Shown here piece after piece: positions 1 through 39,369 of a stretch of DNA of 39,369 nt. Each line of letters opens with the position of its first letter. Within the stretch, counting starts at the first letter, position 1. Made by a program: the position numbers and the translations under genes. The stretch is from IMG/VR virus record IMGVR_UViG_3300031673_000192, positions 1 through 39,369 of that record; one strand, given 5' to 3'. Origin of the DNA: a virus. The notes beneath the pieces were generated by a model. The model searched no databases and was not told where the DNA came from. It was given only the letters and a program-made list of their open reading frames with translations.

Positions 1-30
1 TAGTGGCTAGGCACGAGGGGCTTGTGTAGG

Positions 31-181
31 GTGTAATCAAAGTGTAATCACCTGTAATCACCTTGAGGGATTTTGAGCCTGAGAATGGAGGTGGTGTAAT
101 CACTACTACTAGAAGTGTAATCACCCTATAGGGAGAAGAGGTAGATGGTGGCTGTAGAGGGGTATTGACAAAGTGTAATCA
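31..181. repeat. GTGTAATCA iterated operator repeats
   Basis: Five exact GTGTAATCA copies start at 31, 42, 94, 115 and 173, plus a shortened TGTAATCA at 53, all in the same orientation and often followed by CC. The last copy lies in the spacer between the -35 and -10 boxes of the promoter at 165-194, and a variant (GTGTAATA) precedes the GTG start at 295. Repeats placed this way are typical autoregulatory operators, and the gene just downstream encodes a ribbon-helix-helix protein, a family that binds short tandem sites. They could also be origin or partition iterons. Confidence 0.75.
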
Positions 182-194
182 CCTGTAGTATAAT
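165..194 (+). promoter_or_regulatory. Sigma-70 promoter for the RHH regulator
   Basis: TTGACA at 165-170 and a perfect TATAAT at 189-194 are separated by 18 bp. Initiation would fall near 201-203. One GTGTAATCA repeat sits inside the spacer, so a protein bound there would block RNA polymerase. Confidence 0.8.
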
Positions 195-202
195 GCCGGG
201 GT

Positions 203-270
203 CGGGGGGACGCGCAGGGGTCTGTGTACTCCGTGAGGCGGAGGTCTCGGTTAGAGTCCGAGCCCCCCGG
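203..270 (+). ncRNA. tRNA-like fold in the mRNA leader, possibly a degenerate tRNA
   Basis: A 7-bp acceptor-like stem (203-209 with 263-269) is joined directly to a perfect 5-bp T-arm (246-250 with 258-262, 7-nt loop). A D-arm-like stem (212-215 with 224-227, including G-U pairs) has GG in its loop, and a 5-bp anticodon-like stem (229-233 with 239-243) follows. The spacing is not that of a normal tRNA: the variable region is almost absent, the anticodon loop is 5 nt (or 7 nt on a 4-bp stem, reading GAG), the T-loop has A where C56 is expected, and no CCA is encoded. The predicted transcription start coincides with the 5' end of the fold. It may be a decayed tRNA, an attachment-site remnant or a leader structure. 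Confidence 0.3.
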
Positions 271-294
271 CAGATGTATAAAGGGGGTGTAATA

Positions 295-447
295 GTGCCA
301 GGAGTAAGTACAAAGACAAAGGTAATGATGGTGCGGTTGCCGGTGGAGGCAGCTACGAGAGTAGAGAGGAATGCAAGGAGAGTGGGCGTAAGCGTAAGCG
401 AGTATATGAGAAGGATAGTCGTAACGCAGGTGATGAGGAAGCGGTAG
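295..447 (+). CDS. Ribbon-helix-helix DNA-binding regulator
   Basis: A 50-aa protein if started at GTG 295, which has a GGGGG ribosome-binding site about 8 nt upstream. The frame is open further upstream to ATG 193, but that codon lies within the promoter and is not credible. After a short tail, the sequence MMVRLPVEAATRVER forms the beta-strand and first helix of a CopG/Arc-type fold, and VGVSVSEYMRRIVVTQV the second helix. Such proteins dimerise and insert the beta-ribbon into the DNA major groove. The GTGTAATCA copies upstream, including one inside its promoter, are the obvious candidate sites, implying autorepression. The gene ends 2 bp from the convergent HTH gene. No ParA-type ATPase is adjacent, so a partition role is not supported. 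Confidence 0.7.
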   Translation: MPGVSTKTKVMMVRLPVEAATRVERNARRVGVSVSEYMRRIVVTQVMRKR

Positions 448-449
448 GT

Positions 450-659
450 TTACTCCTTGTAGAGTAGTTTATAGAGCTGGTCTAGCGACATAGATAGATA
501 TCGCGCTAGTCGGTAGAAGGTGTGCAGGTGCGGGACCCGTTGCCCTCTCAAGATACGAGATACATTGGACACATTGATCCCGAGTGTCCGGGCACATGCC
601 GACTGGTTTACAGTCTTGAGTGGCTCCGCGGCGGTGAGGTCTATGATTGGTTTATCCAT
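450..659 (-). CDS. Cro/CI-family helix-turn-helix regulator
   Basis: The only convincing minus-strand gene. Residues from ATG 659 (69 aa) contain an HTH: QSACARTLGINVSNVSRILR followed by GQRVPHLHTFYRLARYLSM, the layout of Xre/Cro-type repressors. ATG 671 would add four residues, but the promoter at 707-679 puts transcription initiation at about 672, leaving that codon leaderless. ATG 659 has a GGAAG site 5 nt upstream. The gene is convergent with the RHH gene and divergent from the operon starting at 889, a layout like a phage genetic switch. Its targets are inferred to be the repeats at 691-874. Confidence 0.75.
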   Translation of the reverse strand: MDKPIIDLTAAEPLKTVNQSACARTLGINVSNVSRILRGQRVPHLHTFYRLARYLSMSLDQLYKLLYKE

Positions 660-678
660 TTCTGCTTCCATTGTTAAT

Positions 679-707
679 ACCTTATCATACTATTACCAGT
701 TTGTCAA
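679..707 (-). promoter_or_regulatory. Promoter of the Cro/CI-type regulator
   Basis: On the minus strand, TTGACA (707-702) and TAAGGT (684-679) are separated by 17 bp. The expected start is near 672. The spacer contains an AACTGGTA sequence that recurs inverted at 790-797. Confidence 0.6.
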
Positions 708-874
708 TAGGGCAGAGTAGAACAGATGTTCCAGTGGGGCAAAAATGGCAGTATTCGTGAGAAAGACGGCGAACGAGCGAGTTTGCGCTAACTGGTAGTG
801 TGGCTGAGTTGCTGTGGGCGTACTTGACTTTGCCTGTGTGTCAAGTGGTAGAATGTCCAAGTCAGTTTGACTTG
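691..874. promoter_or_regulatory. Divergent intergenic control region with candidate operators
   Basis: The space between the HTH gene and the 889 gene holds no credible gene. TATTACCAGTT (691-701) and AACTGGTAGTG (790-800) are inverted copies of one site, the first overlapping the HTH promoter. CTTGAC at 823-828 and GTCAAG at 840-845 form an inverted repeat over the -35 region of the rightward promoter. CAAGTCA/TGACTTG (858-864 and 868-874) is a perfect inverted repeat between the -10 box and the ribosome-binding site. Binding by the adjacent HTH protein is inference. Confidence 0.45.
824..854 (+). promoter_or_regulatory. Rightward early-operon promoter
   Basis: TTGACT (824-829) and TAGAAT (849-854) are separated by 19 bp, with a TGG extension before the -10 box. 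The long spacing is partly compensated by the extended -10. It would drive the genes at 889, 1156 and 1590. Confidence 0.5.
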
Positions 875-888
875 CGAGGAGGCGTATT

Positions 889-1134
889 ATGACCACAGCT
901 GTTCAAGCAAGACCTGAAGCATCGGTTTCAATCCCACCTTGGTTATTACCCAATACTACTTGTCCTTCCAGTACTATCTGTCCTCATTGTGGAGGTCGCC
1001 TGTTCCGGGAAGTAGATTCTTCCGGTAGGCGACCTCGTTTTTATATGTTGTGCGTTAATTGCGCCCAAGAGTTCGATGAGCGGGGTAGGGTGGTGCGCCA
1101 CAGCATAGGGGAACACCGAGTGCGTGTAGTTTAG
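889..1134 (+). CDS. Small zinc-ribbon protein
   Basis: An 81-aa protein starting at ATG 889 after a strong GAGGAGG site. CPHCGG (residues 31-36) and CVNC (55-58) are two CxxC knuckles that should bind one zinc ion, separated by a basic stretch. There is no catalytic motif and no recognised family. It is first in the rightward operon and is followed by the HNH-like gene, so an early regulatory or host-interaction role is possible. Function unknown. Confidence 0.65.
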   Translation: MTTAVQARPEASVSIPPWLLPNTTCPSSTICPHCGGRLFREVDSSGRRPRFYMLCVNCAQEFDERGRVVRHSIGEHRVRVV

Positions 1135-1155
1135 TAAAGGAGTTTCTGTGTTCGG

Positions 1156-1593
1156 ATGCCTTACAAGAATCCTGAGAGGAGGCGACTAGCCCAGCGTGGG
1201 TATGTTCGCACTTGGCGGCATGGTGATTGGCGACAGGCTTATGTAGACTGTCTTGGTATGTGCGTCGCTCGTATTAACGGTAATGATACGCCGTGCGGGG
1301 CCACTGAGAGGCTGGAGTTGCATGAGGTGTGGGGTGAGAATGGGGATCCTTCTAAGGGCAGATTCCAGCAACGAGTTTTATTATGCAATTTTCATCACGC
1401 TTTATTAGAAGATCGTTGTCATCAGACAGAGTTCATATTGGATCAGTACCGTCCCAGCAAACTACCCGAGGATGTAGAGTTGGAGATACTGCTGGAGGGA
1501 GGGTATGATAACTGGGTCAAGAAGTGGGGGTTGGACACTAGTAGGGTGGGGTGTATACTGTTTGACGGACCGAGAGTGGAGGATTACGAATGA
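1156..1593 (+). CDS. HNH-like zinc-binding protein, possible endonuclease
   Basis: 145 aa. The core resembles an HNH/McrA-type beta-beta-alpha-metal fold: CLGMC supplies one cysteine pair, LELHEVW stands in the position of the first catalytic His segment, and VLLCNFHHALLED matches the C-x2-HH end of the motif. The first element is E-H-E rather than the usual D-H-H, so nuclease activity is uncertain. The RBS AAAGGAG is about 13 nt from ATG 1156, and no better in-frame start exists. The stop overlaps the next start (ATGA). It may be a free-standing endonuclease or a DNA-binding relative. Confidence 0.55.
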   Translation: MPYKNPERRRLAQRGYVRTWRHGDWRQAYVDCLGMCVARINGNDTPCGATERLELHEVWGENGDPSKGRFQQRVLLCNFHHALLEDRCHQTEFILDQYRPSKLPEDVELEILLEGGYDNWVKKWGLDTSRVGCILFDGPRVEDYE

Positions 1594-2288
1594 CTAAGAC
1601 AACAACGACGACAGCCCCTTCCGAGGTATCTCTGCGTCCGTCCTCTTTTACGGATGAGTTACCTGACCTGTCCAAGGTGCCTCTGGAAGAGGTAGTAGCG
1701 CGGTTCAAGGACGTAGAGAAGCGACGCAACATCAGAACTGAACCAGAGAGCGAGGCGGAGGTGTTCTGGGCGGTACGCCGTGCCCCCGTGGAGCTGATGT
1801 CTTCATTGCGTATCGTTTCGACTCGCTTGGGTGTCTCCCGGAGTGTTCTCACAAAGTGTATGTCCCGGCAGGTGGCTGACTGGTATGCTAACTCGCTGAA
1901 CTTGCCGGAGCTACAGTCTGCTTACGATGATATCTACTCCAAGATAAAATTGAAGGGCTATACTACGCTCCGTATCCAGGCGGAGAACCCTGCCAAGTTC
2001 AGCTATGCCAACCAACCGGAGGACGTTCGAGTGTCGGTAGCCTCGATACGCTGGGCGGTATCTCGCCTGGATAGTGTGAAAGATATACTGGGTACAGGTA
2101 TCACATCCCTCTTGTTGTCGGGGTTCTGTTGGAGCCTGACGACGCTGGAGAACCGCGACTGGGACGCTCATAACATTGATAGCGTGTTTCGTGCCGAAGC
2201 CGGTAACATCAGTGTCCTTATCAAGGACAGGCATGTGGATGTCCGCGCTTTATACGCCAAATTCGGTATCCGTGAGGGTGTAGAGTAG
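1590..2288 (+). CDS. Unknown 232-aa operon protein
   Basis: I do not recognise a family. It is translationally coupled to the HNH-like gene by an ATGA overlap. The N-terminus is Thr-rich and disordered. Residues about 65-105 (RRAPVELMSSLRIVSTRLGVSRSVL) could form a helix-turn-helix or RHH-like segment, and the rest is mixed helix with no cysteine cluster, membrane segment or nuclease motif. It is the last gene before the repeat-rich region at 2289-2708, so a role in binding that region can be imagined but is not shown. Confidence 0.5.
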   Translation: MTKTTTTTAPSEVSLRPSSFTDELPDLSKVPLEEVVARFKDVEKRRNIRTEPESEAEVFWAVRRAPVELMSSLRIVSTRLGVSRSVLTKCMSRQVADWYANSLNLPELQSAYDDIYSKIKLKGYTTLRIQAENPAKFSYANQPEDVRVSVASIRWAVSRLDSVKDILGTGITSLLLSGFCWSLTTLENRDWDAHNIDSVFRAEAGNISVLIKDRHVDVRALYAKFGIREGVE

Positions 2289-2361
2289 TATGTATGGTAC
2301 ACCAGTATTCTGTAGTGCCTCATTACATACTCCCCATAGTGTAATGGAACACTACGGTTGG

Positions 2362-2452
2362 GGGTTATGTAAAGCTACATTATGTCAATCTACTATGGGG
2401 AATTTTTGAGGCTAAATTACAATTTAGGATTATGTAAAGCTACATTACGTCA
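2362..2452. repeat. 26-bp direct repeat pair
   Basis: Copies at 2362-2387 and 2427-2452 differ at two positions. Each contains the near-palindrome ATGTAAAGCTACAT. The period is 65 bp. Confidence 0.75.
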
Positions 2453-2532
2453 TTACACCTGTAATGCTGTAATGAAACATTACAATTGAGGGTTATGTTA
2501 TGCTATATTACACTCGGGGGTTACAGATGCTC

Positions 2533-2632
2533 CATTACAAATCACTTGGTAGCGGTATTTTCATTACATCATTACGTCTGTAATGTTTCATTACAAATCG
2601 CCTAGTGGTGGTATTTTCATAACGTCATTACA
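2533..2632. repeat. About 44-bp direct repeat pair
   Basis: Copies at 2533-2576 and 2589-2632 both begin CATTACAAATC, contain GGTATTTTCAT and end in a GTCATTAC- or ATCATTAC-like motif, with a handful of mismatches. The period of 56 bp is close to five helical turns, which would place bound proteins on the same DNA face. Confidence 0.7.
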
Positions 2633-2642
2633 CCACATCACA

Positions 2643-2701
2643 GTATAGGGAGTAATGTATATAATATAGGGAGTAATATAGGGAGTAATATAATATAGGG
2701 G
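2643..2701 (+). repeat. TATAGGGAGTAAT tandem repeats
   Basis: TATAGGGAGTAAT recurs three times, followed by a fourth variant TATAGGGGG that serves as the ribosome-binding site of the 2709 gene. TATAAT boxes are embedded, but no matching -35 element is clear, so a promoter here is only possible. Confidence 0.6.
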
Positions 2702-2708
2702 GTGACCG

Positions 2709-2948
2709 ATGGCCAAAAGACTGACATCGTTATCGTTAGAGGAGAAACTATACAACAATCGGTTTTTCCCGCGGGCTAAAGGGTTTACCTACCCTGCTTC
2801 GTCCAACGGGCATTGTCCTCTGTCCCCTTGCGGTGCTCATTGGTGGAAGATACAGTCGGCCGATGGTCCGGTGTCCGTTGGGGTGTGCAAGTACTGTGGC
2901 GAGGAGCGAGAATTTTTGAATAATTTTGAATTGGGGTTCAAACGATGA
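2709..2948 (+). CDS. Zinc-ribbon protein of the HWW...GVCKYCGEEREF type
   Basis: 79 aa. The conserved-looking block runs from HCPLSPCGAHWWKIQ through GPVSVGVCKYCGEEREFLNN, giving two Cys/His pairs for zinc. I associate this pattern (HxW...GP.S.GVCK.CG..R.F.N) with small proteins of Chloroflexota, Actinobacteria and their phages, from memory and not by search. It is the first gene after the repeat region and overlaps the methyltransferase start by ATGA. Likely a regulatory or DNA-binding zinc protein. Confidence 0.6.
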   Translation: MAKRLTSLSLEEKLYNNRFFPRAKGFTYPASSNGHCPLSPCGAHWWKIQSADGPVSVGVCKYCGEEREFLNNFELGFKR

Positions 2949-4564
2949 GCCAGAACGGTGACTGGTTTGAGGAGTATGGGATAACTGACCCGTACTACGC
3001 TGACAAGTGGCGAGTGGTTGTCAAAGGTGATTCCCTTAGTGTGTTGCCCCGTATGCCCAGTGACAGCGTTGACTTGGTGGTGACCGACCCACCTTACGGG
3101 ATTTCCTTTATGGGCAAGGACTGGGATAAGGCTCTACCCGATAAACAGATATGGCAGGAATGCTTTAGATTGTTGAAGCCTGGGGCGTTTGCTTTTGTGA
3201 TGAGCATACCCAGAGCCGACTGTTTATCAAGGGTGATTATATCTCTTGAGGATGCAGGATTTATGGTGAATTTTACCCCTATCTTCTGGGCGTATGCGTC
3301 AGGATTTCCAAAGGCACAGAATATCGGCAAGGCGGTGGATAAGAGGGGTGGAGTTTCTGTTAGTTGGTTTGGAGAGTGGTTGAGGGAGTGGCGATTAGAA
3401 AAGGGAATAACCCAAAAAGAGATAGCCAAATTATTCCCTAGCAAGACAGGTGGTTTGACAGGGTGTGTTGCTAATTGGGAGTTAGGTTTCAATATGCCTA
3501 CACCACAGGAGTTTACCACTATCTGCCGACATTTTGCTTTGCCGTTTGATAGCCTAGAAGAAGCTGAAAGGGAAGTTATATCAAGACAACCTATGACCAT
3601 TGGCATCGGCGGTAATTCCCCAAGAATGGGAAGCGAAAAGGTTGTTGATTTACCATCAACCCCCCAAGCCAAAGCCCTAGATGGTTCTTATGGCGGGTTT
3701 CAACCCAAGCCTGCAGTAGAAGTTACTATCGTGGCTATGAAGCCCTTATCTGAAAAGACCTTTGTTGGCCAAGCGTTAAAGAATAGAAAGGGTATTGCTT
3801 GGCTGGATGATTGTAGGATACCGTATGAGAGCGAAGATGATTTAGCTTTGCAACAAGATAGGTTTAAGGGACACAAAAATCCTACAAGCCATAGTGCCAA
3901 AAGCCTTTTTACTGATATAAAAGACCATAGCCTGAATTTGGTAAATCCCTCTGGTCGTTTCCCTGCCAATCTATTAGTAAGTGATGATGTGTTGAATGAT
4001 GGGAGGGATAGGCAAGCTGGTTCATATAAAGGCGAAGGTTCAAAATCTGGTGGCATTTGGCAACCATCAACGGGCAAGCCAGCAGGCAAGGAATATGGCG
4101 ACTCAGGTTCATTCTCACGCTACTTTGACCTAGATAAATGGGCACAAAAGACCTTTCCTTTTCTGATAGTCCCAAAGGCTAGTAAGAGTGAGAAGAATAG
4201 GGGGCTATCTGGGAGTGCAAAGCCTCCAATATTGGGATTTAGACCTACCTTAGAAAGCAATCCTGAAAACTGGAAAACCTTAATACAGGATACTCCTTAC
4301 GGGGGAGCAAATAGGGCTGGCAACCAAGTAAACAACCATCCCACAGTCAAACCCCTCAAGTTAATGTCCTATCTTATCACATTAGGTTCTAGGGGAGGGG
4401 ATATAGTATTAGACCCATTTTCAGGGAGCGGGACGACGCCGTTGGCCTGCGGGGTACTTAATCGGTGTTGTCTTGCTCTGGAAATAAAGAAGGAGTACTG
4501 CGAGATAGTAGCTAGGCGCTGTGGCGCCGATACCGTAGACAGAATCAAGAGAGGGGAGTATTAA
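2945..4564 (+). CDS. Beta-class DNA methyltransferase with inserted HTH
   Basis: 539 aa. TDPPYG (DPPY at 48-51) is catalytic motif IV, and LDPFSGSGTT (from 489) is the AdoMet-binding motif I, a circular order typical of beta-class N6-adenine or N4-cytosine enzymes. DPPY slightly favours adenine. The target-recognition region is large and contains residues 140-200 (WLREWRLEKGITQKEIAKLF and on) that look like a Cro/CI helix-turn-helix. From about 3220 to 4350 the base composition is more AT-rich than either flank, suggesting the recognition region was exchanged. No cognate endonuclease is adjacent, so host mimicry or anti-restriction is likely. Confidence 0.88.
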   Translation: MSQNGDWFEEYGITDPYYADKWRVVVKGDSLSVLPRMPSDSVDLVVTDPPYGISFMGKDWDKALPDKQIWQECFRLLKPGAFAFVMSIPRADCLSRVIISLEDAGFMVNFTPIFWAYASGFPKAQNIGKAVDKRGGVSVSWFGEWLREWRLEKGITQKEIAKLFPSKTGGLTGCVANWELGFNMPTPQEFTTICRHFALPFDSLEEAEREVISRQPMTIGIGGNSPRMGSEKVVDLPSTPQAKALDGSYGGFQPKPAVEVTIVAMKPLSEKTFVGQALKNRKGIAWLDDCRIPYESEDDLALQQDRFKGHKNPTSHSAKSLFTDIKDHSLNLVNPSGRFPANLLVSDDVLNDGRDRQAGSYKGEGSKSGGIWQPSTGKPAGKEYGDSGSFSRYFDLDKWAQKTFPFLIVPKASKSEKNRGLSGSAKPPILGFRPTLESNPENWKTLIQDTPYGGANRAGNQVNNHPTVKPLKLMSYLITLGSRGGDIVLDPFSGSGTTPLACGVLNRCCLALEIKKEYCEIVARRCGADTVDRIKRGEY

Positions 4565-4567
4565 GTA

Positions 4568-4897
4568 ATGAATTTTAACGAGTATCAATCCAAGGCAAGG
4601 GAGACTGCTATCTATCCTAGTGCTGGGAGCAATCTCTGGTACCCCGCTTTGGGTCTCGCCGGCGAGGTTGGGGAGGTGGAGGAGATAATCAAGAAGGTTT
4701 ACCGCGACCACAGTGGTAAGTTATCGGGTACTGACCAAGAGCGACTCCGGAAGGAACTTGGGGATGTCCTCTGGTACTTGGCTAATATCTGTTGTGAAGC
4801 GGGCTTAGACTTGGCGCAAGTGGCGCGGGAGAATTACCTCAAGTTGCAGGACAGGGCAACAAGAGGAGTATTACAGGGTGAGGGGAGCGATAGATGA
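4568..4897 (+). CDS. MazG-like nucleotide pyrophosphohydrolase
   Basis: 109 aa, one MazG domain. GLAGEVGEVEEIIKK supplies the first E-x2-E (E33, E36), and RKELGDVLWYLA supplies E63-x2-D66; together these bind magnesium in all-alpha NTP pyrophosphatases. The family converts (d)NTPs to monophosphates. Viral copies have been linked to nucleotide-pool control or lowering of (p)ppGpp, but the substrate here is unknown. It lies 3 bp after the methyltransferase and overlaps the helicase start (ATGA), suggesting co-translation. Confidence 0.85.
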   Translation: MNFNEYQSKARETAIYPSAGSNLWYPALGLAGEVGEVEEIIKKVYRDHSGKLSGTDQERLRKELGDVLWYLANICCEAGLDLAQVARENYLKLQDRATRGVLQGEGSDR

Positions 4898-6555
4898 CCA
4901 ACTTACCGTCCCCGTCAGTTCTACTCGGTGTATCCAAGTTCGAGGAGTGGTATCCTGGTCAGTCCGAAGCCTTTGACTATGCTATGGACTGGTATCACTC
5001 CCCCTCCCGTTTTCTCGGTCTCTCGTTGCCCACCGGGTCGGGCAAGACGGTCATCGCCTTGTTGCTTGCCAAGATGTCCGGCGTTCGAACTTGCATCCTT
5101 ACCGCGACCAAAGGGCTTCAAACTCAGTATTTACGGGACGCGATTGCTCTCGGGGGTGTCGAAGTGAAAGGGCAGAATAATTTCAAGTGCACTCTCGTCC
5201 CGACTCTCACCGCCGAGGAAGCCCCCTGTCATGAGGGGCTATCCTGTATGTTCTCCCGTAGTGGGGGTTGTCCATACCGTGACCAACTTGCTCGTTCCAT
5301 AGATGCACCTATCGTGATTACCAACTATGCTTACTACCTAGCCCAGACCCGTTATTCTTCCGGTATTGGTGACTTCGGTCTCATCGTCCTTGACGAAGGT
5401 CATAGTGCTTTCGGGGCGTTGGAGAACCATCTGTCCGTGTATCTTGACCGGATGAGCATTGAGTCTCTCGGTTTACAGTTCCCGTCTCTCCCTACGTCGG
5501 AGATATTTGCTAGATCCGGGAATGGACGGAAGAAGAAGAGCCTTGACCCTGATGCACTGACCCCCCCTGACCTATGGGCGCAGTGGCGATCGTGGGCATC
5601 CTGCTCTGCTCCTGTTGCACAGGATCGCGTGGATGAGTTGGAAGCGGAGGTCAGGGAGCTACACAGTAGTGGTAGTCCCATTCCCGGAGCTTTATCCCGC
5701 GCCTATCGGTCGGCAAAGTCCACGTCGGCGAAGTTGCAGTCTCTATCCGCTGGTTCCGGTGATTGGGTTATCCAGAAAACACACCATGGTGTCCGTTTCA
5801 CTCCTCGCTGGGTGGCGGATAATGGTTCTGCCTTGTTCCAGAGTACTCCCAAGATAGTGTTGATGAGTGCCATCTTGTCACACAAGACAGCGGACTCGGT
5901 TGGTGTCCCTGCTGGTGATGATCGCTCTTGGTTAGAGGTCGGCTCGTACTTTCCGCCGGAAAATACCCCGATATGGCATGTTCCTACTGCCCGCATTAGC
6001 CATCGCTCGGATGATTATGCCACGACTATCTGGCAATCGAGGGTAGACCAGATTATACAACGCCGGCTCGACCGCAAGGGGATTATATTCACTGTATCGT
6101 ATGAGCGGGCAAGATACCTGATGTCTCGCTCCCGGTTCAAGGATATTATGCTCACGCACTCTACTGGGGATGTCTCGCTGGTAGTGGACAGGTTTAAGAA
6201 AGCCAGCCCACCGAAGGTGCTGGTTAGCCCGACGGTGACTACTGGCTGGGATTTCCCGGCGGAGACGACAGGTGTCCGTTATTTAGTGGCAGGGAAGATA
6301 CCCTACCCCGATACGAGGGACTTGGTGTTGCAGGCAAGACACGAGGACGACAAAGACTGGTCGGCACATCTGGCTATGGATACGCTGATTCAAGAACTAG
6401 GAAGGGCGACAAGAAGTTCCACCGACAAGGTAGAATGCCTGATCATAGATGATAATTTTGGTTGGTACTGGGGAAGGTATCGGGATTTCGCCCCGCAGTG
6501 GTTTCAGGAGCGAGTCAAGGGTAGTCTTACCTGTGTACCCGAGCCGATGGTGTAA
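4894..6555 (+). CDS. Superfamily 2 helicase of the XPD/DinG type with Fe-S cysteines
   Basis: 553 aa. Walker A PTGSGKT (46-52), DEGH box (167-170) and a C-terminal ELGRATRSSTDK (motif VI) define an SF2 helicase. Four cysteines (99, 112, 118, 126) lie between motif I and the DEGH box, exactly where XPD, DinG and related 5'-3' helicases hold a 4Fe-4S cluster. The protein is shorter than cellular DinG (about 700 aa). With no DnaB-like helicase in the window, it may unwind replication or repair intermediates. It is translationally coupled to the MazG gene. Confidence 0.85.
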   Translation: MTNLPSPSVLLGVSKFEEWYPGQSEAFDYAMDWYHSPSRFLGLSLPTGSGKTVIALLLAKMSGVRTCILTATKGLQTQYLRDAIALGGVEVKGQNNFKCTLVPTLTAEEAPCHEGLSCMFSRSGGCPYRDQLARSIDAPIVITNYAYYLAQTRYSSGIGDFGLIVLDEGHSAFGALENHLSVYLDRMSIESLGLQFPSLPTSEIFARSGNGRKKKSLDPDALTPPDLWAQWRSWASCSAPVAQDRVDELEAEVRELHSSGSPIPGALSRAYRSAKSTSAKLQSLSAGSGDWVIQKTHHGVRFTPRWVADNGSALFQSTPKIVLMSAILSHKTADSVGVPAGDDRSWLEVGSYFPPENTPIWHVPTARISHRSDDYATTIWQSRVDQIIQRRLDRKGIIFTVSYERARYLMSRSRFKDIMLTHSTGDVSLVVDRFKKASPPKVLVSPTVTTGWDFPAETTGVRYLVAGKIPYPDTRDLVLQARHEDDKDWSAHLAMDTLIQELGRATRSSTDKVECLIIDDNFGWYWGRYRDFAPQWFQERVKGSLTCVPEPMV

Positions 6556-6571
6556 TGAAAGGAGTCTGTTG

Positions 6572-7078
6572 ATGGATGTCCCGACAGTCCGTGAATATCT
6601 GGAGACCAAGAAGCAGAGAGCCAAGACCACTTCCCAAGTCTCGGTTCTTCAGAAACAGTTAACCGAGCTGGAGACAAAGGAAGCCGAGCTTGCTGGTGAA
6701 GTAGACGCGGGTAGTCTCATCACTGCTAAGTCCGTTCGTGTTGTCAACGGGTTATTGTTTTCCCATCGTCCTTTATGGCTCGGCGGCTTCCCTGTGTCTT
6801 TTGCTCGTGTCTCTTCCAGGAGTGGACAGTTGGGTGTCCAAGTCATATTCTCACAGCCCTTGTTCTCAGGGTGGAAGACCAAGACACCTTATGTGAGTTG
6901 GCAGTCCTGTCCGTGGTCGCTAGAGACCCCTGAGCATCCCGACGAGAACCATATCCCGCAATACATACAGGTTATAGATGGGAATTGGGATGTGGTCTGC
7001 TGGGAGAGGTCGGAGAATGGACTAAGGTTGTGGATGGATGAGAAGCGGGGGTTGGATTTTAGATGGGAGAGTGAATAG
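6572..7078 (+). CDS. Unknown protein with N-terminal coiled coil
   Basis: 168 aa from ATG 6572, which follows an AAAGGAG site; the open frame extends back into the helicase gene, but those starts are not credible. Residues 10-45 (KKQRAKTTSQVSVLQKQL onward) form a short coiled coil. The remainder is Trp-rich and beta-like (LFSHRPLWLGGFPVSF; PYVSWQSCPWS). No family recognised. Its stop abuts the next methyltransferase start, so they are one operon. Confidence 0.55.
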   Translation: MDVPTVREYLETKKQRAKTTSQVSVLQKQLTELETKEAELAGEVDAGSLITAKSVRVVNGLLFSHRPLWLGGFPVSFARVSSRSGQLGVQVIFSQPLFSGWKTKTPYVSWQSCPWSLETPEHPDENHIPQYIQVIDGNWDVVCWERSENGLRLWMDEKRGLDFRWESE

Positions 7079-10003
7079 ATGAGTTCTATTTTTCTACAGG
7101 GTAATGCTAGAATCGTGTTGAGAGGGTTGCCAGCAGACTTTTTCCATTGTGCGACAACGTCCCCTCCCTATTTCGGTTTGAGAAAGTACGACGGTGGTGA
7201 GGAGATATGGGATGGCGATCCGAACTGTGAACATGAGTGGGGTGGTCAGGTAAAGGCGCATGATGTTCGCTACCGAGGGGCTAATAGCTCCGTTGGGAGC
7301 AGCAGGAGTACCGGATGGGTTGGTGATGGTAGTAGGGCGAGGAGTAGTTTCTGTCCCAAGTGCGGCGCATGGAAAGGTCAGCTTGGTGGTGAACCGACAC
7401 CAGAACTCTATATCCAGCACTTGGTGGAGATAATGCGGGAAGTTCGCCGTGTATTAAGACCAGACGGAGTATTCTGGTTGAATATCGGTGATAGTTGGAG
7501 TGGGGCAACTAGCCAGCATAGAGGGATAGAATCGCAAGGATTCAATTCAGTGATAGCAAAGGGGACATATGCTTCTGTCCCTGATACTGGTCGTAAGAGT
7601 AGAACCTTGAATATGAGGGCTAATGGCATCAAGCCACTCGACATGGTTCTCATTCCTGAACAACTCGCACTTGCTGCTCGTGTTGACGGTTGGTATGTCC
7701 GGTCTATCCTTATCTGGGCAAAAGGTGTCTCACTGTCTGATGAGTATAACGGCAATCCTATGCCGGAATGCTTAGACCCGTCCACTAGGGTCTTCGTGAG
7801 GACACAGGATGGTTGGATGCACCGTGTATCTTTGGATGATTTGTTTCAAATGGATCCGTTACCTCAGATATTGTCCCCTACGGGATGGGTTAACATTAGA
7901 AGTGTCTGGAAAACAGAAAAGCCAGCTATGACTTTACGAGTAGGAAAGGTGGAACGTATCATCTGCTCTCCTGACCATAGATTTCCCGTATCACATGACC
8001 GACGTAGGGTTTCTACTGAGTTGAAAGATGCATCTACTATCCGATTCGTGGGGTACAATGACTATCTGCTGTATAAAACTATACAGGAGTTCTGTGTTGC
8101 TAAGATAAAGACTCAAGGTCGGTTTTCTTTGAACTATGACATAGGCTATCTGGTGGGTATCTATCTTGCTGAAGGGAGCACAGATACTCGGTTTGGTAAT
8201 GGTATTCAGATTAGTCTGGGGGACCATGAGGTAGAGTTGCATGATAGAGTTGCTGGTATGTTCAACCAGTATGGAATAGACGTTCACGATGACGGACATG
8301 TTAAACGGAAAAATGTGTTTCGTGTGTATGACGAATCATTCTGCCGACTAGTGGATATGTTAGTCACAGGTCAGGCTAAAACCAAGCGATTATCTGTTGA
8401 TTTAATCCTTAACTCTCCTGAGTCGTTTAGGCAGGGATTGCTGGATGGTTATCTTGCTGGCGATGGTTCGGATAGACCTGCTGGGGGATGGTGTGCTGCG
8501 TCTGCATCTCGTAGACTGCGGGATGACATTAGTACACTAGCTAGTAGCATGGGTATTATCACCTCTAAAGGCCAACAGCGAAGTGTTAGTGAGATTGCTC
8601 CCAATTTGTCTATAGGGCATACTCTGTGGACTCCTTACATTAAGCGTGAGGAGAAGAATGGGACGGACGGGGTGTTCTGTATTCCTGTTAGAGGAAGGGA
8701 CGGCACGAAACAGAATGGTGAGACTAAACCGATGATTGACGTTGAGGTAGAAGGTGGGTTGTTTCTTGTTGGGGACGGCTTGGTGTCTCATAACTCGGTT
8801 AATGGCTGGAGATGGGAGAGACACAAGGTCAAAGTAGGTGATACTGGTCGTGGTAAGGAAGCGTGGCGATTAGGTGCTAATGATACTCCGCAACAAGACC
8901 ACGATAAAGACGGCAATTTCAAGAATAGTGCTGTCTGGCAGGACTGCCCTGGATGTCCGAAGTGTGAAAAGCACAACGGGTATGTTCTTCGCAAAGGTTC
9001 GTGGAGACCTACCGACTCCTATGAGCACATCCTGATGCTCACCAAGACCAGTTCTTATTTCTGCGACAGGGAAGCAGTTCTTGAGCGAGGAGTCTACCCT
9101 GCTGGCGAGAAACGAGAGGGTGGAAATGGGCATAAGTCTCTTGGTATTGGCTCTCGGACTACCGAGGGGTTACATAACAAGGACTGGAGTGGGAACGGTG
9201 GACGCAATCTCCGCTCCGTGCTAATGATACCCACAACTGGTTATAAAGGTGCGCATTTCGCTGTCTTTCCTCCCCGTCTGGTAGAGCCTCTTGTCAAATC
9301 TGCTACATCCGAGAAAGGTTGTTGCCCTGAGTGCGGTAGTCCGTGGGCTAGGGTTATCGATAAGGGGTTCACAGCACACGATGGCGAGACTACTACCGCT
9401 TATTCGGGAGGGACTAACGCTAATCGGTTAGCTCTACTTCGTCAAGCAGCCCGTCAACGAGGTGGAGAGTATGGTAGATTGAGCTACAATTCCAAATACA
9501 AAGATGGTGGAGTAACAGGCTTGGCTACTCAGGGTTTTCAGCGAAACGAGACCATAGAGGGTGAGCGTTCTCAAAGTCGCATAGATGCCGAAGAGTTGTA
9601 CCTGAACGACTTGAGAGCACAACAAGATTATATCAACCATATCCATGACCACGGAGGGCTAGACAAGGGTAGGACAATCGGCTGGCTCCCTACATGTGAA
9701 TGTGGTATCCAGGAAACCGAACCTTGCCGGGTCCTTGACCCCTTCTCAGGCGCGGGTACCGTCGCTCTGGTCTGTGAGCATCTCGGGTTGGACTCGTTCA
9801 GTGTAGACACATCCGCCAAGTATATTGAGTTAGCTAAAGCCCGTCTCGTTGAGGACGAGCAGAAACGGATAACCGATTTTATAAAGCGAGCTAAGCGCCT
9901 TGCTCGTGTCCCAGCCAAGGATGAAGGGGGTGGTCAGGGCAAGGCAACGAAGGAGGTGATGTCCATTAAGCAGAGACCCGAAAAAGTACCTGATACCCCT
10001 TGA
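7079..10003 (+). CDS. DNA methyltransferase interrupted by an intein
   Basis: 974-aa precursor, about 632 aa after splicing. The exteins hold TTSPPYFGLRKY (SPPY at 28-31, motif IV, the form usual in N4-cytosine enzymes) and VLDPFSGAGTVAL (motif I, from 886), so it is beta-class. Zinc-finger pairs occur at CPKCGAW and CCPECGSPW. The intein occupies residues 231-572 and splits the conserved NPMPES motif near the active site. The precursor is in frame throughout, so splicing is probably functional. Its neighbours suggest a DNA-modification and anti-restriction operon. Confidence 0.88.
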   Translation: MSSIFLQGNARIVLRGLPADFFHCATTSPPYFGLRKYDGGEEIWDGDPNCEHEWGGQVKAHDVRYRGANSSVGSSRSTGWVGDGSRARSSFCPKCGAWKGQLGGEPTPELYIQHLVEIMREVRRVLRPDGVFWLNIGDSWSGATSQHRGIESQGFNSVIAKGTYASVPDTGRKSRTLNMRANGIKPLDMVLIPEQLALAARVDGWYVRSILIWAKGVSLSDEYNGNPMPECLDPSTRVFVRTQDGWMHRVSLDDLFQMDPLPQILSPTGWVNIRSVWKTEKPAMTLRVGKVERIICSPDHRFPVSHDRRRVSTELKDASTIRFVGYNDYLLYKTIQEFCVAKIKTQGRFSLNYDIGYLVGIYLAEGSTDTRFGNGIQISLGDHEVELHDRVAGMFNQYGIDVHDDGHVKRKNVFRVYDESFCRLVDMLVTGQAKTKRLSVDLILNSPESFRQGLLDGYLAGDGSDRPAGGWCAASASRRLRDDISTLASSMGIITSKGQQRSVSEIAPNLSIGHTLWTPYIKREEKNGTDGVFCIPVRGRDGTKQNGETKPMIDVEVEGGLFLVGDGLVSHNSVNGWRWERHKVKVGDTGRGKEAWRLGANDTPQQDHDKDGNFKNSAVWQDCPGCPKCEKHNGYVLRKGSWRPTDSYEHILMLTKTSSYFCDREAVLERGVYPAGEKREGGNGHKSLGIGSRTTEGLHNKDWSGNGGRNLRSVLMIPTTGYKGAHFAVFPPRLVEPLVKSATSEKGCCPECGSPWARVIDKGFTAHDGETTTAYSGGTNANRLALLRQAARQRGGEYGRLSYNSKYKDGGVTGLATQGFQRNETIEGERSQSRIDAEELYLNDLRAQQDYINHIHDHGGLDKGRTIGWLPTCECGIQETEPCRVLDPFSGAGTVALVCEHLGLDSFSVDTSAKYIELAKARLVEDEQKRITDFIKRAKRLARVPAKDEGGGQGKATKEVMSIKQRPEKVPDTP
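7769..8794 (+). mobile_element. Intein with LAGLIDADG homing endonuclease
   Basis: 342 residues beginning with Cys (CLDPSTRVF, block A) and ending with VSHN, followed by Ser as the +1 nucleophile. Block B is IICSPDHRFPVS with the conserved His. The two DOD-type endonuclease motifs are IGYLVGIYLAEGS and FRQGLLDGYLAGDGS. Block F is MIDVEVEGGLFLVGDG. Removing it restores an uninterrupted NPMPE-SVNGWRW motif. All splicing residues are present, and both LAGLIDADG acidic residues (E and D) are intact, so the element may still home. Confidence 0.93.
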
Positions 10004-10028
10004 CAAATAGGCAAACTTATGGTAGACT
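10000..10028 (+). promoter_or_regulatory. Extended -10 promoter for the putative SSB gene
   Basis: TTGACA (10000-10005), 17 bp, then TAGACT (10023-10028) preceded by TGG. The -35 overlaps the end of the methyltransferase gene. The predicted start at about 10035 coincides with the first base of a stem. Confidence 0.75.
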
Positions 10029-10034
10029 AAAGAA

Positions 10035-10089
10035 GTATCGTGGTCGTTCTAACCGTTCAAGCGGAAAGAGCAAATATTCACTACGATAC
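10035..10089 (+). promoter_or_regulatory. Structured 5' leader hairpin
   Basis: GTATCGT (10035-10041) pairs with ACGATAC (10083-10089). Inside, GTTCT pairs with AGAGC and CCG with CGG around a TTCAAG loop. The hairpin would begin at the transcript's first nucleotide and end 20 nt before the start codon. It may stabilise the mRNA or control translation; there is no terminator-like U-tract. Confidence 0.5.
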
Positions 10090-10109
10090 AAGGAAGGAAA
10101 AGGAGAAGT

Positions 10110-10865
10110 ATGGGTGTATCAATACGACCAAGTGACTTTGTAGAGGGTGGCGCAGTACCTGTAGATCGGAACCTGCTCTGGAAGGAGTGCCGGTTCAACC
10201 TGTTTGACTATGGCGGGAAAGCCCCAGCCACCACTGCCGCCAAGATCGTCTATGTAGACGATGATGGGCAGGAGTTTGAGCAACAGTACTCTGTCGGCGA
10301 CCCTGAGCGCTTTAGGCCATCCCAGGATGGTAAAACCCTCGTAGCGGTCGGTGCGGCCATGGCACTGAGCAAATCCAGCAACTTCTATCTGCTCATCAAC
10401 AGCCTGATCAACGCCGGGTTCCCGGAGAACAAGCTCAGCGAGGATTTATCCACGCTCGACGGACTTTACACCTACAACATCGGGCTTCCTGAACCCAAGA
10501 GAGCTGGGTTGGCTAAGGCTGTGGTAAGTGACCAGACCAGAGAGAAGATCATCTCGGTACCGTCGCAGATCCTGCGCCTGCCGTGGGAGAAGGGCAAGGG
10601 CGCGACTGCTGCTAAGACCCCGGCGACCGGGGTTGAGGAAGGAGACGAGGATGCTATAGCCGCGAAGGCTGTGGCTTTTGCCGCTAACCATCTGGGCGCG
10701 GACGGCAGCACCACTCGTCAGGACTTGGCGGTGGCAGTGTTCAGAGACCTTGCCAAGGATCCAGACAAGGATGCCGTTGCCGGTCTTATCTTCAAGCCGG
10801 AGTTCGCTGCGACCCTGCTGGCCGCCGGGTACACTGTGTCCGGTGAGACTATCAGCAAGGCGTAG
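10110..10865 (+). CDS. Putative ssDNA-binding protein
   Basis: 251 aa, start preceded by AAAAGGAGAAGT. The N-terminal 160 residues include FDYGGKAPATTAAKIVYV and a beta-rich stretch compatible with an OB-like fold. A low-complexity Ala/acidic linker (about 165-190) leads to a small helical C-terminal domain. I know of no diagnostic catalytic motif. The SSB call rests on its own strong promoter, the structured leader, and position next to the RecB-like nuclease and Sak4-like ATPase, a trio common in phages. It could instead be another recombination accessory. Confidence 0.45.
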   Translation: MGVSIRPSDFVEGGAVPVDRNLLWKECRFNLFDYGGKAPATTAAKIVYVDDDGQEFEQQYSVGDPERFRPSQDGKTLVAVGAAMALSKSSNFYLLINSLINAGFPENKLSEDLSTLDGLYTYNIGLPEPKRAGLAKAVVSDQTREKIISVPSQILRLPWEKGKGATAAKTPATGVEEGDEDAIAAKAVAFAANHLGADGSTTRQDLAVAVFRDLAKDPDKDAVAGLIFKPEFAATLLAAGYTVSGETISKA

Positions 10866-10940
10866 TACTCAGAGGAAGGGGGTGGTGGACCTTTACAACT
10901 GACTATTGCTTGCTGGTGGCGGAATTCATTAAAGACGCTA

Positions 10941-11243
10941 CGAGTCGGGGTAGGTTGGGAGTACCCCTCGCACAGACTATCAGGATAACATCTGTAAGTC
11001 GGAGAGGCAAGATAAGCTCTGCAGTGCGTACCCAACTATCTAGGGGTGGAAGTCCCTTAGCCAGCAAGTCTGCCAGCTACCCGAAAGGGCAGAGAGCAAC
11101 CCGTAGTAGTATGCCCGTAGATTTCTTGGGTCTGGCTACTAGCTGGCAGGACAAGCCGGGACTGGGGAGAGCGGAATAGTCCGCAAGACGAAGGCTCGCT
11201 GATGAAGTATTCTCCTTCGGGCATCTCCAGCCCCAGTCCCGGC
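10941..11243 (+). ncRNA. Large structured RNA candidate, family not identified
   Basis: The 440-bp gap between two genes folds into a compact multi-domain RNA. Stems: GGGGTA/TACCCC (10947/10962) whose loop GTTGGG can pair with CCCAAC at 11031 (pseudoknot); ACAGA/TCTGT (10972/10991); CTAGGGG with CCCTTAG (11040/11054); a nested domain closed by the 9-bp TGCCAGCTA/TAGCTGGCA (11071/11140) containing CCC/GGG, GAAA/TTTC and GGGCA/TGCCC; and a terminal domain closed by 13 perfect pairs (11155-11167 with 11231-11243) holding GCGGA/TCCGC and CGAAGG/CCTTCG hairpins. CAACC/GGTTG follows at 11252. A HEARO/OMEGA-type guide scaffold, a GOLLD- or ROOL-like phage RNA or an intron-like ribozyme are possibilities; none is proven. 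Confidence 0.7.
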
Positions 11244-11308
11244 AAGTATGACAACCTGTCGGTTGAATGATGGTAAGTCAAGTAACAGGGAAGGGATATA
11301 GTTTGGTA

Positions 11309-11602
11309 ATGGAACAATCTGAAGCGAAGCAATCTAACGGCAAGAGCATACACTGGCTCTCCGACGAGGAGTACAGTAAGGCTATTGGTCAGTTGCAGAG
11401 ACAAGCTGCTGGTATCTTCGACTTCCTGAAGGTAGACAATAAGCTACCGATTAGGTATATGTACGGGCTGGGCGACCTCATTCCAGGAGCTATAGAAGAG
11501 ATTGTCAAGCTCTGTGAGGATTTTGGGTTGCGCGTTCGTGGAGTTGATAAGCCCTTGGCTCTGGATATAATTAGGAGGAGAAGTGGACACCATATTGACT
11601 GA
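11309..11602 (+). CDS. Unknown 97-aa protein
   Basis: ATG 11309 follows GGGAAGGGA by about 11 nt; in-frame ATGs at 11267 and 11270 lie next to the RNA candidate and have no ribosome-binding site. The protein is mostly helical (SDEEYSKAIGQLQRQAAGIF; GAIEEIVKLCEDFGLRVRG) with no known motif. Its 3' end overlaps the nuclease gene by 20 nt, placing it in the recombination operon. Confidence 0.5.
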   Translation: MEQSEAKQSNGKSIHWLSDEEYSKAIGQLQRQAAGIFDFLKVDNKLPIRYMYGLGDLIPGAIEEIVKLCEDFGLRVRGVDKPLALDIIRRRSGHHID

Positions 11603-12209
11603 AACTATTGACTTGGAGCGAGTCGCCGACCTTTGTGCTATTGGCGTAAAGCGGAAACCACCGACGCCGAGAGATTATTCTAAGTGGCATGTGTCGAACC
11701 TGCTCCAGTCTGCTACTAGGATAGCCAAGGGCGACATCCAATATTATGAGTACGAAGGCGAACCGAAAGGGATTATGAGTATGGGGCGTATCTGGGAGGC
11801 AGTGGTAGACCGCTACCTTACAGATTATGCTCTATCCAAGGGGGGTGTCTATGTCCCTGACATGGAGCAGGAAAAGGATGGTATACTTGGTTCACTGGAT
11901 GGGGTTATGTGGCTACCCGATCTAGGGTGGTTGGTCTGCGAGACCAAGTTGCGGTTTACTCTCAGCGGAGAGATACCACTCTCCCACCTCCAGCAAGTCA
12001 GGGCGTACTGTTACTTGGCAGAAACCGATCTCGTGTGTTATGTGTCTGGTCATCTGTCCAGTAGACCACCAACCGCTAGTGCTACGGTGCGAATTATCAG
12101 GTTGACACAGCAGAGTATTGACGAGACTTGGGAGATGATTGTGAATACAAGAGACTACCTGTTGTCCCAGGGGTGTACTCCTGCTCGGATTGGAGAGGAG
12201 GTACGATGA
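11583..12209 (+). CDS. PD-(D/E)XK nuclease, RecB/Cas4-like
   Basis: 208 aa from GTG 11583, which has AGGAGGAGAA just upstream. The core GSLDGVMWLPDLGWLVCETK gives D106, E120 and K122, the D...ExK metal-binding triad of the RecB/lambda-exonuclease superfamily, preceded by the helix MGRIWEAVVDRYL. No cluster of Fe-S cysteines is seen. Such phage nucleases resect DNA ends to give 3' ssDNA for annealing. Position beside the Sak4-like ATPase and putative SSB supports a recombination role. Confidence 0.78.
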   Translation: MDTILTETIDLERVADLCAIGVKRKPPTPRDYSKWHVSNLLQSATRIAKGDIQYYEYEGEPKGIMSMGRIWEAVVDRYLTDYALSKGGVYVPDMEQEKDGILGSLDGVMWLPDLGWLVCETKLRFTLSGEIPLSHLQQVRAYCYLAETDLVCYVSGHLSSRPPTASATVRIIRLTQQSIDETWEMIVNTRDYLLSQGCTPARIGEEVR

Positions 12210-12394
12210 GAGCTGATTTGTTCTGGCAGAAAGTGAAAGATTTCTACGATATTCACCATGGTAAGTATCTCCACGCCGTCATCACCGACGATGAGAAACG
12301 GGACACTGTGACGGATTTCTTGTCCGATATAGAGGGACTGACGGGGGAGTGGTATAGCCCCGATTTCGGCGAAATTAACAAAGAAGGAGGATAG
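12206..12394 (+). CDS. Unknown 62-aa protein between nuclease and recombinase
   Basis: ATG 12206 overlaps the nuclease stop (ATGA) and follows GAGAGGAGGT, so translation is coupled; an open frame further upstream is inside the nuclease gene. Small, acidic and helical (WQKVKDFYDIHHGKYLH; EKRDTVTDFLSDIEGL). No family recognised. Conserved placement between recombination genes suggests an accessory role. Confidence 0.5.
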   Translation: MRADLFWQKVKDFYDIHHGKYLHAVITDDEKRDTVTDFLSDIEGLTGEWYSPDFGEINKEGG

Positions 12395-12397
12395 CGA

Positions 12398-13180
12398 ATG
12401 GTAACTACAGCAGGCCCAACGAAGCAAAAAGACGAGGTAACCTTAGCGCAACTCAGAGCGATGGGGTTCAGCGATGACTACGTGGAGACCCCTCGCCGCC
12501 TTATTATCTCGGAGGAGGGTAGAGAGAAGACGGGGAAGTCGCATTTCGCGCTAACTGCACCGGAACCGATCATTTATCTCAACGTGGATCTCGGTATAGA
12601 AGGCGTAGTCGGTAAGTTCCAAGATCAAGGGAAACAGGTGTATCTCTATGACGTTCGCGTCCCTCGGGAGGGGAAAGCAGAGATGTGGCAGTCTCTCTGG
12701 GCCGAGTTCCGGCAACGTGTCCGCAAGGTCTACGAGCTGAGGACGGGTAGCGTTATCTGGGACACTGCTTCCGAACTATATGAGTTGTGCCGCCTTTCCC
12801 ATTTCGGGAGGCTCACCGAGGTTAAGCCGTCGGATTACTCTATTGTGAACAACGAGTGGAAAGAGGTACTCCGTATAGCTTACGACTCCCCTATGAACAC
12901 TGTTTTTATCCACAAGACTAAAGCGATATGGCGGGCCGTACCGACCTCAAGTGGTCGTAGCTCCCTCACCAAGACCAATGAGTTTGAACTGTCCGGGTAT
13001 TCTGATATGGGGTATATGGTTCAGGTGAACTTGGTGATGTACCGAGAGGATACTAGCGATGGTCCGCAGTTCTCCGCGTATATCAAGGACTGTCGGCAGA
13101 ATCCGTACATAGCAGGGCAGATATTGCGTGGTCCTATGTGCAATTTTGAGTTCCTGCTCAGTCTGGTACACGATAAATAA
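12398..13180 (+). CDS. Sak4-like RecA-family ATPase
   Basis: 260 aa. Walker A GREKTGKS (41-48) and Walker B VIWDTASE (D122) with a RecA-like core, but without the full RecA C-terminal domain, match the short Sak4-type phage ATPases (AAA_24-like) that work with phage SSBs in ssDNA annealing and recombination. DCRQNPYIAGQIL near the end is typical of the final core strands. The RBS is AGAAGGAGG. The next 147 bp are non-coding. Confidence 0.75.
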   Translation: MVTTAGPTKQKDEVTLAQLRAMGFSDDYVETPRRLIISEEGREKTGKSHFALTAPEPIIYLNVDLGIEGVVGKFQDQGKQVYLYDVRVPREGKAEMWQSLWAEFRQRVRKVYELRTGSVIWDTASELYELCRLSHFGRLTEVKPSDYSIVNNEWKEVLRIAYDSPMNTVFIHKTKAIWRAVPTSSGRSSLTKTNEFELSGYSDMGYMVQVNLVMYREDTSDGPQFSAYIKDCRQNPYIAGQILRGPMCNFEFLLSLVHDK

Positions 13181-13255
13181 GAGGTCAGGAGGAGAGCTTG
13201 TCAGTTGACCAATTAGTCAAAAGCGAACGGGATTGACAAGCCTATACAAGCCGAA

Positions 13256-13298
13256 ACTAGGGGTAGTATACGCCCCTAGTATGTGGGTAATGCCCACA
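13256..13298 (+). promoter_or_regulatory. Two tandem perfect hairpins in a leader
   Basis: ACTAGGGG pairs with CCCCTAGT (13256-13263 with 13273-13280), and TGTGGG with CCCACA (13282-13287 with 13293-13298), separated by one base. No U-tract follows, so these are not simple terminators. They lie 30 bp before the 13328 start, after a lone TTGACA at 13233. They may be operators, mRNA-processing stems or a translational switch. Confidence 0.45.
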
Positions 13299-13327
13299 CT
13301 GATGATGGCTAAAGGAAGTAAGGGGTA

Positions 13328-13558
13328 ATGCCAAGAGATAAAGAGACAACCCGATTAAGTGAGCAGGTAAAGGGCAAGACGGTGGCTGAAGTTAAATACA
13401 CATCCGCAGATAGATTCGGTGTAGAAAGCAAAGGCGGTTTAGCTGTCGAATCTGATGGTGGCGAAGTAACCATTGTGTTCACGGATGGGAGCCAAGTAAC
13501 AGCGTGGAACTCCGAATGGGGTGGTGTAGTTTATCAACCCAAATTGGCTAGGAGGTAA
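13328..13558 (+). CDS. Unknown small beta-rich protein
   Basis: 76 aa; start preceded by GTAAGGGG. After a charged N-terminus the chain is a run of short beta-strands (KTVAEVKYTSADRFGVESK; GEVTIVFTDGSQVTAWNSEW), suggesting a small barrel or sandwich. No motif identifies it. It opens a run of very small genes leading to the MT-A70 methyltransferase. Confidence 0.5.
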   Translation: MPRDKETTRLSEQVKGKTVAEVKYTSADRFGVESKGGLAVESDGGEVTIVFTDGSQVTAWNSEWGGVVYQPKLARR

Positions 13559-13564
13559 GGGGTG

Positions 13565-13642
13565 ATGGTATCTGTACTAATAGCGGGGATGATAATGTGG
13601 GTAGCGGAAGAATTTCGGCTATTAAAAGAGGCGATATGGTAG
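13565..13642 (+). CDS. Possible 25-aa small membrane peptide
   Basis: ATG 13565 follows GGAGGTAAGGGGTG. The peptide starts MVSVLIAGMIMWVAEEFRLL, with a hydrophobic N-terminal half and a charged end. It lies in the small gap between two better genes; real translation is plausible but unproven. Confidence 0.3.
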   Translation: MVSVLIAGMIMWVAEEFRLLKEAIW

Positions 13643-13681
13643 TAGTAGTAGGATATAGGCTTTGTTTCAAAGGGGGCTGTA

Positions 13682-13786
13682 ATGATTAGTCGTATCCGTC
13701 GTTGGTTATTCAGGTACCATCATTGTCGCCGTCTAGGGCTGTCCCCAGTCGGTGCAACGAGGTATGTCAGGGAGCGGTGGAAGTGA
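13682..13786 (+). CDS. Small basic protein (34 aa)
   Basis: ATG 13682 is preceded by AAAGGGGG. The peptide begins MISRIRRWLFRYHHCRRLGL and is strongly basic and aromatic. Its TGA overlaps the GTG start of the methyltransferase, consistent with translational coupling. Function unknown. Confidence 0.4.
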   Translation: MISRIRRWLFRYHHCRRLGLSPVGATRYVRERWK

Positions 13787-14346
13787 GACCGAAATACAAG
13801 GTGATCTACGCTGATGTCCCGTGGACTTACCGCAATGAGAGGACTGGTGGTTCGATGAGCAGTGGTTCTGCACAGAAGTATAAGACACTATCTCTCCCCG
13901 ACATCCTGTCTCTTCCCGTTGCTTTGGTCGCGGATCGTGATAGTGTTCTGTTTCTATGGGCGACTACGCCACTGCTCCCTGAAGCCTTATCTGTGATGTC
14001 CGCTTGGGGGTTTACCTATAAGACGTCGCTGTACTGGCGTAAAATAATGTCTCTTGGTATGGGATTCTGGTACCGGGGTCAAGTGGAGCAACTATTGCTT
14101 GGTGTCAGGGGCAGGGTCAAGGCTTTCCGTATCCAGAAACCTAACTTTATCCAGACCAAGGTTCGTGACCATTCACAGAAACCCGAGGAGATGCGAGAGC
14201 TGGTAGAGCTGTGTGGGTTGTCCCCTAGGTTGGAACTGTTTGCTACTTCTTGGACAGATAGTTGGGACTGTGTCGGTTCTACTATTAGTGGGGAGGATAT
14301 CCGGGTGTCGCTGGCTAGAATTATCGCTGAACAGGAGGTAATCTGA
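13783..14346 (+). CDS. MT-A70-family adenine methyltransferase
   Basis: 187 aa from GTG 13783, coupled to the 34-aa gene; the open frame continues to ATG 13702, but that part lies in another gene. VIYADVPWTYR carries the active-site tetrapeptide as DVPW rather than DPPW. LFLWATTPLLPEALSVMSAW, the WYRGQVEQLLLGVRG segment and HSQKPEEM are hallmarks of the MT-A70/Ime4-like bacterial and phage branch. Probably methylates adenine N6 in DNA. The Pro-to-Val change is in the catalytic loop, and I cannot say whether it lowers activity. Confidence 0.82.
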   Translation: MRPKYKVIYADVPWTYRNERTGGSMSSGSAQKYKTLSLPDILSLPVALVADRDSVLFLWATTPLLPEALSVMSAWGFTYKTSLYWRKIMSLGMGFWYRGQVEQLLLGVRGRVKAFRIQKPNFIQTKVRDHSQKPEEMRELVELCGLSPRLELFATSWTDSWDCVGSTISGEDIRVSLARIIAEQEVI

Positions 14347-15101
14347 TGCCTGTATTCTGCTCTAATCTCCCCAACGATCAGGACATGATAAAAGCCCTCG
14401 GCTCTATTGCCGTCCCTTGCCCCCTGTTCACCGACTGTGCTTTCTGGGGTAAGGGCGAGAACGACACCGCACTCACGATCGGGGTTGAACGTAAGAAGAT
14501 CGGCGACCTCGTTCAGTGCATCAATGATGGTCGCCTTCTGCACCAAGCGCAGATAGTCAAGGAGAACGGGATAGATGTCTTTATTGTCATCGCGGAGGGC
14601 AGAGTCCGTTCTAATCCTGATGACGGGTTGCTGGAGATACCGGTCTGGGGCATCAATCCCCGAACCCTACATCGTGCCGAGATCTGGACTCCGGTAAAAC
14701 CGACAATAACCTACAGTCGGTTCGACCAGTTCCTCACCGAGTTGCATCGTGATGCCGGGATAATGATTAAGCGAACGGAGGATGTTAAGGAGACAGTATC
14801 TGTTATTAAAGCGCTGTGGGATAACTACCAAACCCCTCCCGACAGGCACCAGTCCCTGAAGCAGATATTCAAGCCACCGATGCCGACTGTTCAGCTTGTC
14901 AGACCGAGTTTTGTCCGCCGGGTGGCGAGCGAGTTAAAGGGTGTAGGTTGGGAAAAGTCGGCGGATATTGCTCACAGGTTCTCGTCTGTAGCCGAGATGG
15001 TCGGTGCTACCGAGAAGGACTGGCTGTCTGTTCCTGGTATTGGTAAGAAACTAGCTAAGAGTATTGTGTCGGAACTACATAACGGGGGAGGAGACAAATG
15101 A
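14346..15101 (+). CDS. ERCC4-type nuclease with helix-hairpin-helix
   Basis: 251 aa. VERKKIGDLV (E48-R49-K50...D54) is the ERKxxxD signature of XPF/MUS81-family nucleases, and the C-terminus (about 190-245) is a tandem HhH region with VPGIGKKLAKSI. These enzymes cut branched or flapped DNA. The stop of the methyltransferase and this start overlap (TGATG). With the nuclease and ATPase upstream it completes a recombination set and may resolve joint molecules. Confidence 0.85.
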   Translation: MPVFCSNLPNDQDMIKALGSIAVPCPLFTDCAFWGKGENDTALTIGVERKKIGDLVQCINDGRLLHQAQIVKENGIDVFIVIAEGRVRSNPDDGLLEIPVWGINPRTLHRAEIWTPVKPTITYSRFDQFLTELHRDAGIMIKRTEDVKETVSVIKALWDNYQTPPDRHQSLKQIFKPPMPTVQLVRPSFVRRVASELKGVGWEKSADIAHRFSSVAEMVGATEKDWLSVPGIGKKLAKSIVSELHNGGGDK

Positions 15102-15415
15102 TAGAGGAAGTTAGAAGGAGACTACGACCTCTCTCCAAGCAGGAGAAGCAGAAGAGGAAGCTGTCTGCGTTGGAATCCCGAGCCTCGTCTCTCGAGGAGA
15201 AAGCTGCGTATGCTGAGAAGGAAGCTCAAGTCAGGAAGCGGATACGGGATGCCGAGGACAAGATAAGGGAGAATCAGCCACGGAGTGCGTTTGACTTCGA
15301 TTCTGTCGGTAGTTTATGGGGGAGAGTGCCTACCCCAATAAAGTTTTTCTCAGTGATAGGCCTACTGGTAGTAGTACTATTGCTGGTTGGGAAGGCGTGT
15401 ACCAGTAGCGGGTAA
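15098..15415 (+). CDS. Coiled-coil protein with C-terminal membrane anchor
   Basis: 105 aa. Residues about 10-65 are a highly charged coiled coil (KQEKQKRKLSALESRASSLE onward). Residues 80-100 (IKFFSVIGLLVVVLLLVG) are a transmembrane helix close to the C-terminus, so the coil should face the cytoplasm. It overlaps the ERCC4 gene by ATGA. It might tether replication or recombination proteins to the membrane, or be a spanin- or holin-like protein; no family is recognised. Confidence 0.5.
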   Translation: MIEEVRRRLRPLSKQEKQKRKLSALESRASSLEEKAAYAEKEAQVRKRIRDAEDKIRENQPRSAFDFDSVGSLWGRVPTPIKFFSVIGLLVVVLLLVGKACTSSG

Positions 15416-15446
15416 AAAATAACCCGAAAAATAACCCTCTAACCTC

Positions 15447-15475
15447 TTGACAAATGTGCTGTGCTGTGTTATAGT
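15447..15475 (+). promoter_or_regulatory. Extended -10 promoter for the methyltransferase-nuclease fusion
   Basis: TTGACA (15447-15452), 17 bp, TATAGT (15470-15475), preceded by TGT. It lies in the gap before the 15511 gene. Confidence 0.82.
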
Positions 15476-15510
15476 GTGTGGTAGATATATAAGAAAAGGG
15501 GGAACCAAAA

Positions 15511-16854
15511 ATGAAAACCAGTGTGTTCTACCACGGAGATTGTCTGACGGTATTAAGTCACGATGTAGAGTCTCAGTCCATAGACCTGATTTATCTTGAC
15601 CCGCCCTTCTTCACGGGTAAGGTGCAGAGAGGGGTGGTGAAAGCTAATGCTTGGACACCGGAGGCGATGGAGGTATCCTATGATGACAGTAGGGCGTTCT
15701 GGAGCAAACAGGGTTACTCCGTCAGTGCCCCTGGGTGGTTAAAAGAGTTGGGGAGATTGCGCCCCGATTTTGCCAAGTATCTTTACTATATGCGATTGAG
15801 ACTCCAGCAGTGCCACAGAGTTCTGAAGCAAACTGGTAGCATCTACCTGCATTGCGATGAGAAGGCAAGCCACTATCTGAAGATGATTATGGATGAGATA
15901 TTCGGGTGGGAGAACTTTAGAAATGAGTTGGTATGGTGCTACAAGGGTGGAAACGCAACCAACAAGTTCAGGAAGAAGCATGATATTATCCTGTTCTACA
16001 CGAAATCAAGCAAGTACACGTTCAACAGTGATGCGATAAGGATACCCTACTCCGAAAAAATACAAGCAGTTGCTCATACTGACCCTGACGGGAGGCGATA
16101 TTACAAGACTGGACAGAACGAGTCAGGTAAGGTTTATCTGCACCCGGACGGGCAGTTGCCTTACGATTGGTGGGATGACATACCATCATCTACAGCGTCT
16201 CATGGCAACGAAATGTTGGGCTACCCTACACAGAAGCCTTTAACCTTGTTAGAGCGAGTCATCAATGCTTCAAGCCGTCCCAACGATGTCCTTCTTGACC
16301 CATTCTGTGGTTGCGGGACGGCGGTAGTGGCAGCACAGAAGCTAGGTCGGAAGTGGATAGGGATAGACGCTAGCAACCAAGCTATCAGTGCTACCCAGAG
16401 CAGGTGTAATCAGCTCCCCAATAACTTGGGGGCGGGCCTGATAAGCGAGCCTGTTATTGAGCGAGACTTAGAGGCAGTAAAGAGGCTAAAGCCACTAGAG
16501 TTCGAAGCATGGGTCAATGAGTTCTATGGAGCGACCAAGCCTAATCCAGACCGAGGTGTAGATGGGATAACCCCTGACGGCATTCCCATCCAGACCAAAA
16601 CTTTCTTAGTAAAGTATAATGTGCTCCAGCAATTTGCAACCGCCGTTGAGACACATCCTGTCGTACACCAACCAGTCAAAAGGGCGATTATCGTTTCCCA
16701 AGTCGGGTTCGATGATAGTGCTAGGTCGGAGCGGGATGCACTGAAGAGGGGACTAGAGATTGAGTTGATTACCTCTGATGGGATGCTGAACTTTGACGTG
16801 GCTAAACGGGTAGATACGATGAAGTGGCAGAATAGGCAGAGAGTGGTAAAATGA
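15511..16854 (+). CDS. DNA methyltransferase fused to a restriction-endonuclease-like domain
   Basis: 447 aa. The methylase half has DLIYLDPPFFTGK (DPPF at 30-33) and LLDPFCGCGTAVVAAQKLGR (motif I, from 261), beta order. The C-terminal 120 residues contain LEFEAWVNEFYGA and RGVDGITPDGIPIQTK (D351, Q361-x-K363), a PD-(D/E)XK/Mrr-like site with Gln in the usual Glu position. A one-chain restriction-modification enzyme is one reading; a methylase with a DNA-binding relic is another. It has its own promoter, unlike the other three methylases. RBS AAAAGGGGGAA. Confidence 0.85.
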   Translation: MKTSVFYHGDCLTVLSHDVESQSIDLIYLDPPFFTGKVQRGVVKANAWTPEAMEVSYDDSRAFWSKQGYSVSAPGWLKELGRLRPDFAKYLYYMRLRLQQCHRVLKQTGSIYLHCDEKASHYLKMIMDEIFGWENFRNELVWCYKGGNATNKFRKKHDIILFYTKSSKYTFNSDAIRIPYSEKIQAVAHTDPDGRRYYKTGQNESGKVYLHPDGQLPYDWWDDIPSSTASHGNEMLGYPTQKPLTLLERVINASSRPNDVLLDPFCGCGTAVVAAQKLGRKWIGIDASNQAISATQSRCNQLPNNLGAGLISEPVIERDLEAVKRLKPLEFEAWVNEFYGATKPNPDRGVDGITPDGIPIQTKTFLVKYNVLQQFATAVETHPVVHQPVKRAIIVSQVGFDDSARSERDALKRGLEIELITSDGMLNFDVAKRVDTMKWQNRQRVVK

Positions 16855-17045
16855 CTACAGGCAATAATAACGACACCGTAGTCCTTTGCCCCGAATGTGG
16901 TTCCAAGATGCACCGTATGGGCAAGGTCTGGTCGGGTAGGCACTTAGTTCAAAGGTATCGGTGTCCCAAGTGCGGGAGAACCTATGCACCGACAACTGAC
17001 CCGCAATCAAATAGTAAGGAGACTAACGATAATGCTATTCATTAA
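16851..17045 (+). CDS. Transposase-type zinc ribbon protein
   Basis: 64 aa, coupled to the fusion gene by ATGA. CPECGSKM and RYRCPKCGRTY are two CxxC knuckles in the arrangement seen in the N-terminal zinc ribbon of IS1/InsA-like transposases (C-x2-C, G, RY-x-C-x2-C-G-R). No catalytic transposase domain is present, so it is probably a stand-alone DNA-binding zinc ribbon. Related proteins appear at 21910 and 25620. Confidence 0.65.
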   Translation: MTTGNNNDTVVLCPECGSKMHRMGKVWSGRHLVQRYRCPKCGRTYAPTTDPQSNSKETNDNAIH

Positions 17046-17217
17046 CAGGCTTACAAAACCAGGTGATATAAAGCGAGTGGAACTGCGTTCCGATACCGTC
17101 CGAGTAGTCTTGAGAGACGGGACGGAGCGGTTATACAAAGACAACGAACCTCGTTACAGAGATCAAGCTGACTACGGTAGTTTGGACGCACAGACAGATA
17201 GTAGGAAGGAGGGTTAG
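17032..17217 (+). CDS. Unknown 61-aa protein
   Basis: ATG 17032 follows AAGGAG by 10 nt; the upstream in-frame ATG 16984 lies inside the zinc-ribbon gene. Short beta-strands (DIKRVELRSDTVRVVLRDGT) and a charged C-terminus. The pattern of a strand pair ending in RDGT/TDG resembles the 13328 protein, but the similarity is too short to call homology. Confidence 0.45.
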   Translation: MLFINRLTKPGDIKRVELRSDTVRVVLRDGTERLYKDNEPRYRDQADYGSLDAQTDSRKEG

Positions 17218-17221
17218 TAAG

Positions 17222-17437
17222 GTGGCGATTTACGATAAAGAACACGGATTGCAGTCAATACTTGACGCTACGCTAGGCGAATACGGCACTAAGGGGTTCG
17301 AGTTAGTAGAGCCGGATGACCACGTGCTGGAGCTTCACTACCACGACGATGTAGTGGCTCGGTTCCTACAGGCTGGCGCGACTATCCCAATGGTGCGAGA
17401 CGCCTGCCGAGAACACCTAGAGGGTTTGGCAGGTTAG
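17222..17437 (+). CDS. Unknown acidic 71-aa protein
   Basis: GTG start with GGAGG 10 nt upstream. Acidic and His-rich (DDHVLELHYHDDVVARFL). A C-terminal helix pair (TIPMVRDACREHLEGL) follows. No family recognised. It ends 2 bp before the phosphoesterase gene. Confidence 0.5.
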   Translation: MAIYDKEHGLQSILDATLGEYGTKGFELVEPDDHVLELHYHDDVVARFLQAGATIPMVRDACREHLEGLAG

Positions 17438-17439
17438 AG

Positions 17440-18039
17440 ATGGCTGGTCCGCTTTCTGCCGATCCTGTGGTCATACACGTGACGGAGAGTGAGTTGTCGC
17501 ACACGTGGCTGTTCTCCGACCCGCACTTTGATCACGAGAACATTACACGCTACTGCGACCGGCCGTTCCGATCTGTGTCCGAGATGAATAATGTTATACT
17601 GGATAATTGGAGGCGGTGTATTGCCGACGATGATTTGGTGTTCTTTCTCGGCGATATGTGCTTTGGTCGCGGTGCTCGCTCCGCCCGCTGGTGGTTATCG
17701 CAACTCTCCGGTAGGAAGGTGTACATAAAGGGTAGTCACGACAAGGGCATTCGTCCGACGTCGGTTCTGGGGGATGGTGTTGTCAGTATTGGGTTGTCTG
17801 CTATCATAGTAACTGACACGCTGTCCGTCTTGGTCGTTCACGAACCGAGTCCTCTATTCATCCCGTACTGGTGGCGTGGATGGGTGGTTCATGGGCATGT
17901 TCATAACAACAAGCCCTATATCTACAAGCGACGCTTTCTCGCTGGAGGTCGCGTGAATGTTAGTGCTGATGTTATCGAGTTTGCCCCAGTTGCTTTGCGT
18001 AAGGTATTAGACGATATCGAGAGGTTCCGGGGTGCCTAG
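17440..18039 (+). CDS. Calcineurin-like metallophosphoesterase
   Basis: 199 aa. FSDPHFDHENI (D27, H29), FLGDMCFG (G71-D72), GSHDKG (in the place of GNHD, residues 98-101) and VVHGHVHNN give the five metallophosphoesterase blocks in order, binding two metals. The Asn-to-Ser change in GNHD alters a usual metal ligand, so activity may be shifted. Small phage members act on phosphodiesters or nucleotides. It overlaps the polymerase start by 8 nt. Confidence 0.82.
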   Translation: MAGPLSADPVVIHVTESELSHTWLFSDPHFDHENITRYCDRPFRSVSEMNNVILDNWRRCIADDDLVFFLGDMCFGRGARSARWWLSQLSGRKVYIKGSHDKGIRPTSVLGDGVVSIGLSAIIVTDTLSVLVVHEPSPLFIPYWWRGWVVHGHVHNNKPYIYKRRFLAGGRVNVSADVIEFAPVALRKVLDDIERFRGA

Positions 18040-20734
18040 CTATTACCGTCGCCCCGCGCCCTCCTTGCCTCCTGCCGAGTCTCTCCCCTTCCCGGGCAAC
18101 CTTGTCCGGCAGTGTTCGGACTGTGAGTTGCGCGCAAGTTGCACTGCCCCTGTTCCGGGTGAAGGTGCCGTTCCTGCATCTGTTATGTTTCTGGGACAGA
18201 ACCCAGGTAAAGAAGAGGACGAGTGGGGAGAGCCATTCATCGGCAAGGATGGTCGGCAACTTGAGTCTCTGCTTTTCCAGTGTGGGTTGAACAGGGAGGA
18301 TGTCTATATTACCAACGTCGTGAAGTGCCTGACTCGTGGCAACACTCCCCCGAAGCCCGGTCCTGTGGGTGCTTGTGCTAAGTGGCTCAATATCGAGTTG
18401 TCTATCGTCCAACCGCAGATTATTGTGGCTATGGGTGCTTTCGCTATCCGTGCGATATTGGGGAACGATGCTGACACGGTGGAGCACCTCCATGGACGAC
18501 CTATCGAGAAGGACGGCAGGATTATACTTCCCGTCTACCACCCCGCCGCTGGTCTTCATGACACATCCACCCTGCGCTTTATCTACGAGGATTTCCAAGT
18601 GTTGCGAGGGTTGCTTCGGGGGAAGTCGGTCTCGGACTATATGGTAAGAGACGAGTACCCAAATCCTGATTATCAAGTACTGGATACACCTGAGAAGCTG
18701 TATCGTGTCGCGTCGACTTTCAAGGGTTTTGGCCAAGTTGCCGTAGACACTGAATCCGTCAAGCAGGATTCGGAGTTGTGGAGTGTTCAGGCGAGTGTGG
18801 CGCCCGGGCGTGGATTCTTTATTCCAGCTAAGGTTTATCGGAGCGGAGTTAGTAGTACAGCGAGCTGGGGTCATATCATAGTCCACTACTACCTTCACGA
18901 TATTAAATGGTTGGATATCCCCGGTAATGATTTCACAGATACAATGGTTTCTGCCTACCTATTAGGGTTGCCACAAGGGTTAAAGACGCTCGCCCAGAAC
19001 CTGTGCGGGGTAAAGATGGTCGATTACTCCGAAGTGGTTCGTCCTGGGCAACACAGGATCGCTTTGGACTACCTTACTGAGGCGTCTAAGCGGGAGTGGC
19101 CGGACCCACCCGAGCTGGAGGAGACCAAGTGGAATAACAAGCAAGGGAGAATTGTTACTCGCGTCAAGCACCCATGGCATATATCCCGCAAGATAGCCAA
19201 GATGTTCAAGGATATGGAGAAGGGCGAGGATATTGATCTGTGGGACAAGTGGCGTAAGATACCCGATACCGAACGTGAGTGTGTAGAGAAGGTGCTGGAT
19301 ACTATGCCGGAGTCGTCTCTCGTCGATATCCCCTTTGAGGATGCTGTGCGGTACGCGACCCGTGATGCAGACACCACTCTTCGTGTCAAGCTAAAAATGG
19401 AGCAACTTATCCACGAGGCAGGGCTGGACTTCGTGCTGTGGATGGACACCAACATACTCCCGATGGTCAGGGAGATGATGGACACGGGTATGGCAGTTGA
19501 CCTCGACCACTTCCGCAACTTATCCGTAGATTATGACGCCCGGATGCGGGCGAAGGCCTCGGAGGTGGCTTCGGTGGTTGGTCATCCATTCAATCCATCC
19601 AGTTCCAAGCAGGTCGCCGAGGTAGTATACAACGAGCTGGGTTTCAAACCGACTAGGACTACAGCGACAGGGCTAATCAGCACGGATGATCAGGAACTGA
19701 AAAAGACCGGGCATCCTGTAGCTAAGGGAGTTATTGAGTATCGTCGACTGAGCAAGATGAAGGGGACTTACTCGGACGCTCTGCTAGAGTGGGCTAGACC
19801 TAGCAAGGCTGGTATTCCTAGAGTCCATACGACCTTGAAAACGACCAGAGTAGAGACGGGAAGACTGGCTAGCGCGGACCCGAACTTGCAGAACATCCCG
19901 ACTAGGAGTAAAGAGGGTAAGGCGATTAAGAGCGGGTTCGTTGCCCCTGATGGTCGGCTGTTGGCTGAGGGGGATCTGGCTCAGATAGAGATGTGTACGC
20001 AAGCCCATCTTGCGCGGTGTCGAGGTTTAATAGAGCTATTCCTGCGCGGGGACGATCCGCACACCTTGACCGCCTCCGAGATATTTGGCGTGCCATACGA
20101 GGAGGCTGGGAAGGAGAAGTATCGGTACCCTACCAAACGGGCCAACTTCGGAGTTATCTACATGATTGGCGCGAAGGGGTTGTCGGCGCAGATAGCAGAG
20201 TATATTGCCGACTTGGAGATGGAGGGGGAGCCTGTCGACATCGAGCCGTGGACGGAGCAAGACTGCGAGAAGTTTATTGCCGACTGGTACGAGCTATACC
20301 CCGAAGTCAGGGATTACCAGCTGGAGATGGCAGCTATGGCACGCAGGTACGGGTATGTTGCTGATATGTTCGGTCGTCGGCGGTTCATTCCTGAGGTGTC
20401 TTGCCCTGTGCGGTCAGTGCAGGAGTCTGGTCTGAGGATGGCGGCCAACATGCCCGTCACATCGTCAGCTCAAGGTATTATAAAACTGGCTATGGGTGAA
20501 TTGTGGCGAGGACTACCGAGAACAGGTTGGCGGGATAAGGCGGGATGGTTGATGCAGATCCACGACAGTCTTATAGTGGAACTGGAGGACGACCCTGAGT
20601 TCGTGCGAGAGTTCCTCGTTTGGATGCGAGGTATCATGACAGGTGTCGTGAAACTGGAGGTACCCGTGAAAGTGGATTTCAAGGTGGGTAAAAAATGGGG
20701 TTCTTTGGCGAAATACAGTTTGGAGGAGAAATAA
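18032..20734 (+). CDS. Uracil-DNA glycosylase / family A DNA polymerase fusion
   Basis: 900 aa from GTG 18032. Residues 20-200 are a family 4-type uracil-DNA glycosylase: FLGQNPGKEEDEWGEPFIGK, cysteines C28-x2-C31 with C99-x15-C115 (Fe-S spacing of family 4) and HPAAG at 170. Residues 230-450 are the 3'-5' exonuclease: VDTES (D239, E241) and YATRD (Y441, D445), but Exo II reads HDIKWLD, lacking the usual N-x3-D. The polymerase has motif A GDLAQIEMC (D648, E653), motif B K702-x3-F706-x3-Y710 and motif C QIHDSLIVE. It is almost certainly the replicative polymerase. The fusion may bind or remove uracil at the fork. Confidence 0.95.
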   Translation: MPSYYRRPAPSLPPAESLPFPGNLVRQCSDCELRASCTAPVPGEGAVPASVMFLGQNPGKEEDEWGEPFIGKDGRQLESLLFQCGLNREDVYITNVVKCLTRGNTPPKPGPVGACAKWLNIELSIVQPQIIVAMGAFAIRAILGNDADTVEHLHGRPIEKDGRIILPVYHPAAGLHDTSTLRFIYEDFQVLRGLLRGKSVSDYMVRDEYPNPDYQVLDTPEKLYRVASTFKGFGQVAVDTESVKQDSELWSVQASVAPGRGFFIPAKVYRSGVSSTASWGHIIVHYYLHDIKWLDIPGNDFTDTMVSAYLLGLPQGLKTLAQNLCGVKMVDYSEVVRPGQHRIALDYLTEASKREWPDPPELEETKWNNKQGRIVTRVKHPWHISRKIAKMFKDMEKGEDIDLWDKWRKIPDTERECVEKVLDTMPESSLVDIPFEDAVRYATRDADTTLRVKLKMEQLIHEAGLDFVLWMDTNILPMVREMMDTGMAVDLDHFRNLSVDYDARMRAKASEVASVVGHPFNPSSSKQVAEVVYNELGFKPTRTTATGLISTDDQELKKTGHPVAKGVIEYRRLSKMKGTYSDALLEWARPSKAGIPRVHTTLKTTRVETGRLASADPNLQNIPTRSKEGKAIKSGFVAPDGRLLAEGDLAQIEMCTQAHLARCRGLIELFLRGDDPHTLTASEIFGVPYEEAGKEKYRYPTKRANFGVIYMIGAKGLSAQIAEYIADLEMEGEPVDIEPWTEQDCEKFIADWYELYPEVRDYQLEMAAMARRYGYVADMFGRRRFIPEVSCPVRSVQESGLRMAANMPVTSSAQGIIKLAMGELWRGLPRTGWRDKAGWLMQIHDSLIVELEDDPEFVREFLVWMRGIMTGVVKLEVPVKVDFKVGKKWGSLAKYSLEEK

Positions 20735-21201
20735 TGACAACAGAAGGGTTTACATTAGCGGAGTTGAAAGCACAGATAATGATTGTTGCCGAGGCCCGGT
20801 CAGGAACAGCGAAGCTCAAAAGGCAAAGGGATTTACTGCTGGAGAATTGGAATAAGAATAATCAAGAGCTTCTGGATGACCTGACACAGGCTGGAGCAAG
20901 TGTGGCTGTAGAGGAGTCAAAGTTACGGGAACTTACTCTCAGGGTATATAGGGAAACAGGGAGTAAATCTCCAGCCGAAGGCGTGGGTGTCAGGGAAATA
21001 ACGACCTATAGCTACGACGGTGCGGAAGCCTTCAAGTGGGCTGTCGAACACAAGATGGCACTCAAACTTGATGATACAGCATTTAAGGCTATAGCTAAGG
21101 CTCAGATTAAGACAGACCCGATACCGTTTGTGGCTTGTTTGGTAGAACCGCAGGCAACAATAGCCACTGATTTGAGTAAGGTGTTAGAGGAGAATGAATA
21201 G
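20734..21201 (+). CDS. Unknown protein following the polymerase, coiled-coil N-terminus
   Basis: 155 aa from ATG 20734, which shares a base with the polymerase stop (TAATG). Residues 10-75 are a long helix (KLKRQRDLLLENWNKNNQEL), then VGVREITTYSYDGAEAFKWA, a helical stretch and IPFVACLVEPQATIATDLSK. The layout recalls conserved phage proteins of unknown function that sit near replication genes. A nuclease inhibitor of the Gam type is possible from the coiled coil, but I see no specific motif. Confidence 0.5.
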   Translation: MTTEGFTLAELKAQIMIVAEARSGTAKLKRQRDLLLENWNKNNQELLDDLTQAGASVAVEESKLRELTLRVYRETGSKSPAEGVGVREITTYSYDGAEAFKWAVEHKMALKLDDTAFKAIAKAQIKTDPIPFVACLVEPQATIATDLSKVLEENE

Positions 21202-21407
21202 TGGAAGTACCAACCGAGGAAGTACCGACTGAAGGAGTACCGATACTGGCTCAGTCCGACAATTATGTCCGCCTCGCCTCGACCACGCTCTATCGCGTTC
21301 CTGCCTGCTACCTGTCCCAAAAACCCGATTTGTCCAGCGAGAAGTGTCGGTTGTGCCCGGTGAGGAAGCAGTGCGAGCAGGGACAGCCCGTTGTGGTCAG
21401 GTCTTGA
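21201..21407 (+). CDS. Small Cys-rich protein, possible Fe-S or zinc binding
   Basis: 68 aa from GTG 21201, one base into the preceding stop. The N-terminus has imperfect VPTEEVPTEGVP repeats. Four cysteines occur as ACYLSQ...KCRLCPVRKQC (C-x13-C-x2-C-x5-C), an arrangement that could hold a metal or Fe-S cluster. It closes the replication operon and is followed by a terminator. Confidence 0.55.
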   Translation: MEVPTEEVPTEGVPILAQSDNYVRLASTTLYRVPACYLSQKPDLSSEKCRLCPVRKQCEQGQPVVVRS

Positions 21408-21432
21408 CAAGCACCCTCCTCCGTGGTATGGT
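21404..21432 (+). promoter_or_regulatory. Extended -10 promoter before a short terminated transcript
   Basis: TTGACA (21404-21409), 17 bp, TATGGT (21427-21432), preceded by TGG. The predicted start, about 21439, is only about 27 nt from the terminator stem. Confidence 0.75.
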
Positions 21433-21438
21433 TAGGTG

Positions 21439-21499
21439 AAGGGGTATCGGGTCTCTGCTTATCGTGGGGAGCTGGCTAAGGTCGGCTCCCCTTCTTTTT
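21439..21499 (+). ncRNA. Possible about 60-nt small RNA
   Basis: A promoter (21404-21432) and an intrinsic terminator (stem 21466-21491) enclose a transcript of roughly 60 nt that is not preceded by a gene. A 26-codon open frame from GTG 21436 runs through the terminator, but it has no ribosome-binding site. It may be a regulatory RNA, an attenuator or just a promoter facing a terminator. Confidence 0.4.
21466..21499 (+). terminator. Intrinsic terminator ending the replication module
   Basis: GGGGAGC (21466-21472) pairs with GCTCCCC (21485-21491), 12-nt loop, followed by TTCTTTTT. It separates the replication operon from the small-protein operon. Confidence 0.85.
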
Positions 21500-21529
21500 A
21501 TCCTTTTTATGGGTAGTTGGTGGGAGGGC

Positions 21530-21558
21530 TTGACAGGTGGGTATTTTGGTGGTATACT
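21530..21558 (+). promoter_or_regulatory. Extended -10 promoter of the small-protein operon
   Basis: TTGACA (21530-21535), 17 bp, TATACT (21553-21558), preceded by TGG. It drives the run of small genes from 21592. Confidence 0.85.
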
Positions 21559-21591
21559 GTGTGGTTAGCTGGTGTTAGGAGGAAGTAGATA

Positions 21592-21840
21592 ATGGCAAAG
21601 TATGCTTATACAAACCCACGGGAGAGGAGAGGGCGGTACAAGGTTGAGCCGTCCGTGTTCGCTGTACACAAGGACGAGACTGCCAGTGGGCGTTACCACG
21701 AGGTGTCTTGGGCACAGGACGGTAATCTAAACGCAGCAGGAAGACGGGGCGATGTCAAGAGGTTCCGTCTCTGGTCGCTAGCACGACGGTTCGCTAACCA
21801 GAAGGCGAAGGAGCTAGGGACTAAGGCAGTATTCTCTTGA
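21592..21840 (+). CDS. Unknown small basic protein
   Basis: 82 aa; start preceded by TTAGGAGGAAG. Rich in Arg and Tyr (NPRERRGRYKVEPSVFAVHK), with a C-terminal helix SLARRFANQKAKELGTKAVF. First gene of the small-protein operon. The pattern of a beta region followed by an xxARxFAxxxA helix recurs in the 24100 and 24450 proteins, so these may be distant paralogues. The 69 bp after it hold nothing visible. Confidence 0.55.
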   Translation: MAKYAYTNPRERRGRYKVEPSVFAVHKDETASGRYHEVSWAQDGNLNAAGRRGDVKRFRLWSLARRFANQKAKELGTKAVFS

Positions 21841-21909
21841 GGGTATCTGAATGGTTGTCCGATTACGGAGAGTTTAGCTAAATTTTAGTCTCAAGGGGAG
21901 GAAGTAAAG

Positions 21910-22107
21910 ATGGCAAAAACAGTACATAAAAACAAATACGGGGTGAAGTGTCCCAAGTGTGGGTCTACCTACGTTTGGAAAGTAGGGTTTGTCCCTACTA
22001 CTTCCGGGCGTAAGGATAGATTCAAGTGTACCGAATGTGGACACTCGTTCTACAGGGGACAGCCCGGCTCGATAGTCGGTGGACGGAAGTCTAGGAGCGG
22101 GAAGTAG
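21910..22107 (+). CDS. Zinc ribbon protein, transposase-ribbon type
   Basis: 65 aa. CPKCGSTYVWKVG and RFKCTECGHSFY give a four-cysteine ribbon like the 16851 and 25620 proteins, with a basic C-terminal tail (GGRKSRSGK). Likely a nucleic-acid-binding ribbon. RBS GAGGAAG. Confidence 0.65.
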   Translation: MAKTVHKNKYGVKCPKCGSTYVWKVGFVPTTSGRKDRFKCTECGHSFYRGQPGSIVGGRKSRSGK

Positions 22108-22123
22108 AGAGGAGGTAATCCAA

Positions 22124-22210
22124 ATGGGGGTATACAAATCACGGTACAGCGGAACCAAGACCATCGGGGGCAAGAAGTTTGACCTAGTATTCTGGTCGGA
22201 GAAGCGATAG
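22124..22210 (+). CDS. Small basic protein (28 aa)
   Basis: ATG 22124 follows GAGGAGGTAA at ideal spacing. The peptide starts MGVYKSRYSGTKTIGGKKFD and ends LVFWSEKR. The GGxKF...VFW pattern resembles the start of the 24100 protein. It is followed within 11 bp by the next gene with its own AGGAGGT site, so it fits the operon. Confidence 0.5.
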   Translation: MGVYKSRYSGTKTIGGKKFDLVFWSEKR

Positions 22211-22220
22211 GAGGTAAGAT

Positions 22221-22604
22221 ATGTCATCACAGGTAAGAATCTATGATAACGGCGGTAAGACCATAGACCGCTACACGCTGGTAGTTCCTAGCGTCAATAC
22301 GCCGGGGATGCTGGATATGTACGGGTTCAATGATAACCCATACCACCCGCAAGGATTCGGTCAGTATGCGGGCGAATACCGCCAGATGGGTTCGTATTCC
22401 CATCTCGGCAAACTGGTTAGCCTTGAGAGCTTACCAGATGAGGCACGGAGGTTCGTCAAGGATACCTTGACTGAGCCACTGCCTGACGGATACGGAATAT
22501 CTCTATCCAAAGTACGGGGTGGGTCTAAAAAGTCTCCTAAACGGAAGCCGAGTAGGGCTAGATGCGGTTCAAGCCCGACTAGCCTTCGCGGGATAAGGAG
22601 GTAG
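22221..22604 (+). CDS. Unknown protein with basic PTSLRGIRR tail
   Basis: 127 aa. The first 95 residues form a compact-looking domain (VRIYDNGGKTIDRYTLVVPS; PYHPQGFGQYAGEYRQMG; GKLVSLESLPDEARRFVKDT) that I associate with phage proteins of unknown function. A basic linker (KKSPKRKPSRARCG) ends in SSPTSLRGIRR, shared with the next two proteins. The last codons (ATA AGG AGG) also form the ribosome-binding site of the next gene. Confidence 0.6.
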   Translation: MSSQVRIYDNGGKTIDRYTLVVPSVNTPGMLDMYGFNDNPYHPQGFGQYAGEYRQMGSYSHLGKLVSLESLPDEARRFVKDTLTEPLPDGYGISLSKVRGGSKKSPKRKPSRARCGSSPTSLRGIRR

Positions 22605-22607
22605 ATT

Positions 22608-22931
22608 ATGCCATTCGTGAATAGGAAAACAGGTAAAGGGACTACATCCGAACTGCTTGTGTTCCCTGGTGAGTTATATGGAGACGAGGACGGTATCGGT
22701 GTCTTAGTTAACGGGCGTACGGGCAAGGCGACTAACCGCTGGGGGGACGGCACTGCTGGTCTGTCCGCCCTAGTGCGAGAAGGTGCTGAAGAGGAAACCG
22801 AAGCCTATATGCCCTACACGATGGAGGAATACGAGTGGAAGCACTCTAAACCGAGAGCCAAGAAGCCGACTGCCAAGCGCAAGTCTAGCAAGCGGTCATC
22901 TACTCTCACGAGTGTCAGAGGGATAAGGTAA
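22608..22931 (+). CDS. Unknown protein with basic LTSVRGIR tail
   Basis: 107 aa. N-terminal 75 residues are acidic and Gly-rich (GDEDGIGVLVNGRTGKATNR). A Lys/Arg-rich linker (KPRAKKPTAKRKSSKRSS) ends in TLTSVRGIR, like its two neighbours, while the folded parts differ. This suggests a common tail on unrelated domains. It has an AGGAGGTAG site encoded by the end of the previous gene. Confidence 0.6.
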   Translation: MPFVNRKTGKGTTSELLVFPGELYGDEDGIGVLVNGRTGKATNRWGDGTAGLSALVREGAEEETEAYMPYTMEEYEWKHSKPRAKKPTAKRKSSKRSSTLTSVRGIR

Positions 22932-22943
22932 GGAGGTATGGAT

Positions 22944-23297
22944 ATGGATACTAAAATGTCAGGTAGTGTTCGAGACATTGTAAATTACACGGCAGGAACG
23001 GATGCCCGTGAGACCGTAGTGGATGCCAAGACGGGGGCAAAAATCCGTATTGATATTGACAGTGCTGGGTATGACGAGGATACTGGCGAAATGGGTGAGC
23101 CGTTCTACATAGAACACGGCGACAATCTCTACGATGCTTTCGACCGCAAAGAGGCAGTAATGATACTGTCCAATATCCGTAAGGGCAAACAGTTCCCGGA
23201 TATGCCGGATAGCCCGAAGCCCAGAAAACCGAGGGTTAAGAAATCATCCAAGCGGTCATCTAGTACCCCGACCAGTATGCGGGGGATAAGGAGATAA
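22944..23297 (+). CDS. Unknown protein with basic PTSMRGIRR tail
   Basis: 117 aa from ATG 22944, 7 nt after AGGAGG; ATG 22938 would be only 1 nt from that site. The domain (ETVVDAKTGAKIRIDIDSAG; GEPFYIEHGDNLYDAFDRKE) is acidic, with a helix EAVMILSNIRKG. A proline/lysine linker (PKPRKPRVKKSSKRSS) leads to TPTSMRGIRR. The twelve bases CCGACCAGTATG in this tail are identical in the tail of the 31332 gene. Confidence 0.6.
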   Translation: MDTKMSGSVRDIVNYTAGTDARETVVDAKTGAKIRIDIDSAGYDEDTGEMGEPFYIEHGDNLYDAFDRKEAVMILSNIRKGKQFPDMPDSPKPRKPRVKKSSKRSSSTPTSMRGIRR

Positions 23298-23299
23298 CT

Positions 23300-23545
23300 A
23301 TGTCTAAGCCGCGAGTGGGCCGCAAGGTAGGCAGTAAAGTTAAACTCACCTCTTGGGCGAGGAAGATTTACCCTCAATTCGTGGGTAAAGTAGGTGTCGT
23401 CCGGGGGAAAGAGATACTGACTAAAGGGCACGGTCTGATGCGGTCAGCGTATCGCAACGTCCCATACAAGCTGAATTACTGGGTCAGGTTTGAGGGTGAG
23501 AAGCGGGACTACTTCTTGGGTGCTGACTGCCTGACAAGTGCTTGA
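23300..23545 (+). CDS. Unknown basic protein, possible SH3/KOW-like barrel
   Basis: 81 aa. VGSKVKLTSWARKIYPQFVG and KVGVVRGKEILTKG followed by NYWVRFEGEKRDYFLGADCL have the hydrophobic and Gly spacing of small SH3-like/KOW beta barrels. That is a fold impression, not an identified family. Strongly basic. RBS GGAGATAA overlaps the previous tail codons. Confidence 0.5.
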   Translation: MSKPRVGRKVGSKVKLTSWARKIYPQFVGKVGVVRGKEILTKGHGLMRSAYRNVPYKLNYWVRFEGEKRDYFLGADCLTSA

Positions 23546-23565
23546 TGAGAGTAAGGAGGTAAGTT

Positions 23566-23673
23566 ATGCCAAATCGAGATAAAACCGGCCCCGAAGGTAA
23601 GGGACCGAGAACAGGTAGAAAGCTGGGTGGTTGTAAACCTAAGAAGAAGAGCAAGAAGGGGGGACGGAGATAG
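23566..23673 (+). CDS. Small basic DUF5320-like protein
   Basis: 35 aa: starts MPNRDKTGPEGKGPRTGRK, ends in a KKKSKKGGRR cluster. The RDxTGPxGxGPxTGR pattern matches, from memory, short proteins catalogued as DUF5320, found in archaea, bacteria and phages. ATG 23566 follows AAGGAGGTAAG. Function unknown; the tail could bind nucleic acid. Confidence 0.55.
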   Translation: MPNRDKTGPEGKGPRTGRKLGGCKPKKKSKKGGRR

Positions 23674-23679
23674 GTCAGG

Positions 23680-23868
23680 ATGGAAACCTACGGGGGACGG
23701 TCGGTAGTAGTTATCAGGGGACACAAGTACTACGTATTGTCCCGTCACCGGACCAAGTTCAATGCAAAGAGGCAGGTCAGGAGATCTGACTTTCCCAGAA
23801 CAGCTAAAGTAAGAAAGGTCGGTAAGTGGTGGGCGCTTGTCCAGTTACTGCCGAAGCAATACCAGTAA
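23680..23868 (+). CDS. Unknown small basic protein
   Basis: 62 aa. GHKYYVLSRHRTKFNAKRQV and TAKVRKVGKWWALVQLL. The layout (strand, helix with an NAKRQV-type core, R-x-AKVRKV strand, W-rich strand) is like the 24100 and 24450 proteins (SEARNFA...GKLARV...IVWTI; SDAEKVAKRL), suggesting a small alpha/beta family repeated in this operon. Confidence 0.5.
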   Translation: METYGGRSVVVIRGHKYYVLSRHRTKFNAKRQVRRSDFPRTAKVRKVGKWWALVQLLPKQYQ

Positions 23869-23886
23869 TAGAGGAGGTAAACGAAA

Positions 23887-24084
23887 ATGACAGGTGCAAT
23901 GATTATGTCGACGACCCTTCCGACCGTTATTGGGATGGGAGTTGTGGCGGAAACGACCCGGATAATGTTCGACAAGAAAACGGGCAAGAAGAAAGTCGTA
24001 AAAGTCCGCAAGCGGTTCAAAGTCCATCAAGGCGAGCGGGGCGGGAAGTACATTATGAAAAAAGGTCGGAAGATTTACATTTAG
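23887..24084 (+). CDS. Unknown small basic protein with hydrophobic N-terminus
   Basis: 65 aa. The first 25 residues (MTGAMIMSTTLPTVIGMGVV) are hydrophobic, and the rest is basic (KKTGKKKVVKVRKRFKVHQG). It could be a short membrane-associated, nucleic-acid-binding peptide. RBS GAGGAGGTAA. Confidence 0.45.
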   Translation: MTGAMIMSTTLPTVIGMGVVAETTRIMFDKKTGKKKVVKVRKRFKVHQGERGGKYIMKKGRKIYI

Positions 24085-24099
24085 TGGAGGTAACCAGCA

Positions 24100-24303
24100 A
24101 TGGCTAACAGGCGGAAACAGTTTGGCTATAGAACCTTCGGCGGTATCAAATATCGCTTCTCTCGTGATTTTGATACCAAGTCGGAAGCGCGCAACTTTGC
24201 TTCTGTCCTGCGAAAGCGAGGCAAGTTAGCGCGCGTGACGAGGGGGCAGACTTTGGTCTCTCGTAGTCCTTATTATATCGTGTGGACTATAGGAGGTAAA
24301 TAG
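24100..24303 (+). CDS. Unknown small basic protein, alpha/beta family
   Basis: 67 aa. FGGIKYRFSRDFDTKSEARN, FASVLRKRGKLARVTRGQTL and YYIVWTI. DTKSEARNFASVLRKRG is a typical DxKxEAxxxAxxLRxxG helix found in small proteins of several phages and archaea. Paralogue-like to the 23680 and 24450 proteins. RBS GGAGGTAA. Confidence 0.55.
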   Translation: MANRRKQFGYRTFGGIKYRFSRDFDTKSEARNFASVLRKRGKLARVTRGQTLVSRSPYYIVWTIGGK

Positions 24304-24305
24304 AC

Positions 24306-24446
24306 ATGACAGCGTATTGTTTCAAGTGTAGAGCCAAGCGGGAGATGAAAGACCCGCAGGAAGTGACCCTGAAGAACGGCAGGAAAGCCGTACGGGGGAC
24401 GTGTCCAGTGTGTGGGACAAAGATGTTCAAAATAGGGGGTATGTAG
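24306..24446 (+). CDS. DUF5679-like zinc ribbon
   Basis: 46 aa. YCFKCRAKREMKDPQEVTLK and GTCPVCGTKMFKIG: C-x2-C...C-x2-C around a central KNGRKAVRG. From memory this matches the short domain catalogued as DUF5679, common in Chloroflexota and phages. It binds zinc; role unknown. RBS AGGAGGTAA in the preceding gene's last codons. Confidence 0.7.
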   Translation: MTAYCFKCRAKREMKDPQEVTLKNGRKAVRGTCPVCGTKMFKIGGM

Positions 24447-24449
24447 GAG

Positions 24450-24626
24450 ATGAAAGACGTACAGGGAACAATAAAAGTCGGTACGTATCGTGCTTGGGGC
24501 ATCCGCTGGCCATACCGTACCGAGCGCTTCATCCATTTCGGTACTAGGTCGGATGCCGAGAAAGTCGCTAAGCGACTTACTGGGAAGTGGCCGTACAAGC
24601 CGACCGTCCGGGAACTGAAGCTGTAG
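24450..24626 (+). CDS. Unknown small basic protein, alpha/beta family
   Basis: 58 aa; ATG 24450 follows TAGGAG closely. GTYRAWGIRWPYRTERFIHF, then the helix GTRSDAEKVAKRLTGKW. Resembles the 23680 and 24100 proteins in order of elements. Basic. No family name. Confidence 0.5.
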   Translation: MKDVQGTIKVGTYRAWGIRWPYRTERFIHFGTRSDAEKVAKRLTGKWPYKPTVRELKL

Positions 24627-24639
24627 GAGGTGTATAGTC

Positions 24640-24933
24640 GTGGCGACAAAGACAATGTTCGTGCCAACCAAGCACAAGTACCTCGGCGATATGATATCCC
24701 TGCGCAATCCGTCGGCTGCCCGTGGCTCTGTTAAGGAACTCCAGCGCGAGTTTGATGGGGCTAAAACGAAGACCAAGAAGCTCCGTATAGCCCGTGCTAC
24801 ACAACTCGCTGCCAATCGTGCCAGAGTCTCAGTCAAGCGGAGCAACTTGTCCCGCAGGGAGCGGAACGAGTACTGGGCGACGGTCAAGATATACGACTTA
24901 GCCGCGCACAAGATGTTCGCCAGTATGAGGTAG
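24640..24933 (+). CDS. Unknown basic helical protein
   Basis: 97 aa from GTG 24640 after AGGAGGTG. Mostly helical and Arg/Lys-rich (SVKELQREFDGAKTKTKKLR; RATQLAANRARVSVKRSNLS; RRERNEYWATVKIYDLAAHK). No family recognised. Probably a nucleic-acid-associated protein given its charge. Confidence 0.5.
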   Translation: MATKTMFVPTKHKYLGDMISLRNPSAARGSVKELQREFDGAKTKTKKLRIARATQLAANRARVSVKRSNLSRRERNEYWATVKIYDLAAHKMFASMR

Positions 24934-24942
24934 GAGGATGCA

Positions 24943-25338
24943 ATGAACTTTGTGCAAAGAGTATCATCCATTGTTAAGAAACACATTGCCAGCATCGAAG
25001 CGGCGTACGATCGGCGAGTAGCCGAAGCCGAGGTTCGTGCTAGACACAAGCTAGATAGGGCGCGAACCAAGCAGGAGCGGGAGCTGGCTATGTTGCAACT
25101 CCGGCGGGACAAGGCGACGCTGAGGAAGGAGTTGTCTGAGGCTAAGGTAGCTACCTACAAGGCTGAAACGGCTGCCAAGAAAGCCCGCAGGGAGGCAGGA
25201 GACTTGACTGTCGGGGAGCGCCTCGGTGCCGTCGGGTCAAGACTGGGTAGGGAGACAGTGGGTGTATACCGGGCTTTAGAGAAAGCACAACGCCCTAAAC
25301 GAAGACGGACTACACGGAAGGTTACCAAGCGGAGGTAG
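24943..25338 (+). CDS. Basic coiled-coil protein
   Basis: 131 aa. Residues 10-95 are a continuous charged helix rich in Ala, Arg, Lys and Glu (EAEVRARHKLDRARTKQERE). The end is a strongly basic KRRRTTRKVTKRR. A scaffold or DNA-organising protein is plausible from composition only. RBS AGGAGGATG, with the start 6 nt downstream. Confidence 0.5.
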   Translation: MNFVQRVSSIVKKHIASIEAAYDRRVAEAEVRARHKLDRARTKQERELAMLQLRRDKATLRKELSEAKVATYKAETAAKKARREAGDLTVGERLGAVGSRLGRETVGVYRALEKAQRPKRRRTTRKVTKRR

Positions 25339-25341
25339 AAT

Positions 25342-25524
25342 ATGGCGAAATCCAAGGCGAAGAAAAAGAACACCGGAGTCAAGAAGCGAACATCCAAGAG
25401 AAAGAATAAGTACAGTGTCAGCCAAGTCAAGGAGGATGCGCCACAGCGCCGGAAGTTCTCTCGAGGTGGCCGAGTCGAAGCCTATACGTTCGGTGAAGCA
25501 CTGGGGAGCAAGAGGTGGCCTTAG
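25342..25524 (+). CDS. Unknown very basic small protein
   Basis: 60 aa. The first half is almost entirely Lys/Arg/Ser (AKSKAKKKNTGVKKRTSKRK) and the rest is RRKFSRGGRVEAYTFGEALG. Last gene of the small-protein operon, followed by an intrinsic terminator. Charge suggests DNA or RNA binding; nothing more can be said. Confidence 0.5.
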   Translation: MAKSKAKKKNTGVKKRTSKRKNKYSVSQVKEDAPQRRKFSRGGRVEAYTFGEALGSKRWP

Positions 25525-25548
25525 TCTATGGTTTAGCCCTTCTTCGTA

Positions 25549-25577
25549 GCGGGGGTATTGACAACCCTCGCTTTTTG
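25549..25577 (+). terminator. Intrinsic terminator overlapping the next promoter
   Basis: GCGGGGGT (25549-25556) pairs with ACCCTCGC (25564-25571), one G-U, and TTTTTG follows. The 7-nt loop contains the TTGACA -35 box of the next promoter, so the two signals are superimposed. Confidence 0.75.
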
Positions 25578-25586
25578 TTATACAAT
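25558..25586 (+). promoter_or_regulatory. Promoter of the morphogenesis module
   Basis: TTGACA (25558-25563), 17 bp, TACAAT (25581-25586). The spacer contains the 3' half of the terminator and its T-tract. Confidence 0.8.
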
Positions 25587-25619
25587 GTTGAGTAATGTTG
25601 GATAAGGGTTGGATGTGCG

Positions 25620-25781
25620 ATGGTCAGTAACCCATGGAAGAATAAGGAAAGATACCGTTGCCGGAAGTGTCGCTCGGTTCGTCTCGTAAAGGACGGGTTG
25701 AACCAAGACGGCAAGCAACGGTACCGATGCCGAAGATGTAATAGTGTCACGATTAGACCGCGGGGGTTGAGGAATGGCTGA
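25620..25781 (+). CDS. Zinc ribbon protein, transposase-ribbon type
   Basis: 53 aa, overlapping the start of the giant gene by 8 nt. RYRCRKCRSVRLVKDG and RYRCRRCNSVTIRPRG are paired CxxC knuckles in the InsA-like arrangement, as in the 16851 and 21910 proteins. First gene after the module promoter, so possibly a regulator of it. The ribosome-binding site is weak (GGGTTGG). Confidence 0.55.
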   Translation: MVSNPWKNKERYRCRKCRSVRLVKDGLNQDGKQRYRCRRCNSVTIRPRGLRNG

Positions 25782-28700
25782 TGATACAAGAGGGGTAGCG
25801 ACTACCTCGGTAGCGACTACCTCGGCACCACCTACTACTCCGCAACCCAGCTATGCGAAGCAGAAAGCGGAGCAGAGAGCTAGAGTAGACGCTAAAAAAG
25901 CTGCTCGCAAAGCAGGGACGTGGAAGAAGGGTACACCATGGAAGGGTTCAGAAGCCTACAAGGCTCAGGAGGCTGAGAAGAAAGCCAGAGCCGAGAAAGC
26001 AAGGGCTAAAGCGGAAGCGTCTGTAGAATTCATCGGTGCTCCCGAACCTGCTGTGGTTCCACCTGCAGAGCCTGTAGAGTTCGTTGGTGTTCCTCCTACC
26101 AAGGAGAGACCTGCTACGGTTGAGGCTTACCTGCCTGCCAAGGTTCGTGGAGCCAGACCTGATATCCAGCTAAGTGCTATGCGAAAAGCCGGTGCTCCAC
26201 TGGCTGTGCAACTGGACTTCATTAAAACTCACTCCGATGTCGCTCTCCCGTCTAGGGTATCCGAGACTATCAACAAGCAGTTAGCAGATTATAGCAAACT
26301 CACAGGCAAGGCTAAGTTTAATAGGGCTGTCCAGCTGGGTTTTGTCCCTAGAGGTAGTGTCTACGCCGGCGAGAAGGACGGGAGCTTTGTATATTATACT
26401 GTTGCGCAAGCCAGAGGGCAAGAGAAGGCTAAACAGGACTGGATATCCCAGCAGGTTTCTGCTGGATATGCCAAGAACCTTGCCGAAGCCGAGAAGCAAT
26501 TAGCCGAGATCCAGAGTGGGAAGTATAAGGCGTTTATGCCTGACCCCGACGACCCTGGGAACATCAAAAAGGGCAAGTTTGTCCTAGTGTGGGAGGCGTT
26601 TGCGAAGCAGAGGGACGAGATGGGGTTATCCCCGGAAGAATTAGGGGAGGTGTACTCTGGTAAGTATAAGGTGGGTGAGATTGCTACCACCAAAGCGTAT
26701 GCAAGACAACAGGTTGCCCTGCAACGACTATCTAGTGCTGGCTTCGTGGAGAAACTTCCCGAAGGGGCATATATGAGGGCGTTCGGTCCCTCACTCCGCG
26801 AGTACACGCTCCCTGCTATGGCTGAGTTTGTTCGGAAGAACCCCGATGGAATGAAGACACTACGTGATGCTGGTTTTGGGGACGATATTCTGTCCGCAGT
26901 TACTCAGTGGAATAAAACTACTGGTAGTATCGCCGCCCACTTAGACAAGGGTGTTGTACCTACCGGAACAGGATTTGCGAGGCGTCTTGGGTTGTCCTCT
27001 GGGGAACTAAGCTCGTTAGGTAGAGCCTTAGACGACCTCGATATCAAGCCTGTCAAGGGGTCATACACTGAAGCCTATCGGCAACTCAATGACGACCAAA
27101 AGCGAGCGGTTGCCGTCCTGTTCGACAAGGATTGGACGAAGGGTAGTGTCTTCTCCGCCTTTGCGAAAGACATTGAACACATATCCAGCAAAAACCTCGC
27201 CCTGCAGTTGCTCTTTGCCCCGATACAGCCGATTACAACCCCTATTGGGAAGCGGTTGACTTTACCAGAAGCCAAAGCACAGCTAACAAAGACCTATAAG
27301 ACTGAATTATCCGCCCTGCGCGATTATGTGAAACCCGATGGCTCGTTCGATGTCAAGAAACTAGACAAAGCGGATCCGGCGAAGGTTCAGGCTATTGCCG
27401 AGGATATAGGGTATGAGACATCTGACGACCTGAAGGCTGGGTTGGAGTATTACAACTATGGAACGAGGGTAACAGCAAAAGAGTGGGCTATCGGTGGGTT
27501 GGTGGCTGCTCTGGATGTTATGATGCTGGGTCTCCCTGTTAGTTCAATCGGTTCCGCAACATTGGCGAGAATGACGGGGATGAGAGTGATACCAACCGTT
27601 GCCCGGGGTGCCATTACAACAGTTGGTCGCTTAACAGGCGAGATAGTAAAGAGGGGTGTACCTGCCGGGTTAGGCGTCCTGCTTCTACCTGACGCCGCAA
27701 AAACCGTTCTTAGCCCTAAAGCTAGTCCCACGGAAAAAGTATTGGCTGTTGGTGTCGAAGCCCTTTTGTTTGCCGGTGTCGCTATTGGTGGTGGCAAGTT
27801 TGTGTTCAAGGAGGTCCGCCAAGCTGTACGTCCGGGGAGTTTTGAGCCACCTAACTTGTCGTTGGAGATTAGTATCCCTAGGACGCAGTTGAAGGGGTTT
27901 ATGACCCCTGAATATGCTGTGGATTTGGTACAACAGGTGGAGAAGATATACGGAGGCAAGCTCCCTCGTGCCGTAGAGCAAGCACTCAAAATGTTCAAGC
28001 GACCAGAAGACGCTCTTGCCTATGCTGAGCAGTTTGTGTCGTATAGCAAGTTGACAGGTCAGATCAAGACGGTAAGAGGGGGTGTCGTCGGGGGAACACC
28101 GAGGGAGACATCTATCAGGGCTAGGAGTAATCCAGCACAGGTGTCTCTTGACCAGCGAATTTTATTTAGCGTTAAACCCGACATCAATACCTATCTCCGG
28201 CAGATAGGCAAACTCGGCAAGGATGTCACTCCCACGGGTTCAATGGAGTGGTGGTCACCCAACTTCTCCGGCGATGTCGCTGGGTGGTACTTGGGCAAGA
28301 TACCGCAGGAAGTAGTCAACTCATTTCGCGTCGCCAATCGTGCGTTGGTTACCAAGAAGACTGCGGAGACGGTATTGCGTGAACTTTTAGAGAACCCGTC
28401 CAGTCCCAAGTTCAAGGACTACGTGATACCCAAGGATACGATTCCTAAGATAAAGGATTGGTATTCTCCTGGTGGCAAAATGCTCCGCTACAGCTCTAAA
28501 GACATACGGGATTTGCCTATGGTTGTCCACGAAGCGGTTTCTAAGCAGATGCGGAACGAGAGGATATGGATGGCAGCCAAGAAGCGCAACTTTGGCGACC
28601 CCGTATCCGCGGCGAACGACCTGCTCAGGCGTGAAGTAGAACGGAGAGCACTATTACCTCCCGGGCATCCCGATGCTCTGCCCCAAGGTGTTTACCCTGT

Positions 28701-31203
28701 TTACAAGTTTCACTGGTCACAAGAACCGAGCGGTGAAATTAGACCCACTTGGGAATTGGAGATGGTTACCCCTGCAGGGTTTACTTCCAAGGTGTTCGCT
28801 CCTGTCCGTAGGTTAGATAAGGTTGCCACAGGTGGGGAGACGATGCCCGAAGTGGCGACCATAACAACTTACAGCCCGATCGCGGGTATGGATATAGTAA
28901 CCGGGCAACGTATCAGAGCCGGTCAGAGTATGCCGATTGTCATTACGGCAACGAACGCGGCAATCGCCGAGGGCAGAGTATTACCAACTATGCGACAGTT
29001 GTATCATACCAAATTCGTTAGTCGCCCTAAAGTGGCGATAGAGAACTGGTTTGACCCTGGCAAAGCTATTAGACCAAGAGCTAGGGCTAGTGATATCGTC
29101 ACCTCGCCGAAGATGTGGTACAGCCGGGGAATAACGTTGCAGGAGATGAAATCCAGTCCTGTCGACGTTGCTGTCCGCGCGTTCTTGGAAGGTAGAGACC
29201 CAAGTCGAAGATTGTCTACCCCTGAATTAGCCTCCAAGTTAGAGAAAGCCGGAGACCCTTCTGGGTTGGCTGACGTTCCTTTTGTTGACCGAAATGGTAG
29301 GTTGGTACGAACGAGAGACCCATACTATCACCCGGTACGGGAATTCGGTGATAACTGGGTCGTTCCGAGAACGGCTGTGATGCTTAAACACCCCACTATC
29401 AAGGGGGCATATATCGTAGGAACCGATACGGCTGCGACTGATCTTGCTGGAGTCTGGAATACCATCGGTGGGCAAATAGATGTGAGAGGGCAACCGAGAG
29501 TTGGTCGACCCTTTGGTAGAGGGACACTAAAGGAGTTCGCTGAGGAGCAAATAATATCCGAACTGGGGATTAGAGTTAAAAATATGCGTCCTGCCGAAGT
29601 CCACATGGGCAAGACCACTGAACACTCCGCCTTTGGGACATATATGTTTGACGGCGAACCTGCTAGCCTGAAATTGAAGATACCAATGAACAAGTGGTAC
29701 GACTGGAAGGCGAGAGAGTGGGTATACGAGCCGGAGATTGGTGCTGTCCGTGTTCTTCGCTCCGGGGATTCAGCAGCCGTCAGCCCGTCTCTGTACATAG
29801 AACTTTACAAGCGGGGGTTTGATACTTCCAAGTTGGTTGTGGTGGATAAACACCTACCGACTGCGGGGATAAAGCAGTACCCCAAAGGAACTCCTGAGTA
29901 TGAGATATTACGGGGAGCAAAGAAGGCTAGGGATGTTAAGAACTTGAAGGCTACTTTTAAGACCCCTGAGCGGGATTTGTTGTACGCCTCGAACGACAAT
30001 GCTAGGCGAGTTAAAGCAACACTTGCTGAGGTTCCAAGAGCCGGGCCTACTGATTTCCTCGTTCCTTTCCGTGAACGGAGAATGTTGCGCGTTATCCCAA
30101 TAGTTCCTCGTGCTATGGCTGGAATTAGGGAAATCCCACCCTCCGAGGCTAGGGAACAAACAATCTTCGCTGAGAGAGTTCCAGTCACATCCGGGTTCGC
30201 ACCAACGCGTGTAGCAGGGGAGCCTGTGCCGGAGATTAGTGCTAGGGGCACCCCAAGATTGGTTCCCGAGATAACACCTAGGACGACTCCCAGAACAACG
30301 TCTAGGGAGACACCGAGAGAGACACCGAGAGAGACACCGAGAGAGACACCGAGAGAGACACCGAGAAAAACGCCGGTTACGCCTGTGAAAACACCTATTA
30401 TGTCTGTGGTGACCCCTAGACCGACGCCCAGAATAATACCTGTTACGCCGCCCCCACCAGTTGCCTTGGTCAGACCACGGATATCCGGTAAGCGAGCAGA
30501 GTTACCGCCGGGGAGCATTACAGTGAAGCATGGTCTGTTCTGGCGATGGGCACCTCCTCCGTGGGACCAGCCGAAGATGCAGACGCTCCCTAGAGGCGTA
30601 GTCCCAATGGGGGCAAAGAACACGCACCTAAAGACGGTCAAGGGGACGGTGCAGATGATAGGCAAACCAAGGGCTAAAGTCCCTGAGAAGGTTAATGCCG
30701 ATTTCGGCATAGTGGACTTCTTTATCAGCGACTATGGACAACGGATAGAGGTCGGTGGTAAGGGTCTGGAGACCAATGTCGGTAGAGGAGTTGACAGTCC
30801 TACGAAGGGCATGTCCGTGCCGAGTCAAGGCATATCTCGCTCGGAGATTGGTACTGTCAAGCCCGCTCACAGCGTATCAAGGACGGCTATATCCGCTACT
30901 ACCAAGCCTGACAGGGTAAAAGGGGAAATCGAGATGCGGGGCGTTAATCGTCCAGAGGTAGTGGAGGAGAGAAAGAGAGTAGCTGAAGAGCGGGTGGAGT
31001 CTGCTAGAATAAGGCAGGTTGAACCCGAACCAAGGGACTTGTACTTTGACGAGGACCCCGGGTGGCTCAGAGGGTCTGACGCCCATAGTACAGAGGGCGT
31101 GAGTAGCAAGGGGGTCAACCGAGCTAAGATGAGCAAGAAGAAACCGAAGCGGATCGGCAAAAGGGACAACCAGCCAACCGTGGTAAGGAGTGTGAGACTA
31201 TGA
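25774..31203 (+). CDS. Giant 1809-aa membrane-associated protein, putative virion or entry protein
   Basis: No family recognised for the whole chain. The N-terminus (1-110) is Ala/Lys-rich with a duplicated VATTS. Residues about 110-560 are helical. At 570-690 several hydrophobic segments occur (WAIGGLVAALDVMMLGLPV; LAVGVEALLFAGVAIGGG). At about 1190-1345 an alpha/beta region contains WNTIGGQIDVRG and LKEFAEEQIISELGI, a degenerate Nudix-box-like pattern. From 1476 to 1570 the chain is Thr/Pro/Arg repeats (five RETP units). The C-terminus is basic and ends PTVVRSVRL. Size, membrane segments and position argue for a structural or DNA-delivery protein; this is inference. Confidence 0.75.
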   Translation: MADDTRGVATTSVATTSAPPTTPQPSYAKQKAEQRARVDAKKAARKAGTWKKGTPWKGSEAYKAQEAEKKARAEKARAKAEASVEFIGAPEPAVVPPAEPVEFVGVPPTKERPATVEAYLPAKVRGARPDIQLSAMRKAGAPLAVQLDFIKTHSDVALPSRVSETINKQLADYSKLTGKAKFNRAVQLGFVPRGSVYAGEKDGSFVYYTVAQARGQEKAKQDWISQQVSAGYAKNLAEAEKQLAEIQSGKYKAFMPDPDDPGNIKKGKFVLVWEAFAKQRDEMGLSPEELGEVYSGKYKVGEIATTKAYARQQVALQRLSSAGFVEKLPEGAYMRAFGPSLREYTLPAMAEFVRKNPDGMKTLRDAGFGDDILSAVTQWNKTTGSIAAHLDKGVVPTGTGFARRLGLSSGELSSLGRALDDLDIKPVKGSYTEAYRQLNDDQKRAVAVLFDKDWTKGSVFSAFAKDIEHISSKNLALQLLFAPIQPITTPIGKRLTLPEAKAQLTKTYKTELSALRDYVKPDGSFDVKKLDKADPAKVQAIAEDIGYETSDDLKAGLEYYNYGTRVTAKEWAIGGLVAALDVMMLGLPVSSIGSATLARMTGMRVIPTVARGAITTVGRLTGEIVKRGVPAGLGVLLLPDAAKTVLSPKASPTEKVLAVGVEALLFAGVAIGGGKFVFKEVRQAVRPGSFEPPNLSLEISIPRTQLKGFMTPEYAVDLVQQVEKIYGGKLPRAVEQALKMFKRPEDALAYAEQFVSYSKLTGQIKTVRGGVVGGTPRETSIRARSNPAQVSLDQRILFSVKPDINTYLRQIGKLGKDVTPTGSMEWWSPNFSGDVAGWYLGKIPQEVVNSFRVANRALVTKKTAETVLRELLENPSSPKFKDYVIPKDTIPKIKDWYSPGGKMLRYSSKDIRDLPMVVHEAVSKQMRNERIWMAAKKRNFGDPVSAANDLLRREVERRALLPPGHPDALPQGVYPVYKFHWSQEPSGEIRPTWELEMVTPAGFTSKVFAPVRRLDKVATGGETMPEVATITTYSPIAGMDIVTGQRIRAGQSMPIVITATNAAIAEGRVLPTMRQLYHTKFVSRPKVAIENWFDPGKAIRPRARASDIVTSPKMWYSRGITLQEMKSSPVDVAVRAFLEGRDPSRRLSTPELASKLEKAGDPSGLADVPFVDRNGRLVRTRDPYYHPVREFGDNWVVPRTAVMLKHPTIKGAYIVGTDTAATDLAGVWNTIGGQIDVRGQPRVGRPFGRGTLKEFAEEQIISELGIRVKNMRPAEVHMGKTTEHSAFGTYMFDGEPASLKLKIPMNKWYDWKAREWVYEPEIGAVRVLRSGDSAAVSPSLYIELYKRGFDTSKLVVVDKHLPTAGIKQYPKGTPEYEILRGAKKARDVKNLKATFKTPERDLLYASNDNARRVKATLAEVPRAGPTDFLVPFRERRMLRVIPIVPRAMAGIREIPPSEAREQTIFAERVPVTSGFAPTRVAGEPVPEISARGTPRLVPEITPRTTPRTTSRETPRETPRETPRETPRETPRKTPVTPVKTPIMSVVTPRPTPRIIPVTPPPPVALVRPRISGKRAELPPGSITVKHGLFWRWAPPPWDQPKMQTLPRGVVPMGAKNTHLKTVKGTVQMIGKPRAKVPEKVNADFGIVDFFISDYGQRIEVGGKGLETNVGRGVDSPTKGMSVPSQGISRSEIGTVKPAHSVSRTAISATTKPDRVKGEIEMRGVNRPEVVEERKRVAEERVESARIRQVEPEPRDLYFDEDPGWLRGSDAHSTEGVSSKGVNRAKMSKKKPKRIGKRDNQPTVVRSVRL
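25795..25824 (+). repeat. 15-bp tandem duplication
   Basis: GTAGCGACTACCTCG occurs twice with no gap, encoding the repeated VATTS near the N-terminus of the giant protein. Confidence 0.9.
30307..30366 (+). repeat. Five perfect 12-bp tandem repeats
   Basis: GAGACACCGAGA repeats five times without a change, encoding RETP units in the Thr/Pro/Arg-rich part of the giant protein. Exact identity indicates recent slippage. Confidence 0.95.
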
Positions 31204-31331
31204 GTGAAATACCATCGTCGTTCGGAGTGTTTGTTTACGCTCTAATTGGGATAGTAGTGTTCACAGTTGTCCCACTTATGCGGTACCTTGTAAAAAAACT
31301 GCGGAGTAGAGTCGGTAAGGGGGTCAAGTAA
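31200..31331 (+). CDS. Small single-pass membrane protein (43 aa)
   Basis: ATG 31200 overlaps the giant gene's stop (ATGA). After a short polar start, FVYALIGIVVFTVVPLM is one transmembrane helix, followed by a basic tail (RYLVKKLRSRVGKGVK) that should stay in the cytoplasm. The stop is directly followed by the next ATG. Size and topology are like minor coat or small inner-membrane virion proteins; no homology is claimed. Confidence 0.6.
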   Translation: MSEIPSSFGVFVYALIGIVVFTVVPLMRYLVKKLRSRVGKGVK

Positions 31332-31853
31332 ATGTCTAAAGATGAAGAGCTGAATGACCTGAACGAGCAGGAACAAGAGGAACTCGCCGAGCTAGAGGTC
31401 GGGGATGCACTCAGCGCAGAAACTGAACAGGAAGGTGGGTGGGACTCGCTGGACGAGCAAGGCGAAGGTGTACCCAGCACTAGTACCGAGCCTCCTGAGC
31501 CGTCGCCCGTTCCTGCCGTTGCCCGTCCTGTCAGTATTCCTGTGCCTGTTGCCCCTACCCTACAAAGGACAGGAGACACGCTCTGGGGGAAAGGTGGACC
31601 GGAAGCGGAGAAGCCCAAGAACGATATGAGCGACCTCTTTGAGGTTCCCCAAGAGGAAGATAACGACATGTACACCGACGACTTGTTCGAGCTGGACGAA
31701 GAGGACGTGGGAGACGAGGAGAGTTTGGCTGACCTGACACGGGTGACTGAAGAGGACATTATGGGTGCGCCCCCGAGGTCGAAGCGACCTGAACGACCCC
31801 AAAGGACTCAGCGACCCTATACTCCACCGACCAGTATGGGAGGTACTAGGTGA
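31332..31853 (+). CDS. Acidic proline-rich protein with PTSMGGTR tail
   Basis: 173 aa, largely disordered: Glu/Asp-rich start (ELNDLNEQEQEELAELE), a Pro/Val/Ser-rich middle (PEPSPVPAVARPVSIPVPVA), a second acidic stretch (EEDNDMYTDDLFELDEED) and a basic end RPERPQRTQRPYTPPTSMGGTR. The tail resembles the PTSxRGIR tails at 22221-23297. Could be a scaffold or chaperone. The last codons hold the GGGAGGT site for the GTG start of the surface protein. Confidence 0.6.
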   Translation: MSKDEELNDLNEQEQEELAELEVGDALSAETEQEGGWDSLDEQGEGVPSTSTEPPEPSPVPAVARPVSIPVPVAPTLQRTGDTLWGKGGPEAEKPKNDMSDLFEVPQEEDNDMYTDDLFELDEEDVGDEESLADLTRVTEEDIMGAPPRSKRPERPQRTQRPYTPPTSMGGTR

Positions 31854-34690
31854 TTAAGACCAAGCTACTTAGTCGTGTTTTATCGTTAGCCTTGGTGTTC
31901 CTCGCTCTGGTAGTTGTTGCGGCTCCTGTGCTAGCTGCTGCGTACAGTGCCTCGTTCGCTATCACCGAGGATAGCGGCAACGCCTACGATATGCTGGCGA
32001 CGCAGACCGACGCCAATAATCAATGGATGGCGGATAACGGCTTTATGCGAGCGGACGCGCTGGATACCCGTGTCGAGACCTTGGGGGGTTCCGAGAAGCC
32101 TTGGATGGTTGCCCAAGACAGGACACTTACTGCTACCGCCGTCCCTGCCGATTCGCAGGTCAATCTCTACTACACTACGGGAAGCACTCCTGCTTCCAGT
32201 ATGGATATTATCCCCGGGCATGACGGGTACATAACTATCCCTGATGACGCTACTATTGAGCTTGGTGATACCTTTGAGATTGAGCAGAGCGGGTATATCA
32301 ATACTGACGCTGGTGCTGATAAGAACTTGGTTTATAAAGAAGATGCTTTCAGGACTTATGTTAGTGCTGAAGATGAGATTACCTCTGCACTGATACATAG
32401 AGGAGCTTTTCCTACCGTTGCAACAACTAATGGTGGCAATAACGCCGTTAATGGACTGAACCATACTGTTAACCTACCTGCTGGGGTTGTAGCTGGCGAC
32501 CTACTGTTAGTGTTCTTTGGGACTGATGGGACTCCTGCTATAGCCTTTCCCGGAGGATGGACTAATCTGTTTCAGAAGGACACTTTTGGTGCACCAGATG
32601 CTAGAGGTGGGGCTTGGTATAAGGTAGCTAGTGCTAGCGAAGATGACCCTTTCACTGTTACTACCGATGCTGCTGAAATGACTGCTTACACTATATACCG
32701 CATTACTGGCTATTCAGAGGTGCCAGAAAACGGGGTCGCTACCAATGGGAATAGTGCTAATCCTGACCCCCCTAACTTAGTACCTTCGTGGGGTGCTAGA
32801 AATACGCTGTGGTTTGCTATGGAACTAAATGATGACAACGTAACTGTCAATGCTTATCCTGCCAACTATGGGAATGGGCTTAACAATGTTGCTGCTAATG
32901 CTGAGGGTGTAGCTATAGGCAGTGCTAGGCGAGAGTTAAATGCAGTAAGTGATGACCCGGGAGTTTTTACTCTTTCGGCAGGACAACAGTGGATGTCTAA
33001 CACTATAGCTATCTGTCCAGCTGACCTAGATGTAACTGCCACAAGTATTGACAGTGGTGAATATACAATCAACACTAAAGCAGGGACAACTTCCAATCTA
33101 GCTGAAGGGACACTACTATACTTCCCCGATGCTACTAATAAAGGAATAGACTGCGGTGATATTTATGACGCCTCAGCTAAACTGTGGATTAGCTTCTGGT
33201 TCAAACTGGATGAGGACTATGAGGCTGGTGCAGACGATAATATGTATTTGTTTAACAAGTATAGCGGGACAACTACTTTTAATCTTTACCTCAGGAGCTT
33301 CAACGGGAAGCTCTATTTTAATAACGTAGTAGCAGGTGCTACAAAGTTTGCTTATTACAGTACCCAAGCTAGTTGGAATGGGGGGCAGTGGTATCATGTA
33401 ATTGCCAGTATGGGGCAGGCAGTTGGTGGTGGTGCTGCCAGTAATGGAGCAAGATTGAGAGTAGATAACGGGGTTGCCGATACTAACGCAAACGCCGAGG
33501 CAATCGGCACTACAAATAACTTTTATATAGGCTGTTATACAAATACAAGCAGTGCGAGCCCGTTCATCGGGAGTATATGTGATTTCTGTGTTGGGACAGA
33601 TGATTTATCTGCTGCTGAAGAGACAGCTTTGTATAATGGCACACCACCGGGGGATGAGACAGACTTCTGGTATATTGATGAGGGGACAGGAGTTAATATA
33701 ACCTCTTACGGCTCTGGGGCAAACGCAGGCACAGCAGGCGCAAACACATCTTGGATTGTTGGTACTAGACCACATACACTAAGTATTTCTATTGATGGGA
33801 CTATGGAAGATGATGCTAGACTATTAGGAGCGAGTGTTCCTAACACTGCTAATGACTGGTTATTGATGCAAAACAATGTTATGCCTTATATGGACTATAT
33901 GACCATTGATGTCGGCGGGGCAGAGGTACTAAAATACCAACCCGACACGATAGTTGACAATACTGGCGAGGACAGTACCGCCGACGCGGGTAGTACCGAT
34001 GTCAAGATTATAGACGCTGCTCTCACACAGGCTGACGACTACTGGAACGGGGCGAGATTGATAATCACCGAGACCACCGATGGTCTTGCCCCTGAAGGCG
34101 AAACGGCGGTGATTACCGACTTCCTCGCCGCTACTGACGAGCTACAGTTTGCTGCTCTTACGGCTAACGTAGACGCTGGCGACACCTTCACTGTCGACTT
34201 CGGGACTGTAGTAGACGAGACTGGTGCTAACGACGGCAGAATAACTTGGGGGGTTAACCCCACAGGAGTAGCCGTCGCCCTCGGTAGCTTTACTGCTGAA
34301 GACCAACCTGCACCGGGAACAGCCGAGGATAGGGAGACCAGAGACATACTCGTTACGCCTGCAGGGGGAGATATACATGGAGACGGAACGGTAACCAAAG
34401 CGGCGACGCTGGCTAACCCTGTCCGTCCGTTTATCACGATGGTATCCGATAACACTACCCTGACCGAGATATGGGTATGGCGCTGGCTCGGCTTGGCGTT
34501 CCTGCTGTTCGTTACAGTCGGAGCAGCTCGGTGGTTACGAGGTCATCGAGGTATCGTGGTAATTATCGCGGGGGTCGCACTGGGAGGATTGGTCGCTTTC
34601 GACCACAACATATTCCCTCTTTATCTGGTAGTTTTGTCCATAATACTATTCGCTGCGGGTGTCGTGTCCGAAAGGAGTCCGACCTTATGA
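31850..34690 (+). CDS. Large secreted LamG-domain surface protein with C-terminal membrane anchor
   Basis: 946 aa from GTG 31850. A signal peptide (KTKLLSRVLSLALVFLALVV ending PVLAAA) is followed by beta-rich regions. Residues about 404-617 look like a LamG/concanavalin-type jelly roll (WISFWFKLDEDY; WYHVIASMG; FIGSICDFCVG). Residues about 690-830 contain strand-rich GDTF-type motifs. The last 90 residues have three hydrophobic segments (WLGLAFLLFVTVGAARWL; VIIAGVALGGLVAF; LYLVVLSIILFAAGVV). LamG folds bind glycans or receptors, so this is a candidate attachment protein. Nucleotides 32290-33890 are more AT-rich than the rest, suggesting a swapped module. Confidence 0.75.
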   Translation: MIKTKLLSRVLSLALVFLALVVVAAPVLAAAYSASFAITEDSGNAYDMLATQTDANNQWMADNGFMRADALDTRVETLGGSEKPWMVAQDRTLTATAVPADSQVNLYYTTGSTPASSMDIIPGHDGYITIPDDATIELGDTFEIEQSGYINTDAGADKNLVYKEDAFRTYVSAEDEITSALIHRGAFPTVATTNGGNNAVNGLNHTVNLPAGVVAGDLLLVFFGTDGTPAIAFPGGWTNLFQKDTFGAPDARGGAWYKVASASEDDPFTVTTDAAEMTAYTIYRITGYSEVPENGVATNGNSANPDPPNLVPSWGARNTLWFAMELNDDNVTVNAYPANYGNGLNNVAANAEGVAIGSARRELNAVSDDPGVFTLSAGQQWMSNTIAICPADLDVTATSIDSGEYTINTKAGTTSNLAEGTLLYFPDATNKGIDCGDIYDASAKLWISFWFKLDEDYEAGADDNMYLFNKYSGTTTFNLYLRSFNGKLYFNNVVAGATKFAYYSTQASWNGGQWYHVIASMGQAVGGGAASNGARLRVDNGVADTNANAEAIGTTNNFYIGCYTNTSSASPFIGSICDFCVGTDDLSAAEETALYNGTPPGDETDFWYIDEGTGVNITSYGSGANAGTAGANTSWIVGTRPHTLSISIDGTMEDDARLLGASVPNTANDWLLMQNNVMPYMDYMTIDVGGAEVLKYQPDTIVDNTGEDSTADAGSTDVKIIDAALTQADDYWNGARLIITETTDGLAPEGETAVITDFLAATDELQFAALTANVDAGDTFTVDFGTVVDETGANDGRITWGVNPTGVAVALGSFTAEDQPAPGTAEDRETRDILVTPAGGDIHGDGTVTKAATLANPVRPFITMVSDNTTLTEIWVWRWLGLAFLLFVTVGAARWLRGHRGIVVIIAGVALGGLVAFDHNIFPLYLVVLSIILFAAGVVSERSPTL

Positions 34691-36561
34691 TAAGGCTTGT
34701 GAAGCGAATTATAATCGTCCCTCTGATTGCTCTTGTGGCTATACTGGTCGCTCCTGCTCTTGTTTACGCCATCGCCGATCCTGATAGTGCGCCGTCTATC
34801 AACGCCGTCTACGTTTACGAGAACTGCTACGAGGACGGGGACGTCGGTGTCCTCGTTGACTACTACCTCGACTACGCAGCCCTCCCCAGCGAGACCGCAG
34901 CCGAGGCCTATATGGCGATATTCGTGGACACGGACGGGACTACCCAGCTAAAGTCGGTAGCACCATACGTTTACCAAGATAGCGGCTATGGCAGGGGACT
35001 GATGTGGATACGGTTCACCGCCGCCGAAGCGACTGCGTACGGACTGGACAGCACCAACATTGCCCTCCACGAAGTATGGCTATCCGGTAACCCTGCTCTG
35101 GGATGGGTGCCGGGTCCCGACCCGCCCAAGACGATAGCGGGTATTGACCAGTGGAGTACTGTGGGCGACCCATCCAGTCTTATTGCTCTACGCGTTCTTT
35201 ACTACGCCGACGTGCTGGAAGTACTCTGGTCGCTTGATTTGATACAGGAGATATACGGAGGTGGGAGTACCCTGACTACTCTCGGTGAGAGTTACTTCGC
35301 TAACACTATTCCGCATCTCAGGGACATTGCTCCTGATGCGTTCTCTAGCGTGGAGACCGACCCCGAGTACACACCGTTGGACTACGACACCGCTTTCGGG
35401 GGGGCAGCGACCAGTGGCGGGGCGACCATAGTCGGTTCGCCCGTAACACTAACCGAGGGGGTGAATACGATAGACACGGGGGTAACTACTGGCACTATCA
35501 TCATAGACCTCGCTGGGTGGACATTCGGCGATATAGACGACGGCACGGGAACAATCGCAGGTGTCCCTATTGACCTGACCCCAGGTATAAATACCTTGAC
35601 TGTTACCGGGGCAGGGACGTTCACGGTGGATGTAGAGGAAGTTACCACAATCACCTTAATGGATACCTCCGTGACGGGCACAGGTATCGACCTGACCACG
35701 CTGGCTGCTACATTCGGTATGTCTCGGTGGTTCCTCTCCGGGATTGTCTGGATGCTGATAACTTTGCTGGTGTGCGCTGCTGTGTATAAAGTAGAAACCC
35801 CCAGTGGCGAGTTCGGCGAGAGTGCTGGTCGCGGCGAGGGAGTAGGTAGTGGCAAGTCGGTGATGATTGTATTCTCCATAATGATAGTCGGAGGAGCATT
35901 GCTCGGTATGCTGTCTCCGTTAGTCGCCTCTTTGTTATTTATAGCTAGTGGTGCCTTCGTTGGTTATGTCTTGTTCTTCCGCTCGGAGACCCTCCACAAA
36001 GGCTTTATGTTTATGTTGTGGATGTTTGTTATCGTGTCCATCGCCGGGAACTACGCTGCGGGCAGTAATGCGATGGTAGCGACCTACCTTACATCCGCTG
36101 TTACGGACACGGAGACTGCAACTATCAACGTAGCCAGCACGGATGGCTTCCCGGATAGCGGTTTTGTAGTTATTGGAGACGAGCATATCGGCTACCCCTC
36201 CAAGACGGATACTACCTTCGAGAGTACCACAGTCGGACCGCTCACTGTTAACCCGCTAACCAGAGGGGAGCATGATACGGACGCAGCGACCCATGCTGAG
36301 AACGCTACCGTCCGTACCAGAGAGGCAGCGATACTGAATGCCAGTATAGACTACAAGATAGCCCGCATCGCAGACACGGCGGGTGTTATGGGATTTATCA
36401 CGTTCCCTGCCAAGTTGCTTGACCTGATACTAACTATCTCCACTCTACCGCTCGGGTTTTTGGGAACGGATCTGGCCGCGCTATCCTACATCTGGATAGT
36501 GGTTGCCGCCGGAATGATTGTCGGGTTCGTTATGTCGTTGGCAGGTGGAAGGAGAGTGTAA
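34687..36561 (+). CDS. Secreted multi-pass membrane protein, putative virion membrane/spike protein
   Basis: 624 aa from ATG 34687, overlapping the LamG gene stop; upstream in-frame starts lie inside that gene. A signal peptide (VKRIIIVPLIALVAILVAPA), a 310-residue ectodomain, then transmembrane segments from about 346 (WFLSGIVWMLITLLVCAAVY; VMIVFSIMIVGGALLGML; FMFMLWMFVIVSIAG). A second exposed loop (about 475-545) includes INVASTDGFPDSGFVVIGDE, a motif otherwise seen in phage receptor-binding and baseplate proteins, and ends in TRGEHDTDAATHAENATV. Two more TM helices close the chain. Likely an envelope or adhesion partner of the LamG protein. Confidence 0.7.
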   Translation: MIRLVKRIIIVPLIALVAILVAPALVYAIADPDSAPSINAVYVYENCYEDGDVGVLVDYYLDYAALPSETAAEAYMAIFVDTDGTTQLKSVAPYVYQDSGYGRGLMWIRFTAAEATAYGLDSTNIALHEVWLSGNPALGWVPGPDPPKTIAGIDQWSTVGDPSSLIALRVLYYADVLEVLWSLDLIQEIYGGGSTLTTLGESYFANTIPHLRDIAPDAFSSVETDPEYTPLDYDTAFGGAATSGGATIVGSPVTLTEGVNTIDTGVTTGTIIIDLAGWTFGDIDDGTGTIAGVPIDLTPGINTLTVTGAGTFTVDVEEVTTITLMDTSVTGTGIDLTTLAATFGMSRWFLSGIVWMLITLLVCAAVYKVETPSGEFGESAGRGEGVGSGKSVMIVFSIMIVGGALLGMLSPLVASLLFIASGAFVGYVLFFRSETLHKGFMFMLWMFVIVSIAGNYAAGSNAMVATYLTSAVTDTETATINVASTDGFPDSGFVVIGDEHIGYPSKTDTTFESTTVGPLTVNPLTRGEHDTDAATHAENATVRTREAAILNASIDYKIARIADTAGVMGFITFPAKLLDLILTISTLPLGFLGTDLAALSYIWIVVAAGMIVGFVMSLAGGRRV

Positions 36562-36596
36562 TGTTACTGGGTGTACTACTCTACCCATACCACACC

Positions 36597-36625
36597 TTGA
36601 CAAAACAGAACACAAGTGCTAAAGT
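36597..36625 (+). promoter_or_regulatory. Promoter of the 61-aa two-TM protein
   Basis: TTGACA (36597-36602), 17 bp, TAAAGT (36620-36625). It gives the 36671 gene its own transcript inside the module. Confidence 0.72.
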
Positions 36626-36670
36626 AACTTTTAACAGGGCCGTCCAGCCCGAGAAGGAAGGTGATAGTTA

Positions 36671-36856
36671 ATGTCAGTACGAGGACTTGTTACCGTCGTA
36701 ATCGGCGTTGTAGCTTTCGTCGTGATTGACAGCCTCATCACCAACATCATAACCGGAACCGATACTGGTTCCGTCATCCTCCAGAACCTGCTCCGGGTGA
36801 TCGTGGCGGCCGCGATCCTGATAGGCGTGGTCATGTCAATCGGGAGGAAGGGCTAA
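36671..36856 (+). CDS. 61-aa two-TM protein, candidate major coat or membrane virion protein
   Basis: Begins MSVRGLVTVVIGVVAFVVID and has a second hydrophobic helix SVILQNLLRVIVAAAILIGV, joined by a short polar loop (ITGTDTG), ending in a basic SIGRKG. A strong site (GAAGGAAGGTG) precedes ATG 36671. It alone in the module has a dedicated promoter and a strong terminator just downstream, implying high, separate expression. Two-helix hydrophobic coat proteins are known from spindle-shaped archaeal viruses, and single-helix ones from filamentous phages. A holin is an alternative: size and two TMs fit, but no lysin is seen. Confidence 0.6.
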   Translation: MSVRGLVTVVIGVVAFVVIDSLITNIITGTDTGSVILQNLLRVIVAAAILIGVVMSIGRKG

Positions 36857-36878
36857 GAATGGCACCTCCCGGGCGAAC

Positions 36879-36923
36879 GGGACAGAGAGTACTCCATAGA
36901 AGGGTACTCTCTGTCCCTTTTTT
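36879..36923 (+). terminator. Strong intrinsic terminator
   Basis: GGGACAGAGAGTAC (36879-36892) pairs perfectly with GTACTCTCTGTCCC (36904-36917), 14 bp, 11-nt loop, followed by six T. It ends the 61-aa protein's transcript and is the strongest terminator in the window. Confidence 0.95.
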
Positions 36924-36940
36924 GCAAGAGGTATTGAACA

Positions 36941-37033
36941 ATGATTGATTTCAGTTCTCTCTCTGTGTGGTCTGTGGTACTCATTGCCTTTATCGTTATC
37001 GCATACCTGTTCTTCGCTTGGAGGAAAAGATGA
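36941..37033 (+). CDS. 30-aa single-pass membrane peptide
   Basis: ATG 36941 with GAGGT upstream. WSVVLIAFIVIAYLFFAW is one transmembrane helix with a basic RKR end; TGA overlaps the next ATG. Like the 43-aa protein at 31200 it is a tiny membrane protein in the module, and a minor coat protein is possible. Being just after a terminator, it depends on read-through or an unseen promoter. Confidence 0.5.
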   Translation: MIDFSSLSVWSVVLIAFIVIAYLFFAWRKR

Positions 37034-37332
37034 GAGAGCGAAGATACCATTACTGGATCGTAGCCTATGACCAAAATCGCCCGTATCTCGTTTACGGTGG
37101 TGTAAACGAGGAGGAAGCTCGTCGCAAGGGTCTGGAGCTTCTGGCTGGGGCAAACTTTGAGTTGAAACGGTACCCGACGCGTGACTTGGGTACTGCGAGT
37201 GCGTTTCTCCGAGGCAAGAGGTTAGACGATACGCATAACTTGAGAGAATCTAGCAGGAGAATCGGGCATAGCCGGAGCATAGATAGACTAAGAAAACGAG
37301 AACAAAGGAGACTCGAAAGGGGGATCGGATGA
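37030..37332 (+). CDS. Unknown 100-aa basic protein
   Basis: From ATG 37030 (coupled; upstream ATG 36967 is in the preceding gene). RRYHYWIVAYDQNRPYLVYG and EEEARRKGLELLAGANFELK have the alternating strand/helix look of the small proteins at 23680 and 24100 (strand, EEARRKGLEL helix, ELKRYPT strand), then a basic Arg-rich tail. Function unknown. Confidence 0.5.
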   Translation: MRERRYHYWIVAYDQNRPYLVYGGVNEEEARRKGLELLAGANFELKRYPTRDLGTASAFLRGKRLDDTHNLRESSRRIGHSRSIDRLRKREQRRLERGIG

Positions 37333-38102
37333 CTGGACCAGAAGTAGAGGCAACTTATTTTAGCGGACTAGACATCGTCCTTTACCTGTTTGTGATATTC
37401 GTCCTGATGATTGCTTTTTACCAGTGGCAGTGGCACAAGAGAGTAGATAACGAGCTGAAACTACTTGTCCGCGAGTCGGATGGAAGCACGACGACACACT
37501 ATGTTCCAAAGACAAGCACTAGCGTATCGATTACCGATCCGAAGACGGGCACAACCAAGACGTGGCCGTTTGCCGAGATATGCACGATTGAGATGCTGTA
37601 CCCTGGGGACGGCTTTATCCCTACATTTCTCCAGCGCAAGATACGGACACTCATCGTGGATGCCAATGACTGGGAACCGTTGCTTAACCGAGGTTCGTAC
37701 AGTGAGGGTGTCGCTAGTCCTGACGTTAAGGACTCGTTGCGGGAACTCGCCGAGTCGCTGACTGATAGCAAGGTCAAGAGTCAGTTGCTGGATATGGCTG
37801 ACGAGTTAAAGACCGCGCCCACTAGGGAGATGGTAGCCAGTCCTGCTGTGCTGGGGAATATAGCCAAAGAGAAAGTATCTGAACTGGCCGTTACGGTAGC
37901 TAAGGATATCATGAACCCTCTACAGGACGCGATTAAGAAACTGGGGAGACAACTCAACCCGACTGTCGTCTATGTCGGGCTGGCACTGATACTGCTCTTG
38001 CTCGGTTATGTGATATACCAGCTGGTTAACATATCGGGTATGGATGTAGCCAAGATAGCTGATGATGTCGCCAAGATCCGGAATGCGCTAGGAGTACAAT
38101 AG
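37329..38102 (+). CDS. Two-TM protein with cytoplasmic helical domain
   Basis: 257 aa, ATGA overlap with the previous gene. TM1 is near the N-terminus (DIVLYLFVIFVLMIAFYQW) and TM2 near the C-terminus (VVYVGLALILLLLGYVIYQL). The 150-residue middle has a beta domain (THYVPKTSTSVSITDPKTGT) and helices. Its place next to the ATPase suggests a membrane-bound assembly or packaging partner. No family recognised. Confidence 0.6.
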   Translation: MTGPEVEATYFSGLDIVLYLFVIFVLMIAFYQWQWHKRVDNELKLLVRESDGSTTTHYVPKTSTSVSITDPKTGTTKTWPFAEICTIEMLYPGDGFIPTFLQRKIRTLIVDANDWEPLLNRGSYSEGVASPDVKDSLRELAESLTDSKVKSQLLDMADELKTAPTREMVASPAVLGNIAKEKVSELAVTVAKDIMNPLQDAIKKLGRQLNPTVVYVGLALILLLLGYVIYQLVNISGMDVAKIADDVAKIRNALGVQ

Positions 38103-38134
38103 GAGCAGAATGATGGTAAGGGGGTCAACCACCG

Positions 38135-38635
38135 ATGGCAAAGAAGGATGCTACTGCCACCACATCAGAGGATACTAAACCGAAGATAGATCCAGCTAGG
38201 TTGAGGCGAAAGAAGGAGGAGGTCGCCGAACCGGGTGATAAACCCGAGGAGGTGCGCGTTTCGTCAGCCGCTGTAGATAAAGCTCTGGACTTAGCGTTCG
38301 CGCCGTCCCGTGAGATGCTTCCTTCGGTTACGGTTATCGATAAGTTCCAAGGGAGACTGTTTCCCCTCATTGATGTTATAAACGTCATCTGGGAGGACGT
38401 AATAAGTATTGCTGTTTACAGACAGGACAGGGATGAGTACAAGCGGGTCTTCAAGAAGGCGAGACCCACAACACCGAACTGGCTGGACGAACTGCTCCAC
38501 AGGACAGCCTTGTGGCAGAAGTCTATCGGCGGGATAAACTTGACCAAGATTACGGATATCGCTCTAGCGGAGATGGAGTCTAGGAGCGAAGAAGGAGAGG
38601 AAGCTGGTGGTGTCGACGCTTGGGGGAAGGAATAA
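38135..38635 (+). CDS. Unknown 166-aa helical protein
   Basis: Charged, disordered N-terminus (TSEDTKPKIDPARLRRKKEE), then helical IDVINVIWEDVISIAVYRQD and TTPNWLDELLHRTALWQKSI. Ends acidic and overlaps the ATPase start by 29 nt. Possibly a cofactor or adaptor of that ATPase; no known domain. Confidence 0.5.
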   Translation: MAKKDATATTSEDTKPKIDPARLRRKKEEVAEPGDKPEEVRVSSAAVDKALDLAFAPSREMLPSVTVIDKFQGRLFPLIDVINVIWEDVISIAVYRQDRDEYKRVFKKARPTTPNWLDELLHRTALWQKSIGGINLTKITDIALAEMESRSEEGEEAGGVDAWGKE

Positions 38636-39369
38636 GCCGGATAGAAATACCTTTGAACTCTACGACGAATCTGTAGGGTACGACGACGAGTCGGGAATCA
38701 AGTTCGGCTCCGATCTGTCTATGTTAGACAGGCGGCGAGCTACTTTGCTATACCGCCTGTTCACTGTGCCAAGGGAAGTGACTGGTCTGTGGGGCTTGTG
38801 TGTCGTGTATGGTGTCCCTGGCACAGGTAAGGACTTGTTCGGTAACTACCTGAGCCACACTATCAAGCGATACTTCCCATGGAAGCGCATACTGCGTGAT
38901 GAACCGCCTAGAGACCTCTACGGACCTTATGGCGGGTTGTTCAATGAACATGTCCTCCACGACGACTTCGCCAAGATGAGGCAGGCAACGAAGGGAGTAG
39001 CGAAAGTAGCCGATGTCAACGCAGTCTTGGAGAAGGCTGCCGACGAGTGGGTAAAGGGTGCGGGGGAGATTATGCTCAAAAACTCCGTGCTGTACCTCAC
39101 CGAGTTCTGGAAGTACTGCTACAAACGAGAACCTCACAGTCCCATGAACAAGACGATGGGGGCTATCCATAAGGTGTACAGGCATCTGGATAGCTTCGTC
39201 TTGGGAACGATACAGACTACGGATGACTTGGACAGGTTTACCGCGAAGCCCTACATCAACTGGATGGTAACCTGTACCAAGTCCGCCGCCAATATCACAG
39301 GATTCGTTTACTATGTGCAGAGAGTGGCATACGACAAGCGAAAGGACTTGATACTACCGATAGGACGGC
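38607..39369 (+). CDS. P-loop ATPase, partial, Zot/packaging-ATPase-like
   Basis: C-terminus cut by the window end; 254 residues visible from GTG 38607 (GGAG 9 nt upstream; GTG 38610 is equally possible). CVVYGVPGTGKDLFGNYL is Walker A, SVLYLTEFWKYC stands as the Walker B strand with Glu, and SFVLGTIQTTDDLDRF as the sensor strand in which a Gln follows the beta-strand, as in FtsK/HerA and filamentous-phage Zot ATPases. Bulky insertions distinguish it from a typical Zot, whose P-loop lies at the very N-terminus. Likely drives virion assembly or DNA packaging. Translationally linked to the 38135 gene. Confidence 0.65.
   Translation, partial: MVSTLGGRNKPDRNTFELYDESVGYDDESGIKFGSDLSMLDRRRATLLYRLFTVPREVTGLWGLCVVYGVPGTGKDLFGNYLSHTIKRYFPWKRILRDEPPRDLYGPYGGLFNEHVLHDDFAKMRQATKGVAKVADVNAVLEKAADEWVKGAGEIMLKNSVLYLTEFWKYCYKREPHSPMNKTMGAIHKVYRHLDSFVLGTIQTTDDLDRFTAKPYINWMVTCTKSAANITGFVYYVQRVAYDKRKDLILPIGR

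Follow-up and report, generated by a model that had tools for sequence, protein, structure and literature searches.

A family of modular noncoding RNAs in the recombination and replication operons of tailed phages

The window analysed here is the whole of a 39,369-b IMG/VR record, in which the region 10866-11266 was read and folded. This region lies in a replication and recombination gene cluster, between an upstream gene (10110-10865, + strand) and a small downstream gene (11267-11602, + strand). The upstream gene is conserved in the clade of the window and revealed a weak match to ssDNA-binding-like OB-folds; its protein model was modest (pLDDT 70), and the best PDB match, the OB-fold ssDNA-binding protein PrgE, was not significant (E = 0.07). 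The small downstream gene has relatives in two other contigs (L010 and L014) and gave no protein family match, and its real start may be a later ATG near 11310. The cluster additionally contains a helicase, a Sak4-like protein and DNA polymerase A. Elsewhere in the window, a DNA methyltransferase gene (7079-10003) was split by what is probably a LAGLIDADG-containing intein, which starts with CLDPSTRV and ends with HN before S. An ERCC4-type nuclease was found near three DNA methyltransferase genes, two of the N6/N4 type and one of the MT-A70 type (7079-16854), and a single protein (18032-20734) combined an N-terminal uracil-DNA glycosylase-like domain with a family A DNA polymerase. The preliminary description of this DNA had placed a 440-bp gap without a good gene between replication genes. 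The location in such a cluster holds, and no conserved gene was present between 10865 and 11267; no reading frame was conserved among the relatives described below, and the frame that runs through D1 and D2 in the window was open in 2 of 33 members.

The element extends over approximately 10892-11247 on the + strand and comprises a boxA-like motif followed by the helix-closed domains D1, D2 and D4. The domain numbers follow the fullest arrays of the family; the window lacks D3, so its last domain is D4. We found that the element was not a single fold, as the three domains stood in series (D1, 10909-11068; D2, 11070-11149; D4, 11155-11243). The RNA of about 300 nt described earlier was indeed structured, but instead of one RNA it was an array of independent domains that started about 50 nt earlier, and the 5' border was moved outwards to include the D1 closing helix (10909-10916 / 11061-11068) and the boxA-like motif (10892-10905). 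The stems listed earlier were present on reading the sequence, as were the GAAA loop (11083-11086) and the GTGGAAG-type loop (11047-11053). The 13-bp helix, formed by 11155-11167 with 11231-11243, closed only D4 and not the whole element as had been thought, and the supposed 9-bp helix enclosing nested stems did enclose them but was a nearly perfect helix of 10 bp (11070-11079 / 11140-11149).

The folding energies supported the view that such complementarity is unlikely by chance. The 451-nt fold showed a z-score of -3.3, with only 1 of 100 shuffles as good, and the separate domains gave z-scores against shuffles of -2.1 (D1), -2.7 (D2) and -4.7 (D4). The reverse strand also folded well (z = -2.8); fold energy alone therefore cannot assign the strand, which was assigned by the homologues. 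In line with an unknown family, no Rfam model matched the window at the gathering score, and at E values up to 10 the Rfam scan of the window returned only chance matches to microRNA and lncRNA models. The HEARO/OMEGA, GOLLD, ROOL and intron candidates proposed at first were not borne out, as the window had no Rfam match to HEARO, GOLLD, ROOL, OLE or group I and II introns. The element gave no blastn match in phage or plasmid collections.

Related contigs were first collected via their neighbouring proteins, without use of the RNA sequence, and most of these contigs contained structured sequence with similar frames behind a homologous upstream gene. Two sequence patterns revealed about 40 further arrays in viral contigs, and the pattern search also identified one array in a Dehalococcoidia MAG (L135). 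Each array was a row of domains, every one closed by a conserved helix, and not all arrays contained all four. The closing strands in the family were GCTTGCTGGTG..CCAGCAAGC for D1, GCCAGCTACCCGAAAGGG..GGCTACTAGCTGGC for D2, GCCTGAGCC..GGCTCAGGC for D3, which is absent from the window, and GGTGGGGTG..CACCAGCCCCACC for D4, and the domain interiors varied in sequence and length across the arrays. The D1-D2 junction was a single copy per record in all 31 exactly matching records. The upstream genes formed few clusters, including an ERF annealing protein above the Pfam cut-off and a RecT-like protein below it, whereas the downstream genes were diverse and not conserved; this preservation of the upstream gene class, but not of the downstream gene, argues against a role in controlling a single downstream gene. 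When 400 genomes of the phylum were scanned with the D2 model, only the one MAG scored strongly, and no confirmed relative of the upstream gene of the window was found in host genomes. The hosts are probably Dehalococcoidia-like Chloroflexota, as suggested by the one MAG contig and by the boxA match described below.

The closing helices of D2 and D4 covaried strongly among homologues when double-change cells were compared with shuffles. The alignments consisted of short anchored helix strands, with a constant linker replacing the interior. As the family members are related, the covariation and permutation figures are not strict probabilities and should be read accordingly: the D2 helix (26 sequences) contained 25 double-change cells compared with 9.2 after shuffling, with double changes in seven pairs, while the D4 helix (22 sequences) contained 63 compared with 22.3, with 90.1% of the cells paired compared with 63.7% and a covariation of 0.62 compared with 0.14; in D1, the helix adjoining the 3' closing strand had at least 6 bp in 11 of 34 units compared with 2.9 when the tails were permuted. 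Sliding the partner strand by 1-3 columns abolished the covariation signal in both D2 and D4. Because the D4 stems had been chosen by best pairing, a selection control was run, in which stems with at least 10 pairs were found in 22 of 45 loci, compared with 11% of random windows; for the AG-before-CCCC form with at least 8 pairs, the figures were 21 of 45 loci and 3.9%. A new structured RNA family is thus well supported. These arrays constitute a family of modular noncoding RNAs in the recombination and replication operons of tailed phages, and no such RNA was described in the mostly open-access literature searched.

D1 (+ strand) has a homologue in L114 and shares its closing helix with other relatives. 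Upon comparison with tRNA-Leu (class II), we found D1 of the window to be similar in its acceptor-like closing helix, its D-arm (GTGGCGGAATT..AGACGC; D-arm-like strands 10919-10921 / 10936-10938, + strand) and its T-arm-like helix beside the acceptor (11041-11046 / 11054-11059, + strand) with a 7-nt loop (11047-11053). It differed by an insert of about 75 nt and by the lack of an anticodon arm and of a TTCRA loop. The tRNA-Leu-like D-arm GTGGCGGAAT..AAAGACGCTA and the arm CTAGGGGTGGAAGTCCC were common to D1 of the window and L114. Neither ARAGORN nor Rfam identified a tRNA in the window, and no cloverleaf with an anticodon was recognised there. Among the relatives, Rfam tRNA matches were obtained at the D1 position of L007 (39.8 bits) and nested in D1 of L046 (36.0 bits), and in L135 ARAGORN reported a tRNA-like unit whose anticodon loop is shortened; the tRNA-like units of the relatives were defective. 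D1 of the window and L114 looks like a degenerate tRNA-Leu and, given the likeness in the window and its relatives, D1 was probably derived from a tRNA. D1 also contains a GGGGTA/TACCCC hairpin (10947-10968, + strand), seen both in the sequence and in the minimum-energy fold. Its loop holds GTTGGG (10954-10959), a perfect complement of CCCAAC (11031-11036), and the two form a candidate pseudoknot in a segment that was kept in no relative. Two further tRNA-Leu-like sequences were observed outside D1: a second D-arm, GTGGCGGAATCGTTAAAGACGCTA, at L114:9649 (+), on the strand opposite to the array, and a sequence at L050:5772, directly upstream of the boxA of the array, with the T-loop TGCGAAT.

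D2 (+ strand) contains, within its closing helix, a CCC-GAAA-GGG hairpin (11080-11089) and the pseudoknot strands CAGA (11090-11093) and TCTG (11131-11134), which are supported across the family. A strict position-anchored family test of this pseudoknot gave a p of about 0.001-0.003, and a loose test gave no signal. The D2 covariance model scored the window, which is one of its training sequences, at 69.3 bits. In L110, we observed two D2-like domains (4428-4518 and 11436-11524) about 7 kb apart.

D4 (+ strand) carries a conserved CAG bulge (11228-11230) next to its 13-bp closing helix. Type II hammerheads occur in bacteria and phages (PMC3088659), and D4 of the window aligned with stem III of candidate hammerheads in relatives but lacked the core. 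A strict type II descriptor (GAA - stem III - UH cleavage site - stem I - CUGAUGA - stem II) identified six distinct candidates over 1.41 Mb (L004, L011, L020/L030, L057, L137 and L141), compared with no matches over the same 1.41 Mb for the descriptor with seven mutated cores. These six relatives have the core, the three stems and the cleavage site in the type II order (PMC3088659), and their self-cleavage is predicted. The candidates of L004, L011 and L020/L030 lay within the array locus, and in L030 D4 is stem III; those at L141:1440 and L057:479 lay upstream of a boxA-like motif, and the one at L137:1823 had no clear tie to an array. No hammerhead match appeared in the Rfam scans, either at threshold in the relatives scanned or at E values up to 10 on the candidate-bearing L030. 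In the window, the descriptor gave no match; in the alignment with L030, GGG replaced GAA and CTGATGA was missing from the matching place. The hammerhead core of the window therefore looks lost, as judged from this alignment, but it is just as possible that D4 is the older and that the hammerhead was added later.

The boxA-like motif of the window, TTTACAACTGACTA (10892-10905, + strand), showed two mismatches to the family consensus TTAACAAYTGAATA and occupied the conserved place. Before many arrays this consensus had sharp limits and was not preceded by any conserved block, and in a sizeable share of the family it bordered D1. Among 22 members that had been collected without use of the motif, 8 contained boxA within three mismatches directly before D1, compared with 0.8% of control windows. 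Across 80 genomes from the MAG's class, there were four exact copies of TTTRACAAYTGAATA, all beside rRNA genes. L149 and L151 carry it ahead of 16S and L150 ahead of 23S; the L148 copy lies on the opposite strand, a little past the 3' end of 16S, as expected for an rRNA trailer that pairs with the leader. The readable 16S starts of the class were preceded by a recognisable boxA variant, such as CTTAACAACTGGATAGTGGAAGG, some of these variants having more than two mismatches and being identified by eye. As evident from this comparison, which covers that class alone, the leader motif of the family is its rRNA-type boxA by sequence. The family copies nevertheless differ from those before 16S and 23S genes in the class of the host-like genome, since they stand before phage noncoding domains and are degenerate or absent in many members, the window copy being degenerate. 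The boxA consensus is GYTCTTTAANA (PMC5725501); in E. coli, NusB and S10 bind boxA, which is necessary and sufficient for the rRNA antitermination complex (PMC10250234). The boxA-like motif of the window, with its two mismatches to the consensus, is a predicted NusB/S10 antitermination site. A promoter for a single-subunit phage RNA polymerase was also considered for the leader; PF00940 gave no match in 22 records, with the control set equally empty, and this reading was set aside because the rRNA boxA match accounts better for the motif. Some records contain further boxA copies, which stand before other structured modules or genes, and in L139 and L138 (both - strand) the extra copies each preceded a single helix-closed module of a different kind, ahead of other genes.

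To our knowledge, only a small number of large structured RNAs have been described in phages, none of them with a known function. GOLLD and ROOL (PMC12286853) are likewise phage-borne and large, with many stems and pseudoknots; they are tRNA-associated and of unknown function. In contrast to these RNAs, which the window did not match in Rfam, the present family consists of short independent domains in an array with hypervariable interiors, has a boxA on the 5' side and is located in recombination operons instead of tRNA islands. The lambda nut and HK022 put sites are structured antitermination RNAs in phage operons, and nut contains boxA. The family likewise represents structured phage RNA in an operon and shares boxA with nut, but its RNA is far longer and has no boxB-like conserved hairpin beside boxA. 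It adds a modular phage RNA that is tied to a host rRNA-type antitermination signal, probably partly tRNA-derived and diversified by domain replacement.

Replacement of a domain was observed between the contigs L080 and L087, the only two found by an exact D2 pattern search. Their flanks were 97-98% identical and the sequence from D2 to +330 was 100% identical, whereas their D1 interiors were 57% alike, a value close to that of shuffled or unrelated pairs (51-52%). At the level of sequence, the whole D1 interior has been exchanged between near-identical phages. In other near-identical pairs, such as L098/L100, D1 was identical; the swap was thus seen once only.

We tentatively favour a trans-acting phage RNA that is transcribed under rRNA-like antitermination and is perhaps a decoy, a reading we regard as plausible. 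RNA polymerase passing boxA would load NusB and S10, which would shield it from Rho across the long untranslated stretch, and the domains would fold independently of each other. In some relatives, a hammerhead would free the RNA from the neighbouring mRNA. The RNA would then act in trans; its likeliest role would be that of a decoy or bait that draws off a host factor engaged in handling tRNA or structured RNA, and an arms race would drive change in the variable interiors. Antitermination-type transcription can reasonably be inferred for members with a good boxA and is weaker for the window; the trans-acting decoy role, to which hypervariability and tRNA likeness alone point, is the least supported step. 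Counting against the favoured reading, only 8 of the 22 members collected independently of the motif have boxA within three mismatches directly before D1, and in the window boxA has two mismatches and the hammerhead core is gone. Many arrays also stop just before a ribosome-binding site, which is compatible with a 5' untranslated region.

This last point bears on the main rival, a cis-acting operon element, which we consider somewhat unlikely. The element would be a nut/put-like antitermination or mRNA-stabilising leader, in which boxA, together with the structured RNA, modifies RNA polymerase or stops 5'-3' decay and thereby allows the downstream replication genes to be expressed. Array and operon share a strand, there is one D1-D2 junction per record, the array end is often 10-25 nt before the ribosome-binding site, and boxA is the core of the lambda nut sites (PMC10250234). 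However, hypervariable interiors and a differing number of domains would be odd for an element that contacts RNA polymerase, the downstream genes differ between members, and candidate hammerheads on either side would sever the array. A relic without present function, namely an intergenic spacer with degenerate tRNA genes and with hammerheads, agrees with the missing hammerhead core, the degenerate boxA and tRNA-like arm of the window and the defective tRNA-like units of the relatives; the strong compensatory change in the D2 and D4 helices over divergent phages and the maintained pseudoknot make it improbable. An RNA-based replication origin or primer RNA, for which some mycobacterial prophages provide a precedent (PMC7157519), would suit an element that adjoins replication and annealing genes, but the domain interiors are not conserved, and we consider it very improbable. 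An orphan OMEGA/HEARO-type scaffold with the variable parts as guides is scarcely credible: variable segments beside conserved frames and a swapped interior recall one, but there was no Rfam match and no similar DNA in the phage and plasmid collections, the variable parts lie inside closed domains and are not terminal, and TnpB (PF07282) was above the cut-off in 0 of 26 records, with control genomes positive.

The favoured trans-acting reading can be extended to a more speculative proposal, which we regard as rather unlikely, namely that exchangeable domains on conserved closing helices, combined with the host rRNA antitermination signal and domain swapping, would yield a fast-changing anti-host or anti-defence RNA. 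If true, such an RNA would be the counterpart of variable phage proteins. Natural variants, the same phage with a different D1, make the function of the RNA testable. Separately, the compared proteins of the 68-kb contig L002 (IMGVR_UViG_3300031578_004185) were identical to those of the window, and this contig begins about 200 nt downstream of the RNA, a start that an assembly break at the variable array may explain.
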